DNA from: Bacteroidota bacterium
Lineage (GTDB): Bacteria; Bacteroidota; Bacteroidia; Flavobacteriales_E; Vicingaceae
DNA: 64,000 bases
NCBI GenBank assembly: GCA_013112545.1
Contig: JABFGJ010000001.1
Coordinates: 496,001 to 560,000, forward strand
Reading direction: 5' to 3'
In this document: positions 1 to 64,000 of the stretch, one piece after another
Position numbering within the stretch: the stretch's first letter is position 1
Layout: each line of letters starts with the position of its first letter
Notes under the pieces: generated by a model
Database searches by the model: none
Told to the model about the DNA's origin: nothing
The model's input: the letters and a program-made list of their open reading frames with translations, nothing else
Made by a program: the position numbers and the translations under genes

Positions 1-366
1 ATCGCAGTTTGTTCTTCCAATTATTATTGCATCTTCTTGGATTAACCGCTCTACAACGGTTGCAGAAAAAAGGGATTCAAACCCTTCGATAATTTTTGAT
101 GAAGCGGATACTTTATGCCCTTTATAACAAATATTGTCTTTTAAAGAGATTACCATTCCGGCTAATTTACCGGCATTTCCAGCTTTAATTTTTTGATCTA
201 TTTTTTGAGCGCTTTCTAGTGCTTCGTCTTTAAAAACTTCTAAAAATATATTCAAGCCGCTGTTTTCTTCTATTTTTTCTATATAGTTTAAAACAAGGGT
301 TTTACAAGAAATTTGGCCAGACTGAATGTCTGCTTGTATTTCTTTTAAGCACTGGTAATTTTTCAA
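1..366 (-). CDS. gatA: Asp-tRNA(Asn)/Glu-tRNA(Gln) amidotransferase subunit A, N-terminal part
   Basis: The first 122 residues are visible and the gene runs off the left edge. It belongs to the amidase-signature family: SLKDNICYKG carries the catalytic lysine region, followed by ASSKII and the conserved GRTNCD stretch (GKTNMDE-like in relatives). GatA releases ammonia from glutamine so that GatB can amidate misacylated Glu-tRNA(Gln) or Asp-tRNA(Asn) in the cytoplasm. The likely start is a TTG at 366, because the frame is closed upstream by the tatA stop at 379-381 and no ATG or GTG lies between. It is 12 bp downstream of tatA and probably co-transcribed with it. The amidase Ser-cis-Ser-Lys residues beyond the first lysine lie outside the window. 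Confidence 0.9.
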   Translation of the reverse strand, partial: MKNYQCLKEIQADIQSGQISCKTLVLNYIEKIEENSGLNIFLEVFKDEALESAQKIDQKIKAGNAGKLAGMVISLKDNICYKGHKVSASSKIIEGFESLFSATVVERLIQEDAIIIGRTNCD

Positions 367-378
367 GAGAGATGGTAT

Positions 379-567
379 TTACTTTTTCTTAGATTCTTCG
401 TTTTTATCTTCGTTAGTTGCATCTTTAAATTCTTTGATGCCTTTTCCTACACCTTTCATTAGTTCAGGAATTTTTTTTGCTCCGAATAATAAAACCAAAG
501 CTAAAACGATAAGAATAATTTGAGGCATACCAATCATGCCAGCTTCGTATATAACAACGTTTTCCAT
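379..567 (-). CDS. tatA: Sec-independent translocase subunit TatA/TatE family
   Basis: A 62-residue protein with one N-terminal transmembrane helix (IILIVLALVLLFGAKKIPEL), then an amphipathic helix with the KGVGKGIKEFKDA pattern and a charged Lys/Glu tail. This is the TatA/TatE architecture that forms the pore for export of folded twin-arginine proteins. The frame opens further upstream to a TTG at 582, but a TAnnTTTG promoter box lies at 584-591. That TTG would fall 1 nt after the box, so the ATG at 567 is the better start. It is divergent from the FAD oxidoreductase and followed by gatA. No tatC is in the window. Confidence 0.92.
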   Translation of the reverse strand: MENVVIYEAGMIGMPQIILIVLALVLLFGAKKIPELMKGVGKGIKEFKDATNEDKNEESKKK

Positions 568-583
568 GTTGAATAATTTCAAA

Positions 584-591
584 CAAAATTA
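584..591 (-). promoter_or_regulatory. Bacteroidota-type -7 promoter box for tatA-gatA
   Basis: On the minus strand the sequence is TAATTTTG, matching TAnnTTTG. A TTG lies 16 bp upstream (608-610 as CAA on the plus strand), close to the -33 spacing known for this phylum. It excludes the longer TTG-initiated reading of tatA. Confidence 0.6.
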
Positions 592-633
592 GTCATTTAA
601 TAAGCAACAAAAACATACTTAAGCATAGATTAA

Positions 634-641
634 TATCTTTG
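634..641 (+). promoter_or_regulatory. -7 promoter box for the FAD oxidoreductase
   Basis: TATCTTTG matches TAnnTTTG. It ends 5 nt before the TTG start at 647, which implies a leaderless or nearly leaderless transcript. No convincing -33 TTG is seen. Confidence 0.5.
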
Positions 642-646
642 TTCTC

Positions 647-1702
647 TTGAATAAGCAAGTTGATTATATAATTGTAGGGCAAGGAATCGCTGGAACTATT
701 CTAGCTTATCAATTACTAAGTCGGAATTTTAAGGTTATATTAATCGATCAAGGCTTTGAAAAAGCGTCTTCTTATGTTGCTGGTGCCCTAATAAATCCTA
801 TCGTTTTAAAGCGAATTACCAAAACTTGGCGAGCCGATGATTTTGTAAAATATAATCGTCCTTTTTACAAGCAACTCAGTTTATATTTAGGCAACACCTT
901 TTATCACGATATGCCTTTTGAAAAACTTATCTATTCTGATGATGAAAAATATTTTTGGAAATTAAGATACAATCAAGAAGATTTAAAAAAATACATAGCT
1001 CCTGAGCTTAGTCCGATTAAAAACTCAACCCCATTTAGTAAAGAATTTTTTTCTGGAATTGTAAAAGAAACCGCTTGGCTAGATATTAAGCTATTGCTTG
1101 AAAGTTTTCGGACACATTTAAAGAATTTAAGTTGTTTAATTGACTCTGAGTTTGAATATGACAAAATCATTTTTCAAGAAGATTCAATTATTTATAAATC
1201 AATTAAAGCCAAAAAAATCATTTTTTGTGAGGGATCTCAACTAACCAACAACCCGTTTTTTAATGATATTCCGATGAGCTTAAATAAAGGAGAATTAATC
1301 ACAATAAAATCCAATGAAATCCAGACAAAAAGTATATTAAAAAAGTCAATCTTTATTTTACCAATTGACAAAGACACTTATAAAGTCGGTGCAACATTTG
1401 AATGGAAATGGGAAAATGAAAATCCTAGCGAGTCAAAAAAACTATGGCTAATCAAGCAATTAACTGAATTAACAAAAGCTAAGTTCACTGTGATAAACCA
1501 TGAAGCAGGAATTAGGCCTTCTACTAAAGATAGGAGACCAGCAATAGGGCTACATAAAAATTACAAAACTTTAGCTCTGTTTAATGGCTTAGGGTCAAGG
1601 GGTTGTTTTACGGCCCCTCTTTTAGCTGAGGAGTTCATTCGCTTTTTAGAAAATAAAGAGGCTTTAGATAAGGAGGTGGACATTAATCGTTTTTACGATT
1701 AA
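647..1702 (+). CDS. FAD-dependent oxidoreductase (DAO family)
   Basis: A 351-residue protein starting with a Rossmann dinucleotide motif, YIIVGQGIAGTILAYQL (residues about 7-23), typical of the D-amino-acid oxidase/glycine oxidase superfamily. The C-terminal part has AGIRPSTKDRRPAIG and LFNGLGSRGCFTAPLLAE, the second FAD-binding region of this family. It probably oxidises an amine or amino-acid substrate, but the substrate cannot be read from sequence. The start is TTG at 647; no ATG could preserve the glycine-rich loop, and a promoter box ends 5 nt upstream. It converges on the LytTR regulator, and the two genes share the tetranucleotide TTAA as overlapping stops. Confidence 0.85.
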   Translation: MNKQVDYIIVGQGIAGTILAYQLLSRNFKVILIDQGFEKASSYVAGALINPIVLKRITKTWRADDFVKYNRPFYKQLSLYLGNTFYHDMPFEKLIYSDDEKYFWKLRYNQEDLKKYIAPELSPIKNSTPFSKEFFSGIVKETAWLDIKLLLESFRTHLKNLSCLIDSEFEYDKIIFQEDSIIYKSIKAKKIIFCEGSQLTNNPFFNDIPMSLNKGELITIKSNEIQTKSILKKSIFILPIDKDTYKVGATFEWKWENENPSESKKLWLIKQLTELTKAKFTVINHEAGIRPSTKDRRPAIGLHKNYKTLALFNGLGSRGCFTAPLLAEEFIRFLENKEALDKEVDINRFYD

Positions 1703-2451
1703 GCCATATTAAGTCTGTTAAATAAGTTTTCTTTGTATGATCCGCCTATTGGGATAGCTTTTTTATAATCTTCTAGCATTACAAACGAACTATCAATCGA
1801 ACTAATTTTCTTCAAATTGATTATGAATGAACGATGAACTCGAATGAAATATTCATCTGGTAGTTTCTTTTCGATGTCTTTCATGGTAGAATGGATAGTA
1901 AACTTCTCTGTTAAAGTGTGAAGAATAACATAATCCTTTAAAGCTTCAATAAATATTATTTTATTGTTGTCAACTTTTACTAATCTAGAGTTTGACTTAA
2001 CGTAGATGTATTCTTTGGCAATTATAGAATCTTTCTCTAAGCCTTTGTGAGTAAGTTTTGAAAATTTTTCTTTTTCTTTTAAAAACTTATAAGAAGCCAT
2101 TTCAATTGATGTTCTTAAATCAATTTCTTTAAATGGCTTAATAATATAACCATAAGGCTCGGTAACTTTAGCTTTTTCTATGGTTTTTTCATCAGCATAA
2201 GCTGTTAAAAACACAACAGGGATATCGTATTTTTCTTTAATTATAACAGTCGTTTCTATTCCAGTTAACTTGCCAGCCAACATGATATCCATTAAAATTA
2301 AATCCGGTTTATCTGTTTTTAAAAACTCTAAGGCTTGCTCTCCATTAGAAAAAGTGCCTATAACTTCATATCCTGTTCTAATTAAACAAACCGAAATATC
2401 TTTAGCTACGATAGCCTCGTCTTCAACGATTAATATTCTCTTCTTTGCCAT
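1699..2451 (-). CDS. LytTR-family response regulator
   Basis: A 250-residue regulator with an N-terminal receiver domain (about 1-120) and a C-terminal LytTR DNA-binding domain (about 145-248). Receiver residues are intact: acidic pair E10-D11, phospho-acceptor D55 (LILMDIML), T83 and K105 (YIIKPF). LytTR hallmarks include FIEALKDYVILHT and RVHRSFIINLKKI. The start overlaps the stop of the upstream histidine kinase (TAATG), so the two form a coupled two-component system. LytTR regulators act as transcription factors on direct-repeat operators; its targets are not visible here. Confidence 0.93.
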   Translation of the reverse strand: MAKKRILIVEDEAIVAKDISVCLIRTGYEVIGTFSNGEQALEFLKTDKPDLILMDIMLAGKLTGIETTVIIKEKYDIPVVFLTAYADEKTIEKAKVTEPYGYIIKPFKEIDLRTSIEMASYKFLKEKEKFSKLTHKGLEKDSIIAKEYIYVKSNSRLVKVDNNKIIFIEALKDYVILHTLTEKFTIHSTMKDIEKKLPDEYFIRVHRSFIINLKKISSIDSSFVMLEDYKKAIPIGGSYKENLFNRLNMA

Positions 2452-5400
2452 TATTCAAAGCTATTAAATTTGATTGAATAAGAAACACCATTTTCATTAT
2501 TTAATTCTATGCTTCCTTTTAATTGATCTACTAAGGTATTCACCAACTGTAATCCCAATGTTTCTGTACTCTTAAAGTTAATTTCATTCGATAAACCTAT
2601 GCCATTATCGCTAATTACTAGTTCTATTTGGTCTTCTTTCTTTTTTAGAGAAGCTTTTAATGTTCCTTTTTCTCTATTTATAAAAGCATATTTTAAAGAA
2701 TTTGATATTAACTCATTTATAATTAAACCACAAGGTATCGCTTGGTCTAAACTTAAAAAAACTTCTTCTAAGTCAAACTCTGAATTAATCTTTGTGTTTT
2801 TTAATTCATAAGAGCTAATAATATTTTCTACCAATTCTCTCAGGTAATTGCTAAATGAAATCTGAGTGAAATCTTTTGTTGTGTATAATTTTTCGTGAAT
2901 TAAAGCCATCGTTCTTATTCGATTTTGGCTTTCTCTTAAAATGGTTGACACTTTTTTATCAGACGAATAATTACTTTGCAGGTTCAATATACTTGATATC
3001 ACTTGCATATTATTCTTTACTCGATGATGAACTTCTTTCAAAAGAATCTCTTTTTCTTTTAATTCTTTTTGTAGAATTTCATTAAACTTTTCAGTGGCTT
3101 TTATCTTTTCTGTAGCAGCTTCTATTTTTCTTCTGTCAGAAATATCTATAAAAGAAACTTGAACACATGTTTTGCCGTCGTATTCTACTAAAGTTGGTTT
3201 GGCTTCAACTTCAATTAATTTGCCACCCTTTTTTTTGATGGTATAGTTAGAAAATGGCAATATTCTTTTGTTTACTAGCGCCTTTATTTGTTTGCTATAC
3301 GTTTTTTCATCTTTTTTTAATAATACTTCAAATGTATCCTTGCCAATCAAATCCTCTTTATTAGAGTATCCTAAAATTTGTATAGCTTTTAAATTAGCAA
3401 AAACAAATTTTGCTTCTTTGCTGATAATAATACCAAAAGAAGAGGATTCTATTAATTCCTTATATCTTTTTTCACTTTTATATAATTGATCTTGAATAAT
3501 TTCTAATTCAGTAATATCAATTACACTTCCTTCGTAATATTCAAATTTATTAGATCCATCATATATCGCAGAAACATTTAATATTACAGTTACAAAATCT
3601 CCATTTTTCTTTCTTAACTCAATTTTTTCTCCTCTAACATATTTTTTTTCGATGACCTTACTCAGTAATTTTTCTCTTGTTTTTTCTTCTACATAAAACT
3701 TATTGGTGTTAAGGGGTTCCTTGTCATTTTCTTCTTGATCATAACCTAATATTTTTAAAAAGGCTGGATTACATTCTAAAATTTCTCCATTTTTTGAAGT
3801 ACGATATACTCCTGCTAAATTTCTTTCAAACAAGTCTCGATATCGTTTTTCTTGATCTTGAAGCTTTTTTTCAAATTTATAAGATTGAGAAATATCTTTA
3901 CCTTTTGCTACTAAGACTTCTTCCCCTAAATAAAACCCTTTTCTAATTGTCAATCTTTTTGGAAAAACTTCACCAGATTTTTTTAAGCCCCACCAAAGAG
4001 TATCAATATTTTCTCCTTCCCAAACTTTCATCATTTGTTTAAGAAACTCTTCTACATTGTTTTGACCAGGAGCTGAAAATATAATTGGTGTACTTCCTAT
4101 AATTTCTTCTCTTTTAAATCCATAATGATTTAAAACAGAAAGATTTATATCAACAAATTGATTATCTCTATTTAAAATATATAATAAATCTTCAGAATAA
4201 TTAAATAAGTCTTTATAGCTTTTTTCGGAAATTTCTAATTTTTGTTGTGCATTTTTAATTTCTGTAATATCAACAACTTGTGCAAAAAAGAATTTAGGTT
4301 TGTTTTGCTCATCTTTTTGCAAAACAATTTTTATCAACGAACAAAGATAGCTACCATCTTTCTTATAGTATCTTTTCTCCATTTCACCAACTAATATTTT
4401 TCCTTGTATTAGTTCTTCTCTAACTTTTGAATATTGTGGTATATGCTCTTTAAAACTAATATCATAAACTGTTTTTTTAGATAATTCTTCTTTGCTATAA
4501 CCCAAGAAATTTCTAAATGCGCTATTATTTTCTAAAATATTTCCTTCTATATCTGAAACAACAAAGCCAATAGAAGACTGCTCGGTTATATTTCTATATC
4601 TTTCATTTGATATTAATGCTTCTTTTTCTAATTTCTTACGCTCTCCTATATCTCGAGCATTGCTTATTAAAACCTCTTTCCCAAAATATTTCCCTTTCAT
4701 TAATTCAACTTCAAGCTGAATTATATTACCTTCTTTTGTTAAAACACTTTTTTCAAAATTTACTTTCTTACCCAGCCAAACTTCTTTGTTTAATTGTTCT
4801 CTATTTTCTATTTCTTTTACTGTTATTAAGCTAATATTTTTGCCTACTAATTCCTCTTTACTATATTTAATTGCATTACATAAACTTTTATTGACATCAA
4901 TGAAATTATTGTTGATGTCAATAATGCACATATAAGAAGTGTTTTCATGAAATAAATAATGATTTGATTCTTCTGATAAATCGATTAATTTTTTTATTTC
5001 TAACGACTCTTTTAATTGGACTTCATTTTTAAACTCTTCGATTAGAATTAATAAATAATCTTGCTGTTTATATTTAATTTCTTTTTGGATAATTTTTACT
5101 ATCCTTTTGTCTTTTAATTCTTTTATTATATATGAATTATTAATAAGATCTCTAAAAATATATTGATTATCAATTTTTAAGGATTCTATTTTTTTCTTTA
5201 TTATTTCTTTTTTATCACTAATATTTAATATGCTGACTACCTTGTCATTAACATCATATATTAATGAACTTTCTTTTTTAACTAGTATAAATCCTATGAT
5301 TGAATTATTGAAAATATGATTGAGTAAATTCTCTCTTTCAATTATTTTATTTTTATAATATTTTCTCCCACTTGTCATCACAAATCCTGCAAGTGAAATC

Positions 5401-5873
5401 ATAAAAATTGATGAAACAATTAAACTTATTGGGGTGATTGTTTTAAACCCTATAAGAATTAAAGCAATTAAGAGAATTACAGAAAAAGAAAAAACAAATT
5501 TTAAGTAATGTTTAGATGAAGAAAAAAGAAAAGATAAATAGCTATAGGTTAATAAAACTGCATAAAAAGATCCTCTATTAAAATCATTGATATAAGCACT
5601 GTAAATACAATTTATAATGATTAAGAGTAGAATTACATTATAAAAATCTCGAATATTCTTTTTTAATATTGATATTCTTCCAATAAATATAGAAAACATT
5701 AATATTAAAGCACTTATACCGTGTATAAAAGTATAAGAAAAAACAAAACTGTCGTATTTACTAAACCAAAATGCAAAAAACTCTAGAAAAGCAATTATTG
5801 AAATTAGCTCGGCTCTTATTAAGACATTAGAGTTATAAAAAAAAAATTTCTTGTTAAATATATTTTTCAACAT
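2451..5873 (-). CDS. Multi-PAS sensor histidine kinase (HisKA_2 type)
   Basis: An 1140-residue membrane kinase. Residues about 15-180 hold several hydrophobic helices. They are followed by one degenerate and about five clear PAS/PAC domains (about 185-925), recognisable from repeated YSKEELVGK, LGYSKEEL, YGFKREEIIG and ITELE/ISDRRK-like PAC ends. The catalytic part starts with HisKA_2 motif KEVHHRVKNNMQV (phospho-His near 949-950), then N-box ELISNSLKYAF and G-box DNGIGL, and TLGLQLVNTLV. HisKA_2 kinases commonly phosphorylate unlinked or LytTR partners; here the LytTR regulator is translationally coupled. The number of PAS modules suggests cytoplasmic small-molecule or redox sensing, but no ligand can be named. 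Confidence 0.92.
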   Translation of the reverse strand: MLKNIFNKKFFFYNSNVLIRAELISIIAFLEFFAFWFSKYDSFVFSYTFIHGISALILMFSIFIGRISILKKNIRDFYNVILLLIIINCIYSAYINDFNRGSFYAVLLTYSYLSFLFSSSKHYLKFVFSFSVILLIALILIGFKTITPISLIVSSIFMISLAGFVMTSGRKYYKNKIIERENLLNHIFNNSIIGFILVKKESSLIYDVNDKVVSILNISDKKEIIKKKIESLKIDNQYIFRDLINNSYIIKELKDKRIVKIIQKEIKYKQQDYLLILIEEFKNEVQLKESLEIKKLIDLSEESNHYLFHENTSYMCIIDINNNFIDVNKSLCNAIKYSKEELVGKNISLITVKEIENREQLNKEVWLGKKVNFEKSVLTKEGNIIQLEVELMKGKYFGKEVLISNARDIGERKKLEKEALISNERYRNITEQSSIGFVVSDIEGNILENNSAFRNFLGYSKEELSKKTVYDISFKEHIPQYSKVREELIQGKILVGEMEKRYYKKDGSYLCSLIKIVLQKDEQNKPKFFFAQVVDITEIKNAQQKLEISEKSYKDLFNYSEDLLYILNRDNQFVDINLSVLNHYGFKREEIIGSTPIIFSAPGQNNVEEFLKQMMKVWEGENIDTLWWGLKKSGEVFPKRLTIRKGFYLGEEVLVAKGKDISQSYKFEKKLQDQEKRYRDLFERNLAGVYRTSKNGEILECNPAFLKILGYDQEENDKEPLNTNKFYVEEKTREKLLSKVIEKKYVRGEKIELRKKNGDFVTVILNVSAIYDGSNKFEYYEGSVIDITELEIIQDQLYKSEKRYKELIESSSFGIIISKEAKFVFANLKAIQILGYSNKEDLIGKDTFEVLLKKDEKTYSKQIKALVNKRILPFSNYTIKKKGGKLIEVEAKPTLVEYDGKTCVQVSFIDISDRRKIEAATEKIKATEKFNEILQKELKEKEILLKEVHHRVKNNMQVISSILNLQSNYSSDKKVSTILRESQNRIRTMALIHEKLYTTKDFTQISFSNYLRELVENIISSYELKNTKINSEFDLEEVFLSLDQAIPCGLIINELISNSLKYAFINREKGTLKASLKKKEDQIELVISDNGIGLSNEINFKSTETLGLQLVNTLVDQLKGSIELNNENGVSYSIKFNSFE

Positions 5874-5896
5874 TCACCAAAGATAGTTATAGATAA

Positions 5897-7447
5897 TTAT
5901 TTTTTCATATACTTTACTCTTTGGCCGTCTATTTTTCTTTCTAATCCATCTTTGTATAATATATTCAGTGTTTCAAAACCATTTACATCATACCAAATCC
6001 ATTTGCCGTGTTTTAGCCCATAACTATAATTTTCTTCTCTTTTTAAAATCCCATTTTCGTAGAAATATTCATGTTTTCCTTCAGGATTTCCATCAACAAA
6101 AGAACCAACAAAAGAAACTTTGCCATTAGGATAATAGTAATTCCATAAACCATTTCGTTGACCATATCTATATTTACCTTCTTCTTTATGATCGTTTAGA
6201 TGATAAAACCATTCACCTTCTCGTTCTCCTTCTATATATTCTCCTTGCGAAATGATATTCCCATATTGATCAAATTCTTGTGATTCTCCATCTTCTTTTC
6301 CTCTATCATATTGTTCTTTTCTAAGCAATTGTTCGTTTTCATAAAACCATTTCCACTCTCCTGTATATTGTCCTTTATCATTATAATATCCTTCTTGTTC
6401 TACCTTTCCACTTCTAAAATAAAATATCCATTTTCCTATTCTTAAATCATTTTTATAAGCTCCTTTTGATTTTAATTCTCCACTTAAATAATATGCCTCC
6501 CAATTTCCTTGCTTTTTTCCTTTAATATCAACAATACCCTTTTCTAATAAAACACCATTTCTATAAAACTCTGATGAAATTACATTACCAATTGAGTCGT
6601 AATGTGTTGAAAATCCATCTTTTTTGCCATTTAAATTAAATGTAGTCGTGTTGCTAATTTGTCCATTTGAATGGTAATTGTATTTAATATCAAAGTCTGC
6701 TATATTTTCTTCATTTAGCAGCTTTTCACCATTTAAATATAATATAGCACTATCTAATTTACCGTCAACATTATAATATTTTACATATCCATTGAGCAAA
6801 TCATTTTTAAAATTTTTTTCAACTTTTACCCTGTTATTCTCATAATAACTTTTCCAAATTCCAGTTTTTTTATCGTCTTGGGTTTTTCTATTTATATTTT
6901 CTTTATAATCTATAAAGCCATTTTTATAACTTGTTACTGTTATTATTCTTCCATCTTTTGCATATTCATAACCAATACCCATTTCTTTGTCATCTATAAA
7001 AGGAGTTGTTTTTTTTATGATAGAATTTGAAGTATCAGGAAAATATTCTATTCGAGTACCTTCTAACTTGCCATCGATATAAACTTCTTCTAATTCTTTT
7101 AAACACAAATCATTATAAATGATACTTTTCCCATTTTTTAAATCATTTTTAAATGTAATTATTGATTTAATATTTCCATTTTCTGCATAGAATTTCCAAG
7201 ATCCATCTAATAAAAAATTAACACGATTTCCTTCAGATTTTCTTAAACCATTGTTATAATATGTTATCCAATAAGAATCAGGTTTTCCATCTATTAAATA
7301 TCCTTCACTTGAAATGTTACCATTTTCAAAAAAATAAGCTTTATAATTTTGCGAGCTTGTATCTATAAATTGACCAAAACCCATTTGAACTTTAACAAGC
7401 AAAATAAAAAGGAACAAAAAATAGGTTTTCAACATCATATAATACAA
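5897..7447 (-). CDS. Exported MORN-variant repeat protein (YwqK-like)
   Basis: A 516-residue protein with an N-terminal signal peptide (hydrophobic stretch ending MGFGQ) and about 15 tandem repeats of roughly 22-24 residues, with the pattern YYxNGxxxxxGxYxNGxxxGxW. This is the MORN_2/YwqK variant repeat common in Bacteroidota exported proteins. It lies 24 bp upstream of the PAS kinase in the same direction, so the three genes probably form one operon and the repeat protein may be a periplasmic or surface accessory of that signalling system (inference). YwqK was named as an antitoxin family, but no toxin is adjacent. Translation may start at the ATG at 7447 or at M4/M5. Confidence 0.8.
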   Translation of the reverse strand: MYYMMLKTYFLFLFILLVKVQMGFGQFIDTSSQNYKAYFFENGNISSEGYLIDGKPDSYWITYYNNGLRKSEGNRVNFLLDGSWKFYAENGNIKSIITFKNDLKNGKSIIYNDLCLKELEEVYIDGKLEGTRIEYFPDTSNSIIKKTTPFIDDKEMGIGYEYAKDGRIITVTSYKNGFIDYKENINRKTQDDKKTGIWKSYYENNRVKVEKNFKNDLLNGYVKYYNVDGKLDSAILYLNGEKLLNEENIADFDIKYNYHSNGQISNTTTFNLNGKKDGFSTHYDSIGNVISSEFYRNGVLLEKGIVDIKGKKQGNWEAYYLSGELKSKGAYKNDLRIGKWIFYFRSGKVEQEGYYNDKGQYTGEWKWFYENEQLLRKEQYDRGKEDGESQEFDQYGNIISQGEYIEGEREGEWFYHLNDHKEEGKYRYGQRNGLWNYYYPNGKVSFVGSFVDGNPEGKHEYFYENGILKREENYSYGLKHGKWIWYDVNGFETLNILYKDGLERKIDGQRVKYMKK

Positions 7448-7853
7448 TATTATATTTTTATAAATTTTTAAAAGAAATATGTTATTACTACTAGTGCGTT
7501 AATACTGTTAAAACAAAAATCATCATTTTGTTGCATTAGTCAGTTATTAAATTAAAATAACAATTCATTAACAACTAAAATATAGATAATCCTTTGATTT
7601 ATTGATTTATTATAACTCTATTAACAATTGTTGTATAAGTTTTGTTATTATAAGTAAAGCATTTTAATATTTTAAAAAAGGTGTGTTAAGTGTTCAAAAC
7701 ATTACATCAAATAAATAATTAAATAAGGGTTAATTTCGAATTTAATATTGGTTGTCTTTTTATTTTTATAAAGCAAATTTATCTTTCAGTATTTATTAAA
7801 AAATAGAACACAATTAAAACATAGTTTATTAACAATTAACTAACATAATTTTT
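7448..7853. other. Intergenic AT-rich divergent control region
   Basis: About 400 bp between divergent genes (MORN protein leftward, rpiB rightward). It contains no credible ORF. Visible details: TTAACAATT occurs at 7621-7629 and 7829-7837, the first being part of the 10-bp palindrome AACAATTGTT (7623-7632). A TATCTTTC box resembling TAnnTTTG lies at 7780-7787. Nothing else can be assigned. Confidence 0.5.
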
Positions 7854-8285
7854 ATGAAAATTGCCATTGGGGGAGACCATGCTGGTTTCCAATTTAAAGA
7901 AACAATTAAAGAGCATTTGGCTGCTTTAAATTTAGAAATAATAGATTTTGGACCAAAGAATGAAGAAAGTTGTGATTATCCAGATATAGCACATCCTTTA
8001 GCTATAAGTATAGAAAAAAAAGAAGCTGATTTTGGAATAGCGATCTGTGGAAGTGGGAATGGTATTAGTATAACTTTAAATAAGCACCAAGGAATAAGAT
8101 CTGCTTTATGTTGGAATGAAGAATTAGCCGAATTGGCAAGGTTGCACAATGATGCTAATGTATTAGCATTACCTGCTCGCTTTATATCAATTGAAATGGC
8201 TTTAACATGTGTGGATGTTTTTTTGAATACAAATTTTGAAGGAGGAAGACATCAAAGAAGAGTTGAAAAAATAGCTATAAAATAA
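7854..8285 (+). CDS. rpiB: Ribose-5-phosphate isomerase B
   Basis: A 143-residue protein with the RpiB/LacA fold signature: GGDHAGFQFKE near the N-terminus, DFGPKNEESCDYPD, and ICGSGNGISITLNK (substrate/anion loop). The CGSG cysteine acts as the catalytic base in the family, and NDANVLALPARF is the conserved dimer segment. It interconverts ribulose-5-phosphate and ribose-5-phosphate in the non-oxidative pentose phosphate pathway. Length is normal for RpiB. The M28 peptidase follows after 4 bp, suggesting co-transcription. Confidence 0.95.
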   Translation: MKIAIGGDHAGFQFKETIKEHLAALNLEIIDFGPKNEESCDYPDIAHPLAISIEKKEADFGIAICGSGNGISITLNKHQGIRSALCWNEELAELARLHNDANVLALPARFISIEMALTCVDVFLNTNFEGGRHQRRVEKIAIK

Positions 8286-8289
8286 AAGC

Positions 8290-9798
8290 ATGAAAAAATT
8301 AATAAGTTTTGTTTTTGCAATTGGTATCTTGGCAACTGTTAGTGCTCAGAAATATGATTCTATTGCAGTTAAATACGCCAATACAATAACAGATAAAGAT
8401 TTAAGTAAACATTTACACATAATAGCCTCTGATGAATATGAAGGTAGAGAAACCGGAAAAAAAGGGCAGAAGATGGCAATGAATTACTTGATTAAAGAAT
8501 TCAAAAGTTATGGAATAGAAGCGTATAATGGTGAATCGTATATACAATCTTTTGATTTAATAGAACAGAGCAGCTCAGGGATAGAGTTAAGCTTAGGAGT
8601 AAATAAATTTATTGTAAATAAAGACTTTACTTTTTCTCCAACAGTATCAAACAATAAAGTAATAAATGGAGAAATGATTTTTGTTGGTTATGGAATTGAA
8701 GAGGATAATTATAATAGTTACGAAAACCTGGATGTAAAAGGAAAAGCTGTTTTTATTTTAAATGATTTACCCAAAAAGGTAGAACTTAAAAAATCTTGGA
8801 AAATTATAGACCGCATAAAATTAGCTGAAGAAAAAGGGGCTGTTGCTGTAATATATTGTGTAGAAAACTTAGATATAATGATTCAGAAATACGAACATTA
8901 TTTCTCGAAGCCAAAAATGGAATTGAAAGATGATGTGATTGATGAAACCCCAATTCTAAAAATCACAAAACAAATGGCTGAAACTTTATTTGAAAGTGAG
9001 AAATTGGACTATAATAAAATCATAAAAAAAGGACTAAAGAAGAACAAGACTTTTAGTGTCAATTATGAACTAACTATAAACAAGCCAACAAGTTTATTGA
9101 CAAGTGAAAATGTGTTAGCTTATATTCCAGGTACTTCACATAAAGAAGAAGTCTTGGTTCTTTCTGCTCATTATGACCACATAGGAAAAGATGACTCCTT
9201 GGTTTTTAATGGTGCCGATGATGATGGAACAGGTACTGTAACACTTATAGAAATTGCACAGGCATTTATGCAAGCTAAAAAAGAAGGACATTCTATGAAG
9301 CGAAGCATCTTAATTTTAGCAGTTTCGGGCGAAGAAAAAGGCTTGTTAGGATCAAAATATTATACTGATAATCCCATATTTCCTTTAAAAAACACAGTTG
9401 TTAATTTAAATATTGATATGATAGGAAGGTATGATGAGATGCACAAAAATGATAGCAATTACATTTATTTAATTGGCTCCGACAAGTTGAGTTCAGAATT
9501 ACATGATTTGAGCGAAAATGTGAATAAACTATACATTAACACACAATTCGATTATACATTTAATGATGAGAATGACCCCAATCGATTTTATTATCGTTCA
9601 GATCATTACAATTTTGCTAAAAACGATATTCCTGTTATTTTTTATTTTAGTGGTGTACACGAAGACTATCACAAGGCTACAGACACAGTAGAAAAAATTG
9701 ACTTTAAGAAAACCCAAAAGATTGCAAGGCTTGTTTTTTACACAGCTTGGGAAATTGCTAATAGGGAGGAGAGAATAAAAGTGGATAAAAAGGAGTAA
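8290..9798 (+). CDS. Exported M28-family zinc aminopeptidase with PA-type insert
   Basis: A 502-residue protein with a signal peptide (residues 1-19, ending TVSAQ). The N-terminal part has LASDEYEGRETGKKG-like sequence, typical of Bacteroidota M28 peptidases. A PA-like segment (about 120-235) precedes the catalytic domain. Metal ligands and catalytic residues are visible: AHYDH (H294, D296), GADDDGTG (D310 region), SGEEKG (E348/E349), NIDMIGR (D376) and SDHYNF (H439). It is a predicted periplasmic or secreted exopeptidase acting on peptide N-termini. The convergent TlpA-like gene ends 18 bp downstream. Confidence 0.92.
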   Translation: MKKLISFVFAIGILATVSAQKYDSIAVKYANTITDKDLSKHLHIIASDEYEGRETGKKGQKMAMNYLIKEFKSYGIEAYNGESYIQSFDLIEQSSSGIELSLGVNKFIVNKDFTFSPTVSNNKVINGEMIFVGYGIEEDNYNSYENLDVKGKAVFILNDLPKKVELKKSWKIIDRIKLAEEKGAVAVIYCVENLDIMIQKYEHYFSKPKMELKDDVIDETPILKITKQMAETLFESEKLDYNKIIKKGLKKNKTFSVNYELTINKPTSLLTSENVLAYIPGTSHKEEVLVLSAHYDHIGKDDSLVFNGADDDGTGTVTLIEIAQAFMQAKKEGHSMKRSILILAVSGEEKGLLGSKYYTDNPIFPLKNTVVNLNIDMIGRYDEMHKNDSNYIYLIGSDKLSSELHDLSENVNKLYINTQFDYTFNDENDPNRFYYRSDHYNFAKNDIPVIFYFSGVHEDYHKATDTVEKIDFKKTQKIARLVFYTAWEIANREERIKVDKKE

Positions 9799-9815
9799 TT
9801 CTTGAAAAAAACTGT

Positions 9816-11084
9816 TTATTCCTTCAATAAAGAATCGACATAAAGTGCTGTTTCCTTTTTAAAATTTTCAAAATAAATTCCTGTACCTGGGCCATAAAAT
9901 CCTGTATGTATTTTGCGGATAACACCTTTTTTATCTATAAATAAAGCTGTTGGGTAAGACATGATGTGATTTAACATTGGAAAGGTATTTATCGCTTTAT
10001 CTTCAAAAGTATAACCACCCATCAAAAACTCATACTTGGCACCAACCTTTGATTGAAGTCTTTTTACATTTTCTATTGCTTTGTCTTTTGTTCTAGAACG
10101 CTCAAAAGCAACGGCAATCACCTCTAACCCTTTTGGTTGATATTGATTGTATAAATCACTTAAATAGTGAGTTTCATCCAAACAATTAGGACACCATGAG
10201 CCCATAATTTGTACGATGATAACTTTGTTTTTATATCGCTCGTCAGTCAACCTAATAAGTTGATTTTCTAAATTGGATAATTCTAAGTTTAGCTTTCCAT
10301 ATCCTTCTTTTAAGAACGTAAGAGAATCTGGGCTTCTCAATTCAAAGCTGTTGTTTATAGTTGCCTCCCAAGGTACTTTTGGGCTTAAGCCAGACCAAAA
10401 ATGACCGATTAATTGATTGCCAATTAATTTAGCTTTAAACAAATAAGCATGTGAACCATCAAACGTTGAAAGAAATAAAGAGTCTTTAACAAATTCGCCA
10501 TGCAAGTGTCTATAATCACCAGTTTCTGTTGCAAATGTCCCTTGTATTTCGTTGTTGGTTTGTTTGAACAAACCAATTGCTTTACTAGCTTTTTCACTAT
10601 TGGGCGAAAAAGTAACTTCATATTTTCCACTTATGTCTTGCATAAATTGCTCTACTGTTCCCGAAAAACGATTGCTTTCTCCAAAGCTAGCTTTTACATT
10701 AATCTTTTTCGCTTCTCCTTTATAATGGTTTATCCAATAGCCACTTAAATGGTTTGAATCTACAATTGTTAACTCAAATTCAGAATCAAATACAGGAAGT
10801 TTAATAAAAATAGAATCATCAATTATCTTTATTTCATCTGTTTTAATTCTTTCTTCTGCATTTATAATGGTCATTAAATAACCTGGTCGTAGCTCTTGAA
10901 ATGTGAAGTTAAAGGGTAAAGATTCTCCGTTTAAATCAAGTTCCATTTTCCATATTCCTGTTGAAATAGGAAGTTTTTCTTCAATAGTAACATCTTTATT
11001 CATAGGGCTTTTACATGAAAATAAAATCAATGCTATCAATAATGTAACGAGTTTATTCAAAAACTTCTTTATTGTTTTTTGCAT
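9816..11084 (-). CDS. TlpA-like thiol-disulfide oxidoreductase lipoprotein
   Basis: A 422-residue lipoprotein with lipobox LILFSC (C24). The N-terminal half (about 40-245) is a beta-rich region typical of extended Bacteroidota TlpA proteins. The C-terminal half is a thioredoxin fold with redox motif WCPNC (C298/C301), then a second-strand region with YPTALFIDKKGVI. It likely reduces or transfers disulfides in the periplasm. The start at 11084 overlaps the end of the upstream coiled-coil gene by 32 bp, so translation is probably coupled. It is the last gene of the leftward operon beginning at 13821. Confidence 0.88.
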   Translation of the reverse strand: MQKTIKKFLNKLVTLLIALILFSCKSPMNKDVTIEEKLPISTGIWKMELDLNGESLPFNFTFQELRPGYLMTIINAEERIKTDEIKIIDDSIFIKLPVFDSEFELTIVDSNHLSGYWINHYKGEAKKINVKASFGESNRFSGTVEQFMQDISGKYEVTFSPNSEKASKAIGLFKQTNNEIQGTFATETGDYRHLHGEFVKDSLFLSTFDGSHAYLFKAKLIGNQLIGHFWSGLSPKVPWEATINNSFELRSPDSLTFLKEGYGKLNLELSNLENQLIRLTDERYKNKVIIVQIMGSWCPNCLDETHYLSDLYNQYQPKGLEVIAVAFERSRTKDKAIENVKRLQSKVGAKYEFLMGGYTFEDKAINTFPMLNHIMSYPTALFIDKKGVIRKIHTGFYGPGTGIYFENFKKETALYVDSLLKE

Positions 11085-11724
11085 CTTTTACAATTTTCTT
11101 TTGAGTCTCAATTTTTTTAACAAGATCTGCTTGTTTGTCTTTATTTTCAACAATTTTATATTCGTTATCTTTAATAGAATCCTTGCAGTCTTCAATTTCT
11201 TTTTCAGCTTTTTCTTTTTCCTTTATTAAGTTTTTCAATTCTCCTTGCAGTTTATTTAAAGCTTTGTCTTGGTCTTCATAAAACTTTTCTGTGGCCTCTT
11301 TGCTTAGCTCTGAAGCAAAATTGGAAACAATTTCTTTTGCGGCAGTATATCCTGAAATATCAGAAGAGGAAGAAACAGCTTGACTGCCATTTAAAAAGAT
11401 AAAAAAAACTTCTTTAGACTCTTTTGTGTAGTCTTTCACTTTTGCATACACTTTTATTTGGTGTTCACTTATTAAACTGATAATAACATTAGTAGCCGTT
11501 AATTCATCTTTTTTGATTTTTACTTCACCATCATAGTTTTTCATTTTAGACTTCCATTTTTTTAAAATGGTTTTAGTATCAGCCCTAAATATTTCCACTC
11601 GCAAGGCATTGCCATTTGCATCAGCAATATTTTCAGATGTTTCAGTTATTGTTGTTTGCTTTTGTGCATGAGCAACCAATAAAAGCCCTAAAAAGCTAAG
11701 GCTAAAAAGTGTTTTTTTCATCAT
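11053..11724 (-). CDS. Exported coiled-coil protein of unknown function
   Basis: About 223 residues from the ATG at 11724 (or 222 from the adjacent ATG at 11721). An in-frame ATG at 11769 exists, but starting at 11724 places the signal peptide MKKTLFSLSFLGLLLVAHAQ at the N-terminus. The mature part has a small alpha/beta region (about 20-120) and a strongly charged Lys/Glu coiled coil (about 130-200), with a short tail ending KNNKEVFE. I do not recognise the family. It overlaps both neighbours (DUF502 upstream, TlpA-like downstream), so it sits in a tightly coupled operon. It is presumably periplasmic. Confidence 0.7.
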   Translation of the reverse strand: MMKKTLFSLSFLGLLLVAHAQKQTTITETSENIADANGNALRVEIFRADTKTILKKWKSKMKNYDGEVKIKKDELTATNVIISLISEHQIKVYAKVKDYTKESKEVFFIFLNGSQAVSSSSDISGYTAAKEIVSNFASELSKEATEKFYEDQDKALNKLQGELKNLIKEKEKAEKEIEDCKDSIKDNEYKIVENKDKQADLVKKIETQKKIVKDAKNNKEVFE

Positions 11725-12313
11725 GTTTGTTTTTGTTTTTTTCAATACTTGTAACCCCACCAGATACAATTAGTTTCATAATGTCGGAAGAAGAGGCATC
11801 AATAGGGCTTATGTTTTTTTTAGGGACAATATATACTTGTCCGCTTATTGCATAAGAAAAGGGGAAGTAAACAGCTGCTTTGTCGTTTCCAATTCCAATA
11901 TCGCTTAAATCTTCTTTGGTCATAAACCCTATTCTCTCTGCTTCAAAATCTCCACCCATTTTTACAAGAACTGGTTTTTTAAATTGATTTTTTTTCCCAA
12001 CAAAAGCATTCATTAAGTCTTTCATTGAGGTATAGATTAGCTTGATTAACGGAGTACTTTCTATGGCACGATCAAAGGGTTTGAAATAAGCTAAAAAGTA
12101 AGTACCAATAAAACCAATTAAGGTAACTCCAACCAAAATAATTAGCAAACCCAAGCCTGGAATATCCAAGTTTACGATTCCGTCAATTAGCAGTATTAAA
12201 TAAACAATAACATAAATGGTTACTGCTATCGGTACGATATAAAAAAGACCTTGGACAAAATATTTTATTAATTTTTTTGCGAGGTTACTTTCCTTCTTCG
12301 ATTCTAAGTTCAT
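11702..12313 (-). CDS. DUF502 membrane protein
   Basis: A 203-residue protein with two N-terminal transmembrane helices (about 18-42 and 50-75) around the motif IPGLGLLIILVGVTLIGF. A conserved DUF502 domain follows (STPLIKLIYTSMKDLMNAF, and AVYFPFSYAISGQVYIVPK). The biochemical role of DUF502 is not established. Its N-terminus overlaps the YjbR gene by 29 bp and its C-terminus overlaps the coiled-coil protein by 23 bp. Confidence 0.88.
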   Translation of the reverse strand: MNLESKKESNLAKKLIKYFVQGLFYIVPIAVTIYVIVYLILLIDGIVNLDIPGLGLLIILVGVTLIGFIGTYFLAYFKPFDRAIESTPLIKLIYTSMKDLMNAFVGKKNQFKKPVLVKMGGDFEAERIGFMTKEDLSDIGIGNDKAAVYFPFSYAISGQVYIVPKKNISPIDASSSDIMKLIVSGGVTSIEKNKNKHDEKNTF

Positions 12314-12647
12314 GTTGTAATTTCTTGCTCAGCGATTCTACTATTAAACGATAGCTATGATCTATTAGTTCTGTGATTTGTTCAGGTTTTAAATTTCCCT
12401 TTACCCCAACAGAATTCCACAATTTTTTGTTCATGTGATAGCCGGGTTTAATTTCTTCAAAGTTAGCCCTCAATTCGATTGCTTTTTCAGGGTCGCACTT
12501 TAAATTGATATAATTAAACTCAAAAATATCCGCCAAGGCAAACATTTTACCCATAACCTTAAAAACCAACACTTTATCATCAAAAGGAAAAGATTCTGTA
12601 ACTCCCTTTTTAGAAATACAGTAATCTCTAAAACGTTCTACGTCCAT
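12285..12647 (-). CDS. MmcQ/YjbR family protein
   Basis: A 120-residue protein matching the MmcQ/YjbR (double-wing CyaY-like) family: FRDYCISKKGVTESFPFDD, then VFKVMGKMFAL, LKCDPEKAIELR, and a closing PGYHMNKKLWNSV segment. Members are small cytoplasmic proteins annotated as DNA-binding, without a firmly known function. It starts 4 bp after the stop of the serine hydrolase gene and overlaps DUF502, as part of the same leftward operon. Confidence 0.88.
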   Translation of the reverse strand: MDVERFRDYCISKKGVTESFPFDDKVLVFKVMGKMFALADIFEFNYINLKCDPEKAIELRANFEEIKPGYHMNKKLWNSVGVKGNLKPEQITELIDHSYRLIVESLSKKLQHELRIEEGK

Positions 12648-12651
12648 TAAA

Positions 12652-13821
12652 TTATTTATTATTTATTAAATCAAAAACCATGTCAAAATACAAGTATAAA
12701 TCTTTTGGAACCTCAACATTTCTAGTCTTGTCGCGTTTATGACCTAATCGGACAAAAACAATTTCTAATTCGGGAATCACAACGATGTACTGACCCAAAA
12801 TACCTCTAGCGTAGTAAAAGGATTTGTTTTTATATTGGCCTAACCAAATCTGATAGCCGTAATAATCAATCGTTTTGCCGTTTTCATCAGGTATATTAAC
12901 TGGTTTAATCATTTGATTATAAAAAGTAGAATCAACAATACTTTTGCCATTGATTTTTGCGCTATCTAGTAAAAACTGACCAATTTTTGCAAAATCTCGT
13001 GCATTGCTGTAAAAACAGCAATAGGCCCGTTCTTTTCCATCCTCTTCAGCATAAGTCCAAAGGGCATCTTCACTAGCACCGATGGGTTTCCAAAACTTTT
13101 CACTAAAATATTCACTAAGTGTTTTTCCAGAAACTTTTTCAACAATAAAGGAAAGCACAAGTGTATTTCCACCTTGGTATTTCCATTGTTTCCCTGGTTT
13201 AAATTGTTGAGGTTTTGACAATGTTAACTGATAAATTTCTCTGCCATAATAGGCTTTTGCCATAAATCCAAACGGGTCGCCATAGCTTTCACCAAAATCT
13301 ATTCCCGAGCTCATAGTGAGCAAATCCTTTATTGAAATATTTTTTTTGTCTGGAGTATTAAATTCATCAAGATATAGAGCAACAGGGTCGTTTACACTTT
13401 TTATTAGACCATCTTGTATGCAAGCACCAATAGCTAAACCTGTAAATGTTTTAGCCATAGAAAAAGAATTTGTTAAACTTTCTTTAGAATAGCTATCCCA
13501 ATATTTTTCATAAATAATTTTATTTTTTTGACTAACTAAAAATGCAACCGTTTCCCAATTTTTTGCTTTTGTTATTAGGCTGTCTTTTATTTTTAATTGT
13601 TGATTGGAAAGATTCCATGGTATTGGGTTTCCTTTGGCAATAATTCTATTTTCAAACTTTAGATAATCATTTATGGAAGGACCAGTTTTACCAACAAGAT
13701 AAGTGCTCCTAACTGCTTTAATTAAGTGAGCATTTCCGGTTAAATAAAGCGATATACACGCTATAAGAATGATAGAAAACAAGACTAGAATTGTTTTCAA
13801 AAAAGGGCGAATGAATTTCAT
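12652..13821 (-). CDS. Serine hydrolase (beta-lactamase/class C family)
   Basis: A 389-residue protein with an N-terminal membrane anchor or uncleaved signal (residues about 8-28). The nucleophile motif SMAK (S121-K124) fits the SxxK signature of class C beta-lactamase-like esterases and peptidases. A YQGGN segment is the likely Y-x-N equivalent. The C-terminal LGHKRD lies where HxG/KTG is usually found. The substrate is unknown. It is the first gene of the five-gene leftward operon, and a TAnnTTTG box lies 14 nt upstream of its ATG. Confidence 0.87.
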   Translation of the reverse strand: MKFIRPFLKTILVLFSIILIACISLYLTGNAHLIKAVRSTYLVGKTGPSINDYLKFENRIIAKGNPIPWNLSNQQLKIKDSLITKAKNWETVAFLVSQKNKIIYEKYWDSYSKESLTNSFSMAKTFTGLAIGACIQDGLIKSVNDPVALYLDEFNTPDKKNISIKDLLTMSSGIDFGESYGDPFGFMAKAYYGREIYQLTLSKPQQFKPGKQWKYQGGNTLVLSFIVEKVSGKTLSEYFSEKFWKPIGASEDALWTYAEEDGKERAYCCFYSNARDFAKIGQFLLDSAKINGKSIVDSTFYNQMIKPVNIPDENGKTIDYYGYQIWLGQYKNKSFYYARGILGQYIVVIPELEIVFVRLGHKRDKTRNVEVPKDLYLYFDMVFDLINNK

Positions 13822-13835
13822 TTTTTAAAGGTAAT

Positions 13836-13843
13836 CAAAAATA
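13836..13843 (-). promoter_or_regulatory. -7 promoter box for the serine hydrolase operon
   Basis: TATTTTTG on the minus strand fits TAnnTTTG. It ends 14 nt before the ATG at 13821. Confidence 0.5.
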
Positions 13844-13952
13844 AAATTGGTAAAAAAGCAGCAGTTAATTGAATTTCAGAAGGCTAAAGTTTAAAATTAA
13901 AAAAAATTATGTAATTTTAGGCTCTAATTACTAAAGAAATTAACGACTAATT

Positions 13953-14915
13953 ATGAAAAATAAAGGATTATTTATCTTTGCTGCTATAGTGGCAATGACA
14001 TTTTCTTCTTGCGAAAAGGAAACCCCTTTAACTGCAAATGATCAGTTTATACCAACTGCTACAGGAGAAGATCCAAGTGGCGGTAACCCTAATGGCGGCG
14101 GCACTGGCGGTGGAACCGGTGGTGGCACTGGTGGTGGTACTGGCGGTGGTACTGGAGGAGGTACTGGAGGAGGAGGCTCATCTCTAACTGTTGATGAAGA
14201 TCAAAGAGCTGTAGTAACTTATGTTGGTGCGACTTGGTGTCCACCTTGTGGTGCTTACGGTGATCCAACTAAAATTCACATGGAAGCTACACACGGTAGC
14301 AATGTTGTAATTTTAAATGTTCAATCTAATGATGCTATTAGTAGTTCAGGAACATTCGGACATGGCTTTGGTAGCGCTTTTCAAACTTTTGTTAGTAGCA
14401 CTAGTATTCCCCATGCATATTGGTCAGGTGCAAATTTTGCTATGGTTCATAGAGGTTTTTCTGGTTCTGCAAGTAGCAATAACTCACAAGCTGACAATAA
14501 CATTAACTCTATTATAGCTAATATGCCTGATGTTGGGGTTGCAGCAAAAGCAATTATGGATAATGATACAATTAATATAGAAACATTATCTAAGTTTTAT
14601 AAAGCAAGCTCAGAAATGTACCTTGGTGTTTACTTATTAGAAGATGGTGTTATGGCGAATCAAAAAAGGACTGGTTTACCAGACTCTACTACATCACATG
14701 AAAATGTTATTCGTGGAGCAGCATATACTGGAAATGCTTTAGGCATAGTATCTATCGGTTCTTCTTTTACAGTAAACCAAGAAGTCGTTGGAGATTACTC
14801 TATAGTAATCCCTGCAACCGTAGTGGACAAAACTAAATTACAAATTGCGGTAGTAGTTTGGGAATCCAATCAAGCCGATGGAGTTTCAAATGGAATTATT
14901 GTTGATATAGAATAA
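13953..14915 (+). CDS. Omp28-like lipoprotein with thioredoxin-type CPPC motif
   Basis: A 320-residue lipoprotein (lipobox TFSSC, C20). A flexible Gly/Thr linker of six TGGG units (residues 51-74) separates the lipid anchor from a globular domain. That domain begins with VVTYVGATWCPPCGAYGDP, a thioredoxin-like CxxC (C96/C99), and continues as an Omp28-related fold found in Bacteroidota outer-membrane proteins. The anchor plus linker suggests it sits at the outer membrane; thiol-disulfide activity is inferred only from the CPPC motif. It stands alone and is followed by a clear terminator at 14948-14976. Confidence 0.85.
   Translation: MKNKGLFIFAAIVAMTFSSCEKETPLTANDQFIPTATGEDPSGGNPNGGGTGGGTGGGTGGGTGGGTGGGTGGGGSSLTVDEDQRAVVTYVGATWCPPCGAYGDPTKIHMEATHGSNVVILNVQSNDAISSSGTFGHGFGSAFQTFVSSTSIPHAYWSGANFAMVHRGFSGSASSNNSQADNNINSIIANMPDVGVAAKAIMDNDTINIETLSKFYKASSEMYLGVYLLEDGVMANQKRTGLPDSTTSHENVIRGAAYTGNALGIVSIGSSFTVNQEVVGDYSIVIPATVVDKTKLQIAVVVWESNQADGVSNGIIVDIE
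14103..14174 (+). repeat. 12-bp coding tandem repeat (TGGG linker)
   Basis: Six consecutive 12-bp units encode Thr-Gly-Gly-Gly inside the Omp28-like lipoprotein. Third positions vary between units (GGC, GGT, GGA), so the array is not a fresh perfect duplication. It could still change copy number by slippage without breaking the frame. Confidence 0.85.
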
Positions 14916-14947
14916 AAAAAAAGAAATTGAAAATAAACTAAAAATAA

Positions 14948-14976
14948 AAAACCACCCAATCAAGGTGGTTTTTTTA
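14948..14976 (+). terminator. Intrinsic terminator after the Omp28-like gene
   Basis: An AAACCACC stem pairs with GGTGGTTT around a CAATCAA loop and is followed by a T tract. It lies about 33 bp after the stop codon. Confidence 0.85.
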
Positions 14977-15003
14977 TTACCATACCTCAAAATAGCATTT
15001 ATT

Positions 15004-18000
15004 ATGAAAATAGCACAAAATTTATTATTTGTTTTGAGTACATTTATAATGTGGTCTTATACTACTCCATTATTTTCACAAGGGACAATAGGATGTAATT
15101 TTCTAAGTTCAAATTGTAATGAAATACTAACAAACCCAACTTTTAACTATTTTAAACAGGGCTCCACCTCTTCATATGATTTCAATGATCTCTGTTCTTG
15201 GGACGTTGCTTTTGGAAATCCGATTTTGAAGCTTGATCAATCAAATTATTATAGTACCCTAGAGTCCAATAAGAGCGCTATTATTTCAAATGCCTTATTT
15301 AAACCAACCAACCTCTATAAATTAAATTTTGATTTTAAAAATGCAAATCAACCTATACTTAATATACCAACTCCTTTTCCTTTAAATAAGTGCACATTAA
15401 AGGTCTGGATAATTAACAACAGTACATTAAATGGTATTTCAAAAAACTTAAATGCTTTTAAAACAATTGCCTCGAACTTGTATGATGAAGTTGTAAGTGA
15501 AGAGTTTAATAATTATAATAAAACGAACTTTCAACAGTTTTCTTATTGTTTCCAGCCAACCCAGCAATTTGATAGAATAGTTTTTTTGGTAGAAAGTAAA
15601 AATGTCACTTTGGTTTTTCATAAGGAAGAGGTCGGCATAGATAATATAAACCTTCAAGAGCTAGATGTTAGTTTAGGAAACGATATTTATGGGGGTTGCA
15701 TAGGGATGGGATATGTATTTGGGCCAATCTGTGTTAACAATGATGCTACTTATTTATGGACCCCTGCAAACAAGGTTGCGGGAGCAAACACCGCCAATAC
15801 GGGTGAGACTTTAAACCAAGGAGAAGTCGAAACTTTTGAACTTACAGCTACATTTCGCAACTTGCAATGCCCATCTATAAAAGATCAAATAACGGTAGAT
15901 AAATTAGAAATAAATGCAGGGTCCGATATTACCATTGGTTGTAACTCTAACACATTTACATTGGGACCAACAAGAGTAAGGCAAGGATCAAAATATGTAT
16001 GGACACCCACTACGGGGTTAAACAACGCAAATAGTCCAAACCCTACCGTAAACCCAAACTTGTTAAACCAAACAACAAAATACACTCTAAAGGTTGATAA
16101 TTGTAAAGAAACAGATGAAGTAACAGTTTATTTGTTAGAAGCAGATGCAGGGCCTGATATAACCTCTAATTGCGCTGTTAAAATCGGGCCTTCTGTTATT
16201 ATGCCAGGAGCCACTTTCAGCTGGTCTCCAGCTTCATTTTTTGATAACCCCAATGAACCAAACCCAATTTTTTATAGGAAAGGAGTAAGTGTTTGCACCT
16301 TAACAGTTTCCATGAGATTACCCAATAATACAATTTGTTCGAAAACAGATTTTGTTACAATTACAAATACTGGGGGTAAAACATATGATTATATTATTCC
16401 GGATAATTATACATCACAACAAGTAATTCAAAACCTAAATAACAACAGCTCTACCATAAATGGAAAGTCGGTTTTAATAAAAGGAAGTTTTGTAATAAAT
16501 CAAGACCTTAACTTTAGCAATTGCAATATAGACATTGCTGAACACACAAAAATTAACATAACAAGTGCTGAATTAAAAATAATAAACAATAGCTATGTAA
16601 AAAGTTGCAACACCAATAAGTTCTGGGATGGTATATATTTAGATAGACATTTAAATTCAAAGCTAAATATTCAAAACTCAGATATTCAAAATGCGGATAA
16701 CGGAATTGTTAGTTACAATGGAGGTTCTATTATTCTTAATGGAGTTAATTTTGATAGAAACAATAGGTCAGTTACTGTTAATGCAAACCATGGCTTTGCT
16801 TATACTTCAAACTACTTTTCGGAAATAGTAAACTGTACTTTCGGATGCTCAAGTCTCCTTTTAATTAATGGTCATGGGAAAATGCCAGATTATTCAATTA
16901 AGATTGATAATTGGAGTTTAATCGGGCTAAGTAACAACAATGGCTTTCAGATTGGTAAAAAGAGTGCTAGTCCAAATATTTTTTATGGTAGTGGGGGCAA
17001 AGTAATATTGCACGAATCAAGCGTAAACATAGAAAACTCAATATTTGAAGGGTTTAATAAACAAGGGAACTTTCTTAATCAAGATGTTGCAATTGAAATT
17101 ACTGGAGAGCATAATGGCAATACACAAGGAAAAAGAATAGATATTAGTTCTTGTTGGTTTTTGGAAAATAAAAATAGTATTCATTGTGAAAGGTTAAATT
17201 CTGCTAGTTTATTTGTTAAAGAGAACAAATATAATATTGATAGACAGAGTATAATTCACCCAAGAGTTTTAAGCTCATCTTTTGTAACTATGAAGTCTTG
17301 TGCAAATAGTTTTTTAGATGCTGCAAAGAATGAAATTTACAATGTAAATAGGGGTTTTTTAGTTTTCGATGTTCACAAGATTAACATAGTGAACAATCAA
17401 ATAGACATGGAGTATCAAGCTAATTCAGGTTATAGTCAAACCAACAACACTGGAAGCGCAGGAGTTTATATTAATAATTTAATGGCAGACCCAATGGGTG
17501 CTGGAAAGATTTATAGAGTAAAAATTAAGAAAAATACAATTTCACATGCAAGAGTTGGAATTTGGGCAGAACATACGCAAGCACTAATTGACGATAATAC
17601 GATTTTAGATTTAAATACAGTTACCCAATTATCGAGTTGTGATTTTTGTATAACAGAGGAAGTTTTTGGAATTAAAGCATTTAACGACGTGGTTCGTGTA
17701 GAAAACAATAAGGTGCTTCTTGATCCCAATAATTATCTCAACATAAATCTTACTAGTAATTCAACTATAAAAGGGATATCTATCGCAAATACTAGTTGGC
17801 TACTAAATCAAAGATCCCCCTTCGTATCATGTAATGTTGTTAAAAACACCGGTGTCGGGTTTCATTTCGCTGGAAATAATAGCTCAAATACATACTTCTG
17901 GTATAACAGTATGGAAAATCATTATGATGGATTAGCTTTAACTAACAAGGCAATTATAGGGAATATTGGATCTAGAGGAAATGCAAGCCAAAACTTATGG

Positions 18001-18930
18001 AAAGGAGCTTATAGCAGAAGCCATGTTTATACAAGTAACAATACTGTTGGAAGCAATTGTACAATTTATTGTTTAAGGGGCTTGCCATTTGAACCTATTG
18101 CAAATTTCAACGACAAAAGCTCTTCTAGGGTAATTGTAAATGCAGAGGGAAATGATGGAACAAGTATGGATTGTGAAAATTGGTTATATGAATTTTATGG
18201 ATATGAACCAGAAGGGGGAAACGAGGAAGCCAATCAAAATAATTATATTAATAAAACAGAAAGAAGCGCTACATTAGACAAACAGGAGATGACAATTTTA
18301 GACAAACAGTTTTTTGAATATGAGCAGATTACTGCTAGTGAAAACTATAATCCATCTCAAATCGCAGATTATATTTTTGATTTATCAAGGGAATTTAACT
18401 ATAAGGAAGCTCTAAAAATCAATTCAAGCCAAGAGAGTGAATTAAAATTTAAGGGGTTGTTTAAGAAATATATTAATTATTTAAAAATAGAAGAAGGAGA
18501 AGTCAACCTACTTATTGATATATCTAAATCTTGCCCATTTGATTTTGGAATGCTAGTATATATTTCTAGAAGAATATTGACAGACTTGGGATATAAGTAT
18601 GAACAAAGTATATGTGAAACAATAGACGAAAAGAGCAGCAACCAAGCAACAAAAAAACAAAAGTTCTTAGATTTCTCGAATCAAATAATAAATGTATATC
18701 CTAACCCTGCCAAAGAAAAAATAACAATTGAACAAAGTGTGCCTCAAGAAGATTTAAAAATAAAATTATTGGACTTAACAGGTAAAGTAGTTTTTCAAAA
18801 AAGATTGACACCTATATATAGACAGGACTTGAATTTAAATCCAGAGATTAAAATAGGGCTTTATTTGTATCAAATAATCAATATAGTAGATGGGAGTATA
18901 GTTAAGTCAGAAAAGTTGGGAGTGAGATAG
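15004..18930 (+). CDS. Large T9SS-secreted right-handed beta-helix protein
   Basis: About 1308 residues from the ATG at 15004. The frame opens at 14965 inside the upstream terminator's T tract, and only the 15004 start places the signal peptide (KIAQNLLFVLSTFIM..., cleaved near LFSQG) at the N-terminus. After an N-terminal beta domain there are about three Ig/PKD-like modules (about 220-465) with repeats of AGxDI...C...GPxxxxxGxxYxWTP. A long segment (about 500-1000) rich in I/N/S repeats such as NNSYVKS, VSYNGGSI and IVNNQIDM is typical of parallel beta-helices. The C-terminus (VYPNPAKEKITIEQ ... ENLGVR-like end) is a type A T9SS sorting domain. It is likely a surface adhesin or polysaccharide-acting protein; no catalytic residues were identified. 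Confidence 0.85.
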   Translation: MKIAQNLLFVLSTFIMWSYTTPLFSQGTIGCNFLSSNCNEILTNPTFNYFKQGSTSSYDFNDLCSWDVAFGNPILKLDQSNYYSTLESNKSAIISNALFKPTNLYKLNFDFKNANQPILNIPTPFPLNKCTLKVWIINNSTLNGISKNLNAFKTIASNLYDEVVSEEFNNYNKTNFQQFSYCFQPTQQFDRIVFLVESKNVTLVFHKEEVGIDNINLQELDVSLGNDIYGGCIGMGYVFGPICVNNDATYLWTPANKVAGANTANTGETLNQGEVETFELTATFRNLQCPSIKDQITVDKLEINAGSDITIGCNSNTFTLGPTRVRQGSKYVWTPTTGLNNANSPNPTVNPNLLNQTTKYTLKVDNCKETDEVTVYLLEADAGPDITSNCAVKIGPSVIMPGATFSWSPASFFDNPNEPNPIFYRKGVSVCTLTVSMRLPNNTICSKTDFVTITNTGGKTYDYIIPDNYTSQQVIQNLNNNSSTINGKSVLIKGSFVINQDLNFSNCNIDIAEHTKINITSAELKIINNSYVKSCNTNKFWDGIYLDRHLNSKLNIQNSDIQNADNGIVSYNGGSIILNGVNFDRNNRSVTVNANHGFAYTSNYFSEIVNCTFGCSSLLLINGHGKMPDYSIKIDNWSLIGLSNNNGFQIGKKSASPNIFYGSGGKVILHESSVNIENSIFEGFNKQGNFLNQDVAIEITGEHNGNTQGKRIDISSCWFLENKNSIHCERLNSASLFVKENKYNIDRQSIIHPRVLSSSFVTMKSCANSFLDAAKNEIYNVNRGFLVFDVHKINIVNNQIDMEYQANSGYSQTNNTGSAGVYINNLMADPMGAGKIYRVKIKKNTISHARVGIWAEHTQALIDDNTILDLNTVTQLSSCDFCITEEVFGIKAFNDVVRVENNKVLLDPNNYLNINLTSNSTIKGISIANTSWLLNQRSPFVSCNVVKNTGVGFHFAGNNSSNTYFWYNSMENHYDGLALTNKAIIGNIGSRGNASQNLWKGAYSRSHVYTSNNTVGSNCTIYCLRGLPFEPIANFNDKSSSRVIVNAEGNDGTSMDCENWLYEFYGYEPEGGNEEANQNNYINKTERSATLDKQEMTILDKQFFEYEQITASENYNPSQIADYIFDLSREFNYKEALKINSSQESELKFKGLFKKYINYLKIEEGEVNLLIDISKSCPFDFGMLVYISRRILTDLGYKYEQSICETIDEKSSNQATKKQKFLDFSNQIINVYPNPAKEKITIEQSVPQEDLKIKLLDLTGKVVFQKRLTPIYRQDLNLNPEIKIGLYLYQIINIVDGSIVKSEKLGVR

Positions 18931-19009
18931 AATAATATATTTTATTTTGATGCTGGGTTTTTTTATGCTTGTTTTTTTCAAAGCACTTAGCAGCATAGCT
19001 TTAAGCAAA

Positions 19010-19219
19010 CTAACCCGTAAAGAAATCAAAGATATTTCCCAGTTGGTTGCTTTTTGCTTTGTAAAACTCGGTGAAAGAACACCGAGAGCAAGCAGTGTAT
19101 GAGAAACGCTCTGTTTGCACATCAAACAATTTGCTCAGTATTCCGCCTGTTGCTCTAATTTCTCCTATTTCATAGGTTTTGTTTCCGCATTTAGTGCAGG
19201 TGTATTTCAATGGTTTCAT
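19010..19219 (-). CDS. Small zinc-ribbon protein (zinc_ribbon_13/DUF2082-like)
   Basis: A 69-residue protein with two CxxC knuckles, CTKCG and CSRCS, around EIGEIRATGGILSKLFDVQ. It ends YKAKSNQLGNIFDFFTG, matching the zinc-ribbon_13 (DUF2082) pattern of small predicted nucleic-acid-binding proteins. It begins 11 bp after the acs stop codon in the same direction, so it may be co-transcribed. The real role is unknown. Confidence 0.85.
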   Translation of the reverse strand: MKPLKYTCTKCGNKTYEIGEIRATGGILSKLFDVQTERFSYTACSRCSFTEFYKAKSNQLGNIFDFFTG

Positions 19220-19230
19220 GTTTTGTTTAT

Positions 19231-21129
19231 TTAGTGCAAAGCACCTTTCACTATATCTTCAACCACATCTGGATTTAATAAAGTAGAGGTGTCGCCAATG
19301 TTTTTTACTTCGCCTTCGGCGATTTTTCTAAGTATTCTTCGCATTATCTTTCCAGAGCGTGTTTTAGGTAAATCGCTAACAAATTGTATTTTTTCTGGAT
19401 TTGCTATTTTCCCAATTTGCTTTGTTACCGAAGCAATAATTTTTCCTTCTGCCTCAGAATTATTCTCTGGCAATTTATCGCAAACAACAAAAGCATATAT
19501 TCCCTGCCCTTTAATGGCATGAGGGTATCCAACAACAGCAGACTCTACTACAAGCTCGCTCGAATTAATTGCATCTTCAATCTCTGCCGTTCCAAAACGA
19601 TGGCCACTTACATTAATAACATCGTCAACACGGCCAATTATACGATACATGCCATTTTCGTCTCTTTTGGCACCATCACCTGTAAAATAGTGGTTTTTAT
19701 ATGCAGTAAAATAGGTCAGAATACAGCGCTCGTGATCTCCATAAGTTGTTCTTATTATAGATGGCCAAGGATATTTAATACATAAATGCCCTTCTTGATT
19801 TGCTTCGGTAATTTCTTTGCCGTCTTGTCCCATCAAACAGGGTTGAATACCAGGTAGGGGATATCCAGCAAAAGTTGGTTTCATAGGGCTGTAGCCCCCT
19901 AAACCAGAAATCATAATTCCCCCATTTTCTGTTTGCCACCAAGTATCAATTACTGGAATTTTCTCTTTTCCTACCTCCTTATAATACCATTGCCATGCCT
20001 CTTCATTTATTGGTTCGCCTACGCTTCCAATTAATTTTAAGGAATCTAAATTTGCTGAAGTTACATGTTCGTTTCCACAAGCCATTAAGGCTCGAATAGC
20101 TGTTGGAGCAGTATAAAACTGATTAACTTTGTGTTTTTCACAGATTTGCCAAAAACGACCAGCATCTGGAAAACTAGGTACTCCTTCAAACATCACACTT
20201 GTTGCTCCAGAAGAAAGTGGCCCATAAACAATATAGCTGTGACCTGTAATCCACCCGATATCGGCAGTGCACCAATACACGTCATTTTCTTCGTATTGAA
20301 AAACATTTTGAAAAGTATAAGTAGTGTAAACCATATAGCCACCATGTGTATGCACTACCCCTTTTGGCTTTCCTGTAGAGCCAGAAGTATATAAAATAAA
20401 AAGCATGTCTTCCGAATCCATTTCTTCTGCTGGACAAACTTTTGGCATTCCTTCAATTGTATTATGCCACCATAAATCTCTTCCTGCTTGCATTGTTATA
20501 TTTCGATTCAGGCAATTAAAAACGATAACTGTTTCTATCGTTGTACAAGATTTCAATGCTTCGTCAACAACTTCTTTTAAAGGAATTTGTTTTGGACCTC
20601 TATTTAATCCGTCAGCAGTGATTACCATTTTAGCTTGTGAATCATTTATTCGATCGGCCATTGCTACAGCACTAAATCCTGCAAATACAACAGAGTGAAT
20701 TGCACCAATCCTTGCGCAAGCTAAGCAAGCAATTGCCAACTCGGGAACCATTGGCATGTATAAAACAACACGATCTCCCTTTTTGATTCCCTGAGCTTTT
20801 AATGCATTTGAAAATTCACAAACTCGCTCATAAAGTTTTCGGTAAGTAATTTCTTGATGTTTTTCTGTTGGGTTATTTGGCTCCCAAAGTAGGGCTATTT
20901 TATCTCCTCTTTTTTCTAAATGTCGATCTAAAACGTTTTCAGTTATATTCAACTTTCCATTGACAAACCATTTTATATCGGCTTTTATAAAGTTATAATC
21001 ACATACCTTTTCATAAGGCTTTTTCCAAGTAAATGTTTTGGCGATTTCATCCCAGAATGCATCGGGATTATCAACACTTGCTTTATACTTTGCTTTATAT
21101 TCTTCGAATGATTTTATTCTTAAATCCAT
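19231..21129 (-). CDS. acs: Acetyl-CoA synthetase (AMP-forming)
   Basis: A 632-residue adenylate-forming enzyme that converts acetate, ATP and CoA to acetyl-CoA. Signatures in order: LYTSGSTGKPKGVVHTHGGY (P-loop), DIGWITGHSYIVYGPL, DTWWQTENGG (A5), YFTGDGAKRDENG, GRVDDVINVSGHR (hinge), and PKTRSGKIMRR with the catalytic lysine that is regulated by acetylation in this family. Length is normal (about 630-650). It stands alone upstream of the small zinc-ribbon gene. Confidence 0.96.
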   Translation of the reverse strand: MDLRIKSFEEYKAKYKASVDNPDAFWDEIAKTFTWKKPYEKVCDYNFIKADIKWFVNGKLNITENVLDRHLEKRGDKIALLWEPNNPTEKHQEITYRKLYERVCEFSNALKAQGIKKGDRVVLYMPMVPELAIACLACARIGAIHSVVFAGFSAVAMADRINDSQAKMVITADGLNRGPKQIPLKEVVDEALKSCTTIETVIVFNCLNRNITMQAGRDLWWHNTIEGMPKVCPAEEMDSEDMLFILYTSGSTGKPKGVVHTHGGYMVYTTYTFQNVFQYEENDVYWCTADIGWITGHSYIVYGPLSSGATSVMFEGVPSFPDAGRFWQICEKHKVNQFYTAPTAIRALMACGNEHVTSANLDSLKLIGSVGEPINEEAWQWYYKEVGKEKIPVIDTWWQTENGGIMISGLGGYSPMKPTFAGYPLPGIQPCLMGQDGKEITEANQEGHLCIKYPWPSIIRTTYGDHERCILTYFTAYKNHYFTGDGAKRDENGMYRIIGRVDDVINVSGHRFGTAEIEDAINSSELVVESAVVGYPHAIKGQGIYAFVVCDKLPENNSEAEGKIIASVTKQIGKIANPEKIQFVSDLPKTRSGKIMRRILRKIAEGEVKNIGDTSTLLNPDVVEDIVKGALH

Positions 21130-21208
21130 GCCTTTAAGTTTGTTCGTCTAAAATAATATTTTATTCTAAGGATTAAAACACTAAATTAATCCACCGTAAA
21201 CAATCTAC

Positions 21209-21733
21209 TTACTTTCTGAGATTGCTGTATTTCTCTCGAAACTTTTTAAGTTTAGGGCTGATTACTGCTTGACAATATCCTGCTTCTGTATTGTTTTTAT
21301 AATAATCTTGATGGCTTTCTTCAGCTTCATAGAACACTTCGAATGGCATTATTTCAGTGACTATATCATTGTCATAAGCAGCCTGAACTTCATTGATCAC
21401 TTTTTCTGCAATTGCTTTTTCCTGTTCATTGGCATAAAAAATTACACTTCTATATTGAGTTCCAACATCTCCTCCTTGCCTATTTAAAGTGGTTGGGTCG
21501 TGGGTGGTTAGGTGAATCAACAATAAACGCTCAAGACTTATTAGCGCGGGGTCATAAACTAGGTGTATTACTTCGGCATGGCCTGTTCTGCCTGTACAAA
21601 CTTCTTTATAGGAAGGGTTTTTTATATTTCCTCCACTAAAGCCACTTTTTACACTTATTACACCTTTTAATTCTCTAAACATGGCTTCGGTGCACCAATA
21701 GCACCCCCCGCCAAATGTGATTTCTTTTTCCAT
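21209..21733 (-). CDS. msrA: Peptide-methionine (S)-S-oxide reductase MsrA
   Basis: A 174-residue protein with the catalytic motif GGGCYWCTEAMF (nucleophilic Cys11; the usual GCFWG has C14 in place of glycine). Also present are GHAEVIHLVYDP, and YRSVIFYANEQEK. It repairs S-epimers of methionine sulfoxide in proteins. It starts 6 bp after msrB, so the two stereo-specific reductases form an operon. A resolving cysteine is available near the C-terminus (AGYCQ). Confidence 0.95.
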   Translation of the reverse strand: MEKEITFGGGCYWCTEAMFRELKGVISVKSGFSGGNIKNPSYKEVCTGRTGHAEVIHLVYDPALISLERLLLIHLTTHDPTTLNRQGGDVGTQYRSVIFYANEQEKAIAEKVINEVQAAYDNDIVTEIMPFEVFYEAEESHQDYYKNNTEAGYCQAVISPKLKKFREKYSNLRK

Positions 21734-21739
21734 TAGATT

Positions 21740-22186
21740 TTATTCGTTTACTTTTTTTAATGCTACAGCATTCATGCAATATCTTAAGCCACTTGGAGCA
21801 GGCCCATCGGGAAAAACGTGTCCCAAATGTGCATCACAAACACTGCAAAGGGCTTCAACCCTGACCATTCCAAAAGAAATGTCTTTATGATAAGCAACAT
21901 GATTTTCGTTTATTGGTTGAGTAAATGATGGCCAACCTGTTCCACTTTCAAATTTTTCATTGGCATCAAAAAGGATGGTTTCGCAACAAGCACAAGCATA
22001 AATACCTGGCTCAAATTGTGAACACAAATCAGAGCTATGAGCTCTCTCTGTTCCCTTTTGTCTGGTCACTTGAAATGTATCAGGGCTTAAAACCTTTTTC
22101 CACTCTTCTGCTGATTTTTCCACTCTCTTCGGAGGGTTAGGGTTGCCCTTGTTTGCATATTTTATTACATCATTCCATTTAATCAT
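21740..22186 (-). CDS. msrB: Peptide-methionine (R)-S-oxide reductase MsrB
   Basis: About 148 residues from the ATG at 22186. An upstream in-frame ATG at 22243 would add a lysine-rich extension unlike MsrB and is not preferred. The two zinc CxxC pairs are visible (CACCETILF and CSVCDAHLGHVF) together with GTGWPSF and the catalytic RYCMNAVAL cysteine. It reduces R-methionine sulfoxide in proteins. It is the first gene of an msrB-msrA operon. Confidence 0.95.
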   Translation of the reverse strand: MIKWNDVIKYANKGNPNPPKRVEKSAEEWKKVLSPDTFQVTRQKGTERAHSSDLCSQFEPGIYACACCETILFDANEKFESGTGWPSFTQPINENHVAYHKDISFGMVRVEALCSVCDAHLGHVFPDGPAPSGLRYCMNAVALKKVNE

Positions 22187-22330
22187 TTTCTTTTTTTTAA
22201 TAAAACCAACATTACATGGCTTTAGTTTAATCCGGAAATTCAAATATCTTAAACTAGAGCTTAAAAATATACCTTAAACATGGTATTGCTCAAAAAGTAC
22301 TTCGCCGCTATTTTTGCCAAAAAAACCCTT

Positions 22331-22349
22331 ATTTAGAATTAGTCTAAAT
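22331..22349. promoter_or_regulatory. 19-bp dyad operator, Fur/DtxR-like geometry
   Basis: ATTTAGAATTAGTCTAAAT is a perfect 7-bp inverted repeat (ATTTAGA/TCTAAAT) with a 5-bp spacer. It ends 13 bp before the ATG of the DUF4856 lipoprotein that opens the imelysin/TonB operon. The 19-bp size matches the operators of Fur- and DtxR-type metal repressors. The assignment to an iron regulator rests on gene context. Confidence 0.55.
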
Positions 22350-22362
22350 TAAAATAAAATAA

Positions 22363-23511
22363 ATGAAAAAAGCAACATTCAAAATTTTAACTTTAATCTG
22401 CTTTGCTACAGCAGTTTCACTTACCGCATGTACTAAAGACGACGATACGAATCCTTCAAGTTCCAATAATGATGGAGGAGGGAGTCAAATTACACCTCCT
22501 GCTACTTATTCTTTTTCTCGCTTAGGGTTCTCAACAGTGAATTACGATGGGCAAACGAGCAGACTTCAGCAATTAGACGAGTTGGTGGAAGAAATAGTGA
22601 AAGGCGGCAATGGAACAGTTTTGTCTGAGCAGAAACTTCAAGACATGTTTAGCAATACAGGTAACCCATTTAGCCAGGTTTATTCTAAAGATTTAAAAAG
22701 CAAAACCTTTGCCTTAGATACAACTTATTTTAAAAGCATTTTAACTGCAGCTGCTGCAGCTAGTGTTTCTCCTCCTACTGCAAGCAATGGGGTTGCTGGT
22801 ATTCTGACTAGAACCAATGGCAAAAAGATGTTAGTTGATGAAAACGGCAGAGAGTTTAAAGAATTAATTGAAAAAGGATTAATGGGCGCAACTTTCTACA
22901 ATCAAATTGTAAACAACTACTTGACGAGCAGCAAAATTGGAAGCGCAGTTGACAATGAAACGATAGATTCTGCTAATGGAAAATACTACACAACCATGGA
23001 ACATCACTTTGATGAAGCTTTTGGCTATATGGGTTTTCCCACTGATTTTTCAAGTAATTATTCTGGTACAAACTCTACCCAGTTTTGGGGAAAATATTGC
23101 AATGTAGCTGATGACGACATACAACTTAATGATAAGCTAATGAATGCCTTTAAACTGGGAAGAGCGGCTATTGTTGCAAAAAACTACAGGGTATTGGATC
23201 AGCAAGTTCAAATCATTTATGAGCAATTAGAGGTTTTAATTGCAGCTTCTGCCATTCATTACATCAATCAGGTATTGTCTTACACCAATACTGGAGATAT
23301 TCATCATTCGTTGTCAGAATGTTATGGATTTATTAGATCTTTAAGGTATTCAAATGCACTGAATAGAAAACTTACGGCAAGTGAGGTAGATGATTTGTTG
23401 CAAAATAGAATAGGAGATAATTTTTACAATACCACTAAGCCAAATTTAAATTACATTAAAACGACACTTAGCACGACATATGGCCTAGATTCAGTAAAAG
23501 ATAACTTATGA
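22363..23511 (+). CDS. DUF4856 lipoprotein
   Basis: A 382-residue lipoprotein with lipobox SLTAC (C23) and an acidic, Gly-rich linker. The rest matches DUF4856: ATYSFSRLGFSTVNYDGQTSRL, a middle region, HHFDEAFGYMGFP, FWGKYCNVADD, and SLSECYGFIRSLRYS. DUF4856 proteins are regularly encoded beside imelysin and TonB-dependent receptors in Bacteroidota and probably assist iron capture at the cell envelope. Function is inferred from context. The stop overlaps the next start (ATGA). Confidence 0.88.
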   Translation: MKKATFKILTLICFATAVSLTACTKDDDTNPSSSNNDGGGSQITPPATYSFSRLGFSTVNYDGQTSRLQQLDELVEEIVKGGNGTVLSEQKLQDMFSNTGNPFSQVYSKDLKSKTFALDTTYFKSILTAAAAASVSPPTASNGVAGILTRTNGKKMLVDENGREFKELIEKGLMGATFYNQIVNNYLTSSKIGSAVDNETIDSANGKYYTTMEHHFDEAFGYMGFPTDFSSNYSGTNSTQFWGKYCNVADDDIQLNDKLMNAFKLGRAAIVAKNYRVLDQQVQIIYEQLEVLIAASAIHYINQVLSYTNTGDIHHSLSECYGFIRSLRYSNALNRKLTASEVDDLLQNRIGDNFYNTTKPNLNYIKTTLSTTYGLDSVKDNL

Positions 23512-24578
23512 TGAAAAAAAAGAAATTTTTATACTTACTTCTTTTTTCGCTTTTTGTCATTGCTTGCGATGATACAAAAAAGGAAGACGATAAAGCTGCA
23601 ACTGATATGGATCAGGCAGCTTTTTTGGCAAATTTATCAGATCAGATTATTGTTCCTAATTATACCGAATTTAAACTATCTGTTAACGAATTAAAGCTAG
23701 CAATTGACTCTTTTGTTTTATTGAGAAATCAAACAAACCTCGATCTTGTTCAACTTAAACTAAAGCAGGCTTATATTGTCTGGCAAAAAGTAAGTTTTTT
23801 AGAATTTGGACCAGCTGCGCAAATTGCTTTAAGGGGCAATGCAAACGTATATCCAGCTGATGTTACAAAAGTTGAGTCAAACATCAACAACGGAAATGCC
23901 AATTTAGATGCTTTGGGAAACTCAGCCGCAAAAGGATTTCCCACATTGGATTATTTATTAAACCACACATCAGATTCTGCAATTTTACAAGAGTTTACTG
24001 ATTCAAAAAGAGGTGATTACTTAAACTTAGTTAGCAATGATTTAAATTCAAAAACAAACCAAGTTATTGCAGATTGGGCTTCTTATCAAAATACGTTTAA
24101 AACCTCGTTGGGAACAAATATCGGTAGTTCAACAGGCATGTTAATTAACGCCTTGAACCAGCATTTGGAACGTTACTTTAGGGATGGAAAAATTGGAATT
24201 CCAATTGGAGTTCGTTCATCTGGCATTGCACTACCCGATAATTCAGAAGCATATTATGGAGCCTATTCTTTCGAATTAATTCAAGCCAACTTTACTGCTT
24301 TAAAGAATATTTACCACGGTAGTTCTGGGCTTGGCTTAGATGATTATTTGGTAAGCGCAGGGGCAGCAGATTTGAATGACATTATCAATACTCAGATAAC
24401 AATTATAGAAAGTAAAATCAATCAGTTTTCTGGCACGATGCCCGATGCAATTCAAAATAACTTAAGTGAACTAAACTCAACTTATAGTGAAATTCAAAAG
24501 TTGATCGTTTTTTGGAAGGTTGACATGCCTTCTCGACTAGGTGTTTTGATTACTTACCAAGATAACGATGGAGATTAA
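23508..24578 (+). CDS. Imelysin-family lipoprotein (iron-uptake associated)
   Basis: A 356-residue lipoprotein (lipobox FVIAC, C20). The imelysin-type helical domain shows WQKVSFLEFGPAAQIALRG near residues 90-110, FPTLDYLLN, and the second-bundle motif SGLGLDDYLVSAGA. Imelysins (IrpA/ICMP-like) are iron-regulated envelope proteins; peptidase activity once proposed for them is doubtful. The 4-bp ATGA overlap with the DUF4856 gene implies translational coupling. Confidence 0.9.
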   Translation: MMKKKKFLYLLLFSLFVIACDDTKKEDDKAATDMDQAAFLANLSDQIIVPNYTEFKLSVNELKLAIDSFVLLRNQTNLDLVQLKLKQAYIVWQKVSFLEFGPAAQIALRGNANVYPADVTKVESNINNGNANLDALGNSAAKGFPTLDYLLNHTSDSAILQEFTDSKRGDYLNLVSNDLNSKTNQVIADWASYQNTFKTSLGTNIGSSTGMLINALNQHLERYFRDGKIGIPIGVRSSGIALPDNSEAYYGAYSFELIQANFTALKNIYHGSSGLGLDDYLVSAGAADLNDIINTQITIIESKINQFSGTMPDAIQNNLSELNSTYSEIQKLIVFWKVDMPSRLGVLITYQDNDGD

Positions 24579-24613
24579 AATTTTTAAATAAGGCTTTAGC
24601 AACCTTTTAGATC

Positions 24614-25978
24614 ATGTTTAAAAGCATAAAACATACACTTACTTCGCAAACACACCTTGCTCCACTTGCTGTTTTTAGAATAGTTTTTGGAGCAATTATG
24701 CTTTTCAGCATTTTGCGGTTTATAGCTAATGGTTGGGTGTATGAATTATATGTTAGTCCAACTTATTATTTTTCATATTATGGATTCGAATGGGTAAAAC
24801 CATTACCAGAGTTAGGGATGTATTTCGTTTTTGGCATTATGGCTATTTCTTTTCTTTTTCAGGCTTTGGGTTTGTTTTATAAAGCGGCTTCTATCGTTTC
24901 TTTCGCGTCTTTTACTTATGTCGAGTTGCTCGACAAAACCAATTATTTAAATCACTATTATTTTGTTAGCATCATCTGTTTGTTGCTCATTTTTGTGCCA
25001 GCGCACCGTTATTTCTCTTTAGATGTAATTCGAAAGCCAGAACTTAAAAAAACACATGCCCCAAACTGGGTCGTCCTTATTTTTAAGCTGCAATTGTTGT
25101 TGGTTTATTTTTATGCTGGTTTGGCAAAACTTAACCCAGACTGGCTTTTCAATGCGATGCCACTTAAAATATGGTTGCCTTCAAAAGCCAATATTCCTTT
25201 AATCGGAACATTGCTAACAAAAGAATGGGTTGCCTATTTATTTAGTTGGTTCGGGGCTATTTATGATTTAAGCATTCCCTTTTTGCTCTTGTTTTCAAGA
25301 ACTCGGTTTTTTGCTTACTTCTTTGTGATAGCATTTCACATCATGACCTGGCTATTGTTTCAAATTGGTATGTTTCCATTCATAATGATTGGAGCAACAC
25401 TTATCTTTTTCTCTGTTGATTTCCATCGAAACTTAATATACAAAACAAAAAATCTATTTGCACAAAAAGCAGTCAAAGAAGAAATTGAAAAGAAACTTAA
25501 TTATCGAGTTGGAACTAGTGGAATTGCTATGGCTTTGTTGTGTTTTCACTTTGCATTGCAGGTTCTTATTCCTTTTCGTTATGCTTTATATCCAGGCAAT
25601 TTGTTTTGGACAGAACAAGGATATCGTTTTTCTTGGCGAGTTATGTTAATGGAAAAAGCGGGCTATGCTATTTTTCACGCAACAGACCCTAAAACAAACC
25701 AAACATGGGAAGTCAACAACTATGATTTCTTATCTCCAAACCAAGAAAAAATGATGTCAACTCAACCCGATATGATTCTTCAGTTTGCACATTATTTAGA
25801 AGAGCATTACCAAGGCCTAGGTATAGAAAACCCAAAAATTAGGGCAGAGGTTTATGTAAGCCTAAATGGGACTTTAAGTCAAGCATATATAGACCCAACG
25901 CTAGACTTGACTAAAATAAAAGAAAGCTTTAAGGCCAAAAATTGGATCTTAGATTCACCTCAAAAACAACAGCACTGA
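24614..25978 (+). CDS. HTTM-domain integral membrane protein
   Basis: A 454-residue protein with about eight hydrophobic segments in the first 360 residues, matching the HTTM (horizontally transferred transmembrane, gamma-carboxylase-like) domain: LAPLAVFRIVFGAIMLFSIL, YLNHYYFVSIICLLLIFVPAH, and FYAGLAKLNPDWLF. The C-terminal 100 residues are soluble and periplasmic-like. HTTM genes of this type are frequent partners of imelysin operons in this phylum. It follows imelysin by 35 bp, and its stop overlaps the TonB receptor start (TGATG). Confidence 0.88.
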   Translation: MFKSIKHTLTSQTHLAPLAVFRIVFGAIMLFSILRFIANGWVYELYVSPTYYFSYYGFEWVKPLPELGMYFVFGIMAISFLFQALGLFYKAASIVSFASFTYVELLDKTNYLNHYYFVSIICLLLIFVPAHRYFSLDVIRKPELKKTHAPNWVVLIFKLQLLLVYFYAGLAKLNPDWLFNAMPLKIWLPSKANIPLIGTLLTKEWVAYLFSWFGAIYDLSIPFLLLFSRTRFFAYFFVIAFHIMTWLLFQIGMFPFIMIGATLIFFSVDFHRNLIYKTKNLFAQKAVKEEIEKKLNYRVGTSGIAMALLCFHFALQVLIPFRYALYPGNLFWTEQGYRFSWRVMLMEKAGYAIFHATDPKTNQTWEVNNYDFLSPNQEKMMSTQPDMILQFAHYLEEHYQGLGIENPKIRAEVYVSLNGTLSQAYIDPTLDLTKIKESFKAKNWILDSPQKQQH

Positions 25979-28401
25979 TGAGGATAATCGTTGCTTTAAT
26001 ATTGTTTTGTAGTACGCTACTTTCTTGGGCTCAAACCCGTAACCTTACTGGAAAAATTTCATTGGAAGGGCAAGAAAAGAAAAGTCAAGAAATAGAGATT
26101 TATTTAAATGAAACTGGACAATTTGAGAAATCGGATAAAGAAGGAAACTTTTCTTTCGATGATTTAAAGGAGGGCGATTACACACTAACCATTTACGCAT
26201 TAGGATATACAACAAAAACAATTCAAGTTAATTTGAATGCTGAATTTCAAGCACTAAGCATTCATTTAAATCTGATTACAACAAACATAAAAGAAGTTCA
26301 AATTGTTGAGAAAAAACAGAATGAATATGGAATTGGGCGTTTGAAACCTGTGGAAGGAACGGCAATATATGCAGGTAAAAAAAGTGAGGTCGTAACGATT
26401 GACGATATGGCTGTAAACCAAGCCACTAATAATAGCCGACAAATATATGCGAAAGTTGCTGGGCTTAATATCTGGGAAAACGACGGTGCCGGAATTCAAT
26501 TGGGAATTGGCGGAAGAGGATTGAGTCCAAATCGAGTTTCTAATTTTAATACCCGCCAAAATGGCTACGACATCAGTGCCGACGCTTTGGGTTATCCTGA
26601 AAGTTATTATTCGCCAAGTGCAGAAGCCATAGAGCGAATAGAAATTGTTCGTGGCGCTGCTTCCTTGCAATACGGAACTCAGTTTGGTGGGTTTATTAAT
26701 TTTAAATTAAAAGAAGGTCCAGCTGATACTATTCCATTGGAAGTAGTAACCCGTCAAACAAAGGGCTCATTTGGCTTTTTTAATTCTTTTAATAGTGTTG
26801 GTGGGAACAAAGGCAAATTTAAATATTATGCATTTTACCAATACAAAACAGGTGATGGTTGGAGACCAAATTCGCAATTTGATGTACACAGTGCACATGC
26901 CAATTTGCAATATAAGCTCAACGATAAAGTAAAAATAGGAGTAGAATACACCTATATGCACTATATAGCACAACAGCCTGGAGGCCTAACCGACCGAATG
27001 TTTGAGCAAAACCCGCAACAGTCTATACGAGATAGAAACTGGTTTCAAGTGAACTGGAATTTAGCCGCTTTGAATATAGACTACAAAATTTCAACAAAAA
27101 CCGACTATAATTTTAGAGCATTTGGCTTAATGGCCGGAAGAGATGCCGTTGGGAATTTAGGACAGATTACTCGTTTTGACGACCCTGAAAGCTCTCGTGA
27201 TTTGTTGAAAGACGACTATGCAAATTTTGGTTTTGAAAACCGCTTCCTGACAAGGTATAGTTTTTTGAAAAACACTTCTATCTTTTTAATCGGAATGCGC
27301 TACTACAACGGTTCTACTGATCGAAAGCAAGGAGATGGTACAGCAGCTAAAAACGCTGATTTTTCCTTAATAAACGAAAACGAGCCAAGAGATTCTAAAT
27401 ACCACTTTCCGAGTCAAAACCTTGCTTTTTTTACTGAAAATGTTTTTTATTTGAGCCCAACGATTACAGTTACTCCAGGACTACGATTCGAGTATATTTC
27501 TACTAAGTCTGATGGCTACTATTTTAACCGTTCAACAAACCTAGCAGGCCAAGTTATTTCAGAACAGAAAATACAAGACAATAGAGCGAATAATAGAAGC
27601 TTTATATTAGGCGGTATAGGGTTTTCATATAAGCCAAATGAGTTTTTCGAAGCGTATTCTAATGTATCGCAGAACTATCGTTCTATAAACTTTAATGATA
27701 TGCGAATAGTAAACTCAAACTATCAGGTTGACACTAACCTGAATGATGAAAGCGGCTATAGCTTTGATATTGGAATTCGAGGAAACAAAAACAAATGGTT
27801 CAATTATGACATTAGCTTCTTTATGTTGAGTTATCAAAACAGAATTGGAGAAGTTCGGATAACCGATCCTGTTTTGTATCGTCCTATCCGTTTCAGAACC
27901 AATGTGTCAGACAGTAGAAGTTATGGTTTAGAAAGCTTCTTCGAAATAAACTTAACTTCTTTGTTGGGCGCAAAAAACTCAAAACACCAAGTGGCTGCTT
28001 TTTCTAATTTTTCTTTAATGGATGCTCGATACATCAACAGTAAAGAGACTGCATTTGAAAATAAAAAAGTAGAATTGGTTCCCCATATTATTTTTAAAGG
28101 AGGCTTAAGCTATCGTTATAAACAATTTCAGCTTTGCTATCAATACTCATACACAGCAGAGCATTATACAGATGCTACGAATGCAACTTTTACTTCCAAT
28201 GCTGTGAATGGCATAATTCCAGCCTATGCAGTAATGGACTTGTCGGCTAAATACAATTATAAGCATTGGATTTTTGAAACAGGAATTAACAACCTAAGCA
28301 ATGAAACCTACTTTACTCGAAGAGCTTCTGGTTATCCAGGCCCTGGAATTATCCCTAGTGACCCAAGAAGTTATTATTTGATGGTGGGGCTGAGGTTTTA
28401 A
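25978..28401 (+). CDS. TonB-dependent outer-membrane receptor (FecA-like)
   Basis: About 807 residues from the ATG at 25978, which overlaps the HTTM stop. The 25942 opening of the frame lies inside that gene and would spoil the signal peptide (MRIIVALILFCSTLLSWAQ). Domains: CarboxypepD_reg-like (about 20-105), plug (about 125-235, with IERIEIVRGAASLQYG) and a 22-strand-type barrel ending YYLMVGLRF. It resembles ferric-citrate or ferric-siderophore receptors; substrate is unproven. A 7-bp AT-rich hairpin (28400-28416) overlaps the stop and may weakly terminate transcription. Confidence 0.9.
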   Translation: MRIIVALILFCSTLLSWAQTRNLTGKISLEGQEKKSQEIEIYLNETGQFEKSDKEGNFSFDDLKEGDYTLTIYALGYTTKTIQVNLNAEFQALSIHLNLITTNIKEVQIVEKKQNEYGIGRLKPVEGTAIYAGKKSEVVTIDDMAVNQATNNSRQIYAKVAGLNIWENDGAGIQLGIGGRGLSPNRVSNFNTRQNGYDISADALGYPESYYSPSAEAIERIEIVRGAASLQYGTQFGGFINFKLKEGPADTIPLEVVTRQTKGSFGFFNSFNSVGGNKGKFKYYAFYQYKTGDGWRPNSQFDVHSAHANLQYKLNDKVKIGVEYTYMHYIAQQPGGLTDRMFEQNPQQSIRDRNWFQVNWNLAALNIDYKISTKTDYNFRAFGLMAGRDAVGNLGQITRFDDPESSRDLLKDDYANFGFENRFLTRYSFLKNTSIFLIGMRYYNGSTDRKQGDGTAAKNADFSLINENEPRDSKYHFPSQNLAFFTENVFYLSPTITVTPGLRFEYISTKSDGYYFNRSTNLAGQVISEQKIQDNRANNRSFILGGIGFSYKPNEFFEAYSNVSQNYRSINFNDMRIVNSNYQVDTNLNDESGYSFDIGIRGNKNKWFNYDISFFMLSYQNRIGEVRITDPVLYRPIRFRTNVSDSRSYGLESFFEINLTSLLGAKNSKHQVAAFSNFSLMDARYINSKETAFENKKVELVPHIIFKGGLSYRYKQFQLCYQYSYTAEHYTDATNATFTSNAVNGIIPAYAVMDLSAKYNYKHWIFETGINNLSNETYFTRRASGYPGPGIIPSDPRSYYLMVGLRF

Positions 28402-28864
28402 AACTATTTTAGTTTTTCATCATCTTCTTAACTGAATTTCCAATTTAGACGAAACAATGCGTTACCCTTTTTTAATTGCCTTGCTCTTAAATAAAAATTT
28501 TACTTTAATTTTTTTACTTATCTAAAAACTAAGCGTCTCAAAGTATATTAGTATAAGAATATAATGGCATTTCATTTTCTTCAGTCTTTTCTTAGCATTC
28601 TCTTTTTTTATGAGTTTTCTTTTGACAGATCATGTATTTTAAACAGAAAAACTCAAGTGTATCTCTCTTTCTACAATTTGATTATTTCGGCAACTGTAAC
28701 AAGTATTTTTAATTTAAATTGCAAGGCTTGGAGGAACATTTTCTTGGACTAAAATACTTTGTTTGGGTCTGTTTATTTGTAATTTATAGAAGGATTTAAT
28801 AATTGTAAAACAGTAATTACAAGTATAACATGTAGGGTGTTTTATTTTTCAAAATTTTAAAGTC
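28402..28864. other. Intergenic region, no gene seen
   Basis: About 460 bp between the convergent TonB receptor and fructosamine kinase genes. Apart from the weak 28400-28416 hairpin it is AT-rich sequence. A 62-codon frame at 28564-28752 has no recognisable domain or promoter and I do not support it as a gene. It may be decayed sequence. Confidence 0.5.
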
Positions 28865-29749
28865 CTATAAATATTTCTTTAAAGCACTTTTTAATCGCTT
28901 AGAATAAGCGGCACCAAATAAATTTACATGAACTAAGAGTGGATAAATATTACAAAGGTCAACACGCTCTTCCCACCCTTTTTCTAAAGGGAAATATTCA
29001 TTGTAAGCCTCGTAAAATCGTTTGTCAAATCCGCCAAATAACAAAGACATGGCAAGGTCCATTTCTCTATTTCCATAGTAAACAGCAGGGTCAAAAACCA
29101 CAGCCTGTTGTTTAGTATTAGCCATAAAATTCCCCGACCACAAATCACCATGCAATAAAGCTGGGTTTGTTTTAGGGAAAAGCAGGTCCATTCTGGCTAT
29201 TAAACCTTCAATTTGTTTTAATAAAGTAGAATCAATCAGTCTTTTAGCGTAAGCCATTTCTGCTTGCATCTTAATCCGGTGATTTCCAAAAAATGAGGCC
29301 CAAGAATCTGTTGGTGTATTGATTTGAGCTAATGAGCCCATGTAGTTTTGGTATGCTAATCCAAAATGAGAGTCACTGTTTTGGTGTAGTGCAGCAAGCT
29401 GATAACCAAAACTTTCCCAAAAAGAAGGACTTTCTACTCCTTGTTCAACCAACTCTAATACAAAATAAGCTGTGTTTTCGAAATCTCCTTTTAAAATAAA
29501 ACGAGGAACCTTTAGGGTATTTGTGCTTGCTAATTTTTGCAGTCCTTTTAATTCTATATCGAAGATAAAAGGATGGTTATTGGCTTTGTTTGTCTTAATA
29601 AAAAAAGATTGAGAATTTGCTTGAAGTTTAAAACTATAATTAACAGAGCCTCCGTGTAATTTCTCGACGTTTATAATACGAATTGACTGCTCTAAAGCGT
29701 CGCTAAGTTTTAGGTTTAAGTGATTAATTAAAGATTTTGATACCTGCAT
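28865..29749 (-). CDS. Fructosamine kinase family protein
   Basis: A 294-residue aminoglycoside phosphotransferase-fold kinase. Motifs: LHGGSVNYSFKLQ (glycine-rich loop), LLHGDLWSGNFM (catalytic HGDLWxxN) and VVFDPAVYYGNREMDLAMS (metal-binding DP). Members phosphorylate ketosamines or ribulosamines for protein deglycation or metabolite repair in the cytoplasm. The ATG at 29749 lies 8 nt after a TAnnTTTG box. It is divergent from tRNA-Ala. Confidence 0.92.
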   Translation of the reverse strand: MQVSKSLINHLNLKLSDALEQSIRIINVEKLHGGSVNYSFKLQANSQSFFIKTNKANNHPFIFDIELKGLQKLASTNTLKVPRFILKGDFENTAYFVLELVEQGVESPSFWESFGYQLAALHQNSDSHFGLAYQNYMGSLAQINTPTDSWASFFGNHRIKMQAEMAYAKRLIDSTLLKQIEGLIARMDLLFPKTNPALLHGDLWSGNFMANTKQQAVVFDPAVYYGNREMDLAMSLLFGGFDKRFYEAYNEYFPLEKGWEERVDLCNIYPLLVHVNLFGAAYSKRLKSALKKYL

Positions 29750-29757
29750 GAGTTTTG

Positions 29758-29765
29758 CAAAAATA
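29758..29765 (-). promoter_or_regulatory. -7 promoter box for fructosamine kinase
   Basis: TATTTTTG on the minus strand fits TAnnTTTG and ends 8 nt before the ATG, so the leader would be very short. Confidence 0.5.
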
Positions 29766-29802
29766 ATTAGCTAAAACGAAGAATTAGCTAAGTTTTAATT
29801 TT

Positions 29803-29810
29803 TACTTTTG
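29803..29810 (+). promoter_or_regulatory. -7 promoter box for tRNA-Ala and the repeat array
   Basis: TACTTTTG fits TAnnTTTG. It lies 36 nt upstream of the tRNA 5' end and leaves a leader that contains the 29819-29842 hairpin. Confidence 0.5.
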
Positions 29811-29818
29811 GACTTCAC

Positions 29819-29842
29819 TTTTGATTGAGCATTTAATCAAAA
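29819..29842 (+). repeat. Leader inverted repeat before tRNA-Ala
   Basis: TTTTGATT and AATCAAAA form a perfect 8-bp stem around an 8-nt loop, ending 4 nt before the tRNA 5' end. It may shape 5' processing by RNase P, or be a protein-binding dyad. Confidence 0.6.
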
Positions 29843-29846
29843 TTAT

Positions 29847-29920
29847 GGGGGATTAGCTCAGTTGGCTAGAGCGCTTCGCTGGCAGTGAAGAGGTCATCGG
29901 TTCGAATCCGATATTCTCCA
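29847..29920 (+). tRNA. tRNA-Ala (anticodon GGC)
   Basis: A 74-nt cloverleaf. The acceptor GGGGGAT pairs with ATTCTCC (two G-U pairs), the D-arm is GCTC/GAGC, and the anticodon stem CTTCG/TGAAG encloses loop CTGGCAG with anticodon GGC. The T-arm ATCGG/CCGAT encloses TTCGAAT, and the discriminator is A. The terminal CCA is not encoded (CAA follows). The GGC anticodon reads GCC/GCU alanine codons. Its 3' part is the apparent ancestor of the hairpin repeats that follow directly. Confidence 0.97.
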
Positions 29921-29922
29921 CA

Positions 29923-30264
29923 AAAGAGGTCACCACGCCCAAAGCGTGGTATTCTCCACAAAAGAGGTCACCACGCCCAAAGCGTGGTATTCTCCACAAA
30001 AGAGGTCACCACGCCCAAAGCGTGGTATTCTCCACAAAAGAGGTCACCACGCCCAAAGCGTGGTATTCTCCACAGAAGAGGCCACCACGCCCAAAGCGTG
30101 GTATTCTCCACAAAAGAGGTCACCACGCCCAAAGCGTGGTATTCTCCACAGAAGAGGTCACCACGCCCAAAGCGTGGTATTCTCCACAAAAGAGGTCACC
30201 ACGCCCAAAGCGTGGTATTCTCCACAGAAGAGGTCACCACGCCCAAAGCGTGGTATTCTCCACA
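29923..30264 (+). repeat. Nine-unit 38-bp tRNA-derived hairpin array
   Basis: Nine 38-bp units run without spacers. Each holds AGAGGTC, then a perfect 7-bp stem ACCACGC/GCGTGGT with loop CCAAA, then ATTCTCCACA. The flanks AGAGGTCA and TATTCTCCACA are identical to the variable loop and acceptor 3' strand of the adjacent tRNA-Ala, so each unit is a tRNA 3' part with the T-arm replaced. Units differ only at an A/G position after CCAC and one T-to-C change (near 30083). No stop codon falls in several frames, so artificial ORFs cross it on both strands. It is not a CRISPR array. Confidence 0.93.
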
Positions 30265-30265
30265 G

Positions 30266-30302
30266 AAAGAAGTCTTTCTGCATCAAGCAGGAATATTTCA
30301 CA
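30266..30302 (+). repeat. Diverged tenth hairpin unit
   Basis: This continues the array phase: AAGAAGTC (like AAGAGGTC), then a 7-bp stem TTTCTGC/GCAGGAA with one G-U pair and loop ATCAA, then TATTTCACA. Stem sequence differs almost completely from the other units while stem and loop lengths (7 and 5) are kept. An alternative hairpin CAGAAAG/CTTTCTG (30263-30280) overlaps it. Confidence 0.65.
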
Positions 30303-30310
30303 GAGTCTTA

Positions 30311-30356
30311 AAACGAGAGCAGCCTGTTTGCAATTGCAAACAGGCTGCTCTCGTTT
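30311..30356. terminator. 46-bp perfect palindrome, probable bidirectional terminator
   Basis: Two 23-nt arms, beginning AAACGAGAGCAGCC and meeting at GCAATTGC, are exact reverse complements. It lies between the tRNA/repeat transcript and the convergent PGI/PMI gene, a place where a bidirectional terminator is expected. The flanking T runs are only three long, so termination would rely on the very strong stem; other roles are possible. Confidence 0.65.
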
Positions 30357-30367
30357 AGTATATGAAC

Positions 30368-31363
30368 CTAATCTAAATCTCCTAGCATATTTTTTAAGCC
30401 AGTAATTATGTTCACTTCTGTTGTGTCAACTTGGTTCAGCTGTCCTAAAAGTTCACTAATCCAATCTCCAAGGTGAATTAAATACAAGGCGTTGACAATT
30501 AAAGATTCTCCTTGTCCGTTGATGTCAACTACCTCGCCAGCATATTTAGAAATGACTTCTTTAGAATAATTTTCTCGCTCTACATTTCTATAATAATCCA
30601 ATTTTGTCTTGAAAAAGAGGACAGTTGAATCTTCGTTTTTCTTTTTCCAACCAACCAATTCATTGTGGTTCATTTCTGGTAAAGTGTGATGTAATGCTAA
30701 GCGTTTTGAATTCTCATTAATCTGTTGTCTAAACCTTACGCAAACGCCTTCCAATTCTGGACCTGAATAAATAATCGGGAACTTATTATAAAGTTTAGCT
30801 GCGATTACTTTAGCTTCTGCTTTTATTTCGGCTTCCTTGTTATCAATTAATTCAATTGATTTTTGAAACTCAGCTTCAAACGAATTGTTGATTAATTGGT
30901 ATTGGTTTAACAAGTAAAACAACTGTGGGAACGCCAAGCCAAAGGCTGCTCGAGGAGGTAGTCCACCTGGAATGACAATGATGTTATGCATTTCTGATTT
31001 GGCTATTTCTTCAAACTTGCCTCCAGATGTTACAATGGCAATTTCAGCGCCTTTTGCTCTAGCTTGCTCGTACATACTCAAGGTTTCCTCAGTATTTCCT
31101 GAATAAGAACTACAAACAACTAAAGTGTTTTTATTGACAAATTCAGGGATGAAATAATCTTTGTTGATTACAACTGGAACCTTAATCTCTTGTTTTATGA
31201 GTTGAGAAATAATCGTCCCGCCAATACCCGAACCACCTAATCCGCAGATTAACACAGAGTTAATTGTATTTTGTGATTGCTTAAATGCTGTCTTTTTACC
31301 GATTTCTATCGCCTGAGCTAGATGATTTGTAAAATCACCGATATGCCTGTCCATCATATTCAA
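30368..31363 (-). CDS. Bifunctional phosphoglucose/phosphomannose isomerase (SIS domain)
   Basis: A 331-residue protein of the PGI/PMI family: tandem SIS folds with ICGLGGSGIGGTI, CSSYSGNTEETLSMYEQA, PGGLPPRAAFG and the family-typical LHHTLPEMNHNELVGW. It interconverts fructose-6-phosphate with glucose- or mannose-6-phosphate. The start may be the ATG at 31363 or the nearby M3/M4 (MMDRHIGDF). Its 3' end faces the palindrome at 30311-30356. Confidence 0.92.
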   Translation of the reverse strand: MNMMDRHIGDFTNHLAQAIEIGKKTAFKQSQNTINSVLICGLGGSGIGGTIISQLIKQEIKVPVVINKDYFIPEFVNKNTLVVCSSYSGNTEETLSMYEQARAKGAEIAIVTSGGKFEEIAKSEMHNIIVIPGGLPPRAAFGLAFPQLFYLLNQYQLINNSFEAEFQKSIELIDNKEAEIKAEAKVIAAKLYNKFPIIYSGPELEGVCVRFRQQINENSKRLALHHTLPEMNHNELVGWKKKNEDSTVLFFKTKLDYYRNVERENYSKEVISKYAGEVVDINGQGESLIVNALYLIHLGDWISELLGQLNQVDTTEVNIITGLKNMLGDLD

Positions 31364-31450
31364 TATATTTAACTTACAAATAAAAGAAAAATACCTTGAA
31401 TTGCTTGTTTTTGCTTGTAAAGTGATGTCCTTTTTTTACGTGTGAAATCT

Positions 31451-31458
31451 TATCTTTG
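31451..31458 (+). promoter_or_regulatory. -7 promoter box for lysS
   Basis: TATCTTTG matches TAnnTTTG and ends 20 nt before the lysS ATG. Confidence 0.5.
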
Positions 31459-31478
31459 CCACCCAAATTTTTATAGGA

Positions 31479-33185
31479 ATGAGTAGAGTATTGAGTGAAC
31501 AAGAACAGTTGAGAAGAAAAGCCTTAGCTGATTTGAGAGAAAAGGGCATTGAGCCTTATCCTGCAGCTATGTTTCATGTGGACACCATGGCTAAAGATGT
31601 CAAACAAAACTACAATGATGAGCAAAAAAACTTCTCAGAAGTTGTGATGGCGGGTCGCTTAATGAGTAGAAGAATTATGGGTAAGGCGGCTTTTGCAGAA
31701 CTACAAGATGCAAGCGGAAAAATTCAGATTTATATCAATCGAGATGAGATTTGCAAAGGGGAAGACAAATCTCTTTACAACGATGTTTTTAAAAAACATT
31801 TAGACATAGGTGATATTATCGGCATTAAAGGAAATGCATTTAAAACTCAAGTTGGCGAAACATCTATCAATGTAAAAGAGCTAACTGTACTTACTAAATC
31901 GTTAAAACCTTTGCCAATTGTAAAAACAGATAAAGAAGGAAAAGCTCACGATGCTTTTACAGACCCAGAGCAAAGATATCGCCGACGCTATGTTGATTTG
32001 ATTGTTAATCCACAGGTAAAAGAAACGTTTATTAAAAGAACGAAGGTGATAAATTCGATGCGCCAATTTTTTAATGAGAGAGGCTATTTAGAAGTTGAAA
32101 CCCCAATTTTACAACCAATTCCAGGAGGTGCTGCAGCTAGGCCATTCATTACGCATCACAACGCATTAAATACAGAGCTTTATTTGAGAGTTGCCAATGA
32201 ACTTTACTTAAAAAGGCTCATTGTAGGTGGGTTCGACGGAGTGTATGAATTTGCCAAAGATTTCAGAAACGAGGGAATGGACAGAACACACAATCCCGAG
32301 TTTACTGTATTAGAAATTTATGTGGCCTATAAAGACTACAATTGGATGATGGACTTTACTGAGCAAATGCTCGAAAAAGTAGCAAAAGATGTTGTAGGAA
32401 AAACCAATGTTGAATTTCAAGGAAAAGAAATCAATTTTAAAGCACCATTTGCTAGAGTTCCGATATTAGAGGCCATTAAAAATCATACTGGAGTTGAGGT
32501 TTCAGGAATGAATGAAAGTGAATTAAGAGAAACGTGTAAGAAACTTGGACTTGAAGTGGATGAAACCATGGGCAAAGCTAAGTTGATTGATGAGCTGTTC
32601 GGAGAGCTCTGTGAAAAGCATTATGTACAGCCTACATTTATCATTGACTATCCAGTAGAAATGTCTCCTCTTTGTAAAAAACACAGAGATAACCCAGAGC
32701 TTACAGAACGATTTGAATTGATGATTAATGGGAAAGAAGTTGCGAACGCTTATACTGAATTGAATGACCCAATTGATCAATTAGAGCGTTTTCAAGAGCA
32801 ATTAAAGCTTTCTGAAAAAGGAGATGACGAAGCGATGTTTATCGACCTCGATTTTGTTCGGGCATTAGAATATGGAATGCCACCAACCTCAGGCATGGGC
32901 ATTGGAATAGATCGTTTAGTGATGTTTTTAACGAACAACACATCCATACAAGAAGTTTTGTTTTTTCCTCAAATGAGACCAGAAAGAAAAGCGGTTGAGT
33001 TAAGTGAGGCAGAAAAAGCAATACTTGAGATTTTAAAGCGTGAAAAATCAATGGAATTAAATACCTTGAAAGAGCAATCGGGATTAAGTAACAAACAATG
33101 GGACAAAGGAATAAAAGGCTTAACAAAGCACAGTTTAGTTAAAGTAAACAAATCAGATGAAGGGCTTAAGGTTGATTTATTATAG
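31479..33185 (+). CDS. lysS: Lysyl-tRNA synthetase (class II) with C-terminal extension
   Basis: A 568-residue class II enzyme charging tRNA-Lys. It has an OB-fold anticodon domain (about 55-150), motif 1 region (FFNERGYLEVETPILQPIPG), motif 2 (FRNEGMDRTHNPEFTVLEIY) and motif 3 (GMGIGIDRLVMFL). Typical bacterial LysRS ends shortly after motif 3 (about 500 residues). Here about 65 extra residues (from RKAVELSEAEKAIL) look like a small winged-helix or helical domain, as seen in several Bacteroidota LysRS. The gpsA gene follows after 47 bp. Confidence 0.96.
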   Translation: MSRVLSEQEQLRRKALADLREKGIEPYPAAMFHVDTMAKDVKQNYNDEQKNFSEVVMAGRLMSRRIMGKAAFAELQDASGKIQIYINRDEICKGEDKSLYNDVFKKHLDIGDIIGIKGNAFKTQVGETSINVKELTVLTKSLKPLPIVKTDKEGKAHDAFTDPEQRYRRRYVDLIVNPQVKETFIKRTKVINSMRQFFNERGYLEVETPILQPIPGGAAARPFITHHNALNTELYLRVANELYLKRLIVGGFDGVYEFAKDFRNEGMDRTHNPEFTVLEIYVAYKDYNWMMDFTEQMLEKVAKDVVGKTNVEFQGKEINFKAPFARVPILEAIKNHTGVEVSGMNESELRETCKKLGLEVDETMGKAKLIDELFGELCEKHYVQPTFIIDYPVEMSPLCKKHRDNPELTERFELMINGKEVANAYTELNDPIDQLERFQEQLKLSEKGDDEAMFIDLDFVRALEYGMPPTSGMGIGIDRLVMFLTNNTSIQEVLFFPQMRPERKAVELSEAEKAILEILKREKSMELNTLKEQSGLSNKQWDKGIKGLTKHSLVKVNKSDEGLKVDLL

Positions 33186-33232
33186 CATCGCTTTTCATTT
33201 ATTTGTACATTCGTTAAATTAAAAAAACACTT

Positions 33233-34228
33233 TTGGAAGGAAAACACGTTTCGGTAATAGGAGGAGGAAGTTGGGCAACAGCTATTGTTAAAATGCTTTG
33301 CAATAACGCAGAAATGGTGCATTGGTGGATGCGTGATGAAGGCAAGGCAAAATACATTAATAAGTTTATGCACAACCCTCGATATTTGTCGGCTATACAA
33401 TTTGACCGCACAAAAATTAGGGTAAGCAATGATATCTCAGACATTATAGCTTCTTCGGAAACTATAGTCATAGCTACGCCTTCTGCTTTTTTAATGGATG
33501 TTTTTGGCGAAAGAGATAATTCGGATTTAGAGCATAAAACCATTATTTCAGCTGTTAAAGGAATTGTTCCCGAAGTACATCAAATACCAGCTCGATTTTT
33601 TCATAAACGATTTGGAACTCCTTACGAAAACATAGGCATAATAAGCGGCCCTTGTCATGCAGAGGAAGTAGCACTTGAAAGGCTTTCTTATTTGACCATT
33701 GCTTGTCAAGATCAAAATCGAGCGAAAGAATTTGCCGAGCTATTAGAGTGTAGGTATATAAAAACACACCTTTCTGACGATTTGTTTGGCACAGAAATCT
33801 CTGCAATACTTAAAAACGTATATGCTGTTGCTGCTGGTATTTATCACGGGATAGGATATGGCGATAATTTTCAAGCGGTGCTTATTTCAAATGCTGTACA
33901 AGAAATTGAACGTTTTGTCGATGCGCTAAACCCGATACATCGAGATGTAAAGTCTTCAGCATATTTAGGCGATTTGTTAGTAACGGCATATTCCCAATTT
34001 TCTAGAAATAGAACTTTTGGAAGTATGGTAGGCAAAGGCTACTCGGTAATGTCGGCTCAAATGGAAATGAACATGACAGCCGAAGGGTATTATGCCGCTA
34101 AAAGCATAATTAAAATAAACGAAAAATATGGGGTTGATATTCCTATAGCGACAGCCGTTTATCGTGTGCTATATGAAAAAATGTCTCCAGTTGTCGAAAT
34201 GAGAATTTTAGCAGATAAATTAATTTAA
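33233..34228 (+). CDS. gpsA: NAD(P)H-dependent glycerol-3-phosphate dehydrogenase
   Basis: A 331-residue enzyme reducing dihydroxyacetone phosphate to sn-glycerol-3-phosphate for phospholipid synthesis. Motifs: VIGGGSWATAIVKML (NAD-binding loop), IISGPCHAEEVAL, GTEISAILKNVYAVAAGI (with the catalytic lysine) and SSAYLGDLLVTAYS. The start is TTG at 33233; no ATG lies before the Rossmann loop. It probably shares a transcript with lysS. It converges on uvrC, and both use the shared tetranucleotide TTAA as overlapping stops. Confidence 0.93.
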   Translation: MEGKHVSVIGGGSWATAIVKMLCNNAEMVHWWMRDEGKAKYINKFMHNPRYLSAIQFDRTKIRVSNDISDIIASSETIVIATPSAFLMDVFGERDNSDLEHKTIISAVKGIVPEVHQIPARFFHKRFGTPYENIGIISGPCHAEEVALERLSYLTIACQDQNRAKEFAELLECRYIKTHLSDDLFGTEISAILKNVYAVAAGIYHGIGYGDNFQAVLISNAVQEIERFVDALNPIHRDVKSSAYLGDLLVTAYSQFSRNRTFGSMVGKGYSVMSAQMEMNMTAEGYYAAKSIIKINEKYGVDIPIATAVYRVLYEKMSPVVEMRILADKLI

Positions 34229-36030
34229 GCAGTTTTTTTGAAATAGGCTAAGATGGCTTTAGCTCTACTTTCTGGGATATGTTCTGTTAGTTCTTCTAGA
34301 CTCGCTTCTTTTATTCTCTTAACCGATTTAAATTTCCGCAATAAATCTTGGATGGTTTTATCTCCAATTCCATCAATATTAGAAAGTTCGGTTTGTATTC
34401 CTGCTTTTGACCTTTTGTTTCTATGATGGGTTATTCCAAAGCGATGTGCTTCGTTTCTCAAGTGTTGAATCACTTTTAAAGACTCAGAAGTTTTGTCTAA
34501 AAACAAAGGGTATTTATCTCCAGGGTAAAAAATTTCTTCTAGCCTTTTAGCAATTCCCACAATTGCAATTTTTCCGCGTAAACCTAGCTTTTCCAAGCTT
34601 TTTAGTGCTGAACTTAACTGCCCTTTTCCTCCGTCAATTACTATGAGTTGGGGTAATGGTTCGCCCTCTTTTAATAAACGACTATAACGGCGGTAAACCA
34701 CCTCTTCCATCGATGCAAAATCGTCGGGACCTTCAACGGTTTTAATGTTAAAGTGGCGATAATCTTTTTTTGAAGGTTTTGCATTTTTAAAAACGACACA
34801 AGCCGCTACTGGGTTGCTTCCTTGAATGTTTGAGTTGTCAAAGCATTCGATGTGTATTGGTAATTCTTTTAATCTTAAATCGTCTTTTATGGTTTGCAAT
34901 ATGCGGTTGGTGTGCCTTTCTGGATCTGTTTTTTGATGTTGTTTTCTGCGCTCCAACATAAAGTATTTCGCATTTCGTTCTGACAAATCTAATAGCTTCT
35001 TTTTGTCGCCTCTTTGAGGAACATGGAAGCTTAAACCCTCTACCTCAAACTCAGGTAAAAAAGGAATTAATACTTCGGTCGAACTGCTTTTAAAACGCTC
35101 CCTTAATTCAGTAATGGCTATTTCTAAAAGTTCGCTTTTTGATTCGTCTAATTTCTTTTTCAGCTCTAAGGTATGTCCTTGTATAATGGCACCATTATTT
35201 ACTTTCATGTAATTTACGTATGCCAAATCTCGATCTTCAACAATTGAAAATACATCAACATTGTGGATGGTGGGGCTAACTACCGTCGATCTCGATTGAA
35301 ACTTAGTTAGTGCTTCACCTTTGTTCTTTAACTCTTCTGCAAGTTCAAAGTCTAATTCTGCCGCAGCGTTTTGCATGGCTTTTTTTAACTCAGCTCTAAC
35401 CCTGTTTACATTGCCTTTTAAGATGTCTCGAATCTCGTCTATAGATTGAAGGTATTCCGCTTCACTTTGTAACCCTTCGCATGGGCCTTTACAGTTGCCA
35501 ATATGATACTCTAAGCAAATTTTAAATTTTCCTTTATCAATGTTTTGTTTTGACAAATGATAAGCGCATGTTCTTAGTTTGTAGTTTTTTCTGACAAGCT
35601 CTATAACTGTATTCATCATACTAACTGATGCATAAGGCCCATAATATTCTGAGCCATCTTTTATGATTAGGCGGGTTGAAAAAACTCTGGGAAATGGTTC
35701 TTTTTTTATACAAATCCACGGATAGGTTTTGTCGTCCTTCAGCAGCACATTATAACGCGGCTGATGTTTTTTTATTAAATTATTTTCGAGCAATAGTGCA
35801 TCTAACTCCGACTCTGTAATGATGTATTTTATGCTGGCTATTTTGCTTACTAAAATTCTTGTTTTCCCATTTTTTCCTTTATCACCATTAAAATAAGAAA
35901 GCACCCTGTTTTTTAAAACTTTAGCCTTGCCTACATATAATATTTTTCCTTTAGAATCAAAATATTGATATACACCAGGTTTTTTTGGAGCAGCATCTAT
36001 ATCTCTTTTTAAGCTCTCGCTTGTCTTCAT
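34225..36030 (-). CDS. uvrC: Excinuclease ABC subunit C
   Basis: A 601-residue nucleotide-excision-repair nuclease. The order is standard: N-terminal GIY-YIG domain (PGVYQYFDSKGKILYVGKA), Cys-rich stretch CLEYHIGNCKGPC, UVR domain (about 200-240, AELDFELAEELK), UvrC RNase H-like domain with ECFDNSNIQGSNPVAACVVF and IVIDGGKGQLSSA, and C-terminal HhH repeats (IDGIGDKTIQDLL). It cuts both sides of lesions with UvrB. A promoter box ends 4 nt before the ATG, predicting a leaderless or nearly leaderless mRNA. Confidence 0.96.
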   Translation of the reverse strand: MKTSESLKRDIDAAPKKPGVYQYFDSKGKILYVGKAKVLKNRVLSYFNGDKGKNGKTRILVSKIASIKYIITESELDALLLENNLIKKHQPRYNVLLKDDKTYPWICIKKEPFPRVFSTRLIIKDGSEYYGPYASVSMMNTVIELVRKNYKLRTCAYHLSKQNIDKGKFKICLEYHIGNCKGPCEGLQSEAEYLQSIDEIRDILKGNVNRVRAELKKAMQNAAAELDFELAEELKNKGEALTKFQSRSTVVSPTIHNVDVFSIVEDRDLAYVNYMKVNNGAIIQGHTLELKKKLDESKSELLEIAITELRERFKSSSTEVLIPFLPEFEVEGLSFHVPQRGDKKKLLDLSERNAKYFMLERRKQHQKTDPERHTNRILQTIKDDLRLKELPIHIECFDNSNIQGSNPVAACVVFKNAKPSKKDYRHFNIKTVEGPDDFASMEEVVYRRYSRLLKEGEPLPQLIVIDGGKGQLSSALKSLEKLGLRGKIAIVGIAKRLEEIFYPGDKYPLFLDKTSESLKVIQHLRNEAHRFGITHHRNKRSKAGIQTELSNIDGIGDKTIQDLLRKFKSVKRIKEASLEELTEHIPESRAKAILAYFKKTA

Positions 36031-36034
36031 ATTC

Positions 36035-36042
36035 CAAAAGTA
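36035..36042 (-). promoter_or_regulatory. -7 promoter box for uvrC
   Basis: TACTTTTG on the minus strand fits TAnnTTTG and stands 4 nt before the uvrC ATG at 36030. Confidence 0.55.
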
Positions 36043-36121
36043 AGATAAAGCAATACATTTCTTTTGCTTTTAATTTTAAAGAAAATCTGTTAAAAAAACC
36101 AAAAACAATTGTAGGTACATC

Positions 36122-36129
36122 TATTTTTG
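36122..36129 (+). promoter_or_regulatory. -7 promoter box for the ECF sigma factor/photolyase pair
   Basis: TATTTTTG fits TAnnTTTG and ends 36 nt before the ECF sigma start. A TTG lies 10 bp upstream, closer than the usual -33 spacing. Confidence 0.45.
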
Positions 36130-36165
36130 TTTAAGTTTGAGCTTTAATTCTTAAACAAAACAAAA

Positions 36166-36672
36166 ATGACTGCAATAGAATTCAATACCCAACTACTTTC
36201 TCATCAAAATGTATTAAAGTATTTTGCTTTAAAACTTACAACTGACATGGATGATGCAGAGGATTTATTGCAAGAAACACTATTAAAGGCTTTAAAATAT
36301 AGAGATAAATTTCAAGACCAAACAAATTTGAAGTCATGGTTATATACCATAATGAAGAATACGTTTATCAATAATTATAGAAGAAACGTCAGAAAGAGAA
36401 ACATAATGACTAATACTGACGATAGAGAGTATTTTGTACCAGCGCCCAACCAATCTGAAATTAGCCCCGAATCGCATTATAATTTTAAAGAAATAACGAA
36501 AACTGTTGAAACCTTGAGTGATGATTGTAAAATCCCTTTCAAGATGCACAATGAAGGCTATAAATACAAAGAAATAGCTGATGAACTGAACCTACCAATT
36601 GGAACGGTAAAAAGTAGAATTTTCTTAGCTAGACAAAAGCTTACCAAAGCACTTAAAGACTATGCTGCATAG
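36166..36672 (+). CDS. ECF-type RNA polymerase sigma factor
   Basis: A 168-residue sigma-70 family protein. Region 2 contains DMDDAEDLLQETLLKALKYRDKF and LKSWLYTIMKNTFINNYRR (about 25-75). Region 4 contains YKYKEIADELNLPIGTVKSRIFLARQKL (about 130-158). No anti-sigma gene is adjacent; instead the photolyase follows after 2 bp, so the sigma factor may control a light- or stress-related regulon (inference). Confidence 0.93.
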   Translation: MTAIEFNTQLLSHQNVLKYFALKLTTDMDDAEDLLQETLLKALKYRDKFQDQTNLKSWLYTIMKNTFINNYRRNVRKRNIMTNTDDREYFVPAPNQSEISPESHYNFKEITKTVETLSDDCKIPFKMHNEGYKYKEIADELNLPIGTVKSRIFLARQKLTKALKDYAA

Positions 36673-36674
36673 GT

Positions 36675-37979
36675 ATGGAAAGCATAAACTTGTTTTGGTT
36701 TAGAAGAGATTTAAGGCTGCATGATAATTGCGGCCTTTATCATGCACTAAATTCTGGAAAACCAGTATTGGCCATTTTTATTTTTGATAAAAATATTTTA
36801 TCCGATTTAGAAGATAAAAAGGATGCTCGTTTGACATTTATTCATCAGCAACTTGAAAAAATAAATGAAAAGCTACACACGAAAGGGAGTGCTTTAATTA
36901 CACTTTATGATACCCCAGAAAAAGCCTTTGAGAAATTAACAAGTGAATACCAGGTTGATACTGTTTATACGAATAATGACTATGAACCTTATGCGCGAAA
37001 TAGGGACAATGAAATAAAGTTATTGCTTAAAAAAAGGGGCATCAAATTCAACTCATATAAAGACCAAGTTATATTCGAAAAAGAGGAGCTTGTTAAAAGT
37101 GACGGTACACCCTATTTAGTTTATACTCCATACAGTAAAAAATGGCTAAGTATGGTAAATAGCAAACAACTATTACCTTATAAGTCGGGTTTGTCTTTTC
37201 ATAATTGGCTACAAATTCCCCCAAGAGAAATTAATACCATAGCAAGTCTTAGGTTTAAAAGATCAAGGCTTTCTTTTCCAGAGCAAGAATTAAATAATGA
37301 AATGCTTCTAAGCTATGAAGCAGAAAGAGATTTTCCAGAAAAAGACAGTACTTCAAAATTGGGCATTCATTTAAGATTCGGAACAATAAGTATTCGAGAC
37401 TTATGTGCAAAAGTCGAAACTCAAAGCCTAACTTTTTATAAAGAATTAATTTGGAGAGAATTCTTTATGATGATTTTGTATCATTTCCCACAGGTGGTAG
37501 AAAAGAACTTTTATTCAAAATTTGATGCAATACAATGGCGCAACAATGAAGAAGACTTTGAAAAGTGGTGTCTAGGAAAGACAGGATTTCCTATGGTTGA
37601 TGCAGGTATGAGGGAGTTAAACGAAACAGGATTTATGCATAATCGAGTACGCATGGTGGCTGCTAGTTTTTTATGTAAGCACTTGTTGATTGATTGGAAG
37701 TGGGGAGAAGCTTATTTCGCACATAAATTATTGGATTATGACTTGGCTTCTAATAATGGAAACTGGCAATGGTGTGCAGGAACAGGTGTTGATGCCTCGC
37801 CCTACTTTAGAGTGTTTAACCCCACAATACAACTAGAAAAGTTTGATAGAAACCATGTATATATAAATAGATGGATAAAGGATTTTAATGAATTGAGCTA
37901 CCCAAAACCAATGCTTGATCATAAAATGGCAAGAGAAAGAGCTATTTCAGTTTATAAAGCTGCTGTTGGTGGACTCTAG
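36675..37979 (+). CDS. phrB: Deoxyribodipyrimidine photolyase (cryptochrome/photolyase family)
   Basis: A 434-residue flavoprotein that uses blue light to split cyclobutane pyrimidine dimers. The N-terminal alpha/beta antenna domain starts NLFWFRRDLRLHDN. The FAD domain contains WREFFMMILYHFP, GFPMVDAGMRELNETGFMHN and NRVRMVAASFLCKHLLIDW. It also has DYDLASNNGNWQWCAGTG, with the conserved Trp residues and NxxNWQW signature of CPD photolyases. It is 2 bp downstream of the ECF sigma gene and probably co-transcribed. Confidence 0.93.
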   Translation: MESINLFWFRRDLRLHDNCGLYHALNSGKPVLAIFIFDKNILSDLEDKKDARLTFIHQQLEKINEKLHTKGSALITLYDTPEKAFEKLTSEYQVDTVYTNNDYEPYARNRDNEIKLLLKKRGIKFNSYKDQVIFEKEELVKSDGTPYLVYTPYSKKWLSMVNSKQLLPYKSGLSFHNWLQIPPREINTIASLRFKRSRLSFPEQELNNEMLLSYEAERDFPEKDSTSKLGIHLRFGTISIRDLCAKVETQSLTFYKELIWREFFMMILYHFPQVVEKNFYSKFDAIQWRNNEEDFEKWCLGKTGFPMVDAGMRELNETGFMHNRVRMVAASFLCKHLLIDWKWGEAYFAHKLLDYDLASNNGNWQWCAGTGVDASPYFRVFNPTIQLEKFDRNHVYINRWIKDFNELSYPKPMLDHKMARERAISVYKAAVGGL

Positions 37980-38079
37980 TAACCGTTTATAATATAAATG
38001 GGAATTAAAACAATTATTAACATTTAAGCCCTCCCTTATTAGATATCTTCGCACGCTTAAATTAACTTAAACTAGTATT

Positions 38080-39774
38080 ATGATTAAAAGAATACAAATT
38101 GCCTTTTGCCTTGGCATCACAATTATGGCAGGAATTAATAACTCCAATGCACAAGTAATATTTTCAGAAAACTTTAATGGAGGCAATGCGTTGAGCAATT
38201 GGACTTTAATAAACAATGACGGCAATACCCCAGCTGCTGGTGTTGCAAACTTTACAAATGCTTGGATACTTATAGAGGATACTATTGGTATATCCGATTC
38301 AGCTGCTGCAAGTACTTCTTGGTACACACCAGCGGGCACTTCAGATGACTATTTGATTAGCCCTAGTGTTACTTTAACAGCGAATAATACCATAACTTGG
38401 GATGCAAAAGCACAAGATCCAGCATATCCTGATGGATATCAATTATTGATATCAACTACTACACCCACTGTTGCTGGTTTTACTGCCAACCAACCTTTAT
38501 TTTCAATATCTGCAGAGAATTCAACATGGACAAAGAGAACAATTGATTTAGATGCTGCAGGTTATTCGAATCAAAACGTATATTTTGCGTGGAGAAACAA
38601 CTCAACAGATCAGTTCATATTGTTAGTAGATAATATTGTAGTTCAAAAAAATGTAAACTTTGATGTTAATTTAGTTGCAGTTCAAAGGATGTCTGAGTAT
38701 GCAATGTTGCCAAAAGACCAAAGCTCAAACATCGTGTTTGCAGGCTTAGTTGCTAATAGCGGCGCTAGTTCTTTAAGTAATGTAAAATTAAAATATTCTG
38801 TAGTTTCTGGGGGATCTGTCCTTTATTCAGACAGTTCGTTGGTTTCTTCGCTTGCTTCAGGAGCTGATACAGTATTGGTAAATATGTCAAACTACGCACC
38901 TACAGCAACAGGAACATATCGTGTTGTGTATGAAGTTACTCATGACAGTGTAGATAATGTGTTGACTAACAATATGCTAACTTCAGACAGCTTAATGCTA
39001 ACCGATTCTGTTTTCTCTAGAGCTTTTGGCCCTGCTACTGGCTCTTTAGGAATTGGATCTGGTACTCATGGAGAGCTAGGAACTTTATTTGAGTTAAAGA
39101 CGGCTGATACGCTTACAAGCATTGATGCATTTATTGTTAATAATGGCGGAAATATGACAAACCAACCTTTATCTGCAGTGATTAGATCATTTAATAATGG
39201 ATTGCCAGGTGCAGTAATAGCACATACCGACACCATAACCTATACTAATACTGCTGGATCATTTGCTAGGCTTCCTTTTACGAACAATGGAGGGTCAGTT
39301 ATTTTGCCAGCGGATTCGTTTTTTGTAGGGATTGTTGAAAGAGACTCAAACATAACATTAGGAACAACTCCAAATAAATTTAAAGCAAATACAAATTTTG
39401 TGATTTTTGGCACTAACCCATGGAGAGCTAATGAATCGTATAATTTTACTGTAACATATATGATAAATGCTAATTTTGGAAAAGGGATTGTTATAGGGGT
39501 AGATAATATTACAAAAGAAGCTACTTCATCATTAAGTGTTTCTCCTAACCCAACTGATGGTGCAGTTAAGTTAACTTACAATAATTTAACCGGAGACCAA
39601 CAAGTTAAAATTAAAGTGTTAGATATTCAGGGAAGAGTTGTATTAACAAGCACTGCTTTTGGAAACAATTTAGTTTCAAAAACGATTGATTTAAGCAGTT
39701 TTGAAAAAGGAATTTACTTTATTCAAACGATTTCAGGAAAAGAAATAAACACCAAAAAAGTAATTCTTAAATAG
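38080..39774 (+). CDS. T9SS-sorted protein with choice-of-anchor J domain
   Basis: A 564-residue secreted protein. It has a signal peptide (residues 1-24, ending NSNAQ) followed by a jellyroll choice-of-anchor J domain (about 27-190: FSENFNGGNALSNWTLIN, SDDYLISPSVTL). Beta-sandwich modules follow, and then a type A T9SS C-terminal sorting domain (SVSPNPTDGAVKLTY ... GIYFIQTISGKE). It is predicted to be exported through the Sec and T9SS routes and attached at the cell surface. A strong terminator follows. The ligand is unknown. Confidence 0.87.
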   Translation: MIKRIQIAFCLGITIMAGINNSNAQVIFSENFNGGNALSNWTLINNDGNTPAAGVANFTNAWILIEDTIGISDSAAASTSWYTPAGTSDDYLISPSVTLTANNTITWDAKAQDPAYPDGYQLLISTTTPTVAGFTANQPLFSISAENSTWTKRTIDLDAAGYSNQNVYFAWRNNSTDQFILLVDNIVVQKNVNFDVNLVAVQRMSEYAMLPKDQSSNIVFAGLVANSGASSLSNVKLKYSVVSGGSVLYSDSSLVSSLASGADTVLVNMSNYAPTATGTYRVVYEVTHDSVDNVLTNNMLTSDSLMLTDSVFSRAFGPATGSLGIGSGTHGELGTLFELKTADTLTSIDAFIVNNGGNMTNQPLSAVIRSFNNGLPGAVIAHTDTITYTNTAGSFARLPFTNNGGSVILPADSFFVGIVERDSNITLGTTPNKFKANTNFVIFGTNPWRANESYNFTVTYMINANFGKGIVIGVDNITKEATSSLSVSPNPTDGAVKLTYNNLTGDQQVKIKVLDIQGRVVLTSTAFGNNLVSKTIDLSSFEKGIYFIQTISGKEINTKKVILK

Positions 39775-39796
39775 AATTATTCTAATTGTATTTAGA

Positions 39797-39827
39797 AACC
39801 CAGCTATTGATTTAGCTGGGTTTTTTT
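39797..39827 (+). terminator. Intrinsic terminator after the T9SS protein gene
   Basis: A 10-bp stem, AACCCAGCTA and TAGCTGGGTT, with loop TTGATT and a following T tract, starting 23 bp after the stop codon. Confidence 0.88.
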
Positions 39828-39901
39828 ATGCCTTATAAACTACGTTGGCTTTACAGATTTTTTTGCTTCTTTAAAAAAACCGAGAATCCTCTAATAAGGA
39901 A

Positions 39902-39909
39902 TACCTTTG
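39902..39909 (+). promoter_or_regulatory. -7 promoter box for the Cys/Met PLP enzyme
   Basis: TACCTTTG fits TAnnTTTG and ends 32 nt before the ATG at 39942. Confidence 0.45.
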
Positions 39910-39941
39910 TATAATCAGTTTATAATTATAAATTACAGCAA

Positions 39942-41189
39942 ATGGCAAGTAAATTTAAACCCGAGAGTTTAATGATGAGTTTTGGTTATAAGCCAGAATT
40001 ATCAGAAGGCGCAGTAAAACCACCAGTTTTTCAAACCTCTACATTTGTTTTTAAAACTGCAGAGGAAGGCAAGCATTTTTTTGAAGTAGCATATGGATTA
40101 ATTGCTAAAGAGCAAAACGAAGAGCTGGGTTTGATTTACAGTAGAATAAACAACCCTAATCTTGAAATATTAGAGAATAGATTATGTCTTTGGGATAAAG
40201 CAGATGATTGTGCAGTATTTGAAAGTGGAATGTCGGCAATTAGCACGGTGCTTTTAGAATTTCTTAGGCCAGGCGATGTTTTATTATACAGCATGCCGAC
40301 CTATGGCGGAACCGATCATTTTATCAATCATTATTTAACAGAAATAGGAGTAATTTGCATAGGCTTTAAACCAAATGATTCAAAGTCAGAGATAATTGCT
40401 AAACTGGAAAAATCAGGTAAGGCCGAAAAGCTTGCTCTGGTTTATGTAGAAACCCCGGCAAACCCAACTAATACCTTAATTGACATTACCATGTGTCAAG
40501 AAATTGCAGCGAAATATAGCAATGAAGAAAAGCGAGTATATACAGCGGTTGACAATACCTATATGGGGCCAATTTGGTGCAGCCCTTTAGACCACGGCGC
40601 AGACTTGGTGCTATACTCTGCAACAAAATACATAGGAGGACATAGCGACTTAATTGCCGGAGCTGTTTTAGGAAATGCCGAAGTAATGCTTCGAGTAAAA
40701 ACGTTACGCACATTTTTGGGAAATATGGCTAGTCCACACACTTGTTGGTTGCTATTGAGAAGTTTAGAAACACTCAAAATTAGAATGGATCAGCAAGCGA
40801 AAAACGCTGCGTTTGTTGCCAATTTTTTAAACAAACACCCAAAAGTTGCAAAAGTGTATTACTTAGGCTTGATAGAATCCGATTCTTCAGCATACAAAAT
40901 CTATAAAAAACAATATAGCTCTTCTGGAGCAATGATATCTTTTGATTTAGTTGGGGGAGAAAAGGAAGCCTTTATCTTTTTAAATAACCTTAAACTAATT
41001 AAGTTGGCGGTTAGCTTAGGAAGTACTGAAAGCTTAGCACAACATCCCGCCACAATGACACATGTTGGGATAGACCCAAAATTGAAAGAAGAAATGGGAA
41101 TCACTCCTTCCTTAATTAGGATATCAATTGGAATCGAAAACGATGAGGATATTGTTGCTGACATTAACAATGCGCTAAGTCGGATTTAA
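39942..41189 (+). CDS. Cys/Met-metabolism PLP enzyme (cystathionine gamma-synthase / methionine gamma-lyase type)
   Basis: A 415-residue fold-type I PLP enzyme. Visible residues: YGGT (Y121) in the active site, VDNTY (D204) holding the pyridine nitrogen and SATKYIGGHSD (Schiff-base K229). It also has the C-terminal SLGSTESLAQHPATMTH segment that binds the substrate carboxylate. The family includes cystathionine gamma-synthase, cystathionine gamma-lyase and methionine gamma-lyase; sequence alone does not separate them. It is monocistronic between terminators. Confidence 0.88.
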   Translation: MASKFKPESLMMSFGYKPELSEGAVKPPVFQTSTFVFKTAEEGKHFFEVAYGLIAKEQNEELGLIYSRINNPNLEILENRLCLWDKADDCAVFESGMSAISTVLLEFLRPGDVLLYSMPTYGGTDHFINHYLTEIGVICIGFKPNDSKSEIIAKLEKSGKAEKLALVYVETPANPTNTLIDITMCQEIAAKYSNEEKRVYTAVDNTYMGPIWCSPLDHGADLVLYSATKYIGGHSDLIAGAVLGNAEVMLRVKTLRTFLGNMASPHTCWLLLRSLETLKIRMDQQAKNAAFVANFLNKHPKVAKVYYLGLIESDSSAYKIYKKQYSSSGAMISFDLVGGEKEAFIFLNNLKLIKLAVSLGSTESLAQHPATMTHVGIDPKLKEEMGITPSLIRISIGIENDEDIVADINNALSRI

Positions 41190-41210
41190 AAGGATTGTTA
41201 ATTCAATTTT

Positions 41211-41858
41211 TTAAAGCCCAAATTTCTTTTTCCACAAACCAGTTGCCCTAAATATCAATGGAGTTCCAACAGCGGTTGGCATTAACCAGATGATCCACTG
41301 AGGTTCAACATGAATATTAACGACTAAAAAAGCAGTTGATGTAGCGATGTATGAGCCACACATTCTCCCAATATGGGTTAAGAGCCACTGGCCTTTTTTA
41401 TATTTTTTATTGAGAAATACTCGAAGGTCTTGAAGGCACATCAAGGTGAGAAAGAAACCAAAGACAAACAACATGGGGACAGCACTTGCAAAACCGATCT
41501 TAATGAAATTTATAATGGCCAAATACAACATATATAGGCCGATTAACAGGCATATCAAATTAAAGAACCAATCTATAAATGTCGGGTTTAATGCCTTTTT
41601 AAAAGCTAAGGTTCTTCTGCCTGTAAAAACTAAATAGAAACTAAAAACGGCTATAGTCAATATGAAAATGTTGGTGCGGTATAAACCTAGAATTACGCCT
41701 GTAATTACTACAGCCATCATTCCCCAATAATAAATAAGGCCGCTTTTTAAGTGCCATTTTTGTCCTTTTTTTGCAAGCATAGCTATTAGACCAGCAATTA
41801 AAGAAATGCCGCCTGAAAAAGCGTGAATAAACAATGTGATTTTCATTAAGTTTTCCAT
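41211..41858 (-). CDS. Integral membrane protein (DUF2306-like)
   Basis: A 215-residue protein with about six transmembrane helices. It begins MKITLFIHAFSGGISLIAGLI and has the small loop AKKGQKWHLKSGLIYY, resembling DUF2306/heme-type four-helix proteins of Bacteroidota. No catalytic motif is seen. The start may be the ATG at 41858 or the M at residue 5. It begins 6 bp after the stop of the outer-membrane barrel gene, with which it likely shares an operon. Confidence 0.7.
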   Translation of the reverse strand: MENLMKITLFIHAFSGGISLIAGLIAMLAKKGQKWHLKSGLIYYWGMMAVVITGVILGLYRTNIFILTIAVFSFYLVFTGRRTLAFKKALNPTFIDWFFNLICLLIGLYMLYLAIINFIKIGFASAVPMLFVFGFFLTLMCLQDLRVFLNKKYKKGQWLLTHIGRMCGSYIATSTAFLVVNIHVEPQWIIWLMPTAVGTPLIFRATGLWKKKFGL

Positions 41859-41864
41859 GGTGTT

Positions 41865-43106
41865 TTATTTATTTTGTTTGTAGATTTTATGTCTTTCAGG
41901 GTAATAAACTAGCTGAATAAAATTGAATTCCAATTGCTCGGCTGTAAATCTGTAGCCTCCAGCTGTGTAATTATATTCTGGAGTATATCTTAGATTAGTT
42001 CTCAGGGTAATGTAGTCAACCTTGGTTTGTCTTATGTCCCATCCAAACACCAAACCATACCCTATTCGATTAAATGTTTGATCTTGAATAGTAACAACAT
42101 CATCTATTTCAGTTAAATGATAACGGTCAAACGAAACATAGGGGCCAATAAAAGGAGCAAAACCATGATAATCACCAATGAATTTAAATGCATCTAATGC
42201 AAAAGACTGCTTGTTTAATTTATAGGTATAATCAAATGCTGTTTCTTCTTGTTTTAAAGGTCTATAAGAAAAGCGAATTGAAGCATCAATTGGGTTTATA
42301 TAATAAGCTATTCCCAAATCGATATTAACACTCCCTTCAATTTCGTCGTTAAAGAATGGCTTTTGACTTGCAAGCTCTGTGTTTTTTAAAGGGATTAATG
42401 CGGTTAAGCCCAATCCAAAAGAAAATGCACTTAATGCCTTCTCTTCTTTGGCTTTTTCATAGACTGCTTTCATGTGTTTTTTTGAGCGTTCTGTGCTGTA
42501 ACCTGCAGTAAAATCAATTACCTGTTTGTAAGATATAGAAAATGAATAGGGCGAAACCGATAAAGATTCCTTTTCAGTTCTAGCAATGGCGGCGTTATAC
42601 AGGTTCTTGGAGAAATACCTCATCTCCAGACCAACTATTCTATTTTTATGTCGAAAATTAAGTCCCCACTCATAATACCATTGCCAGTTGGTATAAGTTG
42701 GCCCATTATTCAACTCTATTTTTTTGCTGTTAAAACCTGCTCCAAAATAGGGTCTAAACCCTTTATCCTTTAGCTTCCAAGGAAGAACCCTAAATCCTGT
42801 AAAGACGCCATTTGTACTTGAAAGATTTTTATTGCCATTTATTTTTATCGTTGAAAGCGGGATAGAAATATAAAAATCAGCATGCCCCCAAAAATGAGTG
42901 CCACCGATTAATATGCGGGGCGTAATGCTTGAAGCAATCCTTCCTCGTTGTATTTGGTTTTGTGAATCGTAATACGAAAACGAATTTTTTTCTGAAACAA
43001 ACTCACTTTCAAAACCGAAAAAGGACTCAGCAAAACGATACCGATCATTTTGGCAAAAACTAGATAACTGGCTTAAAAGCAATAATACAATAAAACTTTT
43101 TTTCAT
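41865..43106 (-). CDS. Predicted outer-membrane beta-barrel protein
   Basis: About 413 residues from the ATG at 43106; a more upstream ATG (43139) would precede the signal peptide MKKSFIVLLLLSQLSSFCQ. The mature part has amphipathic strands rich in aromatic and alternating residues (YRFAESFFGFESEFV, RVLPWKLKDKGFRPYFGAGF, IDFTAGYSTERSKK) and ends with QLEFNFIQLVYYP. It is probably an uncharacterised porin-like protein. Its neighbour is the six-helix membrane protein. Confidence 0.65.
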   Translation of the reverse strand: MKKSFIVLLLLSQLSSFCQNDRYRFAESFFGFESEFVSEKNSFSYYDSQNQIQRGRIASSITPRILIGGTHFWGHADFYISIPLSTIKINGNKNLSSTNGVFTGFRVLPWKLKDKGFRPYFGAGFNSKKIELNNGPTYTNWQWYYEWGLNFRHKNRIVGLEMRYFSKNLYNAAIARTEKESLSVSPYSFSISYKQVIDFTAGYSTERSKKHMKAVYEKAKEEKALSAFSFGLGLTALIPLKNTELASQKPFFNDEIEGSVNIDLGIAYYINPIDASIRFSYRPLKQEETAFDYTYKLNKQSFALDAFKFIGDYHGFAPFIGPYVSFDRYHLTEIDDVVTIQDQTFNRIGYGLVFGWDIRQTKVDYITLRTNLRYTPEYNYTAGGYRFTAEQLEFNFIQLVYYPERHKIYKQNK

Positions 43107-43184
43107 GACAATACTTTTTGGTTCAGCAAATAAATACATGGATTTAGTGCTCTACCAAATGGAAGTGTTCAACAACAAGCTTTA

Positions 43185-43243
43185 TTGACAAATGACAAGG
43201 GAGGTGCTATTCATCACATAGTTTTGTGACGAATGACAAAGGA
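43185..43243. repeat. Imperfect direct repeat and dyad upstream of the barrel gene
   Basis: TTGACAAATGACAAGGGA (43185-43202) recurs as GTGACGAATGACAAAGGA (43226-43243), offset 41 bp. Overlapping it, TCATCACA (43211-43218) and TGTGACGA (43225-43232) form an 8-bp dyad with one mismatch. It lies in the leader of the leftward barrel gene and could bind a regulator. Confidence 0.4.
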
Positions 43244-43251
43244 AATAGAAA

Positions 43252-44667
43252 TTATTTTGTTAAAAGTTCTAAGGTTTTTAATTCAACAGAAGACACAATA
43301 AAGCCATTTGGAGGGCTATCAAGATTTCCTTTTCCACGTATCATAAAGGCATAATCTTCTGGGTTTTTCCAATTTAAATTCACTTTGCCATATCGGTTGA
43401 AATAACCGTGTAAAGACCATTCTCGATAAATGTCTTGCCCAATATATATGGTTGAGTTTTCAGGAACAATGCTCAATATTGTTTTGATGTCACTTAGTTT
43501 GTCTTGCTCGCGATTGGTTTTTCCAACTTGTGAAAAAATAGCAACCAAGCCTATAGCAAAAAAACCAATTCCCAAAAATTTAAAGCCCCGAATCGCTTTC
43601 TTTTTAATTTCAACCTTTTGTATGAAAGGAATTATAATTGGGGCGATTACCAAAGCAACTACTATTGCAAAAAGCGGGAAAACCGGATTGATATAAAAAA
43701 CACTTTGTTTTAAACTAACTAGTATAGGAAGCACACCACTAAAAGCAGTTGCAGTAAAAACCCATATCCATAGAGTTCTTTCTTGTTGAAAAACTCCTTG
43801 TATTTTAAAATATCGCTTATTTAAAACAAGTAAAATGACACTTAAAATAATCATCACTAATGATTCTTCAAATGCTTTTCTTAAAATATAAAAACGGGAG
43901 GAAACGGTTTGTTCGTTTTTTAAACTATTGACAACTTGAATTTCAAAATAATTAGTAATGCTTTCAATACCTTCAGGCATAATAACATATAAGATTAAAA
44001 AAGGAAAAAGCAGACCACCAATCAGCACAAGGTATTGAAATACCATTTTAATCAGTTTTAAATCCTTTTTAAATACGCGGTAAAAAAACAAAAAGGAAAG
44101 CGGAAACAAAGCAACAAGACCTTTAGTTAGGAAACCCAGAAAAAGTAGAAATCCAGAAAAGATCAACCAAAATATTTTTTCTGTTTTAATAAACTTTATT
44201 TGAGCCCAAATAGAGGTGATGATAAAAACCATTAATGTGTTTTCGAGCATATTATTACTCACACTCCATATCATTTTAGGAACGGTAAGCCACAGTAAAA
44301 GTGGAATCCAGAAATAAGCACGGAATTCTTTTTTGACACAATTTTTCCAGATTAATGAAATAAAGTAAGCGGTGACAACAAAGGTGCTCAATGAATAAAA
44401 ACGCTCGACAAAGAGACTGTCGCCAAAAACCCAAAAACCAATGCTTTGTAAACCAAAAGCAAGTGGAGGATGGTCTAGAAATATAGGACCAACAGTTGAG
44501 GTTAAGTGTGGTTTCCAGAAGCTACCAATTCCTTCTGCCATGTTTCTAGCTATGGTTGCGTAATAAGTACCATCCATAAACATGCCTTCACTTAAAAATT
44601 GTGGGGAAATGAGAATTAAAAACAATCCCGACACGGCAAGTAATATGGAGTTATTTATATTCTTCAA
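43252..44667 (-). CDS. GT39-type membrane glycosyltransferase
   Basis: A 471-residue multi-pass protein with about 10-11 hydrophobic helices, a conserved N-terminal loop MDGTYYATIARNMAEG and an acidic motif LDHPPLAF (the GT39/ArnT lumenal-loop signature). Such enzymes transfer sugars from polyprenyl-phosphate donors to lipids or proteins in the periplasm. It starts 5 bp after the LytTR regulator and is the last gene of the XRE-LytTR-GT39 operon. Confidence 0.85.
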   Translation of the reverse strand: MKNINNSILLAVSGLFLILISPQFLSEGMFMDGTYYATIARNMAEGIGSFWKPHLTSTVGPIFLDHPPLAFGLQSIGFWVFGDSLFVERFYSLSTFVVTAYFISLIWKNCVKKEFRAYFWIPLLLWLTVPKMIWSVSNNMLENTLMVFIITSIWAQIKFIKTEKIFWLIFSGFLLFLGFLTKGLVALFPLSFLFFYRVFKKDLKLIKMVFQYLVLIGGLLFPFLILYVIMPEGIESITNYFEIQVVNSLKNEQTVSSRFYILRKAFEESLVMIILSVILLVLNKRYFKIQGVFQQERTLWIWVFTATAFSGVLPILVSLKQSVFYINPVFPLFAIVVALVIAPIIIPFIQKVEIKKKAIRGFKFLGIGFFAIGLVAIFSQVGKTNREQDKLSDIKTILSIVPENSTIYIGQDIYREWSLHGYFNRYGKVNLNWKNPEDYAFMIRGKGNLDSPPNGFIVSSVELKTLELLTK

Positions 44668-44672
44668 GTTAA

Positions 44673-45533
44673 TTATTTTTCGGACAATTGTTTTTTTATG
44701 GAAGCAACAAAAGATCTTGAAACAGGTACATCAAAGTTAAATAATTTACCAAAATTTAAACTAAGACCCTGAGCATTACCAGAGAAGCACTCAACAGCAT
44801 TAATGTTTACTAAATAACTTCTGTGGCATTGTTGTATATAAGCAAAACCAGACAAGGCACTAGAAACATCTTTTAAAGCATTTCTAATTACTTCTTTTTT
44901 TAGTTCATTCTCGGCTTTATAATACACTTCAATATAATTTTCTACAGCTTTTATCGCTAGCAAATTATTTAAGTCTAGTTGAAATTCTTCACTAATGTTT
45001 TTGGAAGGAATATGAACTAAGTCATGCCTTTCTGGCTTTTTGATAATGGATGAATTTAAGTCCGCAGCTTGTTTTAAAGCAGATGAGAGTTTTTTATTGT
45101 AAACAAAAAAAGTGCTTATAGTTACGGGAATTAACCCTACCAATAAGGTTGCGCCTTGAAAAAACAAGTAGCCATTTAAAGAGGGGTTTAATAAATTTTG
45201 AGAAACCGAAAAGGCTAGATTTCCTATACCTATGGTGAAAAAAACCCAAGTCGTATATAAAATGTTTTTCGAAACAGTCCAGCTTTTTAAACTAAACCAT
45301 TTCTTAAAAAATAGAGAAAAGATAAGGTAATTGGAAATTAAAACAAGCGCAGTAACAAGTCCATAACCCATTAACAGTATTGTCTTGTTTTCTGCTTGAT
45401 AGTTTATTAATCCAAAAGGCTGAAAAACCCATAAAAACAAAAAAATGAACAAGCCAAAACTTAAAGCGGAAAGTGTGGCCTTTTTTATCGATTCGTTAAA
45501 GGGATAAGGTTCGTGAAGAACATTCCAATTCAT
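44673..45533 (-). CDS. Membrane-anchored LytTR DNA-binding regulator
   Basis: A 286-residue protein with four N-terminal transmembrane helices (about 20-145) and a C-terminal LytTR domain (about 180-284: LLAIKAVENYIEVYYKAE, YIQQCHRSYLVNINAVECF). It has no receiver domain. Such proteins couple a membrane signal directly to DNA binding. It lies between the XRE/S24 regulator and the GT39 glycosyltransferase; regulation of the glycosyltransferase is inferred. Confidence 0.88.
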   Translation of the reverse strand: MNWNVLHEPYPFNESIKKATLSALSFGLFIFLFLWVFQPFGLINYQAENKTILLMGYGLVTALVLISNYLIFSLFFKKWFSLKSWTVSKNILYTTWVFFTIGIGNLAFSVSQNLLNPSLNGYLFFQGATLLVGLIPVTISTFFVYNKKLSSALKQAADLNSSIIKKPERHDLVHIPSKNISEEFQLDLNNLLAIKAVENYIEVYYKAENELKKEVIRNALKDVSSALSGFAYIQQCHRSYLVNINAVECFSGNAQGLSLNFGKLFNFDVPVSRSFVASIKKQLSEK

Positions 45534-45560
45534 GCCAGCTAAGGTAGTTGTTTTGAGCTA

Positions 45561-46346
45561 TTAATTTTTTTTCAAGCTATTAACTTCATCTTTTAATTGT
45601 AGCATCATGTTAGTAAGTTGATTAACCGATAAGCTTTCGGATGTTTTTTGCGGAAGATCAAAACTTAAAAAAGCTTTGGCTTTCCATACTTCGAGAACTG
45701 CCGCACCTGAAATGGTATATGTTTCGTAAATGCTATTGTCAGAGTGTAATTCAAGCGTTTGTTTTTCTTCCAAATGATTGACCACGCGTTTATATACGAG
45801 CCCATCATCTTTTGTTATTAAGACATAACAATGGTTGTCTTTTATGTTTTTCCAGTTTTCTATGTATTCGGCCAAAATATAAGAACCAGAGGGAATAGGG
45901 TGCATACTATCTCCATTAATTTGAAATGCTCGATAAGTTCCTTGAGAAAATTCGTTTAAGGGTAGATTAAAACGAGGTAGCGTCTCAATAAATTCTGGGT
46001 CTGCATATCCATTTAAATACCCCGCAGCTGCTTTTATAGGTACTAGAGTTATTCGTTCGATTTGCTGATCATCTACAACTATAGGAAGAATTCTTAAATC
46101 ATTTCCTTCAAAATCTTTTTTTGCAATACTTGATTTTTGAGCAAGATCTTTTTCAATCAAATCATCTAATTTAATTTTAAAAAAATGCGAGATATTTTGA
46201 AGTGTCACCATATTTGGCTCAGCTCTTCCTTCTTCGTATGAGCCTATTTTTGGTCGATTTATGCCAATTTTTGAAGCAAACTCACCCTGCGTTAAACCCT
46301 TAGACTTTCTTAGAAATTTTAGGTTGATTGAAAAAAAATTATCCAT
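45561..46346 (-). CDS. XRE regulator with S24 (LexA/CI-like) peptidase domain
   Basis: A 261-residue protein. An HTH_3 domain (residues 7-62: LRKSKGLTQGEFASKIGI) precedes an S24 domain (about 95-225). It carries a potential autocleavage bond A108-G109 in AAAGYLNGY and the Ser-Lys dyad S147 (GDSMHP) and K186 (VYKRV). That arrangement allows RecA-type or self-cleavage as in LexA/CI; whether it happens is untested. It is the first gene of the XRE-LytTR-GT39 operon and divergent from the DUF1883-like gene. Confidence 0.9.
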   Translation of the reverse strand: MDNFFSINLKFLRKSKGLTQGEFASKIGINRPKIGSYEEGRAEPNMVTLQNISHFFKIKLDDLIEKDLAQKSSIAKKDFEGNDLRILPIVVDDQQIERITLVPIKAAAGYLNGYADPEFIETLPRFNLPLNEFSQGTYRAFQINGDSMHPIPSGSYILAEYIENWKNIKDNHCYVLITKDDGLVYKRVVNHLEEKQTLELHSDNSIYETYTISGAAVLEVWKAKAFLSFDLPQKTSESLSVNQLTNMMLQLKDEVNSLKKN

Positions 46347-46354
46347 TTTTAATG

Positions 46355-46375
46355 CTAAAAAAATTAGTAAGCTAA
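46355..46375. promoter_or_regulatory. Possible XRE operator in the divergent promoter
   Basis: CTAA (46355-46358), TTAG (46364-46367) and CTAA (46372-46375) alternate with 5- and 4-bp spacers, forming overlapping dyads 8-30 bp upstream of the XRE start and near the -7 box of the divergent gene. Assignment is only by location. Confidence 0.3.
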
Positions 46376-46384
46376 AAAATATAG

Positions 46385-46392
46385 TATATTTG
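46385..46392 (+). promoter_or_regulatory. -7 promoter box for the DUF1883-like gene
   Basis: TATATTTG fits TAnnTTTG and ends 37 nt before the ATG at 46430. Confidence 0.45.
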
Positions 46393-46429
46393 AACGGTAA
46401 ATGTAACGAATCCTAACAAATTTAGCAAA

Positions 46430-46696
46430 ATGAATCAAATACATCATAAAATAAGAGGCAGCTATCCAGGTTTTATAGGTATAGAACTGCCAAACGAATA
46501 TCAAGTTTTGCTTTTAGATGAAGACAATTATAATGCTTATCGCAAGCACCAAAACTACAATGGGGTTTGTATGGAAGTAAAAGATGAATACTGCCACTTT
46601 GAAAAACCTACTCAAGGATCATGGCATTTAGTGATTGAAGGCAAAACTTGTGGCTTTTCTCCAAGTAATATTCATATTATTTATAAAGCAGCATAA
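46430..46696 (+). CDS. DUF1883-like small protein
   Basis: An 88-residue soluble protein. The pattern LPNEYQVLLLDEDNYNAYRK, then GSWHLVIEGKT, resembles DUF1883, a beta-domain found alone or fused to TIR domains. Function is unknown. It is divergent from the XRE/S24 regulator and may be a target of it (inference). A strong bidirectional terminator lies about 130 bp downstream. Confidence 0.55.
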   Translation: MNQIHHKIRGSYPGFIGIELPNEYQVLLLDEDNYNAYRKHQNYNGVCMEVKDEYCHFEKPTQGSWHLVIEGKTCGFSPSNIHIIYKAA

Positions 46697-46722
46697 CTAA
46701 TATTCAAACTTAGATAAATACC

Positions 46723-46740
46723 TGTAATCGTTGGATTACA
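46723..46740. repeat. Small perfect hairpin
   Basis: TGTAATC and GATTACA pair around loop GTTG, 27 bp after the DUF1883-like stop codon. It lacks a T tract, so it is not a standard terminator. Confidence 0.4.
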
Positions 46741-46819
46741 ATGGAGAGAGTGTGTACTATATTTATCAATGTTGTGTTTACTTTAAAAAGAAAAGTGTAA
46801 TAAAGTAAATTAAAACATA

Positions 46820-46847
46820 AAAAAAGGAGCCATTGGCTCCTTTTTTT
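46820..46847. terminator. Bidirectional intrinsic terminator
   Basis: A 6-bp GC stem GGAGCC/GGCTCC with loop ATT is flanked by a run of six A on the left and seven T on the right. It separates the convergent DUF1883-like and T9SS genes and can work on both strands. Confidence 0.85.
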
Positions 46848-46866
46848 ATTTCTATGGGTTTATAAT

Positions 46867-47535
46867 TTAATAAACGTTTATCTTTTTCATTTTGGAAATT
46901 TCGTTATTCGAAATTTTCATAAAGTAAAGTCCTGCAGTTAAACCGTCAATATTTATTTGATTCAAAATAGAGTTTGCTTTAATGGTTCCACTTTTAACAA
47001 GCTGACCTTTTATATCAAGCAATTCATATTTAGAATTAACTTTAGACAATTCTTCACCCATTTTTATATTTACAAAGTTTCTTGCAGGATTTGGAAATAC
47101 ACTAAAATTTGCAGTGCTTTTTTCAGTTTCAATTCCAGTTGTGCTACATGATGAAACATCTAATAAGCCTACATAAACACTATTGACATAAGTATTATCA
47201 ATATACGCAGAAGCTTTAACTTGATAAGTTTTAACAGGTAAACTAGACAGTACAACATTAAACATAGGTTGAGAGATTGCTCCTGCACAAATAAAGGAGC
47301 TCGTATAGTTTACTTCCACATCAATGGTGTCTCCATTAATTGTAAAAGTAGAAGGGCCTTGTTGCCAATTGATGCAACCTAAATACGTTAACACATCCAC
47401 TTGTGTGCTTGAGCAACTATCTATACTGTTGTTCGTTATAGTTGCCGATTGAACTCTAAAAATTTGTCCATAACTTATCGTGCTTGTTAAAAGCAACAAA
47501 GCGAAAAGAAATAAAGAGTAAGTCGTTTTTTTCAT
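46867..47535 (-). CDS. Small T9SS-sorted secreted protein
   Basis: A 222-residue protein: signal peptide (residues 1-23, ending ISYGQ), a beta-sandwich domain of about 120 residues with several cysteines, and a type A T9SS sorting domain from FSVFPNPARNFVNIK. The end is KKINVY. No enzymatic motif is visible. It lies 33 bp downstream of the DUF4199 gene in the same direction. Confidence 0.82.
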   Translation of the reverse strand: MKKTTYSLFLFALLLLTSTISYGQIFRVQSATITNNSIDSCSSTQVDVLTYLGCINWQQGPSTFTINGDTIDVEVNYTSSFICAGAISQPMFNVVLSSLPVKTYQVKASAYIDNTYVNSVYVGLLDVSSCSTTGIETEKSTANFSVFPNPARNFVNIKMGEELSKVNSKYELLDIKGQLVKSGTIKANSILNQINIDGLTAGLYFMKISNNEISKMKKINVY

Positions 47536-47568
47536 TTTGGTATTTATTATTTATTATGCAAATATAAA

Positions 47569-48084
47569 TTATTCTTCCTTTTTAAGAATAGCTGCTGAAA
47601 ATAAAGTAACTAGAATCCCAAGAGGCAAAATTTCTAGGTATGTTAGCGCGGCTTTAAACAATGGGTTTTTATAATATTCCATCCAAACATTCATGGTTTG
47701 AATTTGAGCATCTATTTCAGCTTGGCTTAAGCCGCTGTTATTTAAAGCCTCTATAGAACTATTAAAATAGTCTATTGCAAAATTTGGCAAGAAGTAATTT
47801 GATAGTATTAACCAAGTTAAAACGTACATACTAGAAATCACTAAGGCTATATATAGCCCCACCATAAAAGCCTTTTTAAAAGAAATTACTCCATTCAATT
47901 TATTATTTCTATATGATTTCACTCCAAAAAATAAGCTAGTATATGAAACTAACATTGTAGCGTATCCCAATAATTCAGAGTTAGCAAAATCTGTATTCTT
48001 ATCCATAAAAGGGAGGGTGGCACACATAAATAGAGAAACAATTAGCCCACCTATAATGCCATATTTAAAAACTGAATTTTTCAT
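47569..48084 (-). CDS. DUF4199 membrane protein
   Basis: A 171-residue protein with four transmembrane helices and the DUF4199 layout: YGIIGGLIVSLFMCATL, then VSYTSLFFGVKSYRNNKLNGVISFKKAF, and the final LEILPLGILVTLFSA. It is common in Bacteroidota and of unknown function. It probably shares a transcript with the small T9SS protein downstream. Confidence 0.8.
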   Translation of the reverse strand: MKNSVFKYGIIGGLIVSLFMCATLPFMDKNTDFANSELLGYATMLVSYTSLFFGVKSYRNNKLNGVISFKKAFMVGLYIALVISSMYVLTWLILSNYFLPNFAIDYFNSSIEALNNSGLSQAEIDAQIQTMNVWMEYYKNPLFKAALTYLEILPLGILVTLFSAAILKKEE

Positions 48085-48401
48085 TTACTGTTAAGTATTA
48101 TCAATTATTATTAAAGAATAAACATGCAAATTATGAAGAAAAAGTGAACATTAACCAATCAATATAGGGTAAACAATTTTAGATAAGACCTAAGTTTAAG
48201 AGATTCTAAAACCTATATAATCAACAAAACGGGGTTTGAGAACATTAAAAATATAGTTCATAACATAAATTTTAGAATACAAATGCGGTGAATTAATATT
48301 GTATTGTAAAACAATTTGTAACCATTAGAAGAGACAAAACGTACATTAATCGACAAAATAACCAGATTTAACGTATTTTTGCTCCTAATAAAACATAGAC
48401 C
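48085..48401. other. Intergenic control region, no gene seen
   Basis: About 320 bp between the divergent DUF4199 gene and the 29-codon ORF. It contains a TAnnTTTG box at 48374-48381 and otherwise AT-rich sequence without a recognisable gene or RNA. Confidence 0.45.
48374..48381 (+). promoter_or_regulatory. -7 promoter box for the small membrane peptide gene
   Basis: TATTTTTG fits TAnnTTTG and ends 20 nt before the ATG at 48402. Confidence 0.45.
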
Positions 48402-48491
48402 ATGGAAAACAAAACAAGAAATATTCAATTGATAACCTTTCAGATAGCTATTACTATAATTGTTTTTTCAATTGTTGCAATAGGTGTTTAG
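48402..48491 (+). CDS. Putative 29-residue single-pass membrane peptide
   Basis: An ATG at 48402 opens a 29-codon frame with a short hydrophilic start (MENKTRN) and a continuous hydrophobic helix (residues about 9-29, LITFQIAITIIVFSIVAIGV). It is preceded 20 nt upstream by a TAnnTTTG box and followed 32 bp later by a hairpin with eight T. This gives it its own promoter and terminator, so I keep it despite its size. It is not homologous to anything I recognise; it could be a regulator or accessory peptide of a membrane protein. Confidence 0.5.
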   Translation: MENKTRNIQLITFQIAITIIVFSIVAIGV

Positions 48492-48523
48492 CTAACACAA
48501 TCTAAAGAGAATAAATAACAGAG

Positions 48524-48547
48524 GACAAATAAAATTGTCTTTTTTTT
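48524..48547 (+). terminator. Intrinsic terminator after the small ORF
   Basis: GACAA and TTGTC pair around ATAAAA and are followed by eight T. The stem is short, but the T tract is long. Confidence 0.65.
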
Positions 48548-48585
48548 GTCCTTAAAAATTTAATTCAACACAAACAATTCGATTA

Positions 48586-48618
48586 TATCTTGTGAAGGTG
48601 AATAAAAACTTCAAGATA
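48586..48618 (+). promoter_or_regulatory. Imperfect hairpin abutting the receiver-like gene start
   Basis: TATCTT and GAAG (48586-48597) can pair with CTTC and AAGATA (48609-48618) with a 2-nt bulge. The last base of the right arm is the A of the start codon. Such a structure could modulate initiation. Confidence 0.35.
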
Positions 48619-49040
48619 TGAACTCAACTCAACAAATCAACTACCATAACTTCATTGTAGATACACCAATTAGCAAAGCAGAAAAAAGTGTGCTAATCAT
48701 TTCTAATTGTGAAAGTACTAGCAAGAGACTCCAAGCTATAATACAGAAGTTAAACCACAAGTGTATTGCAGTCGTTACAAATTATTTTAAAGCCGATAAG
48801 ATAATCGCTAGCCAAGAACCGGATGTTGTAATTATTTCTACAGATATGGAAGGAGATTTGAATGGCTATGACATAGCAAAGTATTTAAAGTTAGATTATG
48901 ACTTACCATTCTTTCTTGTTCAAAAAGAAGAAAATTTTGAGAATCTAAAGTGGTCTGCTGAGCTAAACCCAGATGCAAATTTGTTTTTAGATCATGGTGA
49001 AGTAAAGTTAACGGCACGAATTAAAGATGCCTTGAGTTAA
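48618..49040 (+). CDS. Degenerate response-regulator receiver protein
   Basis: A 140-residue CheY-like fold that matches the receiver pattern (VLIISNCESTSKRLQAII, then DVVIIST, then GYDIAKYLK) but has lost the signalling residues. The acidic pair is S29-N30, the phospho-acceptor position is S74 (VVIIST), and the conserved lysine is replaced in FLDHG. A different aspartate (D76) lies nearby. It is therefore a pseudo-receiver, perhaps binding a partner without phosphorylation. It stands alone, without a kinase or output domain beside it. Confidence 0.6.
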   Translation: MNSTQQINYHNFIVDTPISKAEKSVLIISNCESTSKRLQAIIQKLNHKCIAVVTNYFKADKIIASQEPDVVIISTDMEGDLNGYDIAKYLKLDYDLPFFLVQKEENFENLKWSAELNPDANLFLDHGEVKLTARIKDALS

Positions 49041-49066
49041 TTTTTTGTCCACATTTTGTCCGCCAA

Positions 49067-50584
49067 CTATTTAGTGGCTTTTACAAATTTCATAACCTCC
49101 GTATTGTTTTTGCCTACAAGTTGTAGGAAATAGATACCACTTTCTAGATTAGATACATCTACTTGTTCAGTGTAGTTTTGTTCTTGAACAAACCTTCCGC
49201 TTAAATCTCGAATCACTATTTTTTCAAATTTCAAACTTGATTTAATGTTTAATTGATTAGTAGTGGGGTTTGGAAAAACTATATTGTTTTTACTTGCAGA
49301 ATAGGTTTCAAGCCCTGTAAACAGGAAAGGTTTAGTACCCCAAGTTTGGTTTCCCTTTTTTATATAAACGATATTTTTATCATGATCATAACTAGATGCT
49401 GTAGAGCTAGCGTAGTCGTTTTCGTCATCGCCAACCCCTATTATTCTTAAACTTTGTTTGCCTCCTTCAAATTGTAGCCGTCTCAAGCTATCTGTTGTGC
49501 CATTAAATAGAAAATCATAACTTTTATAGGAAACCAAGCTCGCAAAACCTATGTCTGGAATTACCCCAAGAATAATTAAATCCTTAGAATAATACATTGA
49601 AATAGTATTATAAGCATTACTAGAAATCTGGGAATTTGGGTTTACAATGCCTGAGTTTGAAATCAAATAATTGGCGTTAATAGAAAATGTATCTGTGATT
49701 ATTCTATGGAATGGTGCTCCAGAAGGATCTCCCATTCGGGTTTCTCTGGTTTGAATTGTTCTAGTATTGCCAATAGTTGTATCAGCAATTATCGATCTTC
49801 TAAAGACCCTCCAACCAGTGAATGGTGGAGGAGGAGAAGGCATAATGAATACACTGTAATATTCATTAAAATAATATTCATCGCCAGTGGTTAAAACATT
49901 GTTTAATTGATTGCTAATCGTATCGGGAATAGTTGATGTTTTTTGATAAAAAAGAGCACTATCTAATTGGGTAAAATCTATTGTTTTTACTACACCGTTA
50001 TTCTTAGAAAATATTACCTGCGATTGATGAAAAGCATGAGGGATAACATTGTTTAGAGAATCATAGACTCTGAGTGTGAGATAAACAAGAGAATCTTGCA
50101 AGGTGTTATCATACGAGCGTGTGTTTAATCTAGCTTTTAAAAAATGATTGTTTTTTTTGTTTTTACCAATTGTTCTATAGCTACCTATTGTGCCATAATT
50201 GTTTGGGAAGTTTAAAGTAAAACCATTGCCGTCAATCGTTTTAACAACAGTAGAGTCAGCATAAAAGAAGGCCGTATCTCCAAACATTTTTCCCTTAATT
50301 GGTTGATAATAAGAGCTCCAGTTAGAGTTAAAGAGTTTGTTCAGCATATTAATATTAACTCCTTTAGAAAAAACTAGTATTTGTTTTACAGAGTCAATAG
50401 TTCTTGAGGTAACGTTTATTGTTTGTATGGGATAGAAAGACTTCGCAGAAGAACGCGACTTAAATTGCACAGTTTTATCGCATTTATAGTGTGTTTTATT
50501 CGCATTCGGGTTAAACGGCATCCAATTTTGGGCGCTTAACAATGTTGTTGCAAAAAGAAGTAGAAGGAGTATTGGTTTTTTCAT
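49067..50584 (-). CDS. T9SS-sorted secreted protein, paralogue A
   Basis: A 505-residue protein with signal peptide MKKPILLLLLFATTLLSAQ, a long beta-rich region of Tyr/Ser/Asn-rich strands, and a type A T9SS sorting domain (VFPNPTTNQLNIKSS ... GIYFLQLVGKNNTE). It shares its first 23 codons exactly, including synonymous sites, with the neighbour at 50589-52028. Function is unknown. It starts 4 bp after that neighbour's stop. Confidence 0.8.
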   Translation of the reverse strand: MKKPILLLLLFATTLLSAQNWMPFNPNANKTHYKCDKTVQFKSRSSAKSFYPIQTINVTSRTIDSVKQILVFSKGVNINMLNKLFNSNWSSYYQPIKGKMFGDTAFFYADSTVVKTIDGNGFTLNFPNNYGTIGSYRTIGKNKKNNHFLKARLNTRSYDNTLQDSLVYLTLRVYDSLNNVIPHAFHQSQVIFSKNNGVVKTIDFTQLDSALFYQKTSTIPDTISNQLNNVLTTGDEYYFNEYYSVFIMPSPPPPFTGWRVFRRSIIADTTIGNTRTIQTRETRMGDPSGAPFHRIITDTFSINANYLISNSGIVNPNSQISSNAYNTISMYYSKDLIILGVIPDIGFASLVSYKSYDFLFNGTTDSLRRLQFEGGKQSLRIIGVGDDENDYASSTASSYDHDKNIVYIKKGNQTWGTKPFLFTGLETYSASKNNIVFPNPTTNQLNIKSSLKFEKIVIRDLSGRFVQEQNYTEQVDVSNLESGIYFLQLVGKNNTEVMKFVKATK

Positions 50585-50591
50585 AGAATTA
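50517..50591 (-). repeat. 75-bp direct repeat, copy 1
   Basis: A 75-bp block covering the signal-peptide codons of paralogue A and a few bases before its start. It is identical to 51961-52035. Confidence 0.9.
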
Positions 50592-52028
50592 GTTTTTAAT
50601 AAATTTTTCAGTGATAGAATGTTCGCCGATTAATCGAATAATATATATTCCACATTGAAACCCTGAAACATCAATTTGATTAGAAAAATCTTGCTTTAGA
50701 ACTACTTGACCGCTTAGGTTTCTGATTTCAATAAAGTCAAAACTGGAGTTTGCGTTTAGGTTTAGAAAATCTGATGTTGGATTAGGGTAAATACTTGTAT
50801 TAGACTTATCTAGTTCCTTTATTGATAATATGGTTGGAGGAGTACCCCACACTTTTCCTCCGATTTTTGCATAAGCCAACCTTTTTGTAATACGATTAGA
50901 CCCATTGCCAGACATTCCATGCTGATAATTTTCATCCCACATCCCTATTTTTCGATTATCAAATGTGCCACTTAATTGAGGCCCAGTATAAATGGAATCA
51001 ACACCAGAAGTTAAAATGGTAGTGTAACTTGAAATTTTAAGTCGATTTAAAGCACCATTGGAAAAAGAATAATCAAACACTGTTGGGAAAAAACAATATG
51101 GGTTTGGTGGCCATTGCAAACAAGAATCCTCAATGATATTTGACTCCATAATAGCAAACAATTTAGTTGTATCAATAGTATTGCTATCTATTCCAGTGTA
51201 TATAAAAGGTTGGGGTGGAAGCCAAGGTTTAAAATTACTTTCATATATGCTATAATAAATCGTTTTAATGTTATTTTGACGACTAACCGAATCTATTCTA
51301 TATATATAAGTATTCCAATCATCGAGGCCATCAATAGTGGAGTTTTCGTTTATTACTATTTCATCACCAGGAAAATGAGGATAGTTTTGTTGCTCTTTAA
51401 TGGTGTCATTCATAAAGACCTGCTTATAATAAGAGGCTATTTTTAGTTCGGAATAATTGATGCTTTCTAGCATTCCAAAACTTTTAGAAAGCTTATAATA
51501 CGTATTGTTAAAAGGATGCGAAGTGTCTATAGCTCCACTAGAATTTAATACGGTTTGGCTAACATATACAACTGAATCAATGGCGCCATTGATAGTAGTG
51601 CTATAAAAACTATCTACTTTTCCAATAAGGGTTGCACTACTACTAATTCCGATTGTGAATGTGTCATTTAAGTTATAAAGATGAGGAAATATAATGTTGA
51701 ACCCTATGGAATCAATCGTGAAAAATTTACTTTGGTTATTGGATGAAAAAAGAGAATCTCCAAACATTTGTGCTTTTAAACACTGAGTCTGCCTGCTTTG
51801 AACTTGATTATTGTATCCCTTTTTAAACTTGAGTGCAAGCCCGCCTGATAACTGAGTGACCTTGGAAGTAACAACAGAAAGTATTGGTTGGGTATAACCA
51901 TAAAAAATGGGAATGGAATCTTTTGCGAGAAAGTGAATTCTTGTATCATTGACGTTTGTTGGCATCCAATTTTGGGCGCTTAACAATGTTGTTGCAAAAA
52001 GAAGTAGAAGGAGTATTGGTTTTTTCAT
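50589..52028 (-). CDS. T9SS-sorted secreted protein, paralogue B
   Basis: A 479-residue protein with the same signal peptide as paralogue A. Its T9SS sorting domain is SIYPNPTSDFLNLNANSS ... GIYIIRLIGEHSITEKF. The mature beta domains of the two are only weakly similar, so the pair arose by old duplication. The perfect match is limited to the 5' end (75 bp). It is the first gene of the leftward pair. Function is unknown. Confidence 0.8.
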   Translation of the reverse strand: MKKPILLLLLFATTLLSAQNWMPTNVNDTRIHFLAKDSIPIFYGYTQPILSVVTSKVTQLSGGLALKFKKGYNNQVQSRQTQCLKAQMFGDSLFSSNNQSKFFTIDSIGFNIIFPHLYNLNDTFTIGISSSATLIGKVDSFYSTTINGAIDSVVYVSQTVLNSSGAIDTSHPFNNTYYKLSKSFGMLESINYSELKIASYYKQVFMNDTIKEQQNYPHFPGDEIVINENSTIDGLDDWNTYIYRIDSVSRQNNIKTIYYSIYESNFKPWLPPQPFIYTGIDSNTIDTTKLFAIMESNIIEDSCLQWPPNPYCFFPTVFDYSFSNGALNRLKISSYTTILTSGVDSIYTGPQLSGTFDNRKIGMWDENYQHGMSGNGSNRITKRLAYAKIGGKVWGTPPTILSIKELDKSNTSIYPNPTSDFLNLNANSSFDFIEIRNLSGQVVLKQDFSNQIDVSGFQCGIYIIRLIGEHSITEKFIKN

Positions 52029-52035
52029 AGAATTA
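51961..52035 (-). repeat. 75-bp direct repeat, copy 2
   Basis: Identical to 50517-50591. It contains the signal-peptide codons of paralogue B. The identity ends abruptly inside the coding region. Confidence 0.9.
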
Positions 52036-52141
52036 TGGTTTTAAGTCTGTTAAAGTTAGTAAAAAAAAGGAAACAACGAAATTTATTATTATGCTAAAAA
52101 AGTTATCCCACTTTAATTCAGGTTTTAATCTAGGCTTACAT

Positions 52142-52149
52142 TATCTTTG
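52142..52149 (+). promoter_or_regulatory. -7 promoter box for the RidA gene
   Basis: TATCTTTG fits TAnnTTTG. It overlaps the TTG at 52147 that opens the frame, so the true start is the ATG at 52165. Confidence 0.5.
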
Positions 52150-52164
52150 TTAAAAACGAAAGCA

Positions 52165-52581
52165 ATGTCAAACGAAAAAATTGAATCGAGCAAAGCACCA
52201 GAACCAGTTGGGGCATATCCACACGCTAGAAAAGTTGGTAATTTATTGTTTTTATCAGGCGTAGGGCCCAGGGAAAGAGGCACTAAAAAGATACCAGGAG
52301 TTGAATTAGACGAGCAAGGCAACATTTTGTCTTATGATATTGCGGTTCAGTGTAAATCCGTTTTTAACAATGTGAAAACCATTGTTGAAGAATCGGGGGC
52401 AAAATGGGAAAACGTTGTTGATGTTACTGTTTTTCTGACGAACATGAAAGATGATTTTGCTACCTACAATAAATTATATGCAGAGTTTTTTAAAGACAAC
52501 CAGCCTTGTAGAACTACTGTTGAAATTAAAAGCCTGCCTACACCAATTGGTATTGAACTTAAGGTTATTGCGATGATTTAA
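52165..52581 (+). CDS. RidA family deaminase
   Basis: About 138 residues from the ATG at 52165; the frame begins at 52147, but that TTG lies in the promoter box. RidA/YjgF fold: PEPVGAYPHARKVGNLLFLSGVG, VVDVTVFLTNMKDDFATYNKLY and CRTTVEIKSLPTPIGIELKVIA. The arginine in CRTT is the catalytic residue that binds the carboxylate in RidA enzymes. Members hydrolyse reactive enamine/imine intermediates; close relatives are 2-aminomuconate deaminases. The exact substrate is not shown. Confidence 0.88.
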   Translation: MSNEKIESSKAPEPVGAYPHARKVGNLLFLSGVGPRERGTKKIPGVELDEQGNILSYDIAVQCKSVFNNVKTIVEESGAKWENVVDVTVFLTNMKDDFATYNKLYAEFFKDNQPCRTTVEIKSLPTPIGIELKVIAMI

Positions 52582-52647
52582 CTAAGTACAATCAACTAGG
52601 TTTCTCGCTCTATATTATTATATTTACGAAAACTAAAATAATAATAG

Positions 52648-53121
52648 ATGAAAAAATTAAATGTTATAACCCTAGCTATTTCTTTATTGGCTTTATCGGT
52701 AGTTCTTTACTCATTTAAGCCAGGAGAGAAAAATTATGAATTTACTTCAATTACGATTGTTGAATCTATAGTACCAAGCGGTGCAGGTCGATCTAGAATT
52801 ATAAATGCGTTGGCACCAAGGGACTACAAAGAGTTTACTAAGATAATGACCGAAGAAGATAAGTCTAGAAACAAATCGAAAAGGGATGAAATTCGAGTAA
52901 AAAACTATGAAGAAACTAAACTACTTAACTTTTATAATTTAGGTGGAATTAGATTTCAAAATATAGCGGCAAATGACGCAGTAATAAATTCAAGAATTAA
53001 TGCTTTTTTAGACGAAGGATGGGAGATTATAAGTATTAACACTGGAGTAGAAGCCTATGGAGGTCAAGGGGATGGAAATGGGTTATTCGTAACGCGTTTT
53101 TACTTTAAAAAACCAATTTAA
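52648..53121 (+). CDS. Exported or membrane-anchored protein of unknown function (DUF4177-like)
   Basis: A 157-residue protein with one N-terminal hydrophobic segment (residues 4-24). The C-terminal half has the DUF4177 pattern INAFLDEGWEIISINTG and a short glycine-rich loop before FVTRFYFKKP. It lies 66 bp after RidA in the same direction and is followed by a perfect 36-bp palindrome terminator. Function is unknown. Confidence 0.6.
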   Translation: MKKLNVITLAISLLALSVVLYSFKPGEKNYEFTSITIVESIVPSGAGRSRIINALAPRDYKEFTKIMTEEDKSRNKSKRDEIRVKNYEETKLLNFYNLGGIRFQNIAANDAVINSRINAFLDEGWEIISINTGVEAYGGQGDGNGLFVTRFYFKKPI

Positions 53122-53123
53122 TC

Positions 53124-53159
53124 AAAAGACTAAGCCTCCAATTGGAGGCTTAGTCTTTT
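53124..53159. terminator. 36-bp perfect palindromic bidirectional terminator
   Basis: Two 18-nt arms, beginning AAAAGACTAAGCCTCC and meeting at CCAATTGG, are exact reverse complements and end in A4/T4. It separates the convergent 52648-53121 and 53173-54690 genes. Confidence 0.85.
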
Positions 53160-53172
53160 ATATTGCGACGAT

Positions 53173-54690
53173 TTAATTGAGACCGAAAGAATCTCTTAGT
53201 CTTTTGTCTTGCATGTTCCAAGAGGCCCAGCTATGGCTTTTTTGCCTTTTCAGATAAAGCTTAGTTTTCTTTAAAAGTCGTACTTTAAACAAGTCAATAT
53301 CAAGAGAGTTAACCCAAACTTTCCTGTTTAGTTGATGCGCTTTCATTTGCATTTCTATGGCATCTAAGTTTGATAAGATTAACGGAGATATTCGTGGGTC
53401 TAATTCCAAATAATGATCAATATCTATTTCTGCAGGGTTGTGATGAGCCAAATTATTTGAAACAATAATTCGATCCCAATTAAAAAAGCTTAAACAAACC
53501 AATGATAGAAAGATAAACCAAGTGTTAACCCGCAATAAAAAATAGCTTGATTTTTTATTATTTACCTTATAAACCAAGGTTAGCAAACCAAAAAATGTCA
53601 TAATTAAAAAGGCGATCATCCCGATGCGTTTTGATGCCAATCCATGGTAATTGATGTAATGAAAATTGCGCATAAAAACAGAAATGGTCAAAAATGCATT
53701 TTGGACTATCCAAACTTTCCCTAATATGAACAAGGCTTTATTTTTTGGATAAAAGTTTAAACTCCCTCTAAAAAAATATAGAACTATTCCAATTGACAAA
53801 AGAATGCTTAAAATAAGCAAGTAAGTTCCCTCATGAACAAATTGTTTTAAGTTGAAGTCCTCAGGAACTTCGAAGCCGATATAAACCCAAGATAAATCAA
53901 TGATGTTTACAATAAGCAACAGCACATTTAATGCGGCAAGGATTAATATTCCAACGCGATATTCGTTCAGCAAGTTTTTTAATAATGATTCTCGTTGAAA
54001 TCTTTGAGCTAAGCGATTGTACGTTTTCTTCTTTCGAATTAACTCATTGTTTTCAGCAAAGCAAGGCTCGATTTTTTTATAAATACTACTAATTGCAAGT
54101 GAAATAAAACTAAATCCAAAAAGTAAAAAAATGATTCTACTAAAACTTAATCCTTCAAATAAATCAGTAAGGAATCCCGTAAAGTCTTGAGTTAAGATTT
54201 CGAATTTTGGATTAGCGCCACGATAGATTTGAAAGAAAATGATGAATACTAAAAGAGGAATACCAGCTAGTTTTAAGAATTTAAAAATACGAGCTAGTGC
54301 AGGGTGTTTCTCACTGTTTTTAGCAAGTCCATTCCACCATTTTATGGGAAGAGAAACATAAGATTTAAGAAACCCAATTAGACCGTCATAAATGGTTTTT
54401 AGTCCTCCTTGTTTAAGGTAAACAATTAAAAACATAAAGGATAAAACATGAGTAAAAACACTAATGCCTGTATTGTTTAGCACAATCATTGCCCCTGTTA
54501 TTAAATAGCTTCCAGCGGCAAACAAGCTTTCCTTATTTTTTAGTTTTATTGGGTTCGAAACACAACTTAAAGCCAACAAGGATAAGCTAAACAAGAATAG
54601 ATTTATTCCCATTTTCTCACCCCAAAAAAGCAGATTAAAAAGCAAAAGGGCAGCAATGGTTAGAATGGGTTTTAAAAGACTCGTTTTCAT
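53173..54690 (-). CDS. DUF4173/DUF4153-like integral membrane protein
   Basis: A 505-residue protein with about 11 transmembrane helices and a soluble C-terminal tail. Motifs such as FVHEGTYLLILSILLSIGIVL and the final HNPAEIDIDHYLELDPRISP match DUF4173 (a DUF4153 relative) of Bacteroidota. Function is unknown. It stands alone and converges on the preceding gene. Confidence 0.75.
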   Translation of the reverse strand: MKTSLLKPILTIAALLLFNLLFWGEKMGINLFLFSLSLLALSCVSNPIKLKNKESLFAAGSYLITGAMIVLNNTGISVFTHVLSFMFLIVYLKQGGLKTIYDGLIGFLKSYVSLPIKWWNGLAKNSEKHPALARIFKFLKLAGIPLLVFIIFFQIYRGANPKFEILTQDFTGFLTDLFEGLSFSRIIFLLFGFSFISLAISSIYKKIEPCFAENNELIRKKKTYNRLAQRFQRESLLKNLLNEYRVGILILAALNVLLLIVNIIDLSWVYIGFEVPEDFNLKQFVHEGTYLLILSILLSIGIVLYFFRGSLNFYPKNKALFILGKVWIVQNAFLTISVFMRNFHYINYHGLASKRIGMIAFLIMTFFGLLTLVYKVNNKKSSYFLLRVNTWFIFLSLVCLSFFNWDRIIVSNNLAHHNPAEIDIDHYLELDPRISPLILSNLDAIEMQMKAHQLNRKVWVNSLDIDLFKVRLLKKTKLYLKRQKSHSWASWNMQDKRLRDSFGLN

Positions 54691-54905
54691 ATTAGTAGGA
54701 AATTGGATTCTTTGAAAAACGACGTCTGTTTTATATTATTGTTGAGCTAAATATATTTTCGAAATATTAACAATAAATTAGCTAAAGTGAAGGAAAACTT
54801 AAACTTCCTATTTCTGGAATGCGGTATAAATTTGTTGGTTAAAATCAATTGAATAGACAAAATGAGTTTATTTGTTGTCTTATTCGTATAATCAACTAAA
54901 TTTTT

Positions 54906-56963
54906 ATGAAAAATCTGTTCCTTCAAATTCTAATACTACTAGGTTTATCTACATATGCAAGTATAGATACAACAACATTAAAATCAGAGATAAAAGATGT
55001 AACGATTTTTTTTAGCGGCGCAGAGATAACAAGGGTTGGGAACATTAATCTAAAAAAAGGGAAACACATCATTTTAATTGACAAACTTCCTCAGGGGATT
55101 TACCCACAAAGCATACAGGTTAAAGCGATTCCAAACGCTTCAATATTATCTGTAAAACAAGAAAATGCATTTTTTAACGCACAAAACAATTCAGAGATCG
55201 GCAATATTGAGAAAAAAATTGAATCTGAAACTGTAAAAATCCAACGACTTAAAAACAAAATAAAAGTTCTTGAAATTGAAGAAAGATTTTTGTTGGATAA
55301 TAGTCGATTAGCAGGTAAAGATAAAGGAGTTACAGTAGAAGATTTAAGAGCAGCATCAAGCTATTATAATAGTAGATTAACAATTTTAAGGGATGAAGTT
55401 ATTGATTTGGAATTAGAAATAAAGGAGATAAAAGAACAAATAACTGAACAATATAAAAGCATTAATAAAATCATTCATGTAAATAAGCAAGCTTACACTA
55501 AAGTTTATGTTGCCATTGATTGTGAAACCAATATTGCAGACGTATTATCTTTGAGCTACTATACTCCTATTGCAGGTTGGGTACCAACTTATGATTTTAG
55601 AGTTAAAGAAATCACAGACCCTTTGAAAATTGTTTATAATGCCAATGTTTTTCAATCCACAGGAGAAAGTTGGGAGAAGGTTAATATTACTCTATCATCT
55701 AACAATCCTTCCTTAAGCGGAGACAAACCTGAATTGCAGAAATGGATTTTAGGAAAAGAAAACACCTATTTAGATAGAAACAACCCGACGCTCTCAAATA
55801 TAGAAATGCCAATGTATGGAGGCAATAGCACAATTAAGGGAAAAGTCTCTGAAGGAGAGAATGGAGAGCCTATTCCATTTGCCAATGTTAGTTTATTTAG
55901 AAATAATGAACCAGTATTGGGTACAACCACAGATTTTGATGGACAATATTCTTTAAAACCTGTAGAACCGGGGACTTACTCTCTTGAGGTAAGTTATGTT
56001 GGTTATCAGTCAACTTTAATAACGAATCTAATGGTGGTCCAAGGAAAGATTTCAACACAAAATGTTGAAATGAGACCCGGGTTTCAGTTAAATGAAGTTC
56101 AAGTTGTTGATTATAAAAAACCTTTATTCGAAAATGATCAAACAACAGTTGGAACAACAGTAACAAGAGAAGAGCTTCAAAGTATGGCTGTAAGATCGCA
56201 ATATGATATTGGAAAAACTGCTGGAAACGGTGTATTTTCTAGAGACGATGGTTATAGTGATTTCAACTCAAGAGGATCCAGAACCCATTCTAGCTCTATA
56301 TTTATAGATGGGGTTAAAACAAACAACCTTATTGATAATCAAATAACCAATAAAGTATTAAACCTAGAATATAAAATTAAAATACCATACACCATTCCAT
56401 CGGATGGAAAGGACTATAATCTAAAAATAAAAGAGATAGACCTGCCTGTTGATTACGAATACTTTATTGTTCCTAAATTAGATAACGACGCTTTTTTAGC
56501 TGCCCACCTTAAAGATTGGGAAGAACTTGATTTGCTGTCAGGTAAAGCAAGTATCTATTTTAAGGGAACATATACAAGCGAGTCTTACATTAATGTTGAT
56601 CAAGTTGAAGACACATTAACACTTTCGCTAGGGAGGGATAAAAACATACTAGTTAATAGGGAAGAAAATAAAAAAATTGATGAAAAAAGATTTTATAGCA
56701 ATGATGTAAAAGAAACAATCGCATGGGATATTACTATAAAGAACAATAAATCAGTACCAGTATATATTACTGTGGAAGACCAGTATCCAACCTCTAATAG
56801 AAAAGCATTTGAAGTTGAATTAATTTCAGCACCCGAAGCTAAAAACGATAAAGACAGTGGGGAGTTAAGATGGACTTTTACACTTGAGCCACAAGCTAAA
56901 AAAGAGTTGGAGTTTAAGTATGAAGTAAAATACCCAAAATACATGAATTTGAGAGTGAGATAG
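54906..56963 (+). CDS. DUF4139 (MuiA-like) protein with an inserted CarboxypepD/TonB-plug segment
   Basis: A 685-residue exported protein (signal peptide 1-19). Order: DUF4140 N-terminal domain (about 27-100), coiled coil (100-190), the first part of DUF4139 (about 205-280: SYYTPIAGWVPTYDFRV), and an inserted segment (about 309-475). The insert looks like a TonB-receptor start: a CarboxypepD_reg repeat (IPFANVSLFRNNEPVLGTTT, DGQYSL, PGTYSLEVSYVGYQS) and a plug-like stretch (SRGSRTHSSSIFIDGV). DUF4139 then resumes to the end. MuiA-like proteins were linked to mucoidy; the role here is unknown. A divergent membrane gene lies upstream. Confidence 0.8.
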   Translation: MKNLFLQILILLGLSTYASIDTTTLKSEIKDVTIFFSGAEITRVGNINLKKGKHIILIDKLPQGIYPQSIQVKAIPNASILSVKQENAFFNAQNNSEIGNIEKKIESETVKIQRLKNKIKVLEIEERFLLDNSRLAGKDKGVTVEDLRAASSYYNSRLTILRDEVIDLELEIKEIKEQITEQYKSINKIIHVNKQAYTKVYVAIDCETNIADVLSLSYYTPIAGWVPTYDFRVKEITDPLKIVYNANVFQSTGESWEKVNITLSSNNPSLSGDKPELQKWILGKENTYLDRNNPTLSNIEMPMYGGNSTIKGKVSEGENGEPIPFANVSLFRNNEPVLGTTTDFDGQYSLKPVEPGTYSLEVSYVGYQSTLITNLMVVQGKISTQNVEMRPGFQLNEVQVVDYKKPLFENDQTTVGTTVTREELQSMAVRSQYDIGKTAGNGVFSRDDGYSDFNSRGSRTHSSSIFIDGVKTNNLIDNQITNKVLNLEYKIKIPYTIPSDGKDYNLKIKEIDLPVDYEYFIVPKLDNDAFLAAHLKDWEELDLLSGKASIYFKGTYTSESYINVDQVEDTLTLSLGRDKNILVNREENKKIDEKRFYSNDVKETIAWDITIKNNKSVPVYITVEDQYPTSNRKAFEVELISAPEAKNDKDSGELRWTFTLEPQAKKELEFKYEVKYPKYMNLRVR

Positions 56964-57126
56964 TTGCAATAAATAGCTCAGTTCTACTAATAGTTTCCAA
57001 CTTGTCATTTGGGTCACAAACTCATTCTTTTCTATGTAAAATCGAGGAGTTTTTTATTCGAAAAGATGGAATTTTAAATACAGAATGTGTTGGAAGGTTT
57101 TAAAAGGAAATATCCCCTCATTTTCC

Positions 57127-57134
57127 TAATTTTG
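57127..57134 (+). promoter_or_regulatory. -7 promoter box for the ileS operon
   Basis: TAATTTTG fits TAnnTTTG and ends 37 nt before the ileS ATG. Confidence 0.45.
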
Positions 57135-57171
57135 CAAACCATTTTAATCACTAGATTAAATTCCAAAACAG

Positions 57172-60100
57172 ATGAGCAAATACAAAGAATACAAGGCACT
57201 TAACCTTCCAGAAGTTGCAGAAGAAATTTTAAAATTCTGGGAGAATGAGGCAATCTTTGATAAAAGTATAGAAACTAGAGCAGGAAATCAGCCATTCGTT
57301 TTTTACGAAGGACCTCCATCTGCCAATGGATTACCTGGTATTCATCACGTGATGGGAAGGGCGATTAAAGATATTTTTTGCCGCTATAAAACTCAAAAAG
57401 GATTTCAAGTAAAACGGAAGGCTGGCTGGGATACTCACGGTTTACCAGTTGAATTGGGTGTCGAAAAAGAACTGGGAATTACCAAAGAAGACATCGGAAA
57501 AACCATTTCTATAGAAGATTATAATAAAAAGTGCCGCGAGGTAGTCATGCGCTACACTGATGTGTGGAATAACTTAACTCAAAAGATGGGTTATTGGGTT
57601 GATATGGAAAATCCTTATGTTACCTATGAAAACAAATACATCGAGTCGGTTTGGCATTTGCTAAGTAAGTTATATGAGAAAGGATTAATCTATAAAGGTT
57701 ATACTATTCAACCTTATTCGCCAGCTGCTGGAACTGGTTTAAGCACGCATGAGTTAAACCAACCAGGCACTTACAAAGACGTCAAAGATACCTCTGCAAC
57801 TGCACAGTTTAAAGTTGTTGAAAACGAAAAATCGAAGTTTTTATTTGATGATTTACACGGCGAGCTTTTCTTTTTAGCTTGGACAACAACTCCATGGACT
57901 TTGCCATCGAATACTGCCTTGGGTGTTGGTGAGAAGATTGTTTATGTAAAAGTAAAAACCTTCAATAAATATACTCACGAACCAATGACGGTGATCCTTG
58001 CAAAAGATTTATTGGGGAAATGGTTTAACGAAAAATACAGCGATCTAGCACTTACGGATTATCAAAGTGATTCGAAAAAAATTCCTTTTCAAGTTGTTTC
58101 GGAACATTTAGGGTCCGATTTAGCAGGAATCCAATACGAACAATTATTACCTTACAAGCAGCCTGAAGAAGGAGATGCTTTTAAAGTAATTTTAGGAGAC
58201 TTTGTTACCACTTCTGACGGAACAGGAATTGTACATTTAGCGCCTAGTTATGGAGCTGACGACTTTAGAGTTGCCAAAATCAATGGCATAGGCGCTTTGC
58301 ACTTGGTTGACAATCAGGGTCGATTTACAGATGAAGTAACTGACTTTGCCGGAGAATATGTGAAAGAGCAATACCTTGCAGATGAAGACAAACCAGCGGA
58401 CTATAAGTCAGTTGATGTTCGAATTTCCATTAAATTAAAAGAAGCAAACAGAGCCTTTGATGTTCAGAAATACGAACACAGTTATCCGCATTGTTGGAGA
58501 ACTGATAAGCCCATTTTATACTTCCCGCTGGATTCTTGGTTTATTAAAACTACCGCCGTTAAAGATCAATTGATTGCGAACAACAATACCATAAACTGGA
58601 AACCAGAAAGTACTGGAAAAGGGCGTTTTGGAAATTGGTTAGAAAACCTACAAGACTGGAATTTGTCTCGTTCACGCTATTGGGGAATACCAATTCCAAT
58701 ATGGACAACAGAAGACAAAGAAGAGCAAATATGTATTGGTTCAGCTGCTCAACTAAAACAGGAATGCGAAAAGTCGGTAAAAGCTGGGCTAATGGAAAAA
58801 AACCCTTTCGCTGATTTTGACCCTAAAGACATGTCAGACGAAAACTACCACACCTTTGATTTTCACCGACCATTTGTAGATGATATAATTTTAGTGTCTG
58901 CATCAGGAAAGGCAATGAAACGCGAAACTGATTTAATAGATGTTTGGTTTGACTCAGGGTCTATGCCTTATGCACAATGGCATTATCCTTTTGAAAACAA
59001 GGAATTAATTGAAGAGAATGGATTTTACCCAGCTGATTTTATAGCAGAAGGAGTTGATCAAACAAGAGGTTGGTTTTTTACTTTACATGCCATTGCAACA
59101 CTGTGTTTCGATACCATTGCATTTAAAAATGTTGTTTCAAATGGATTGGTTTTAGACAAAAACGGACAAAAAATGTCTAAGCGCTTGGGCAATGCAGTTG
59201 ACCCGTTTAAAACACTTGAAAAATACGGCCCAGATGCAACAAGATGGTACATGGTTACCAATGCGCAACCGTGGGACAATTTAAAATTTGATGAAGAAGG
59301 AATAGTTGAGGTTCAGCGTAAGTTTTTTGGAACACTTTACAATACGTACAACTTTTTTGCTCTTTATGCCAACATCGATGGGTTTAAGTTTGAAGAAGCA
59401 CACGTTTCTTATGATAAAAAACCAGAAATAGATCGCTGGATTTTGTCTAAATTAAACTCATTGGTTAAAGCCGTTGATGCTAGTTTCGACGATTACGAAC
59501 CAACTAAAGCTGGCCGACTTATACAAGAATTTACAACTGACCATTTGAGTAATTGGTATGTTCGCTTGTGCAGAAGGCGTTTTTGGAAAGGAGATTATTC
59601 AGAAGATAAAATATCTGCATATCAAACTCTTTATACCTGTTTGATAACAATAGCAAAACTTTCAGCTCCTATTGCTCCATTCTTTATGGATCGTTTATTC
59701 CAGGATTTGAATACAGTTAGCGGAAAAGAAAAAAATAGCTCGGTACATTTATCAGATTTTGGAAAATTAAAAGAAAGCTATATAGATACTGACTTAGAAC
59801 AACGTATGGAAATTGCTCAAAAGCTTTCATCCATGGTTTTGGCTATTCGAAAAAAGGAGTCTATAAAGGTTCGCCAACCTTTGCAAAAAATAATGGTTCC
59901 CATTTTAGATCAAAAATTTAAAAGACAGTTAGAGGATGTGGCTCCCTTGATCCTTTCAGAGGTAAATGTAAAAGAAATTGAATACTTGGAAGACACTACA
60001 GGTGTATTGGTTAAAAAGATTAAACCAGACTTCAAAAAACTAGGGCCGAAATTTGGAAAAGAGATGAAACTTGTTGCAGGCTCAATTATGCAAATGAGTC

Positions 60101-60540
60101 AAGAAGAGATATTAAAATTAGAAGCGAACAATTTTATCGATTTAAACGTAGGAGGAAAATTAATTCAACTTGAATTACTTGATGTAGAAATCTCCTCAGA
60201 GGATATTCCTGGATGGTTAGTTGCAACTGAAGGTAAATATACTGTGGCTTTAGACGCTAATTTGAGTGAAGAATTAATTCAAGAAGGTATAGCAAGAGAA
60301 TTTGTAAATAGAATACAAAACTTCAGAAAAGAGGCAGGTTTTGAAGTTACTGACAAAATTGATTTAAAAATAAAGTCACAGGCTAATATTGATAGTGCAA
60401 TCATTAACAATAAACATTATATTTGCTCTGAGACCTTGGCTAAAAGCCTTGAATTAGTTAATGAAATAGAGGATAAAAATTATAAAGTAGAAATAGATGC
60501 TGAAACAGAAACTTATGTTTCTTTAAAAGTGTCTAAATAA
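57172..60540 (+). CDS. ileS: Isoleucyl-tRNA synthetase, type 2, with GXHH signature
   Basis: An 1122-residue class I synthetase charging tRNA-Ile. Length and lack of a C-terminal zinc cluster fit IleRS2. The ATP-binding signature usually written HXGH appears as G56-I57-H58-H59 (PGIHHVMGRAIKD), i.e. first and third positions swapped. KMSKRLGN is intact. The editing domain lies at about 190-400. IleRS2 enzymes are generally mupirocin-resistant, and the swapped motif is known from hyper-resistant forms. It heads an operon with the dksA-like gene (8 bp) and lspA (15 bp). Confidence 0.95.
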   Translation: MSKYKEYKALNLPEVAEEILKFWENEAIFDKSIETRAGNQPFVFYEGPPSANGLPGIHHVMGRAIKDIFCRYKTQKGFQVKRKAGWDTHGLPVELGVEKELGITKEDIGKTISIEDYNKKCREVVMRYTDVWNNLTQKMGYWVDMENPYVTYENKYIESVWHLLSKLYEKGLIYKGYTIQPYSPAAGTGLSTHELNQPGTYKDVKDTSATAQFKVVENEKSKFLFDDLHGELFFLAWTTTPWTLPSNTALGVGEKIVYVKVKTFNKYTHEPMTVILAKDLLGKWFNEKYSDLALTDYQSDSKKIPFQVVSEHLGSDLAGIQYEQLLPYKQPEEGDAFKVILGDFVTTSDGTGIVHLAPSYGADDFRVAKINGIGALHLVDNQGRFTDEVTDFAGEYVKEQYLADEDKPADYKSVDVRISIKLKEANRAFDVQKYEHSYPHCWRTDKPILYFPLDSWFIKTTAVKDQLIANNNTINWKPESTGKGRFGNWLENLQDWNLSRSRYWGIPIPIWTTEDKEEQICIGSAAQLKQECEKSVKAGLMEKNPFADFDPKDMSDENYHTFDFHRPFVDDIILVSASGKAMKRETDLIDVWFDSGSMPYAQWHYPFENKELIEENGFYPADFIAEGVDQTRGWFFTLHAIATLCFDTIAFKNVVSNGLVLDKNGQKMSKRLGNAVDPFKTLEKYGPDATRWYMVTNAQPWDNLKFDEEGIVEVQRKFFGTLYNTYNFFALYANIDGFKFEEAHVSYDKKPEIDRWILSKLNSLVKAVDASFDDYEPTKAGRLIQEFTTDHLSNWYVRLCRRRFWKGDYSEDKISAYQTLYTCLITIAKLSAPIAPFFMDRLFQDLNTVSGKEKNSSVHLSDFGKLKESYIDTDLEQRMEIAQKLSSMVLAIRKKESIKVRQPLQKIMVPILDQKFKRQLEDVAPLILSEVNVKEIEYLEDTTGVLVKKIKPDFKKLGPKFGKEMKLVAGSIMQMSQEEILKLEANNFIDLNVGGKLIQLELLDVEISSEDIPGWLVATEGKYTVALDANLSEELIQEGIAREFVNRIQNFRKEAGFEVTDKIDLKIKSQANIDSAIINNKHYICSETLAKSLELVNEIEDKNYKVEIDAETETYVSLKVSK

Positions 60541-60548
60541 TAAACATT

Positions 60549-60929
60549 ATGGCTGAGAATAAAGAAAGATATAGCGATGCAGAGCTACAAGAGTTTAGAG
60601 AATTAATTAACAGCAAATTAGTAGAGGCAAGAATAGATTTTGAAGGCTTAAGAGGAGCTTTGTCTCATAAGGATGATCACGGAACAAATGATACATCTCC
60701 GTCATTTAAAATGATGGAAGACGGTTCTGAAACATTATCTAGAGAAGAAATGTCTCAATTGGCAGTACGACAAGAGAAATTTATTACCCATTTAGAAAAT
60801 GCTTTAACAAGAATAAGCAACAAGACCTATGGGATTTGTAGAGTGACAGGTAGGTTGATACCCAAAGAAAGATTAAGGGCTGTGCCACATGCCACCTTAA
60901 CGATAGAAGCGAAAGAAGCTCAAAACTAA
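60549..60929 (+). CDS. TraR/DksA-family regulator with degenerate zinc finger
   Basis: A 126-residue protein: N-terminal coiled coil (about 5-85) with the DksA-typical DGSETLSREEMSQLAVRQEK tip region, and a C-terminal zinc-finger relic YGICRVTGRLIPKERLRAVPHATLTIEA. Only one of the four expected cysteines remains (positions 2-4 are Thr, Thr and Ala). Bacteroidota members often show this loss. It probably modulates RNA polymerase through the secondary channel; the exact role is unknown. It lies between ileS and lspA. Confidence 0.88.
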   Translation: MAENKERYSDAELQEFRELINSKLVEARIDFEGLRGALSHKDDHGTNDTSPSFKMMEDGSETLSREEMSQLAVRQEKFITHLENALTRISNKTYGICRVTGRLIPKERLRAVPHATLTIEAKEAQN

Positions 60930-60944
60930 AAATCCATTTTCTAA

Positions 60945-61550
60945 ATGAAGAAGCAGTCTTCTTCTTACGTTTTGCCCCTCATCGTTATTTTTGTTGTGCT
61001 TTTAATTGACCAAGCATCAAAGATTTGGATTAAAACACATATGGAAATTTCTGAGGAAATTCCTGTATTTGGAGATTGGTTCATCATTCACTTTACTGAG
61101 AACAACGGCATGGCCTTTGGCGTAGAATTGCCTTGGGAGTTTGGCAAATTAGCGCTTAGCTTATTTCGAATTTTTGCTGTTGGAGTAATAGGTTGGTATC
61201 TATTTACACTACCTAAAAAAGGAGCAACCAAAGGCTTGATGTTTAGCGGAGCTTTAGTTTTTGCAGGAGCATTAGGCAATATTATCGATAGTGCTTTTTA
61301 CGGTTTAATATTTAACGAAAGCCACTACCAAGTTGCTAGTTTTATGCCTGAAGGTGGTGGCTATGCAAGTTTCTTACACGGCAGGGTGGTTGATATGCTT
61401 TACTTTCCATTATGGGAAGGATATTTACCCGAATGGCTAGGAGGCGATTACTTTATCTTTTTTAGACCAGTATTTAATATAGCTGATTCAGCTATTTCTG
61501 TAGGAGTTGCTTCTATACTGTTATTTCACAGAAATTTCTTTAAGGATTAA
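60945..61550 (+). CDS. lspA: Prolipoprotein signal peptidase II
   Basis: A 201-residue four-helix membrane aspartyl protease that cleaves the signal peptide of diacylglyceryl-prolipoproteins. Catalytic aspartates are D150 (HGRVVDMLYF) and D181 (FNIADSAISVG). NNGMAFGVEL and GNIIDS are conserved. Compared with E. coli there is an extra loop (about 118-165), normal for Bacteroidota. It is the last gene of the ileS operon and serves the several lipoproteins in this window. Confidence 0.94.
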   Translation: MKKQSSSYVLPLIVIFVVLLIDQASKIWIKTHMEISEEIPVFGDWFIIHFTENNGMAFGVELPWEFGKLALSLFRIFAVGVIGWYLFTLPKKGATKGLMFSGALVFAGALGNIIDSAFYGLIFNESHYQVASFMPEGGGYASFLHGRVVDMLYFPLWEGYLPEWLGGDYFIFFRPVFNIADSAISVGVASILLFHRNFFKD

Positions 61551-61552
61551 TC

Positions 61553-61581
61553 AAAAAAAAAGACTCATAAAGTTGAGTCTT
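61553..61581 (-). terminator. Terminator for the leftward barrel/anti-sigma gene
   Basis: AAGACTCA and TGAGTCTT pair around a 6-nt loop; on the minus strand the stem is followed by eight T (plus-strand 61553-61560). The T tract faces left, so it mainly stops the 61601-62968 transcript, though it also sits at the end of lspA. Confidence 0.75.
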
Positions 61582-61600
61582 AATCTTGAGTTTAATTGAG

Positions 61601-62968
61601 CTAAAACTTAATTCGAGTTCCTAATGAAACACCCATATAACTTATACGTTCAGTAAATTGTGCGTTCTCTTTTGTAATTGAATTGACACTTTTCTTGTAG
61701 TATGGGCTAATGACAAACACAGTATTTATCGAGTGATAATAAGTGATTCCAGCAGCTAAATGAATGTTGACGACACCACTTGTTTTATAAGGATTCTCGT
61801 TTTTATTTCTTAAATCCAACACTTCATTTGGATCTTGAGCTTGAGCTAATTTATGGTCATTTGTAACAATTGTTTTTACGGCATCTGTATTCCGCATGCG
61901 GTATTGATGCTCGGGGTTAACTGCTGTAGAATTGCTTGGATCCACATATCTTTTATATATATAACCTTTGTAGTTGTTAAATACTTGAATACCGAATCCA
62001 CCCTTAATTTGATACCCCCATTTAGAGTTTCTGTCTTCATAGCCAAGCAGCAAAGGAATTTCTACAAAATCGTATTGATTTGAGAAACGTTTTTCACCTT
62101 TAAAGCTCATCTGCTCATAAATTTGAGTAAGGTTAATTCCTGTTTCAAAAAACTTATGATTTTTCAATTCATAATAAACGTTTGCTTGAAAAGTATATGC
62201 AAGTCTAGTTTTTTCAGAGTTGTTTCTATGTTTTAAGTAATTAGAAGATAAGTTATAGTCAGCCGTCATAGTTTTGGTAATGGACTGGGGAGTAAATGCA
62301 AATAAGAAGCTTGTTCTTTCTCTAAAAGGCTTTTTACTTGTTTCATAAGCCACATAATCGTATTCAAGTTCGCTCGCTTTCGGTTTATTTTCCAACTCGC
62401 TATATTTGATTGATAACTGTGGCATTTTATCTAGTTCATACATACGCACAAAAGAAATAGGTTTTGCGCTTTCCCAACCGTCTAACTCATTGATTAAAAT
62501 ATTTAATAAAGGGTCAGTTTTTATGACTGGTCTTGAAAATGCAGCTTGTTCAATTGATGCAAATAATTCGATGTCTGGAATATTCTCTAATTGCTCGTTT
62601 AAATTTTTTGGATAAAAATCATGAATGGTTTTTGTTTTAATTGATTCTTGTTTGTTTTGAGGGTTAGCTGTTTCAAATGAATTTTCAGTTTTATTTTCTA
62701 TTGTAGTAATTGGATTTACAGTTTCTTCTGGTGCTTTGTAATTTGCATGTTCTTCTCCTCCAAAAAGAATAGCAGAACTTCCACCACCGAGTAATAACAA
62801 TAACATGGTTCCAAAAGTCCTCCAGTTAATTGATATTTTATTGGCTACTACATGACCGAAGGACCGTTTTGTCGCAATATTTTCCCATACTGAATCTGGA
62901 GGAGAAACAGCGTGTTCACTGAGCTTGCTGTGGAACACTTCGTCAAATGAATTTATTTGATCAGACAT
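61601..62968 (-). CDS. Anti-sigma-like membrane protein fused to outer-membrane barrel-like domain
   Basis: A 455-residue protein. The first 45 residues (FDEVFHSKLSEHAVSPPDSVWENI) match the short cytoplasmic anti-sigma segment seen in Bacteroidota ECF pairs, followed by a single transmembrane helix (about 47-68). A Lys/Glu-rich linker leads to a beta-barrel-like domain (about 215-455). The last strand is GVSLGTRIKF. It overlaps the upstream ECF sigma gene by 8 bp, so the two form a signalling pair across the inner membrane (inference). Confidence 0.75.
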   Translation of the reverse strand: MSDQINSFDEVFHSKLSEHAVSPPDSVWENIATKRSFGHVVANKISINWRTFGTMLLLLLGGGSSAILFGGEEHANYKAPEETVNPITTIENKTENSFETANPQNKQESIKTKTIHDFYPKNLNEQLENIPDIELFASIEQAAFSRPVIKTDPLLNILINELDGWESAKPISFVRMYELDKMPQLSIKYSELENKPKASELEYDYVAYETSKKPFRERTSFLFAFTPQSITKTMTADYNLSSNYLKHRNNSEKTRLAYTFQANVYYELKNHKFFETGINLTQIYEQMSFKGEKRFSNQYDFVEIPLLLGYEDRNSKWGYQIKGGFGIQVFNNYKGYIYKRYVDPSNSTAVNPEHQYRMRNTDAVKTIVTNDHKLAQAQDPNEVLDLRNKNENPYKTSGVVNIHLAAGITYYHSINTVFVISPYYKKSVNSITKENAQFTERISYMGVSLGTRIKF

Positions 62969-63500
62969 TGTTCTTAAAATTTTGTTCCGTTAATACTTTT
63001 TGTATCCACTTTCTAGCTTTTGCTAGCTGTGAACGAGAAGTGCTTTCAGTTGTCTTAAGCAGTTCTCCTATTTCTTTGTGGCTATATCCCTCTATTACAT
63101 ATAAATTAAACACCATCCGATATCCATCTGGCAGCTGTTGTATTATTTTTAAAAGTTCTTGTTCGCTTAAATTGCTAATAGCCTTAGAAGAAACAACTGC
63201 ATCTTGATAATCTTCTATGCCAATATGCTCATTTTTAAAGCTTGATTTTCGACAGTAATTTAAAGAGGTATTTACCATAATTCTGCGAATCCAACCTTCG
63301 AAAGAGCCATTGTTCTTAAAAGCAGAAATGTTATCGAACACTTTAATGAACCCATCTTGTAACATGTCCTGAGCTTCTTGGTTATGGCGAGCATACCTCA
63401 AGCAAACAAAATACATTTTTGCTGAAAACCGTTCATACAAAGCTTTCTGAGCGTTTTTATTCTCAGCAATACAAGCTTGTATTAGTTGTTTTTCATCCAT
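62961..63500 (-). CDS. ECF-type sigma factor paired with the barrel/anti-sigma protein
   Basis: About 179 residues from the ATG at 63500; the frame opens at 63536, but the 12 extra residues are unlike ECF N-termini. Region 2: RYARHNQEAQDMLQDGFIKVF and SFEGWIRRIMVNTSLNYCRK. Region 4: VFNLYVIEGYSHKEIGELLKTTESTSRSQLAKARKWIQ. It overlaps the downstream membrane gene by 8 bp. It is expected to be held by the anti-sigma segment at the membrane until a signal releases it. Confidence 0.92.
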   Translation of the reverse strand: MDEKQLIQACIAENKNAQKALYERFSAKMYFVCLRYARHNQEAQDMLQDGFIKVFDNISAFKNNGSFEGWIRRIMVNTSLNYCRKSSFKNEHIGIEDYQDAVVSSKAISNLSEQELLKIIQQLPDGYRMVFNLYVIEGYSHKEIGELLKTTESTSRSQLAKARKWIQKVLTEQNFKNNV

Positions 63501-63600
63501 TAAATAAAGAAAATTTGGTAAGATCTCTTTTTGCAAGACACAAGTAGTTGAAAATGTGCTGCCTCACAAGTTAAATATAACAAGAAAAAACTAGATGTAC

Positions 63601-64000
63601 TTAAACCAAGTTCTTGCTGATTAAATATTCAGCAATTTGAATGGCATTGGTTGCAGCCCCCTTTCTCAAGTTGTCGGCAACAATCCAAAGGTTTAAACTA
63701 TTCGCGTAGCTTTCGTCACGTCTAATTCTACCTACAAAAACCTCATCTTTTTGGTGTGCATTTTTAGGCATGGGGTAAATAGATTCTCTTGGATTATCCA
63801 GGACAATAACCCCAGACGTTTCTTTTAAGAGCCGAACTACGTTCTCTAGTTCGAAACTTTTTTCAAAACTTACATTAACCGATTCGGCATGACCACCTAC
63901 AACGGGAACTCTAACTGCAGTAGCCGAAACACGAATAGTATCATCACTTAATATCTTTTTGGTTTCATTTACCAACTTCATTTCTTCTTTAGTGTATCCG
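63601..64000 (-). CDS. asd: Aspartate-semialdehyde dehydrogenase, C-terminal part
   Basis: The C-terminal 132 residues are visible and the gene continues past the right edge. They carry RVPVVGGHAESVNVSFE, FVGRIRRDESYANSLNLWIVADNLRKGAATNAIQIAE, the conserved C-terminal half of Asd. The enzyme makes L-aspartate semialdehyde from aspartyl phosphate for Lys, Met, Thr and diaminopimelate synthesis. The nucleophilic cysteine is outside the window. It lies 64 bp from the extended ECF frame. Confidence 0.92.
   Translation of the reverse strand, partial: GYTKEEMKLVNETKKILSDDTIRVSATAVRVPVVGGHAESVNVSFEKSFELENVVRLLKETSGVIVLDNPRESIYPMPKNAHQKDEVFVGRIRRDESYANSLNLWIVADNLRKGAATNAIQIAEYLISKNLV

Follow-up and report, generated by a model that had tools for sequence, protein, structure and literature searches.

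Tandem tRNA-Ala 3' parts with substituted hairpins in a Bacteroidota genome: a possible scar of a tRNA-targeting process

Introduction

Why would a tRNA gene be followed by a run of copies of its own 3' part, each with the T-arm exchanged for a hairpin? The question is posed by a locus in the genome of a Bacteroidota bacterium (contig JABFGJ010000001.1), within the 64,000-nucleotide stretch of DNA that was analysed (positions 496,001 to 560,000) and that is referred to below as the window. An initial annotation, made from the letters of the DNA, took the array for a possible RNA sponge, processing decoy or source of small RNAs. Similar scraps that we have found at other tRNA genes, in the same genome and in related bacteria, some of them accompanied by a nuclease gene, point to repeated rearrangement and away from a regulatory RNA peculiar to this locus. 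That the array is one of a wider class of partial tRNA copies with substituted hairpins is better supported than any particular mechanism by which such copies might arise.

Structure of the array

The array is anchored by an intact tRNA-Ala with anticodon GGC on the plus strand (29847..29921), recognized both by ARAGORN and by Rfam RF00005, at 63 bits. Nine 38-bp units follow it head-to-tail on the same strand (29922..30263), with no gap between the tRNA gene and the first of them. These are the nine units that the initial annotation had placed straight after tRNA-Ala, and they were recovered by the unit list and by Tandem Repeats Finder, which reports positions 29912-30274 with a period of 38, 9.5 copies, 96% matches and a score of 682. 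Six units are identical, two have one base different, and one has two. The description of each as a tRNA 3' part also proved accurate: the variable-loop side, which precedes the T-arm, is retained as AGAGGTCA (AGAGGCCA in one unit) and the 3' acceptor strand as TATTCTCCACA, with the T-arm swapped for ACCACGC-CCAAA-GCGTGGT, a 7-bp stem closed by a 5-nt loop. A single unit folds at -14.8 kcal/mol (z -5.7), with 0 of 200 shuffles as good, and the stretch 29847-30360 folds with a z of -14.6, which none of 100 shuffles equalled. Next in register comes a tenth unit, also of 38 nt but diverged (30264..30301, plus strand), that is evident in the sequence, the unit list, the fold and the pair count given below; its stem, TTTCTGC-ATCAA-GCAGGAA, has 7 bp including one G-U pair and again a 5-nt loop, and its fold has a z of -3.6 (1 of 200 shuffles as good). 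The G+C content of the array is 52%, against 33% for the window.

Several simpler identities can be dismissed. ARAGORN finds a single tRNA in the whole window, so the units are not complete tRNAs, which rules out an ordinary tandem array of tRNA genes, and head-to-tail units without spacers rule out a CRISPR-like array. The ORFs that cross the array, 29885-30358 among them, read through the repeat and were not counted as genes. A search of the array against Rfam 15 gave no family at or above its gathering score, with RF00005 on the intact tRNA alone. Phage origin was rejected, the Ala-unit pattern having matched no viral contig. A plasmid search matched 37 records, none over more than 80% of the query, and in the ten matches listed coverage was confined to 75-79 bases at the tRNA end. 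A search of the complete assembly (3.27 Mb in 24 contigs) with the tRNA and array as query found the full array only here and partial matches at other tRNA loci. This result bears on a criterion of the initial annotation, by which the repeat at many unrelated loci would point to an ordinary dispersed repeat.

The locus in relatives

Upstream and divergent from the tRNA lies a gene of the fructosamine-kinase family (PF03881; 28865..29749, minus strand), identified by Pfam and followed with tblastn as a synteny marker. Downstream, a convergent gene with a bacterial phosphoglucose isomerase C-terminal SIS domain (PF10432 by Pfam) occupies 30368..31363 on the minus strand. Between the array and this opposing gene is a perfect inverted repeat (30311..30356), detected as a minus-strand self-match, that folds into a strong hairpin and is a possible terminator. 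The inverted repeat is absent from the results of a terminator scan, whose six matches are minus-strand copies of the array's repeat hairpin.

Among 29 tRNA-Ala loci of relatives, some cut by contig ends, the kinase gene lies beside the tRNA in 13, and the 38-bp array is present in none of these 13. One relative (G005) has a single, different unit directly behind tRNA-Ala (fold z -3.3), and two others (G007 and G031) have partial tRNA-Ala copies farther downstream. In G024, G031 and G049, tRNA-Ala(GGC) is accompanied by a GIY-YIG ORF and a hairpin-bearing partial Ala copy, and at the tRNA-Ala(GGC) of G047 a degraded copy was read by eye.

Hairpin-substituted copies at other tRNA genes

The 16S-23S spacer of the same genome holds, in order, tRNA-Ile, a partial tRNA-Ala in which TCCCGATTTGTATCGGGA replaces the anticodon arm, an intact tRNA-Ala(TGC), two T-arm-replaced units, and a further tRNA-Ala 3' copy whose anticodon arm is a hairpin. 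The two T-arm-replaced units carry the hairpins CCACGCTATGGCGTGG and ATTCCGATAAATCGGGAT, unlike those of the window, and fold with z values of -4.3 and -4.1. The idea that tRNA 3' parts have been repeated in tandem and made into uniform hairpins is borne out; a hairpin is kept in the ten window units and the two spacer units, and its stem letters vary. A count of base pairs was made over six units (three from the window, the tenth, and the two from the spacer), three of them near-identical and with the structure derived from the same sequences: all 64 of 64 cells are paired, 5 of 11 pairs are changed on both sides, and 0 of 500 shuffles scored as high. One of the five measures, the number of further pair types, was unremarkable, with 215 of 500 shuffles as high. 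With few rows, the count shows that the hairpin is a shared feature, not the reason for it.

Partial copies are widespread among the genome's own tRNA genes, of which ARAGORN counts 35 and Rfam 34. At E<=0.005, 10 of the 35 have partial copies nearby, a figure that includes one cross-hit, of Ile to the neighbouring Ala copy, and that leaves aside the window array and tRNA-Pro(TGG), whose copies exceed E 0.005. A looser cut-off gives 12 of 35, with a Trp match that looks like chance and the same Ile match. Besides the cross-hit, the affected tRNAs are fMet, Ala-TGC, Arg, Asn, Leu, Gln, His, Pro-GGG and Ser. In the hairpin-substituted copies at these other genes, the altered arm may be the anticodon-, T- or D-arm. 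Upstream of tRNA-Pro(GGG), for example (L100, G000:C14:36000-38500), are two pseudo-tRNA-Pro copies with T-arm hairpins and an altered, hairpin-like D-arm, each followed by a GIY-YIG ORF.

Two further arrangements may be recorded here. Four pieces of tRNA-Pro, spaced at ~127 bp and each followed by TTCCGC..GCGGAA, lie upstream of the genome's tRNA-Pro TGG (L127), and its tRNA-Gln (L141) has three downstream copies of its 3' end, 114 and 118 bp apart, with no perfect hairpin at the break.

Hairpins at copy breaks

A perfect hairpin with a stem of at least 6 bp is found at 39 of 69 copy breaks in this genome and its relatives; for random positions drawn from those loci the figure is 65 of 1640. 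Tandem copies in these counts are not mutually independent. The genome itself contributes 10 of 20 breaks (9 of 18 when the Ile cross-hit is removed, which brings the combined figure to 38 of 67) and the relatives 29 of 49. Such a hairpin is missing at the other 30 of the 69. At the loci that came from the large contig scan described below, it is present at 2 of 13 breaks and missing at 11. Partial copies accompany 19 of 79 tRNAs of the relatives, which is not a prevalence, because these loci were picked through tRNA-Ala or GIY-YIG matches.

Analogues in other genomes

Contigs from 84,980 species, perhaps not including the genome studied here, were scanned for a second unit behind a tRNA-Ala 3' end. 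The scan yielded three records, two of which have further Ala units with an altered T-arm. In a Cytophagales MAG, at least three 54-bp units reach the contig end, with a fold no better than that of shuffles (z 0.2). A Bacteroidetes MAG carries CCCCGATAGCTATCGGGG in the T-loop, and its unit folds weakly better than shuffles (z -1.9). The third record, from Winogradskyella, is only a remnant, with no hairpin seen by eye.

Two strict patterns were each run over 395 genomes of one class, taken from the named matches to be Bacteroidia. Ala copies with a hairpin anticodon arm occur in 11 of the 395 (control, 0), and fMet copies with a hairpin after the anticodon occur in 24 (one control match). Where loci were fetched, the cognate tRNA gene was present at 8 of 12 for the Ala pattern and 10 of 12 for the fMet pattern. 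Among 25 distinct fMet hairpins, two inner pairs that lie outside the pattern are both complementary in 18, against 7.7 after shuffling, and 0 of 10,000 shuffles reached as high. Arms reading TCCCGA, CCCCGA or TCCGCC recur in different genera among several of the palindromes that lie in tRNA copies.

GIY-YIG ORFs linked to tRNA genes

The genome has eight matches to the GIY-YIG domain (PF01541), one of them inside an ORF that we take to be of the uvrC type. Six of the other seven neighbour a tRNA gene, at a distance of no more than about 410 bp and, for five of the six, no more than 81 bp; the neighbouring tRNAs are Arg, Pro (two), fMet, Asn (where the match is broken by a stop) and a second CAT tRNA. 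The PF01541 search of the genome found none at the window array or on the contig of tRNA-Ala(TGC), and the match nearest the array, ~5.4 kb off (C1:531749-531979), is that in the uvrC-type ORF. With no such ORF within it, the window array is not itself classed as a free-standing GIY-YIG homing endonuclease element; sister arrays do contain such an ORF.

Seventy GIY-YIG loci, 69 from relatives and one from this genome, were taken by score, with uvrC-length matches and tandem duplicates skipped. In 13 of them the fetched stretch contains a tRNA gene, in all 13 on the strand of the ORF. A tRNA or tRNA fragment is present at 16, where fragments were sought with the 91 tRNAs that the collected loci provide, and at 54 there is none. 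The linked ORFs encode ~80-130 aa, and eight linked proteins are invariant at Y5, Y16, G18, R26, H30 and E62, among other positions. Among solved structures, profile comparison places UPF0213 proteins and SLX1, a structure-specific nuclease, closest to them, with I-TevI at E 0.39 only; two of four linked proteins match TIGR01453 in NCBIfam, far below the cut-off. Phage records searched with a single linked protein, that of G031, gave no match.

Trees were built without L070, L174, L188 and L197, whose ORFs are shorter than 75 aa, and without L161 of this genome. In a tree of 74 proteins, made by a quick method from a short alignment, one side holds 23 tRNA-linked and 4 unlinked rows and the other 47 unlinked rows; 8 of the 23 had been added for lying beside a tRNA. 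On the tree of the 23 linked rows, tRNA type requires 9 changes (minimum 8), and 500 shuffles gave a mean of 16.2 and a minimum of 13. Val, Arg, Phe and Leu each form a group and fMet needs 2 changes, with two elongator-Met rows ungrouped. The four Ala-linked rows, which are of the window's type, are also ungrouped (3 changes; 84 of 500 shuffles as low). Thus, the linked lineages are, as a group, faithful to tRNA type, and Ala alone is not; the tree overall is what homing to a fixed target predicts. Host family gives no signal on the same tree (5 changes against a shuffled mean of 4.98), a weak comparison because 18 of the 23 rows come from one family.

The ORFs also occur in tandem. Behind an intact tRNA-fMet (L098, G009:C9:905000-912500) stand ten GIY-YIG ORF matches at a spacing of 457 bp, the first units containing tRNA-fMet 3' scraps, and behind another tRNA-fMet (L099, G013:C2:182500-187500) are eight at 366-379 bp, with a TCCGCCATGGGCGGA hairpin in the scraps. 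Among the hairpin-substituted Ala or fMet loci, 6 of 24 have a related GIY-YIG ORF in the fetched stretch, and 18 do not.

Runs of N occupy the same place in successive tRNA-Leu/GIY-YIG units at L113 (G005:C2:96000-98000) and may be assembly gaps or withheld sequence. At L111 (G037:C5:12500-15000), two tandem GIY-YIG ORFs 599 bp apart represent a duplication, in a stretch with no tRNA gene.

Origin of the array

In this genome and in others of the class, the recurrent object is a set of partial tRNA copies beside an intact gene, in which a short hairpin has entered, or taken the place of, the anticodon, T or D arm. The occurrence of such copies at other tRNAs, together with some GIY-YIG ORFs, points to a process acting at the level of DNA. 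We give a probability slightly below one half (about 0.47) to the reading that a process directed at tRNAs, probably break repair set off by a nuclease, left the array as a tRNA scar, amplified and free of ORFs. In this scheme the nuclease would be a small GIY-YIG enzyme whose lineage is dedicated to a single tRNA type, and it would cut the tRNA gene or its edge; repair would then duplicate the tRNA end and leave a hairpin in an arm, whether as protection or as a repair scar. The hairpin would spoil the site in the copy and so prevent recutting, the intact tRNA would be retained by selection, and unequal crossing-over would multiply the unit. The window array may have come from this same process, in which case its nuclease has since disappeared or acts from another place. 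As the source of the hairpin, a snap-back of the arm of the tRNA itself was considered and set aside: by eye, the stem letters are foreign to the tRNA, so simple snap-back repair is insufficient. Several observations count against the nuclease: the lack of a GIY-YIG match at the window array and on the tRNA-Ala(TGC) contig, the 18 of 24 hairpin-copy loci with no related ORF nearby, the 54 of 70 GIY-YIG loci with neither tRNA nor fragment, the ungrouped Ala-linked and elongator-Met rows, and the breaks that lack a perfect hairpin. Such ORF-free loci, together with the window array, imply either a nuclease that acts in trans or has been lost, or hairpins of other origin. A little less probable is the proposal of an undescribed class of tRNA-parasitic elements, in which GIY-YIG lineages, each bound to one tRNA type, would turn tRNA ends into arm-swapped pseudo-tRNA arrays; the hairpins would mark or protect the element, and nuclease-free arrays such as that of the window would be trans-mobilised or relics.

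Next in order, with about one chance in four, comes tandem expansion and nothing more: the 3' end of the tRNA would have been duplicated by chance, picked up a hairpin and been multiplied by slippage or unequal crossing-over, with no nuclease involved and the GIY-YIG ORFs merely sharing harmless sites. The near-identity of the nine units, which means that they were recently homogenised, fits this well, as do the many hairpin-copy loci without an ORF, the lack of the array in the 13 syntenic relatives and the single different unit of G005. Left unexplained are the hairpins at arm breaks of many tRNA genes, the altered-T-arm Ala units in two of the three scan records, and a nuclease tree that follows tRNA type. 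Further behind lies the suggestion, which we think rather unlikely, that REP-like palindromic mobile elements, moved by, for example, a Y1 transposase, prefer the loops of tRNA copies, with selection keeping the intact tRNAs clean. The palindromes of G005 and, partly, of L119 do sit inside the T-loop with the T-stem letters still there, those of G031 are at D- and anticodon positions, several have the arms common across genera noted above, and the genome has one PF01797 (Y1 transposase) match, on another contig. Yet the GTAG and CGTC tags are absent from both strands of 29922-30301, TCCCGA..TCGGGA occurs at 9 places in the genome, and CACGC..GCGTG at 18, with tRNA-copy arrays accounting for 13 of the 18 and the window array for 9 of those 13. 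Being so few, the two palindrome types are not abundant dispersed repeats, and a dispersed REP repeat family was rejected on the missing tags and the low copy number.

Least probable, and improbable in our estimation, is a functional RNA: the array, co-transcribed with tRNA-Ala, would form a structured trailer or act as a processing decoy or a sponge. The strong fold of unit and stretch, the hairpin kept with changed stems in the tenth and the two spacer units (0 of 500 shuffles), and the long inverted repeat after the array would all suit such a role. Independently acquired hairpins would give the same pair count, however, and many tRNAs have kindred structures in which the altered arm varies. 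The sponge or decoy of the initial annotation, and with it the source of small RNAs, accordingly finds little support, the array being absent from the syntenic relatives and its nine units nearly identical.

Comparison with known systems

Tandem repeats that include a tRNA 3' end lie directly downstream of the E. coli tyrT gene (the tyrT repeats, or rtT RNA); they are ~178 bp long and are not known to be hairpin-substituted. The window array resembles them in being made of downstream tRNA 3'-end repeats and differs in its 38-bp, hairpin-substituted units, which match no Rfam family at gathering score. Integrative elements that restore a tRNA 3' end leave an intact tRNA on one side and a displaced 3' fragment on the other. 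The copies described here differ in their breaks, which fall in the anticodon, the variable or the T region and often bear a hairpin, and in the 5' partial copies that occur upstream as well.

The closest precedent that we found is the phage protein SegB. This GIY-YIG protein, encoded beside tRNA genes, was found experimentally to be needed for tandem amplification of a tRNA segment, and cleavage inside a tRNA-containing sequence was suggested (PMC13096335). The free-standing homing endonuclease SegB of T4/T6 is alike in the position of GIY-YIG beside tRNA and in the tandem amplification of tRNA with nuclease gene. The present case is unlike it in being cellular, in its ORFs of ~80-130 aa, in lineages that follow tRNA type and in partial copies with hairpin-altered arms, and its nucleases are putative. 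REP/RAYT and CGTC-tagged palindromes are short bacterial palindromes, some inserted in genes, that bear a GTAG or CGTC tag (PMC3733652). Set against that description, the palindromes seen here are likewise short; the window array lacks both tags, and the two types searched for are few, one being mostly in tRNA copies.

In open-licence PMC literature we found no description of hairpin-swapped tRNA arrays or of tRNA-linked GIY-YIG in Bacteroidetes. The initial annotation knew of no described system of this exact form; analogues have come to light in this analysis.

If the nuclease reading is true, tRNA genes in a major bacterial class would be targets of a homing-like nuclease family, and the hairpin-swapped scraps would be its traces. 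That would account for the tRNA fragments and tandem repeats that have been puzzling next to tRNA and rRNA genes, and it would provide nucleases that nature has already sorted according to their tRNA targets. How tRNA genes survive such an attack would become a question that can be tested at the bench.

Additional observations

Two minor features were recorded outside the tRNA copies. Within a 23S rRNA gene (L007 3231-3246, G000:C17) there is a palindrome, TCCCGATTAATCGGGA, which may be a natural helix or a hairpin of the same kind. In the window, positions 14093-14173 are occupied by 12-bp tandem repeats, composed of TGGCGGTGGTAC and a related unit.
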